Notes under the pieces: model-generated
Databases searched by the model: none
What the model was told of the DNA's origin: nothing
The model's input: only the letters and a program-made list of their open reading frames with translations
Shown here: positions 1 through 16,272 of the stretch, piece after piece
How positions within the stretch are numbered: position 1 is the stretch's first letter
How the letters are laid out: every line of letters begins with the position of its first letter
Program-made: the position numbers and the translations under genes
DNA from: Myxococcales bacterium
GTDB lineage: Bacteria; Myxococcota_A; Polyangia; Fen-1088
Direction of reading: 5' to 3'
Length of the DNA stretch: 16,272 nt
NCBI GenBank assembly: GCA_003170035.1
Contig: PMZX01000172.1
Location: 1 to 16,272 of the forward strand

Positions 1-438
1 TCCGCGCTGTTGAAGATCAGCGGCATCCGCATCGAGCACGCCTGGATCTCGGGCCGCGTGGCGCTGGCCATGGCCGAGACACTGCCCGAGCCGGAGCGCG
101 TCCCGCACCTGCACCGGGCGCGCCAGCACGCGCACCAGCTGGCGCGGGCCGAGCACCAGACCGGCGTGGCCATGGGCGCCCTGCTGGAGGCCGGCATCTG
201 CTGGCTGGAACCGTCGCCCGGCCGTGCCCTGATTGCACTGGAGCGTGCCGTGGCCACCGCTGAGGCCGCCGGCGCGGTCTTGTTGGCCGAGTCGGGCCGC
301 CGTTGGCTGGGCGAGCTGCGCGGTGGCCCCGAGGGCGAGGAGCTGCGCGAGAGTTCCCGTCGCTGGATGACCAGGCAGGGCGTGCTGGATCCCGATCGCA
401 TCGCCCACCTGATCGCGCCCGGTTTCCAGTGCGCGTAG
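1..438 (+). CDS. C-terminal part of a TPR-type protein, probably a Ser/Thr kinase/ATPase regulator (partial)
   Basis: The reading frame is already open at base 1 and ends with TAG at 436-438, so only the last 145 or so codons of a longer gene are present. The visible part is alpha-helical and rich in Ala, Arg, Leu and His, as in degenerate TPR repeats. It ends in a stretch like SSRRWMTRQGVLDPDRIAHL followed by IAPGF. From memory, this kind of ending (RRWM..QG..xPxR....APGF) closes the TPR tail of many myxobacterial Ser/Thr protein kinases fused to an AAA-type ATPase. The kinase and ATPase domains would lie to the left of the window and cannot be seen. The next gene is convergent, with 74 bp between the stop codons and no strong terminator hairpin. 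The TPR-like tail is likely; the kinase assignment is inference. Confidence 0.6.
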   Translation, partial: SALLKISGIRIEHAWISGRVALAMAETLPEPERVPHLHRARQHAHQLARAEHQTGVAMGALLEAGICWLEPSPGRALIALERAVATAEAAGAVLLAESGRRWLGELRGGPEGEELRESSRRWMTRQGVLDPDRIAHLIAPGFQCA

Positions 439-512
439 CCACGAGAAGTGAAAGCTTCACGGAGAAGTTGATTCGCCCCTCCGGTGCGGGGACGTCGGTT
501 CCGACTTCCTCG

Positions 513-1466
513 CTAGCCGGGGGACGGCGGCGGCAACAGAGGGTCGCCTTCGCCCGGGGCAAGCAAGAAAGAAGCGCGGGCTTGGTGCAGGACTTTCGGC
601 GTCACGCTGGCGGACCAGAACGCCTGCGTGGCGGACAGGGCGTGCGTCCCGATGACGATCAAGTCGGAGTGCATTTCTTGCGCGGTGGCGAGCACGCCCT
701 CGGCGGGATCAGCGCGCATGACCCGGCCGGAAACCGAGATGCCCAGTTCCTGCAATTCCCGGACGTGGACGGTCAGGTGGCGAGCGGCTTCTTGTTCGGC
801 GAGACGCAGGACTTCTTCTGTGGCTCTTGGCAAAAAGGCGGCAGTGGCGGAATCCTTGCCCTGAAGTGCATCGGAGGGCGGGATCGCCGTGAACAGCAGC
901 ATGGGAATCTTGAGCTGCAATGCCAGTTGCGCAGCGGGTCCCAATCCCTGTTCATGTTCGTCGGAGCCGTCCATGGGCACGAGAATGTGGTGAAACGGAT
1001 AGTCCACCTGGCCCCGTTCGTCCGGCTGAACCAGCAGCACGGGCACGCGGGTCATGGTCGGTGATTGATTCTTGAGTGCGTGCAGGAATTGTTGGGCCAG
1101 GTTGCCGCGCAGGCGCTCCTTCCACCATTGGCTGCCATGGGCGCACATCACGACCAGATCGGGGTGGAACTCCCGCGCGTGTAGCGCGAGACTCTCCGCC
1201 ACGTTGCGGATGGCCTCGTCGTGGACGTGCCAGTCGACCCCGGGCAAGGAAGGGAACTCGCGCGCCACCAAGGCGCGCAGATAGGCTTCGGCGGCATCCT
1301 TGTCTTGCAGGTGCGCTTGCCCGTGTCTTTCCTTCGGAGCCGAATGCTCGATCACATGCAAGAGCGTGATGCGGGCGTTGCCGGCTTGGGCCAAGCCGCG
1401 CGCCACCGGGATCACCCGTTCGGCCATCGCGGTCCCGTCGAGCGGTAAGAGCAGGTGTTGGAACAT
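513..1466 (-). CDS. Tandem universal stress protein (two Usp domains)
   Basis: The product is a cytoplasmic protein of 317 residues made of two Usp domains in tandem. The first begins with MFQHLLLPLDGTAMAERV and the second with FHHILVPMDGSDEHEQ near residue 165; both are the classic Usp beta-1 plus DGS/DGT motif. Domain 1 ends with VVMCAHGSQWWKERLRG and domain 2 with IVIGTHALSATQAFW. The ATP-binding pattern G-2x-G-9x-G(S/T) is degenerate in both, so nucleotide binding is doubtful. I chose the ATG at 1466, not an in-frame start at 1496. It is preceded by GGGAGC at suitable spacing and begins exactly at the Usp fold, whereas the longer start lies inside the NRAMP gene. The gene starts 5 bp after the NRAMP stop, so the two are co-transcribed. 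The tail is Pro-rich (LLPPPSPG). A role in metal or oxidative stress is inferred from that partner. Confidence 0.88.
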   Translation of the reverse strand: MFQHLLLPLDGTAMAERVIPVARGLAQAGNARITLLHVIEHSAPKERHGQAHLQDKDAAEAYLRALVAREFPSLPGVDWHVHDEAIRNVAESLALHAREFHPDLVVMCAHGSQWWKERLRGNLAQQFLHALKNQSPTMTRVPVLLVQPDERGQVDYPFHHILVPMDGSDEHEQGLGPAAQLALQLKIPMLLFTAIPPSDALQGKDSATAAFLPRATEEVLRLAEQEAARHLTVHVRELQELGISVSGRVMRADPAEGVLATAQEMHSDLIVIGTHALSATQAFWSASVTPKVLHQARASFLLAPGEGDPLLPPPSPG

Positions 1467-1471
1467 GGGCG

Positions 1472-2785
1472 TCAGCTCCCGAAGAAGGTTTCCCACAGCA
1501 AATAGACGTTGAGGGCGACGATCAGTGTGGCGATCCCCGCCGCGACGGCCGTGGTCGCGGGCCGGTTAACCAGCGGGCCCATCAAGCGCTTGTTGCTCGA
1601 AAACGCCACCAGCGGAACGAGAGCGAAGGGCAGGGCAAGGCTCAGCACGACCTGGCTCAACACCAGCGTCCGGGTCGGCTCGGCCCCCAGCCAGATGACC
1701 AGCAGCGCGGGCGCCATGGTCACCAGCCGCCGTACCCACAGTGGAATGCGGAAGTTCAGGAATCCTTGCATGACGACCTGGCCGGCCATGGTGCCCACGG
1801 CCGAACTCGACAGGCCGGCAGCCAATAGTGCGATCGCGAACAGCGTTCCCGCGGCCGAACCCAGCAGCGGCTGGAGGGTCAGTGCCGCTTTCTCGATCGC
1901 GTCCACGTTCACAAGACCGCGTGCGTGGAAAGTGCACGCGGCCATGATCAGCATCGCGCCGTTGATGGCGCCTGCCACGCCCATGGCCAGAACGACGTCC
2001 AGCGTCTGGTAGTGCAGGAGGCGCTTCTTTTCCTCCAGTCCCGGGGCGAGGATGCGGCCCTGGGTCAGGGCAGAGTGCAGGAAGATCACGTGCGGCATGA
2101 CCGTGGCGCCCAGGATGCCGGACGCGAGCAGGAGGCCGGCGCGGCCGCCGAATGCGGGGACCACGGCGTGAAACGCTGCCTGTTTCCAGTCGGGCCGGGC
2201 CAGGAAAAGCTCTGCCAGATAGGAACCTGCGATGGCCGCGACCAGCAGCGCGATGACCAGTTCCAAGCGACGGAATCCGTAGCGCTCCAGGCTCAAGAGC
2301 ATGAAGGTGACAACCGCGGTGAGCAGGCCGGCAATCCCCAACGGCAACCCGAACAAAAGATGAAAGCCGAGGGCAGCGCCCAGAAATTCCGCCAGGTCGG
2401 TCGCCATGGCCACGATTTCCATCACCCCCCACAGCAGGAAACACAGTCTGCGTGGGAGACTCAGGCGGCACTGCTCCGCGAGATTGTGCCCGGTGGCGAT
2501 GCCCAGCTTGGCCGACAACGTCTGGATCACCATCGCCATCAGGTTGCTGGTGACGACGACCCAGAGCAGGGTGTAACCGAGTTGCGAGCCACCTTGCAGA
2601 TTGGTGGCGAAGTTGCCCGGATCGACGTACGCCACCGACGCGACGATGGCCGGGCCCAGGAACGGCAGCAGGCGCCCCAGTCCGCGCCGCCGGCCGGTGC
2701 CCGACAGCACCTCGATGGCCGCGGCCACCGTCGCACGATCGCCCGGCGGCCCGGTCGCAAGAGGCGCTTCCGATGGAATCAGCAA
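1472..2785 (-). CDS. mntH: NRAMP-family divalent metal (Mn2+/Fe2+) transporter
   Basis: This is an inner-membrane proton-coupled Mn/Fe transporter of the NRAMP family, with about 11 hydrophobic helices. The TM1 signature is present as YVDPGNFATNLQGG, with metal-ligand Asp and Asn at about residues 55 and 58 of the chosen product. The TM6 signature is GATVMPHVIFLHSALTQG, with ligand Met near residue 230. The start is uncertain. The frame stays open up to an ATG at 2929, but that would give 485 residues with an Arg-rich leader, would overlap the divergent gene, and would include a perfect TATAAT. A TTG at 2785 gives 437 residues, normal for the family, and lies just downstream of that -10 element. 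GTG codons at 2728 and 2710 are alternatives. None has a clear Shine-Dalgarno sequence. The gene is followed 5 bp later by the Usp gene. Family is certain; the choice of Mn over Fe is not shown. Confidence 0.9.
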   Translation of the reverse strand: MLIPSEAPLATGPPGDRATVAAAIEVLSGTGRRRGLGRLLPFLGPAIVASVAYVDPGNFATNLQGGSQLGYTLLWVVVTSNLMAMVIQTLSAKLGIATGHNLAEQCRLSLPRRLCFLLWGVMEIVAMATDLAEFLGAALGFHLLFGLPLGIAGLLTAVVTFMLLSLERYGFRRLELVIALLVAAIAGSYLAELFLARPDWKQAAFHAVVPAFGGRAGLLLASGILGATVMPHVIFLHSALTQGRILAPGLEEKKRLLHYQTLDVVLAMGVAGAINGAMLIMAACTFHARGLVNVDAIEKAALTLQPLLGSAAGTLFAIALLAAGLSSSAVGTMAGQVVMQGFLNFRIPLWVRRLVTMAPALLVIWLGAEPTRTLVLSQVVLSLALPFALVPLVAFSSNKRLMGPLVNRPATTAVAAGIATLIVALNVYLLWETFFGS

Positions 2786-2792
2786 GAATGGA

Positions 2793-2798
2793 ATTATA
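2793..2798 (-). promoter_or_regulatory. Candidate -10 box (TATAAT) for the NRAMP-Usp operon
   Basis: A perfect TATAAT lies on the minus strand in the roughly 100-bp gap between the NRAMP gene and the divergent radical SAM gene. It stands out in GC-rich sequence. No convincing -35 lies 16-18 bp upstream (GGCCGG at 17 bp), and there is no TGn extension. A start about 7 bp downstream would fall almost on the TTG at 2785, so a very short or absent leader is possible. Candidate only. Confidence 0.4.
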
Positions 2799-2888
2799 GC
2801 CTGGCCCTGGCGCCGCCGGCCACCGGCCGCCGCTTTGACAGGATTCGTGTGATCGCGAGCGTGGGTGCTAACGTTTGGTCCTGCGCGC

Positions 2889-4892
2889 GTGAAGCTTGCT
2901 CTCATCTTTCCGCCGGCCTGCGATCCCACGGCGCCCTACCCCGCGGTTGCGGCGCTGGCGGGATTCCTGCGTCCCCAGGGCATCGAGGTCCTGCCCATCG
3001 ATGCCAACCTGGAGGGTTTCCTGGCCCTGCTGCAACGCGAGCCACTGGCCCTTCTCTCCGAACGCATCGAGCGGCGCATCGCCGGACTGCAACGCCGGCG
3101 CGCACTCGACCACCAGAACCAGCTCGATCTGTTGACCCTGTTGCGGGTGCGCGGCGAGGCAAGTACAGTGCCGGGCGGGATCGGCGCGGCGCTGGACATC
3201 CTGCGCACCAGCGAGCGCTTCTACGATCCCGAACTTTATGCCGACGCGGTGGCTACCGTCAGTGCAGGCCTGCACGCGATCGCGGCCGCGCACGCGCCTC
3301 TGCAGCTCGACTTCACCGCATACCGGACGCCCTTTGCCCTCACCACGCCGGACGAGATCGCACGCGATGCCGATCCCGAGCGCGATCCGTTCGACGGCTA
3401 CCTCGTGCGCAAGCTGGTGCCCCGTCTGCGCCGCGCGCGGGTGGACGCCATCGGCCTGTCGGTGTGCTTCCCGGGTCAGCTCACACCCGCGTATTCGTTC
3501 GCCCTCAAGCTCAAGGCCGCATTTCCCGAGGCGCACCTGGTCGCAGGCGGGCCGGCCATCACCCAGGTCCTGCTGCGGCTGCAGGGTCCCGCGCTCGCGC
3601 AAGCGCTGGGCGTCTTTGACAGCGCGGTGGTCTTCGAGGGCGAGCACACCCTTCTGGCGCTGTGCCGCGCTCTCGCCGATGGGCGCGGGACGCCGCAGGC
3701 GCTCCGCCGAATCCCCAACCTGGTGCTGCGCGATCCCTTGCTGGGGGCGCGCATTCTCCCCGGGCCGTCGGCTGTCGATCTGCGAACCCTGCCCGCGCCC
3801 GATTTTGACGGCCTGCCGCTCGATCGCTATCTGTCGCCGCATCTGCTTCTGCCCTACGATCCGACCCGCGGCTGCTACTGGGGCCGCTGCGCTTTTTGCC
3901 ACTACGGCCTGGCGGCCACCGGCACCGCCCGCTACCGCGAGCGCGCGGTGGACACCGTGGTCGAGCACCTCGGCGCTCTGTCCGTCCGCCACAACACGCG
4001 CTTCTTCTATTTGTCGCAGGACTCGGTGGCGCCCGCGATGCTCTGCCGGTTGGCCGACGCACTGGCAGAAACCGGCCTGGACCTGCGCTGGGGCACTGAC
4101 TTACGGCCCGAGCCGTATCTGACGCCCGAACGCTGTCAGGGCTTGCGCCGGGGCGGTGCCGTCGCGTGCAGCCTGGGGATTGAATCGGCCAGCCCGCGGG
4201 TGTTGCGCTCGATCGACAAGGGGATCGCGCCGGGCCGCGCAGCCACGGCCGTGCGCAACCTGGCCCGCGCAGGCATCGCGGCCGAGGTGATGTGCTTTTC
4301 CGATTTTCCCACCGAGACCTTCACTGAAGCCATGGCAACTCTGCATTTCATCGAGCGCTACGCCCCGCATATCGCGGCTTTCATCGTGGGGAAGTTCGAC
4401 CTGACACATGGTTCGCGCGTGGCGAGGGATCCGACGCGCTTCGGACTGCGCGAGATCTGGACCGTGCAAGGCGACGCACTGGGCACGGCCCTGTTCTTTG
4501 CCGAGCGCAAGCCGGGCAAGACCGGCCGCGAGCGCGTCCGCCTGGAGCACGCGCTGGACCGACTGGCGTCCGGCTGGCTGCTGCGCGCCTATCCCTGGGC
4601 CGGCTCGCTGTCCACTGCGCACACCATCTTCTATTACGACCGCTTCGGCCCCACCGTGTTCAGGGATCTGGCGGGCCAGGCGCACGGACGCATCTTGGGT
4701 AGGCTGCCAGCCAGCCGAGTCTCCCGCTTCGACCTGCACAAGCTGGTTCGCGCTCAGCAGCACGAGGCCGAGATCTGGCACGAACTGACTCAGGTACGCC
4801 GGCAGGTCTCGCGCCGGGCCTACGATGAACTGGCAGCGAAGGTGCCACCGTTGCAGCCAGAACGCGCGGCGGGCCGGGGGAGTCGCCCCTAG
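2889..4892 (+). CDS. B12-binding-type radical SAM protein with CX4CX2C cluster motif
   Basis: The protein has 667 residues. The N-terminal half looks like a Rossmann-type cobalamin-binding region, with KLALIFPPACDPTAPYPAV at the start and a second part at about 184-224 (VDAIGLSVCFP...HLVAGGPAIT). I see no DxHxxG base-off motif. The radical SAM core starts near 320. Its Fe-S cysteines are C329, C334 and C337 in TRGCYWGRCAFCHYG, four residues between the first two instead of three. Later core motifs include LGIESASPRVLRSIDKGI. The GTG start at 2889 is chosen because the family begins with K-L-x-L-I-x-P-P; no Shine-Dalgarno sequence is obvious. The family includes B12-dependent methylases and RiPP-modifying enzymes, but no precursor peptide or partner gene is adjacent, so the substrate is unknown. 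The gene is divergent from the NRAMP gene and appears monocistronic. Confidence 0.82.
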   Translation: MKLALIFPPACDPTAPYPAVAALAGFLRPQGIEVLPIDANLEGFLALLQREPLALLSERIERRIAGLQRRRALDHQNQLDLLTLLRVRGEASTVPGGIGAALDILRTSERFYDPELYADAVATVSAGLHAIAAAHAPLQLDFTAYRTPFALTTPDEIARDADPERDPFDGYLVRKLVPRLRRARVDAIGLSVCFPGQLTPAYSFALKLKAAFPEAHLVAGGPAITQVLLRLQGPALAQALGVFDSAVVFEGEHTLLALCRALADGRGTPQALRRIPNLVLRDPLLGARILPGPSAVDLRTLPAPDFDGLPLDRYLSPHLLLPYDPTRGCYWGRCAFCHYGLAATGTARYRERAVDTVVEHLGALSVRHNTRFFYLSQDSVAPAMLCRLADALAETGLDLRWGTDLRPEPYLTPERCQGLRRGGAVACSLGIESASPRVLRSIDKGIAPGRAATAVRNLARAGIAAEVMCFSDFPTETFTEAMATLHFIERYAPHIAAFIVGKFDLTHGSRVARDPTRFGLREIWTVQGDALGTALFFAERKPGKTGRERVRLEHALDRLASGWLLRAYPWAGSLSTAHTIFYYDRFGPTVFRDLAGQAHGRILGRLPASRVSRFDLHKLVRAQQHEAEIWHELTQVRRQVSRRAYDELAAKVPPLQPERAAGRGSRP

Positions 4893-4988
4893 TCGTCACA
4901 GCAGTTGGCACTCCCAATCGTGCTCAGGGATGGCGAGATCGCGGGGCCGGTGATAGCTTTCGCCCGTTGTGACGGAAAGGAACCTCCA

Positions 4989-5345
4989 ATGAAGCGGATT
5001 GCTCTTGGAATTGCCCTCAGCCTCTTCACTCTCGCGGTCACGGCACAGGGAAAATCGACCGACAAGAAGGAGCCGGCCAAGTCCGCCGAGGCGCAGAAGA
5101 CAGTGACCCTGGTTGGGCAGATCGGCTGCGGTCACTGTGCCTTCCATGTGACCGACGCGTGTACCGATGCAATTCTGGTCAAGGAGAATGGTCGGGATGT
5201 CGTCTATCTTTTCGCCGCTGATCCGGCGCGCAAGCACGACATGGCGATGTGTGAAAGCGTGCGCGATGGCAAGGTGACTGGTGTCGTCAGCGATAAGGAC
5301 GGCAAGAAGACCATCAAGGTCAGCAAGATCGAGTTCGGCAAGTAG
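4989..5345 (+). CDS. Small exported Cys/His-rich protein (DUF6370-like)
   Basis: The product has 118 residues. It has a signal peptide (MKRIALGIALSLFTLAVTAQG), a Lys-rich linker, and a compact domain with C47, H49, C50, H53, C58, H83 and C88. The core reads VTLVGQIGCGHCAFHVTDAC, followed by a VKENGRDVVYLF strand and DGKKTIKVSKIEF at the end. From memory this resembles the DUF6370 family, whose function is unknown. The CGHC pair and nearby His residues could bind metal or form a disulfide, but there is no thioredoxin fold. The ATG at 4989 is supported by an AAAGGAA Shine-Dalgarno sequence 5-6 bp upstream. The gene lies 96 bp after the radical SAM gene, with no clear promoter seen between them. 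It converges on tonB with only 40 bp between, and no clear terminator. A periplasmic location is likely; the role is not shown. Confidence 0.8.
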   Translation: MKRIALGIALSLFTLAVTAQGKSTDKKEPAKSAEAQKTVTLVGQIGCGHCAFHVTDACTDAILVKENGRDVVYLFAADPARKHDMAMCESVRDGKVTGVVSDKDGKKTIKVSKIEFGK

Positions 5346-5385
5346 TACGCATTGGGACAGCCTTCGACCGGCGGCCTGGAGGTGG

Positions 5386-6171
5386 CTAGCGAAGGGCAAA
5401 CACGATAGGCATCACGATTTGAACGAATTCGCCGGCCGGGGGCAGCGGGGCGGCGCGTTCGACGGCGCGGAGGGCGTTGTTGTCGAGGGTGGTGAAGCCT
5501 GAGCTTGCGAGGACGCGCAAATCCCTCACCTCGCCATTCTTCTGTAGGCCGAAGGTCACGATGACCTTGCCCTGCCAGCCCATGCGGCGGGCGACGTCGG
5601 GATAGACCACGCGGCGCTGGATGGCCGCTCGCAGGCTTTCCCATTGTGGGCTGCCCGGACTCCAGCCAGAGCCCTGTTTGCCGAAAGCCGGAGCCCGTGA
5701 CCCGGATTTCCCCGTGGCCGCGGAAGCGGCGGGGTTGGCCACGGGGACAGCCACGCCGATGTCGCCGTCGGCGAGGATCCGTGGTGCCGCCGCGCCGTCC
5801 TCGACCGTCGAGGCTGCAACTTGCGGAATGGAGGGTGCGGGGGCCGATGTCTCGGGCGAATGTTGTGGCCGGGTAGAAATGGACGGGGTTCTCTCTGTGG
5901 TTGGTTTGCGCGGCCTTGGTGTCTTCTCGACTGCGTTGATCCCCGCCGGTTGGTGGGCGGTCGTGAGATCGGCGGCGGCAAGCCGATCATCGTCGACCAC
6001 GCGGACCTCGACGGGGCTGGCTGCTGGCGTGGCGGGAGCCGACGGCAATGGCCCGAGATCGACTAGCACCAAGGCGACACAGAGATGTCCGGCCAGGGAG
6101 AATGCCAAGGCTCGCCGCATGTCAGGGCGGCCAGATCTTCGCCGCACGGGTGCCGGAGACTCACATCTCAT
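5386..6171 (-). CDS. tonB: TonB-family energy transducer
   Basis: This protein of 261 residues couples the inner-membrane proton gradient to TonB-dependent receptors. A single N-terminal membrane helix spans about 19-39 and carries the TonB-type S-x3-H motif (S25, H29 in FSLAGHL). A long periplasmic Pro/Ala/Ser/Thr-rich linker covers about 42-170. The TonB C-terminal domain, about 180-261, has RRVVYPDVARRMGWQGKV then KNGEVRDLRVLASSG. The ATG at 6171 is preferred over one at 6120 because AGGAGG at 6179-6184 sits 7 bp upstream, although this puts 18 residues before the helix. The gene is divergent from the TonB-dependent receptor gene, and the two share a promoter region with a perfect inverted repeat, so they are probably co-regulated. 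No exbB/exbD is present here, so the motor must be encoded elsewhere. Confidence 0.9.
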   Translation of the reverse strand: MRCESPAPVRRRSGRPDMRRALAFSLAGHLCVALVLVDLGPLPSAPATPAASPVEVRVVDDDRLAAADLTTAHQPAGINAVEKTPRPRKPTTERTPSISTRPQHSPETSAPAPSIPQVAASTVEDGAAAPRILADGDIGVAVPVANPAASAATGKSGSRAPAFGKQGSGWSPGSPQWESLRAAIQRRVVYPDVARRMGWQGKVIVTFGLQKNGEVRDLRVLASSGFTTLDNNALRAVERAAPLPPAGEFVQIVMPIVFALR

Positions 6172-6186
6172 GCAGGCACCTCCTGC
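6172..6186 (-). promoter_or_regulatory. Strong ribosome binding site of tonB inside a small hairpin
   Basis: On the minus strand AGGAGG (6179-6184) precedes the ATG at 6171 by 7 bp, which decides the tonB start. The site lies in a perfect 5-bp inverted repeat (GCAGG 6172-6176, CCTGC 6182-6186, 5-nt loop), so it could be partly masked in the mRNA. The masking is inference; the stem is short. Confidence 0.55.
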
Positions 6187-6220
6187 GTGCTGGTTGCCTT
6201 GTGCTTTGTGCTTGTCCTGC

Positions 6221-6260
6221 TTGAAGTCGTTGTGTTACTAACCGTAACACGAAAGTTCAA
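6221..6260. promoter_or_regulatory. Divergent promoter region with candidate NikR-type operator
   Basis: A perfect inverted repeat, GTGTTAC (6232-6238), TAACC, GTAACAC (6244-6250), lies between tonB and the receptor gene. It is flanked by TTGAAG (6221-6226, plus strand) and TTGAAC (6255-6260, minus strand). Each could serve as a -35 box facing inward, with weak TAACAC -10 boxes formed by the far arm of the repeat (18-bp spacer on plus, 17 on minus). The arms match the half-sites I recall for Geobacter-type NikR, and a NikR gene lies in the downstream operon. A protein bound here would block both promoters. The repeat is directly visible; NikR binding and the promoter assignment are inference, and the 5-bp spacing is shorter than in known NikR sites. 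Confidence 0.6.
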
Positions 6261-6329
6261 ATGCGTGCTACTAGAGATTCGAGGTTCGTGGCGACCGATC
6301 GATTTTCCGCACCAGGAGTGAAACCCATC

Positions 6330-8624
6330 ATGAAGAACATCGCGTGCCCGCTGGCTGTCCTGCTCCTCTCCATCCCGAATGCAGCCTGGGCAGACGACGA
6401 GTCAACTCCGCCGGTTTCGGCAGAAGAGACAGCCAATCTTCCGACCACTCCAGCGAATGCGCCGCCGCCGAGCGAGGCTCCGGGCGGCCTCGCACCTGCT
6501 CCATCGCAGGCCAAAGTGAGCGAGCCCGCTCCAGCGCCAGCCCCCGGGCAGCCGTCCGCGGGCATTCCCGAGCCGCCGGCCAAGACCGCGGTGCCGATTG
6601 CGAAACAGCCAACGCTTCGCGAGTTGCCCGCGATCATCGTGACCGAATCGAAGATCGCGCAGCCCCAGGAACACGTCACGCAGAGCGTGCGCGTGCTCTA
6701 CGCCGAAGACATCGCCGAGCGGCCTGAGAGTCAGCGCAATCTGTCCGAGCTTCTGCGCTACGAGCCAGGCGTGTTCGTCTTGCCGCTTTCGCGCAACGAT
6801 GCCAACTGGGGCTCGTACGGCGGCCTGGGACCGAAATACAACGTGCACCTTCTCGATGGCCTGCCGGTGGATTCGTTCGTCGACGACATGAGCCTGGATG
6901 CGTGGGCCTTCGAGCGTGTCGAATCCCACCGTGGGCCGGCTTCCGTCATGTATTCTAACTACCTCACCGCGGACTTTGCGGGAAACGAGTCGCCGCTGGC
7001 GGGCGTGACCAACTTCGTGCTGCGCGACAGAGCTGACACGGCAGCCACGCGCCTCATGGCCGGCTTTGGCTCGTACGACACTTTCGCCGGGAAGCTGTAC
7101 CACCAGGACCACGCCGGGAACTTGCACTACTTGTTCGGAGCCAGCTACGAGAAGTCGGACTACACCGGGTACGGCGCCAGCCCCTCGTGGCTCGATACCA
7201 TCAAGGATCCCGACTATCTCAAGACCAAGGCGTACGCGAAGCTCACCTATTTCTTGGGCCGCGACGATCACAAGCTGTCACTCTTTGTTCAGCACACATC
7301 GCATTCGGGCGATCTGGGACGTCCCAATCGGGATTTCGTCAATGCCTACGACACCGTGAATGCCACCTACGCCAACCAGATCAATACTTGGTTCGGCGCT
7401 CAGCTCAAGGCCGGGTTGCGCGCGTACGATCGCAAGTGGGGCGAAGACAACTACGATTCGAGCAATCCCGCGCCGGTCGCCAACCAGTTCGCGTTGCGAG
7501 AACACGACGCGGTCAAGCAAACGATCTTGCCAGCCGACCTGACCTTCAGCGTGCGCCACATGGGCTCGAGCGTCCTCACGTTTGGGGCGGATGGACAGTA
7601 CGCAACCTATAAGACCTCTGCGCAGCCGCAGAACTATGCGGTGGTCGATGCCCTGGGGAATCCGATACCGGGTCCGCAGCAGGTCACGCAGAACAAGGCC
7701 TCGGCCTATTCCACGGGCGCCTTCGTGCAGGAAAAGCTGTCCATTGAGAAGTTGGTCCTGCGCGCCGGGGGCCGTTTCAACCGCGTTGGCAACTCCTACG
7801 ACCTCATCAGTGGCGGCGCGCCCGGGCTTGCCAGTCAAGCGTGGAACAAGCCGCTGTGGAGCGTGGGTGCGCGCTACAACGCCCTTGTGCAATTGGCCGT
7901 GTATGCCAACGCTGGCAGCAGCTTCACCCCGCCAGCGGCCAAGTCCGTGGCGGGAACCCTGCTCGCCGGCGATGCAGGTGTCACAGGTAAGAACGGGCAA
8001 CTTCCCAACCCCAACCTCAAGCCAGAGAACGGCCTCAGCGTCGATGTTGGCGTCGAGACACATCCGCTGACCATGCTGACCGTCGGCGTGCGCGGCTTCT
8101 TCACCCAGGTGAGCGACGCCATCGTGGACAACAACGTGAGCGTCGACGCTTCCACATCGCAGAGCCAGTCGGTGAACGCGGGCAACACGCGCTCCACAGG
8201 CGTGGAAGTCGCGGCCGAGCAGTACCTGGCCGAGCGGCTATCGTCGTTCGCGAACTTCACCTACACGAACAGCAAGGTCTCGAACGATCTCGATGCCAAC
8301 CAGAACGGCGCAAACATTCCCTTCGTGCCCAATTGGGTCGCCAACGCCGGGCTCACGGCGTACTTGCCGTACCAGGTGACGGCGTCGCCGTATGTGAACG
8401 CCGTGGGCAGGTTCTACGACAGCACCTCGTTATCCAGTCGCAAGGCATTTGGGAAATTCGTGGTGGTCAGCCTGAAGTTGCAGAAGACATTCGTCGCACG
8501 CGCCTACCAGGTCGACCTGTGGGCGGTGCTCAACAACATCACCAACAAGAAATACGAGCAGCCCTGGAATTTCAGGGATCCTGGCTTCAATGGGATGGGC
8601 TACGTGCAGGTACGGATGCAGTGA
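6330..8624 (+). CDS. TonB-dependent outer-membrane receptor, probable nickel uptake
   Basis: This outer-membrane receptor has 764 residues. A signal peptide (MKNIACPLAVLLLSIPNAAWA) is followed by an unusually long Pro/Ala-rich spacer (about 22-96). A TonB-box-like segment, PAIIVTES, lies at 100-107. The plug domain runs from about 112 to 235 (RNLSELLRYEPGVFV, then NVHLLDGLPVDSF and ERVESHRGPASVMY), and a beta-barrel fills the rest, including FGSYDTFAGKLYHQD, KPENGLSVDVGVE and NNITNKKYEQPWNF. It ends in VQVRMQ, not the usual terminal aromatic. The ATG at 6330 starts the signal peptide; AGGAG lies 12 bp upstream, slightly far. It is the first gene of an operon with an unknown exported protein and nikR. 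It diverges from tonB across a candidate NikR operator. Receptor identity is certain; nickel as substrate is inferred from the linked regulator. Confidence 0.9.
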   Translation: MKNIACPLAVLLLSIPNAAWADDESTPPVSAEETANLPTTPANAPPPSEAPGGLAPAPSQAKVSEPAPAPAPGQPSAGIPEPPAKTAVPIAKQPTLRELPAIIVTESKIAQPQEHVTQSVRVLYAEDIAERPESQRNLSELLRYEPGVFVLPLSRNDANWGSYGGLGPKYNVHLLDGLPVDSFVDDMSLDAWAFERVESHRGPASVMYSNYLTADFAGNESPLAGVTNFVLRDRADTAATRLMAGFGSYDTFAGKLYHQDHAGNLHYLFGASYEKSDYTGYGASPSWLDTIKDPDYLKTKAYAKLTYFLGRDDHKLSLFVQHTSHSGDLGRPNRDFVNAYDTVNATYANQINTWFGAQLKAGLRAYDRKWGEDNYDSSNPAPVANQFALREHDAVKQTILPADLTFSVRHMGSSVLTFGADGQYATYKTSAQPQNYAVVDALGNPIPGPQQVTQNKASAYSTGAFVQEKLSIEKLVLRAGGRFNRVGNSYDLISGGAPGLASQAWNKPLWSVGARYNALVQLAVYANAGSSFTPPAAKSVAGTLLAGDAGVTGKNGQLPNPNLKPENGLSVDVGVETHPLTMLTVGVRGFFTQVSDAIVDNNVSVDASTSQSQSVNAGNTRSTGVEVAAEQYLAERLSSFANFTYTNSKVSNDLDANQNGANIPFVPNWVANAGLTAYLPYQVTASPYVNAVGRFYDSTSLSSRKAFGKFVVVSLKLQKTFVARAYQVDLWAVLNNITNKKYEQPWNFRDPGFNGMGYVQVRMQ

Positions 8625-8629
8625 CTGGC

Positions 8630-9328
8630 ATGGTTCGATCTCCAATCCTTCTGTGGTTCGCGTCGGCCGCAATGCTGGCACTGACCGCTGGCGGCGCCTC
8701 GGCTGCAGGCGACGAAAGGGTCGCGAGTACCATTCGCCTTGCTCGTGCGGGCGGGAAGCCCACGGCAAGCAACCTGGCAAGCAGCAGGCCAGGCACCTTG
8801 GTCGTCATCGAATTGTTTCAGGTGGCGCTGGTCGAGGGCGAAAGCCTGCGCTACGTTCGCCGGGTGGCCGCGCTGGATGGCCGCAGTCCCGACGGCATCG
8901 TCGCGGAACTCCTGCGGGGCGGTACCCAGGTTTCGACCTTCTTCGCCGGTGCGCCCGCGATCGTTCACTCCACGAGTTGGCGGTACGAGGAACCTGGCAC
9001 GGTCGTGCTTACCTACCTCGCCTACGGCGAAGAGCTGAATCCATCCGCCCTGGCTCGCAACGACGTGCACGCGATTCTCAAGAACGATCTCCCCGGAATC
9101 GCAACGACAGATCCGGACAAACCGCGACCGCCCAAGCTTGGCCATGAAGACGTTCTGGCCCACGGACTGCGCCACCTGGCGCTTCTGGCCCGTCGCGCAG
9201 GTGGAGACAAGTTCATCCAGCGACTGAACCAGCGCAGCCGCAGGTTCTTCGCCTCCATCGAACCTGAACTCGCGGGCGAAATTGGCGGCGCCCACATGCT
9301 CGTTCCCTCATCAGCAGGAGCGCGGTAG
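8630..9328 (+). CDS. Unrecognised exported protein between the receptor and nikR
   Basis: I do not recognise this protein of 232 residues. It begins with a signal peptide (MVRSPILLWFASAAMLALTA then GGASAAG), so it is probably periplasmic; there is no lipobox and no further membrane helix. The middle is predicted beta-rich (TLVVIELFQVALVEG, then TVVLTYLAYGEELN). A helical C-terminal part contains H172, H178 and H182 in GHEDVLAHGLRH and a basic stretch NQRSRRFF. The ATG at 8630 is 5 bp after the receptor stop; a GTG at 8621 overlapping that stop is an alternative. The stop lies 10 bp before nikR. This tight arrangement implies co-transcription and perhaps translational coupling. A role as an accessory in metal uptake, such as a periplasmic metal carrier, is a guess from context and the His cluster. 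Confidence 0.75.
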   Translation: MVRSPILLWFASAAMLALTAGGASAAGDERVASTIRLARAGGKPTASNLASSRPGTLVVIELFQVALVEGESLRYVRRVAALDGRSPDGIVAELLRGGTQVSTFFAGAPAIVHSTSWRYEEPGTVVLTYLAYGEELNPSALARNDVHAILKNDLPGIATTDPDKPRPPKLGHEDVLAHGLRHLALLARRAGGDKFIQRLNQRSRRFFASIEPELAGEIGGAHMLVPSSAGAR

Positions 9329-9338
9329 TCTTGCCGCG

Positions 9339-9857
9339 ATGAAGGACGCATTGGTTCGATTCGGTGTTGCCCTCGAAGGTTCTCTGCTGCGCGATCTCGA
9401 TGCCGTGGTTCGCGAACGCGGGGGTACGCGCTCGGAGCTTTTTCGAGATCTGGCCCGCGCCGAGGTTGGGCGAACCAAAGTGCCCAAAGCGGTGGATGCC
9501 ATCGCGACGCTCACGATGGTCTACGACCACCACGTGCGCGACCTCAGCGAGAGGCTGACCGAGCTTCAGCATGAGCTGGGCGAGCAGGTGCGTGCGACGC
9601 TGCACGTGCATATCAACCACGACCTGTGCCTGGAGGTCATCGTGATTCGCGGGCGCTCCGACCGTCTGCAAAGCATCGCCGACCGACTGCTCGCCTTGCG
9701 CGGCGTGAAGCAGGGAGGGATCGAGATCGTGGCGGGACTCGGCATGCCTGGGCACGATCATGCGCAGGTCAGCGAAGGCGAAATGCCACCGTCCAACCCA
9801 TCCGCGCGCGTGCCAGGCGCCCGTCGCGCAAGGCCGAAGAAAAGCGCCAAGCGCTGA
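9339..9857 (+). CDS. nikR: NikR-family nickel-responsive ribbon-helix-helix regulator
   Basis: The protein has 172 residues. The N-terminal ribbon-helix-helix domain (about 4-48) has the DNA-contacting strand ALVRFGVAL, with R7, G9 and A11 facing the DNA. This is close to the Arg-Gly-Ser strand recalled for Geobacter NikR and unlike the E. coli protein. The ACT-like nickel domain runs from about 55 to 135. It keeps all four high-affinity ligands: H78 (ELQHEL), H89 and H91 (TLHVHINHD) and C97 (DLCLEV). The C-terminus is extended by about 35 residues, with HDH at 139-141 and a basic tail (RRARPKKSAKR). The ATG at 9339 is chosen by homology; AGGAG lies about 20 bp upstream, too far to be convincing. 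It is the third gene of the receptor operon, 10 bp behind the unknown protein gene, and probably regulates its own operon and tonB. Confidence 0.93.
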   Translation: MKDALVRFGVALEGSLLRDLDAVVRERGGTRSELFRDLARAEVGRTKVPKAVDAIATLTMVYDHHVRDLSERLTELQHELGEQVRATLHVHINHDLCLEVIVIRGRSDRLQSIADRLLALRGVKQGGIEIVAGLGMPGHDHAQVSEGEMPPSNPSARVPGARRARPKKSAKR

Positions 9858-9892
9858 TCGGCGGCCCAGCCGTCAGAGAACACCGTCGGTCG

Positions 9893-12800
9893 TCATAGTC
9901 CCACGTCAACCTGACCCGGAGCCAACTCTACGCGTTTGACGTTCACCTGGAACGTCTTGCCGTCGTGGTCGATGGTGCAAACCACCAGCTTGAGTGGCCG
10001 CGAGGGCGGGGCGCTGCGCAGGTGGGCCTGCAGTGGCACGGACCCGCGCTTTCCTGCCGGCAACAACAGGGCTGACAGACCCACGGTTGCAGCGTCGGTG
10101 GTTTCGCCAGCCAGGGCAGGGCTCTTGCCGCCCGCGCGTGCGATCAGATCGGCCCCGAGATCCTCCCATGAAAGCAGAACCATCGTGCCCGGCCCCTGGA
10201 AGAGCTGCAATTCGGCCAGGTCGCGGCTCATGCTCTCGATCAGACGTTTGCCGTCCACGTCCTTCGGTGGCTCGGCCATCAGGCGCGCCATGTGCGCAGC
10301 CGCTGCCAGGCGGGCGAAGAGGCGCGGATCGCTGGGGCCCGGGTTGCCTGGCGAGCGTGCCACCTTGCGCTCGATGCGCAGGGCCTCGTCGGTGCGGCCC
10401 GCGCCTGCGGCAGCCGCGGCCAGGCGCAGCCATGCCAGCAGGTTCTCCGGCGCCATTTCAGTCAGGGTCGTGTATTGCGCGTAGGCCAGGTCATACCAGC
10501 CATGCGCCAGGTACACGTCGCCCAGCAATTGGCGCGCGGCCTGGTTGCGCGGATCGAATTCCACGATTTCCGAATAGGTGCGGATGGCGTCGTCGGTCTG
10601 ACCCGCATCGGCCTGCAGATCGCCGAGCGCCAGCACCAGGCGCGGGGTGAGCAGGCCCGCGGCCTTCAGCTTGCGCGAGAAGAGCAGTGCCTCATCCGCG
10701 TGTCCGGCGCGCGCCAGCAGCTTGACCAGCCGCATGCCGCCCGCCGGATCGTTGGGTGCCCGGGCCAGGTATTCCTTCAGGCGGGCAATGCGAGTCTCGA
10801 CATTGCCAATGGCGGAGAGCTCGAGGTCGACCTTGTCCCAGGGCACGCGCGTCCCGAACAGGCGTTGCTCGATGGCCAGGGCCAGGGCATCGCCCGCGTT
10901 CCGGCGCAGCAGCACGCGCGCCAGGTAGAAGCGTGCGTCGGGCCGCGGGCCGAGGAAGTCGAAGATCTCGGCCACCGCCGCCTCGGTTTCCATGCGATGG
11001 GCGAGCAGGCGCAGGAAGAGCGCCTCGGCCCGCCAGTCAGGCAGCTCGCAGGCGGCGATGGCGGCGCGATAGCGCTCGGCCAGTTCGCCCGGCGCAGTCG
11101 CGGTTTGCAGACGCTTCATCCAAAGCAGAGCGCGCTCGAAAAGCGGCCGCTCGCTGGCGTCGCTGCACGCGGCAGGCATGATGGCAGCGACGGTGGACAC
11201 GCTCCGGCGTGCCTCGGGCGCGCCCGTGGCTAAGGCGTCGCTCCTCGACAAGTCTGCCCTGGAGCGAGTGGCCGCGATCTTTGCCATCGCCCTCTGCGGT
11301 CGAGATGCCGCTGGCCGTTTCTCAACCCCATCTAGCAGATCGTCGATGGAGCCGCGTCCGCCTCCCTTGTCCTTGGTGCCTAGACCGCCAACGCCAATGC
11401 CCTCCTCTTCGGCGGGTGCGGAAGCCAGCTGCCTGGCTGGCGCGGCCGGCGCAACCGCGAGAGTCGGAGCCGGTGGCTCGCCCGCATGGCCCTTGAGCAT
11501 CGCACGGTCACTCTCTTCAGTAGCCTCTTTCTTCTCGGCGGTGGCCAGCCGTCCAAAGGCCGGTCCCCGCTTGCGCGCGATCCCCTGCGCCGCGTACGCC
11601 TGCTCGCTCTCCAGGGCCAGGAAGCTGGTGAACGGGGTCATCAGGCCATAGTCCAGACCCAGCTTCACCAGGGTTCCGCGCTGCTCGTCGGCACCGCCGC
11701 CTTCGCCCAGGATCTTCTTCATGTTCGCCGCGGCCCACAGGCGTGGCACCAGCGCGGCTACGGACTCGTCCTCTTCCTCGATTGCGTAGCTCCTCTCGAA
11801 CGGCTGCCCAGCCAGGCGGCCCTTCACCTTCACCTGGCTGGGCAGGTCGTGGTGTGAGCGCGCCAGCAGAACCAACTCGCCTCCCCAGGAAACCTTGCCG
11901 TCGGCCGAGGTGAACACCTCGTCCAGGCCAGCGCCTGCATCGAGCTGGAAATCAGTGATGGTCGGTGTCTTCAGCGCCGCAACCAGTTCCAACGCCCGGC
12001 TACCCGCCTCCTCGGCGTTGCCCACGCGCAGACTCTTGCCGCCCCCTGCGTGCGCCAGCGCATCCAAGAAACCGCTATCCGCCTCGCCGCCCACCGCGAC
12101 GGTGAAGAGCCGCGCCCGGGAGGTGGCCAGGCTGCGCCGCAAGGCCGCCTGCAGCCGTTCGCCACGGATCTCGCCCGAAGTGGACAGGCCGTCGCCGATG
12201 TAGATCACCGCGGGCTGCTCGCTGCCATGCAGGCGGGCCAGGGCCACGTCGATGAGGGCGCCCAGATCAGTCGCACCGCCGGGCGGATGCGCGGCCAGCG
12301 CCTCGCGCGCCTTGCCCACCTCAGCCTCGGTGGCGGCAGCCAGTCCAGAGGCCGGATACAGCACCTGGGGCCGCACGTCGAGCGCCACCAGGGCGAACTT
12401 GTCGGCATCGGAGAGCGCACGCAGGATGGCCTCGGCGGCCGCCACTTCCAGTTGCCGGGTGTTGTCGTCGATGCCGGCCGAGGTATCCACCACCACCACC
12501 ACGGCGCCCGGTTGCTGGCTTACCGTGGCCCAGTCCAGATCGGGTACGTAGCGCAACATCACGAAGTCCGCGGTTTCGGCCCCAGCGGAAAACCGCGCCA
12601 CCCGCACCGGCGGCGGCAGGGTCTTCAGCTTCGCCTCCAGAAGGAAATCCGCTTGCGCGGTGAAGCCCGAACGCCGCATGGTCACCTTCTGGCCGCCGTT
12701 CTCGATGCGCGCGTCTTCCAGGGTGGACAGCTCCATGCCCTTGCCCGCCTTGCCCAGATCCACACTGAGCGAGAACTCGCCGATGCGCACCGGCGGCTCG

Positions 12801-13906
12801 GAGCGCAAGGGGAAGAGGTAGCGCAGGCGCCCGTCGACCAGCGGTGCCAGTTCCAGATAGCGCGTGACCACCCGGCGCGTGTTGCCGGCGTTCACCGGGT
12901 AGATGCGTGCGCGGTAGCTGCGGCCGTCGATCCATTCCAGCAGCGCGGGCTCAAAGCCGGCGCGCGCGGCAGCCCCGTACTGGCGGGCGGCCTCCTTGCG
13001 CTCGATCAATTCGCCCTCGACCAGTTGACCGTTGTTCTCGACGGCAAAGCCGGTGACCAGCGCGCCCTCGGGTACGGTCAACCAGTACCAGCCTTCCACC
13101 TCGCGCTCGCCGGGGTTGAAGAAGGTCTGGTCCACTTCGGTCTCGGCGATGCCGGATCGCAGGGTCACGCGCACTGCCTGGCGTGTGATCTCGAGAGCGC
13201 GCGCCGGGCTTGCAGCGCGGTCGAAATCCACGCCGTAAATGCGCCCCGCGCCGGCGCCGCCGCCGGCCAGGCGCTGGTCGGCCATGCCGCCGGTCCAGTC
13301 TTCCCAGTACGCCACCGGCGCGACCTGGGGCGCAACCCCGGTCCGCAGCAAGGCGCGTTCGCCCGCGCGCACCTCCACCCGTCCGCCCGGCGCGCTCACA
13401 TGCGCCAGTCCGCGCGCCACGTACACGCTCGACTCCTTGGCGTCGCGGCGAATGGAAAGCCCGCTCTCTGCTGCGGACACCGTCGCCTCGCCCAAGCTCA
13501 GCACGCCCGGCTTGCGATCCACCACCGGCACCTCCAGCCAGATTTCGCCGGCCTCCAGCGCGGTCCCGTCGGCGGTGAGTTGCAGGCTAGTCCCACCGCG
13601 CAGGAACAAGGCAGCCCCGTCGGACAGGCGCAGCAGCGCACGCGAGCCGGGGCCGGTCGTCACCTTGGCCAACGCCAGCACCGCCGCGCCCGATCCCGCG
13701 CGCACGCGTTTGCCCTGCTGCTCGACCGTGACGTCGCCGGCCGCCAACTCCATGCGCGCCTCCAGCGGCTCGCTGCGCCGGGGCGCCACGTTTCGGCGCA
13801 CGGTCGCCACCGCAAGGATCGCCACCACTGCGGCCAGCCCGGTACTCGCCAGCACCAGTCGCACGTGTTTCCTTTGCGGCACGCTCTCCGATGTGGTCTC
13901 GGCCAT
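9893..13906 (-). CDS. Large membrane-anchored FecR-like / VIT / VWA / TPR protein
   Basis: The protein has 1337 residues. A single N-terminal membrane helix spans about 17-37 and is followed by a FecR-like beta region (about 50-190). The VIT domain (about 222-365) includes EVDQTFFNPGEREVEGWYW, ERKEAARQYG and YRARIYPV. The VWA domain (about 466-645) has a metal site of D474 and S476 in DTSAG, T546 in GGATDLG and D572 in YIGDG; the fifth MIDAS position is Gly, not Ser. The family-typical LGLDYGLMTPFTSFLALESE follows at 749-768. A flexible Pro/Ala then Gly-rich linker (about 790-900, GIGVGGLGTKDKGGGRG) leads to TPR-like repeats (about 940-1230) and a small C-terminal beta region. The ATG at 13906 has an excellent AAAGGAGG 5 bp upstream. 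It is monocistronic. A role in cell-surface assembly or protein interaction is inferred from the domains. Confidence 0.9.
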   Translation of the reverse strand: MAETTSESVPQRKHVRLVLASTGLAAVVAILAVATVRRNVAPRRSEPLEARMELAAGDVTVEQQGKRVRAGSGAAVLALAKVTTGPGSRALLRLSDGAALFLRGGTSLQLTADGTALEAGEIWLEVPVVDRKPGVLSLGEATVSAAESGLSIRRDAKESSVYVARGLAHVSAPGGRVEVRAGERALLRTGVAPQVAPVAYWEDWTGGMADQRLAGGGAGAGRIYGVDFDRAASPARALEITRQAVRVTLRSGIAETEVDQTFFNPGEREVEGWYWLTVPEGALVTGFAVENNGQLVEGELIERKEAARQYGAAARAGFEPALLEWIDGRSYRARIYPVNAGNTRRVVTRYLELAPLVDGRLRYLFPLRSEPPVRIGEFSLSVDLGKAGKGMELSTLEDARIENGGQKVTMRRSGFTAQADFLLEAKLKTLPPPVRVARFSAGAETADFVMLRYVPDLDWATVSQQPGAVVVVVDTSAGIDDNTRQLEVAAAEAILRALSDADKFALVALDVRPQVLYPASGLAAATEAEVGKAREALAAHPPGGATDLGALIDVALARLHGSEQPAVIYIGDGLSTSGEIRGERLQAALRRSLATSRARLFTVAVGGEADSGFLDALAHAGGGKSLRVGNAEEAGSRALELVAALKTPTITDFQLDAGAGLDEVFTSADGKVSWGGELVLLARSHHDLPSQVKVKGRLAGQPFERSYAIEEEDESVAALVPRLWAAANMKKILGEGGGADEQRGTLVKLGLDYGLMTPFTSFLALESEQAYAAQGIARKRGPAFGRLATAEKKEATEESDRAMLKGHAGEPPAPTLAVAPAAPARQLASAPAEEEGIGVGGLGTKDKGGGRGSIDDLLDGVEKRPAASRPQRAMAKIAATRSRADLSRSDALATGAPEARRSVSTVAAIMPAACSDASERPLFERALLWMKRLQTATAPGELAERYRAAIAACELPDWRAEALFLRLLAHRMETEAAVAEIFDFLGPRPDARFYLARVLLRRNAGDALALAIEQRLFGTRVPWDKVDLELSAIGNVETRIARLKEYLARAPNDPAGGMRLVKLLARAGHADEALLFSRKLKAAGLLTPRLVLALGDLQADAGQTDDAIRTYSEIVEFDPRNQAARQLLGDVYLAHGWYDLAYAQYTTLTEMAPENLLAWLRLAAAAAGAGRTDEALRIERKVARSPGNPGPSDPRLFARLAAAAHMARLMAEPPKDVDGKRLIESMSRDLAELQLFQGPGTMVLLSWEDLGADLIARAGGKSPALAGETTDAATVGLSALLLPAGKRGSVPLQAHLRSAPPSRPLKLVVCTIDHDGKTFQVNVKRVELAPGQVDVGL

Positions 13907-13911
13907 GGAGT

Positions 13912-13919
13912 CCTCCTTT
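13912..13919 (-). promoter_or_regulatory. Strong ribosome binding site of the VIT/VWA gene
   Basis: AAAGGAGG on the minus strand ends 5 bp before the ATG at 13906. It is a near-perfect Shine-Dalgarno sequence and fixes the start of the 1337-residue protein. Confidence 0.75.
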
Positions 13920-13959
13920 GCCGGCGCCGATTATCTCGCGTCAGCGACCGCGGGGACAG

Positions 13960-14029
13960 CGGAATGCGCGGTGTCTGCGCGACCCTCATGTGAGGCAAAG
14001 CCGTGTGCGCAGTTACTGCGCGCATTCCG
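13960..14029. repeat. Nested inverted repeats in the divergent gap
   Basis: The gap between the VIT/VWA gene and the NADP-reductase-type gene holds a perfect 11-bp inverted repeat, CGGAATGCGCG (13960-13970) and CGCGCATTCCG (14019-14029), around a 48-nt loop. Inside are two smaller hairpins: CCTCA-TG-TGAGG (13984-13995) and GCGCAG-TTA-CTGCGC (14007-14021). The last overlaps the right outer arm, so the two folds exclude each other. The repeats are directly visible; function (operator, RNA element or chance in GC-rich DNA) is unknown. Confidence 0.55.
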
Positions 14030-14134
14030 GGGGGCCGAGGCCTGCCGGCGCGACGTCGAAACGCTGGCGCCTCATCGCCTGAGCCGGGTTTGCATCGTCT
14101 TGCCGAGCGACTGACCGGTGCTAGCCTCACTACT

Positions 14135-14782
14135 ATGGTAACCATCGGGATCATCGGGGCAGGGAAGATCGGCAGCCAACTCGCTCGGCTTGCGGTGAAA
14201 GCCGGGCACCGGGTGGTGATTAGCAACTCTCGGGGGCCGGAGACCTTGTCGGGTTTGGTTGCGGAGCTGGGACCGAATGTGCGCGCGGCGACGGCCGCAG
14301 AGGCAGGAGCAGCCGGAGAGATCGTGGTGGTGACGGTGCCGCTCAAGAGCTATCGGGCCATTCCGGTCCAGCCGCTGGCGGGAAAGATCGTGATCGACAC
14401 GAACAACTACTACCCGCAGCGGGACGGCCACATTCCCGAACTCGACAACGAGTCGACCACCACAGCAGAGCTGCTGCAGGCGCATCTTCCGACTTCAAAG
14501 GTGGTCAAGGCGTTCAACCATATCTACGCCGCCGACCTCACCACCGAGGGACAGCCAAGCGGCAGCAAGAACCGCCGTGCCCTGGTCATCGCGGGAGACG
14601 ACCAGGCGGCCAAGACCACCGTCAGCCGGCTCATCGATCGATTCGGCTTCGACGTCGTGGACGCCGGCCCGCTCAAAGAAGGATGGCGAATCCAGCGCGA
14701 CACCCCTGGCTACGGCCCGCGACGGAATGCCGAGGAACTCCGCCGGGACCTGGCGGCGGCAAAGCGCTACGCGGATCGGTAG
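14135..14782 (+). CDS. NADP oxidoreductase, coenzyme F420-dependent-type (NADP-binding domain protein)
   Basis: This is a cytoplasmic protein of 215 residues that starts directly with a Rossmann fold: MVTIGIIGAGKIGSQLARLA, with GxGxxG and a following VVISNSRGPETL segment typical of NADP binding. Further family features are EIVVVTVPLKSY, KIVIDTNNYYPQRDG and KVVKAFNHIYAADL. The length and motif order match the F420-dependent NADP reductase family. That family also contains many members not shown to use F420, and nothing in the window (no F420 biosynthesis genes) proves use of F420. The ATG at 14135 is set by the start of the fold; no good Shine-Dalgarno sequence is visible. The gene stands alone, 228 bp from the divergent VIT/VWA gene. 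Confidence 0.85.
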   Translation: MVTIGIIGAGKIGSQLARLAVKAGHRVVISNSRGPETLSGLVAELGPNVRAATAAEAGAAGEIVVVTVPLKSYRAIPVQPLAGKIVIDTNNYYPQRDGHIPELDNESTTTAELLQAHLPTSKVVKAFNHIYAADLTTEGQPSGSKNRRALVIAGDDQAAKTTVSRLIDRFGFDVVDAGPLKEGWRIQRDTPGYGPRRNAEELRRDLAAAKRYADR

Positions 14783-14811
14783 GGACGCCGCGCCTCTCGC
14801 GTCGAAGGTCC

Positions 14812-14823
14812 TCCGGATCCGGA
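14812..14823. repeat. 12-bp perfect palindrome between two genes
   Basis: TCCGGATCCGGA is a perfect palindrome 30 bp after the NADP-reductase-type gene and 66 bp before the lipoprotein gene. It could be a protein-binding site or part of a weak terminator, but no T-run follows. No function can be assigned. Confidence 0.35.
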
Positions 14824-14888
14824 TTCGCGGCACGGGCCGACCGGCGGCGGGGGATGCTCGCGCTCCGGAACTGAGATAGAGTGGCGCC

Positions 14889-15461
14889 ATGAAGCGCGTG
14901 ACGATCGGAGTTGCCGTCCTCGCCTGTGCACTTGGAGCGTGCAGCGGTAACGGTGGTAGTGGTGGCTCGATCGACGTCAGCGGCACGGTGACCGCAGTCG
15001 GTGGCGGCACCCCGCCGGCGAGCGCGAAGGCCGTCGTCGTGTGGACCGTCGACGCGGGCCAAGGCGACCACCTCTACAAATACGGCGAGGGCCCGGCCAC
15101 CGCGACTTCGTTCAGCGTCCGCGTCGACGCCCCCCTTCCCGTCGAGGCAACGCTCGGCGGGATTGTCAGCGTCGGGATCCCGGTGTTGATCCCCAGCTCG
15201 GCGTCGGTCCCCAACGGCGTCGTAACCGATCCGAACTTCGTGGGCGGTGTGCTGGGCATCGCGGGCCAGTACGCAATCGTCTTCCGCGGGAATGCCGCCC
15301 CCACCGGGGTGTCGTGGCTGGACCAGTTCTCGGTCGGCCTGTCGTGCGGCCAATGTGTCGCAGCGACGACAGGTTTCGACGGGTTCACACCGGTGCCGTG
15401 CAACCAGATGACAATGCAGGTCGGTCCCCAGACCGCCATCGCGGTCTGCAACTGGACCTGA
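14889..15461 (+). CDS. Small secreted lipoprotein of unknown function
   Basis: The protein has 190 residues. It has a lipoprotein signal (MKRVTIGVAVLACALGAC, lipobox LGAC, lipidated C18) followed by a Gly/Ser/Asn-rich tether (SGNGGSGGS). The rest looks like an all-beta domain: IDVSGTVTAVGGGTPPASAK, then AVVVWTVDAGQGDHLYKYG. The C-terminal part has four cysteines: C153 and C156 in SCGQC, then C171 and C187. These probably form disulfides outside the cytoplasm. I do not recognise the family; the design resembles surface lipoproteins common in myxobacteria. The ATG at 14889 begins the signal peptide; upstream GATAGAGTGG is only a weak ribosome site. The gene is monocistronic and convergent with the small membrane protein gene. 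Confidence 0.8.
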   Translation: MKRVTIGVAVLACALGACSGNGGSGGSIDVSGTVTAVGGGTPPASAKAVVVWTVDAGQGDHLYKYGEGPATATSFSVRVDAPLPVEATLGGIVSVGIPVLIPSSASVPNGVVTDPNFVGGVLGIAGQYAIVFRGNAAPTGVSWLDQFSVGLSCGQCVAATTGFDGFTPVPCNQMTMQVGPQTAIAVCNWT

Positions 15462-15500
15462 GGACTCTGGGAGGGCCTTCCGCTACAGCCTGGCATCTTA

Positions 15501-15535
15501 CGGGGGCTTGGTTCGCTCTCGCTCACAAGCCCCCG
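15501..15535. repeat. 10-bp inverted repeat downstream of the lipoprotein gene
   Basis: CGGGGGCTTG (15501-15510) and CAAGCCCCCG (15526-15535) form a perfect 10-bp stem with a 15-nt loop, 40 bp after the lipoprotein stop. It could end transcription, but there is no T-run and the loop is long. With the next hairpin it may be part of a dispersed repeat. Confidence 0.5.
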
Positions 15536-15550
15536 GTCCCCCCTCGCTCC

Positions 15551-15567
15551 GCCCAGCAAAGCTGGGC
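15551..15567. terminator. Compact hairpin, possible terminator between convergent genes
   Basis: GCCCAGC (15551-15557), AAA, GCTGGGC (15561-15567) is a perfect 7-bp GC-rich stem with a 3-nt loop, between the convergent lipoprotein and small membrane protein genes. The shape suits a terminator for either strand, but neither side has a T-run. The surrounding CGCTC-rich sequence looks like a repeat unit. Confidence 0.4.
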
Positions 15568-15703
15568 TACGCTCGCCTGAGAAACGGGACGGTGGAGCGC
15601 AAAGTGTACGCCGCGGCAGATCATCCAACCCTGGGTCTCGAAGACCGTGCGGGAGTAAGGATCGCCGCGGCACCTCTCCGGCAAAGCTCGAACAGATCCA
15701 CCT

Positions 15704-15871
15704 TCAGGACCTGCCGAATTTGTACCCGAGCCAGATGCCGAGAGCGGCCCCTATGGTGCTTGTGAACAAAGAAGTGAAAGAGATAGCGCTGACACCGAAA
15801 AGGCAGGGAACGTACCCGCCGACGATCGAACCTACCACCATACCCAACATGATCAGCTTCTTGGACGGCAT
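15704..15871 (-). CDS. Small two-helix membrane protein (55 residues)
   Basis: This short gene encodes MPSKKLIMLGMVVGSIVGGY, then a turn with VPCLFGVSAISFTS, and a second hydrophobic segment LFTSTIGAALGIWLGY ending in KFGRS. It has two membrane helices with Gly-rich faces (GMVVGSIVGG and GAALGIWLG), a positive N-terminus and a positive C-terminus, so both ends are probably cytoplasmic. The pattern resembles a widespread family of tiny conserved membrane proteins of unknown function that end in GIWLGYKxGR; this is from memory. The base composition is less GC-rich than its neighbours. The ATG at 15871 lies 9 bp after a stop codon (15881-15883) in one frame of the upstream coiled-coil region, with GGGATAAG as a weak ribosome site, so it may be co-transcribed with that region. 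Confidence 0.72.
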   Translation of the reverse strand: MPSKKLIMLGMVVGSIVGGYVPCLFGVSAISFTSLFTSTIGAALGIWLGYKFGRS

Positions 15872-15880
15872 CACTTATCC

Positions 15881-16272
15881 CTATTGTACGATGTCCACGC
15901 CGGTCGCGACTTCCAAGTTCTCGCTCGGCGGGTGCCTTTTGCGCGCGTGCCGGTTCCAGCACGTCGGCCCGCAACTGGCGGCGCACCTGCTCGACGCGCG
16001 CCTTCTGCACGTCCAGCTCGGCCTGGGCGCGTGCCAGCTTGGAAGCCACCTGGCCCTTGGCCTCGGCCACCATGGCCACGGCCTTGATCTGCGCATCGGT
16101 CACTCGCCGGGCCATGTCCGCGCGCAGGGTGCCGAGCTGCGCGTCCAGGCGCGAGACCTCGGTGGTTTGATGGTTCTGCACCGACTGAATGGCCGAGTCC
16201 GTGACGCCGCCGCTTCCGAGGTGTACCGTAGCTTCCAGAAGGTCGAAGAGACTGTCTCGCGATCAACCAGCC
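15881..16272 (-). pseudogene. SPFH/flotillin-like coiled-coil region, frame-disrupted or partial
   Basis: On the minus strand one frame reads as a convincing Ala/Arg/Gln-rich coiled coil, including TTEVSRLDAQLGTLRADMA, KAVAMVAEAKGQVASKLA and ELDVQKARVEQVRRQLRADV, then LEPARAQK. The segment around VRRQLRADVLEPARAQ resembles the C-terminal helix of flotillin/SPFH membrane-scaffold proteins. The frame is blocked by TGA at 16263-16265, near the window edge. Downstream of about 15925 the same frame turns into Arg-rich nonsense, while the next frame gives a natural-looking end (SENLEVATGVDIVQ) and stops at 15881-15883. So at least one frame change is needed. A sequencing error, a decayed gene, or a short gene starting at the GTG at 16181 are all possible. 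Confidence 0.45.

Follow-up and report, generated by a model that had tools for sequence, protein, structure and literature searches.

Few outer-membrane nickel receptors have been named in print; the accessible part of a 2024 paper names seven (PMC11247825). In Helicobacter, nickel is taken up through FrpB4 and TonB under NikR repression, with NiuBDE as importer (excerpt of PMC5140060). The accessible text of PMC3400609 places pHCG3_081, Bll6948 and Daro_3944 in a cluster of predicted nickel/cobalt receptors; the receptor encoded beside nikR on pHCG3 is probably pHCG3_081. For delta-proteobacterial NikR, an excerpt of PMC545781 gives the signal GTGTTAC-[N13/14]-GTAACAC, with the reversed form GTAACAC-[N13/14]-GTGTTAC in Desulfotalea and a variant at nikK of Desulfovibrio vulgaris.

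Here we describe a locus in which nikR stands at the end of a receptor gene cluster. It lies in a 16,272-nucleotide stretch of DNA (the window) from an uncultured soil bacterium of the Myxococcales whose assembly comprises 5.19 Mb in 540 contigs and is 77% complete. Judging from the genes and their order, the match and conservation of an operator, and the neighbours of related genes, we consider this locus to be probably (about 0.75) a NikR-repressed outer-membrane nickel uptake operon.

The receptor locus and its NikR

The locus comprises four genes and one candidate regulatory site:

5386-6171, minus strand: tonB (TonB_C, PF03544, 64 bits against a cut-off of 24.6; TIGR01352)
6232-6271, no strand: candidate NikR operator between tonB and the receptor gene, GTGTTAC (6232-6238)-N5-GTAACAC (6244-6250)-N14-GTGCTAC (6265-6271)
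6330-8624, plus strand: TonB-dependent receptor with the plug motif SRNDANWGSYGGLGPKYN (barrel PF00593, 4e-35; plug PF07715, 6e-13)
8630-9328, plus strand: exported protein of the HSTSWR family, with a Nudix-like predicted fold and no Nudix box
9339-9857, plus strand: nikR (NikR_C, PF08753, 9e-29; PRK04460 above cut-off)

The tonB gene is divergent from the other three, whose likely starts are at 6330, 8630 and 9339; 5 bp separate the receptor from the exported protein, and 10 bp the exported protein from nikR. Gene calling and Pfam/NCBIfam searches reproduced the layout, coordinates, strands and gaps of the first-pass annotation, which had also called the exported protein unrecognised: it matches no Pfam or NCBIfam family at E 0.001. 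The same annotation had described the locus as self-contained. This is wrong, because the called and scanned genes of the window include neither exbB/exbD nor an inner-membrane nickel carrier.

A search of related genomes for the gene order, which the annotation had proposed, found receptor, exported protein and NikR also in loci L006 (the same as L075) and L007. The order is thus known from three species including the host, all of one family, and since it is kept in two other species of that family we regard the operon as more than a chance arrangement. A sensor gene behind transport genes is not new in itself: E. coli has nikABCDE-nikR, where the sensor gene follows its transport genes, and nikR also lies beside a receptor gene on pHCG3. 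A literature search on the operon, with the HSTSWR motif outside its scope, returned no title about this operon among the matches listed. Foreign origin was considered on the basis of base composition and rejected: the G+C content of the receptor gene is 0.622 against 0.668 and 0.682 in its flanks, too small a difference. The window also contains an MntH-type Nramp gene (1472-2929).

The assignment of NikR itself is clear in the C-terminal domain (NikR_C, 100 bits against a cut-off of 22). Two full-length family models are exceeded (PRK04460, 127 against 105 bits; PRK02967, 114.6 against 83) and three are matched below their cut-offs (TIGR02793, 101 against 175; PRK00630, 100.5 against 119; PRK01002, 98.7 against 111). 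The ribbon-helix-helix domain PF01402 scores 19.9 bits, slightly below its cut-off of 20.5, and the region aligns to NikR chains; residues 5-129 align with the solved NikR chain 2bj1. The protein ends in a C-terminal extension of about 40 residues, many of them basic. Residues H78, H89, H91 and C97 are present in the translation, numbered as in the first-pass annotation, and we take them to be the counterparts of the E. coli NikR nickel ligands.

The candidate operator

Upstream of the receptor gene, GTAACAC-N14-GTGCTAC equals the reversed delta-proteobacterial signal, as given in the excerpt of PMC545781, in all but one base, and a third half-site stands next to it at N5. Exact GTGTTAC occurs twice on the two strands of the 16 kb window, both times between tonB and the receptor gene, where 0.34 occurrences are expected in the window; two or more were seen in 6 of 200 window shuffles. 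The N5 palindrome is exact in the window, and with up to three mismatches it appears in 23 of 200 window shuffles. In L006/L075 and L007 the three half-sites ahead of the receptor are spaced identically, some of their letters being different.

We scanned the window and 63 loci (1,009,340 bases; L002, L006 and short overlapping loci were left out) with GTARCAC-N13/14-GTGYYAC, allowing up to one mismatch. The scan returned nine places: one in the window, two in L007, one in L008, three in L010, one in L075 and one in L045, the last from Nonomuraea and the only one outside the receptor loci. The degenerate letters of the motif had been relaxed after three sites had been seen, so a comparison of gap lengths is the fairer test, itself also containing those three sites: on the plus strand, gaps of 13-14 account for 6 of the 12 matches over 31 gaps, and the other 29 gaps together for 6.

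The three sites of L010 lie between its second receptor and NikR, before a permease, and at 18683 before a small uncharacterised frame followed by a receptor-like gene; the same scan gave no site before the window-type receptor of that locus. In L008, an operator-type site precedes the receptor, and nikR is on another contig. Neither L012 nor a second receptor-NikR pair of the host has a site within one mismatch; the host's second pair has a weaker N13 match, noted by eye. No sigma-70-like promoter was found in 6100-6340.

Related loci and the exported protein

The host's second NikR is 37% identical to that of the window and is encoded directly behind another receptor (loci L002 and L074). 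Opposite this pair lie HoxF-like (PF01512) and HoxY-like (PF01058) genes. At the corresponding position the sister genome encodes HoxF-like domains, and the same contig also yields NiFe-hydrogenase large-subunit matches; the host gave no large-subunit match, its contig breaking off next to the HoxY-like gene. Built into the N-terminus of the second receptor is a TonB_C domain. On pHCG3, the receptor whose neighbours are nikR and hyp genes shares 35% identity with this second receptor; a homologue on pHG1 shares its region with genes for a HoxN-type transporter and hydrogenase. The window receptor matches the host's second receptor over 61 residues only (E 3e-4) and shows no significant similarity to the pHCG3 receptor (E 0.95).

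Besides the window, tonB is present in receptor loci L006, L007, L009, L010, L011, L012 and L020. In L007, from the host's family, tonB is followed by receptor, HSTSWR protein and NikR, then by another tonB and by a second receptor with CbiM+PDGLE, CbiQ and an ABC ATPase. In L012 (Anaeromyxobacter), the genes for NikR, receptor and HSTSWR protein face tonB, ATPase, CbiQ and CbiM+PDGLE. In L010, NikR and a permease containing a His-rich loop face the second receptor, and tonB, receptor and HSTSWR protein come next; the only family match of this permease is DsbD_2, below cut-off, and the start of its neighbour NikR resembles that of the window NikR by eye.

NikR is present in all six genomes whose receptor locus encodes an exported HSTSWR protein, and in five of these loci (the window, L006, L007, L010 and L012) it is encoded inside the receptor locus, the sixth being L008 with nikR on another contig. 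Eleven genomes were searched for NikR. Six of them have it: the five behind L006, L007, L008, L010 and L012, all with the exported HSTSWR protein, and the Brachymonas genome of L050, in which it lies on another contig by a CbiM gene; the search found none in the genomes of L009, L011, L017, L020 and L024. CbiM (PF01891) was found neither in the 77% complete host (G000) nor in the sister genome or G205, with no match in G001 (93% complete), and NicO was found in none of five genomes, the incomplete host included. A nickel link with autoregulation, proposed in the first-pass annotation, is supported by the NikR-type operator before the receptor, the CbiMQO/NikMQO-type genes of a relative and the second pair opposite hydrogenase-type genes; given the position of nikR and the operator, autoregulation of the operon by NikR is likely.

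The family of the window receptor reaches across phyla: the receptor is 49% identical to the receptor of L011, a Thermodesulfovibrio record. The NDANWG DNA pattern occurs at 11 places in 10 of 317 genomes of the host's class; places in G008, G219, G229, G268, G273, G294 and G205:C538 were dropped, their neighbours, read by eye, not being receptor-like. The plug-motif receptor is present in four of the 317 (G000, G001, G015 and G205), the same four that encode the HSTSWR protein. In Nitrospirota, the phylum of L011, a sample of 295 genomes yielded the receptor in nine (E of 1e-60 or better), each time together with a binding-protein gene, and NikR was found in neither of the two that were searched for it. 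Only two of the nine encode the HSTSWR protein, some contigs of the other seven ending close by; with seven receptors lacking it, the protein is shown to be dispensable. In those seven loci the gene behind the receptor encodes a binding protein of one and the same type, as read by eye, with a Pfam check for L124, and for L009 among the known loci. A FecCD-like permease and an ATPase follow in L122 and L123 and a permease only in L124; in L125-L128, no permease directly follows the binding-protein gene. Close to the receptor in L125 and L128 are a further receptor gene and importer-type genes, together with a CobN-like gene (Pfam CobN-Mg_chel in L125, by eye in L128). With binding-protein and FecCD neighbours, and CobN-like genes near two of the receptors, the cargo in those Nitrospirota may be a chelate of another metal.

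The HSTSWR family comprises 57 entries, the window's own included, and is marked by the motifs HSTSWR and H..RH. Structure models and fold comparison give it a Nudix-like predicted fold, with the Nudix-fold regulators NrtR, AraR and NadQ among the nearest folds; unlike these proteins it has no strict Nudix box (0 of 58 sequences, with REXXEE alone in one, P0049), bears its own two motifs and exists in an exported form. No solved structure is related to it by sequence at E up to 1. Three histidines are invariant in the alignment. One falls on a predicted strand and the other two, spaced by four residues, on a helix; together they might hold a metal. The protein has a leader in six loci without FecCD and is leaderless in six loci with FecCD genes (Fisher 0.001 by loci; 0.014 by eight hand-lumped lineages), counts that are not independent, because the receptor tree needs only one change of leader state (support 59/69; L024 absent). 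The poorly resolved HSTSWR tree needs three. The pattern is possibly a single evolutionary switch.

Among the genomes sampled, the HSTSWR protein was found in 4 of 317 in the host's class (2 of 7 in its genus, 3 of 18 in its family), 2 of 295 in the phylum of L011, 1 of 299 in the family of L050 and 1 of 291 in the order of L024. The survey scored about ten candidates per genome, so members may have been missed; those it found outside the host's class were all previously known. On plasmids, one record only was found, a weak Nonomuraea match. In other phyla the family has an S51/tRNA-synthetase-like neighbour; this was followed up and set aside, as no clear function emerged from it.

A proposed uptake route and its relation to described systems

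When nickel is scarce, apo-NikR would leave the operator at 6232-6271, allowing expression of nikR, of the genes for receptor and HSTSWR protein, and possibly of tonB. TonB would energise the receptor, and nickel, probably as a small chelate, would enter the periplasm. The HSTSWR protein would meet the cargo there and help to pass the metal to an inner-membrane carrier encoded elsewhere, which in one relative may be the CbiMQO/NikMQO-type transporter next door; with rising nickel, NikR would shut its own operon. Inferred in this scheme are the nickel cargo, the repression, the chelate form and, most of all, what the HSTSWR protein does. The chelate form together with a role of this protein in release is put forward tentatively. 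A wider proposal is also tentative: the HSTSWR proteins might be a new Nudix-fold family acting on an imported metal chelate, in the periplasm where FecCD is absent and bare metal enters via a separate carrier, and in the cytoplasm where FecCD is present and the whole complex is taken up, with a second, cross-phylum family of nickel receptors beside them.

The nickel reading of the first-pass annotation draws support from NikR, the operator, and carrier and hydrogenase neighbours; against it, the receptor is elsewhere accompanied by a binding-protein gene and frequently also by FecCD, and two of its Nitrospirota loci lie near CobN-like genes. These CobN-like genes, in L125 and L128, argue most strongly against a nickel-only family. 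They would suit a cargo consisting of a cobalt complex, corrinoid-like or a mixed Ni/Co chelate, with NikR sensing the accompanying nickel and the CbiMQO-type genes of the relatives carrying cobalt. By NCBIfam, the ECF genes in L007 and in L012 are named as cobalt transporters, with the L007 CbiQ above its cut-off and CbiM and the ATPase below. However, a family name does not settle the metal, because NikMNQO is described as weakly homologous to CbiMNQO in the accessible part of PMC545781, and in both L125 and L128 another receptor gene separates the receptor from the CobN-like gene. A cobalt cargo also sits poorly with NikR and the NikR-type operators, with the pairing of the second receptor with hydrogenase-type genes, and with the lack of a cobalamin riboswitch at the Rfam gathering score in the window and 20 loci, where all matches at that score were three tRNA-type and one rRNA and cobalamin control was rejected. 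We consider such a cargo unlikely.

Less likely still is an iron-siderophore or molybdate/tungstate system to which nikR became attached by chance. Models of siderophore, heme and ferrichrome receptors match the window receptor, each one listed scoring below its cut-off, and the binding protein of L009 is a better match to the iron-complex-type 4ovk and 4hn9 and to HI_1472 (3psa), presumably the molybdate-binding MolA, than to the nickel-binding 4ino. But chance attachment is hard to reconcile with NikR inside the receptor locus in five of the six loci with an exported HSTSWR protein, and with the operator-type site before the receptor in L008. Finally, the system might import nickel while the HSTSWR protein serves as a sensing or ligand-holding domain rather than releasing metal. 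The regulators among its nearest predicted folds favour this rather improbable alternative, which concerns that protein only and overlaps with our preferred explanation, a NikR-repressed nickel operon.

If the nickel operon is as proposed, it would provide a NikR-regulated test case and a candidate, amenable to assay on its own, for the step that opens a nickel chelate after import, and the receptor family would span records from Myxococcota, Acidobacteriota, Nitrospirota and Pseudomonadota.

Like Helicobacter FrpB4/NiuBDE, in the accessible description of that system, the locus would have a TonB-dependent receptor under NikR, and some lineages add an ABC importer with a periplasmic binding protein; unlike there, nikR is inside the receptor operon and the HSTSWR protein is added, and the likeness drawn here is one of system description. 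With the NikMNQO/CbiMNQO systems, in the excerpt of PMC545781, it shares the operator half-sites and, in L007 and L012, CbiM+PDGLE, CbiQ and an ABC ATPase beside the receptor. It differs in that no CbiM was found in the 77% complete host and that a third half-site, at N5, joins the reversed pair in the operator. The host's second pair parallels pHCG3 of Afipia carboxidovorans: in both, NikR is encoded beside a TonB receptor with hydrogenase-type genes nearby, and pHCG3 also has hyp genes. On pHCG3 nikR and the receptor gene are divergent, whereas in the window they share a strand, with a third gene between them and tonB adjoining. In Helicobacter FrpB4 and on pHCG3, as far as the accessible parts of their sources describe them, we saw neither the window's receptor family, nor an operon that includes the HSTSWR protein, nor an operator of three parts.

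Other genes of the window and the small exported proteins beside tonB

Besides the receptor and nikR, the window encodes the following proteins:

513-1496, tandem universal stress protein, after the Nramp gene
1472-2929, MntH-type Nramp transporter
2865-4892, B12-binding radical SAM protein
4989-5345, small DUF6370 (PF19897) protein that is exported and contains a CGHC motif
9893-13906, 1337-residue protein in which FecR, VIT, VWA and TPR domains are combined; its gene and nikR converge

The radical SAM protein resembles the RiPP C-methyltransferase and PhpK models, with all those listed falling below the cut-off. The DUF6370 gene and tonB are arranged tail-to-tail. Close to its tonB, the Anaeromyxobacter receptor locus L012 encodes another small exported protein that is rich in Cys (2865-3296) and distinct from the one in the window.

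NikR tails and a further candidate target

The window's NikR (9339-9857) carries a basic C-terminal tail extending approximately 40 residues past the aligned NikR part, and C-terminal tails are also present in the NikR proteins of L007, from a same-family relative of the host, and of L010, a further receptor locus with an exported HSTSWR protein. In the region 18683-19234 of L010 an exact GTAGCAC-N14-GTGCTAC site, at 18683, is found upstream of a small frame and a receptor-like gene; the site may be a further NikR target.

Second-type receptors with an N-terminal TonB domain

In the receptors of the second type, that of the host's second receptor-NikR pair, the TonB C-terminal domain (PF03544) sits at the N-terminus of the receptor itself:

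L074 (second-type receptor and NikR pair), 3485-5998
L007, 6431-8980
L010, 2470-4944
L072, 3234-5741

This architecture is an odd fusion, the energiser part being joined to the receptor part.

Neighbours in other loci

In actinobacteria and candidate phyla an S51-peptidase-like protein, one stretch of which resembles part of cysteinyl-tRNA synthetase, is encoded near the HSTSWR genes (by eye; loci L016, L019, L023, L031, L038, L053 and 17 others). A methyltransferase-like gene is located 5' of the receptor in all three of L011 (a Thermodesulfovibrio record), L017 and L020, as assigned by PF13649 for L011 and by gene clustering for the other two. By eye, the receptor in the Nitrospirota loci L122 and L123 is surrounded by ExbB-, ExbD- and tonB-like genes; no exbB or exbD is among the window's called and scanned genes.
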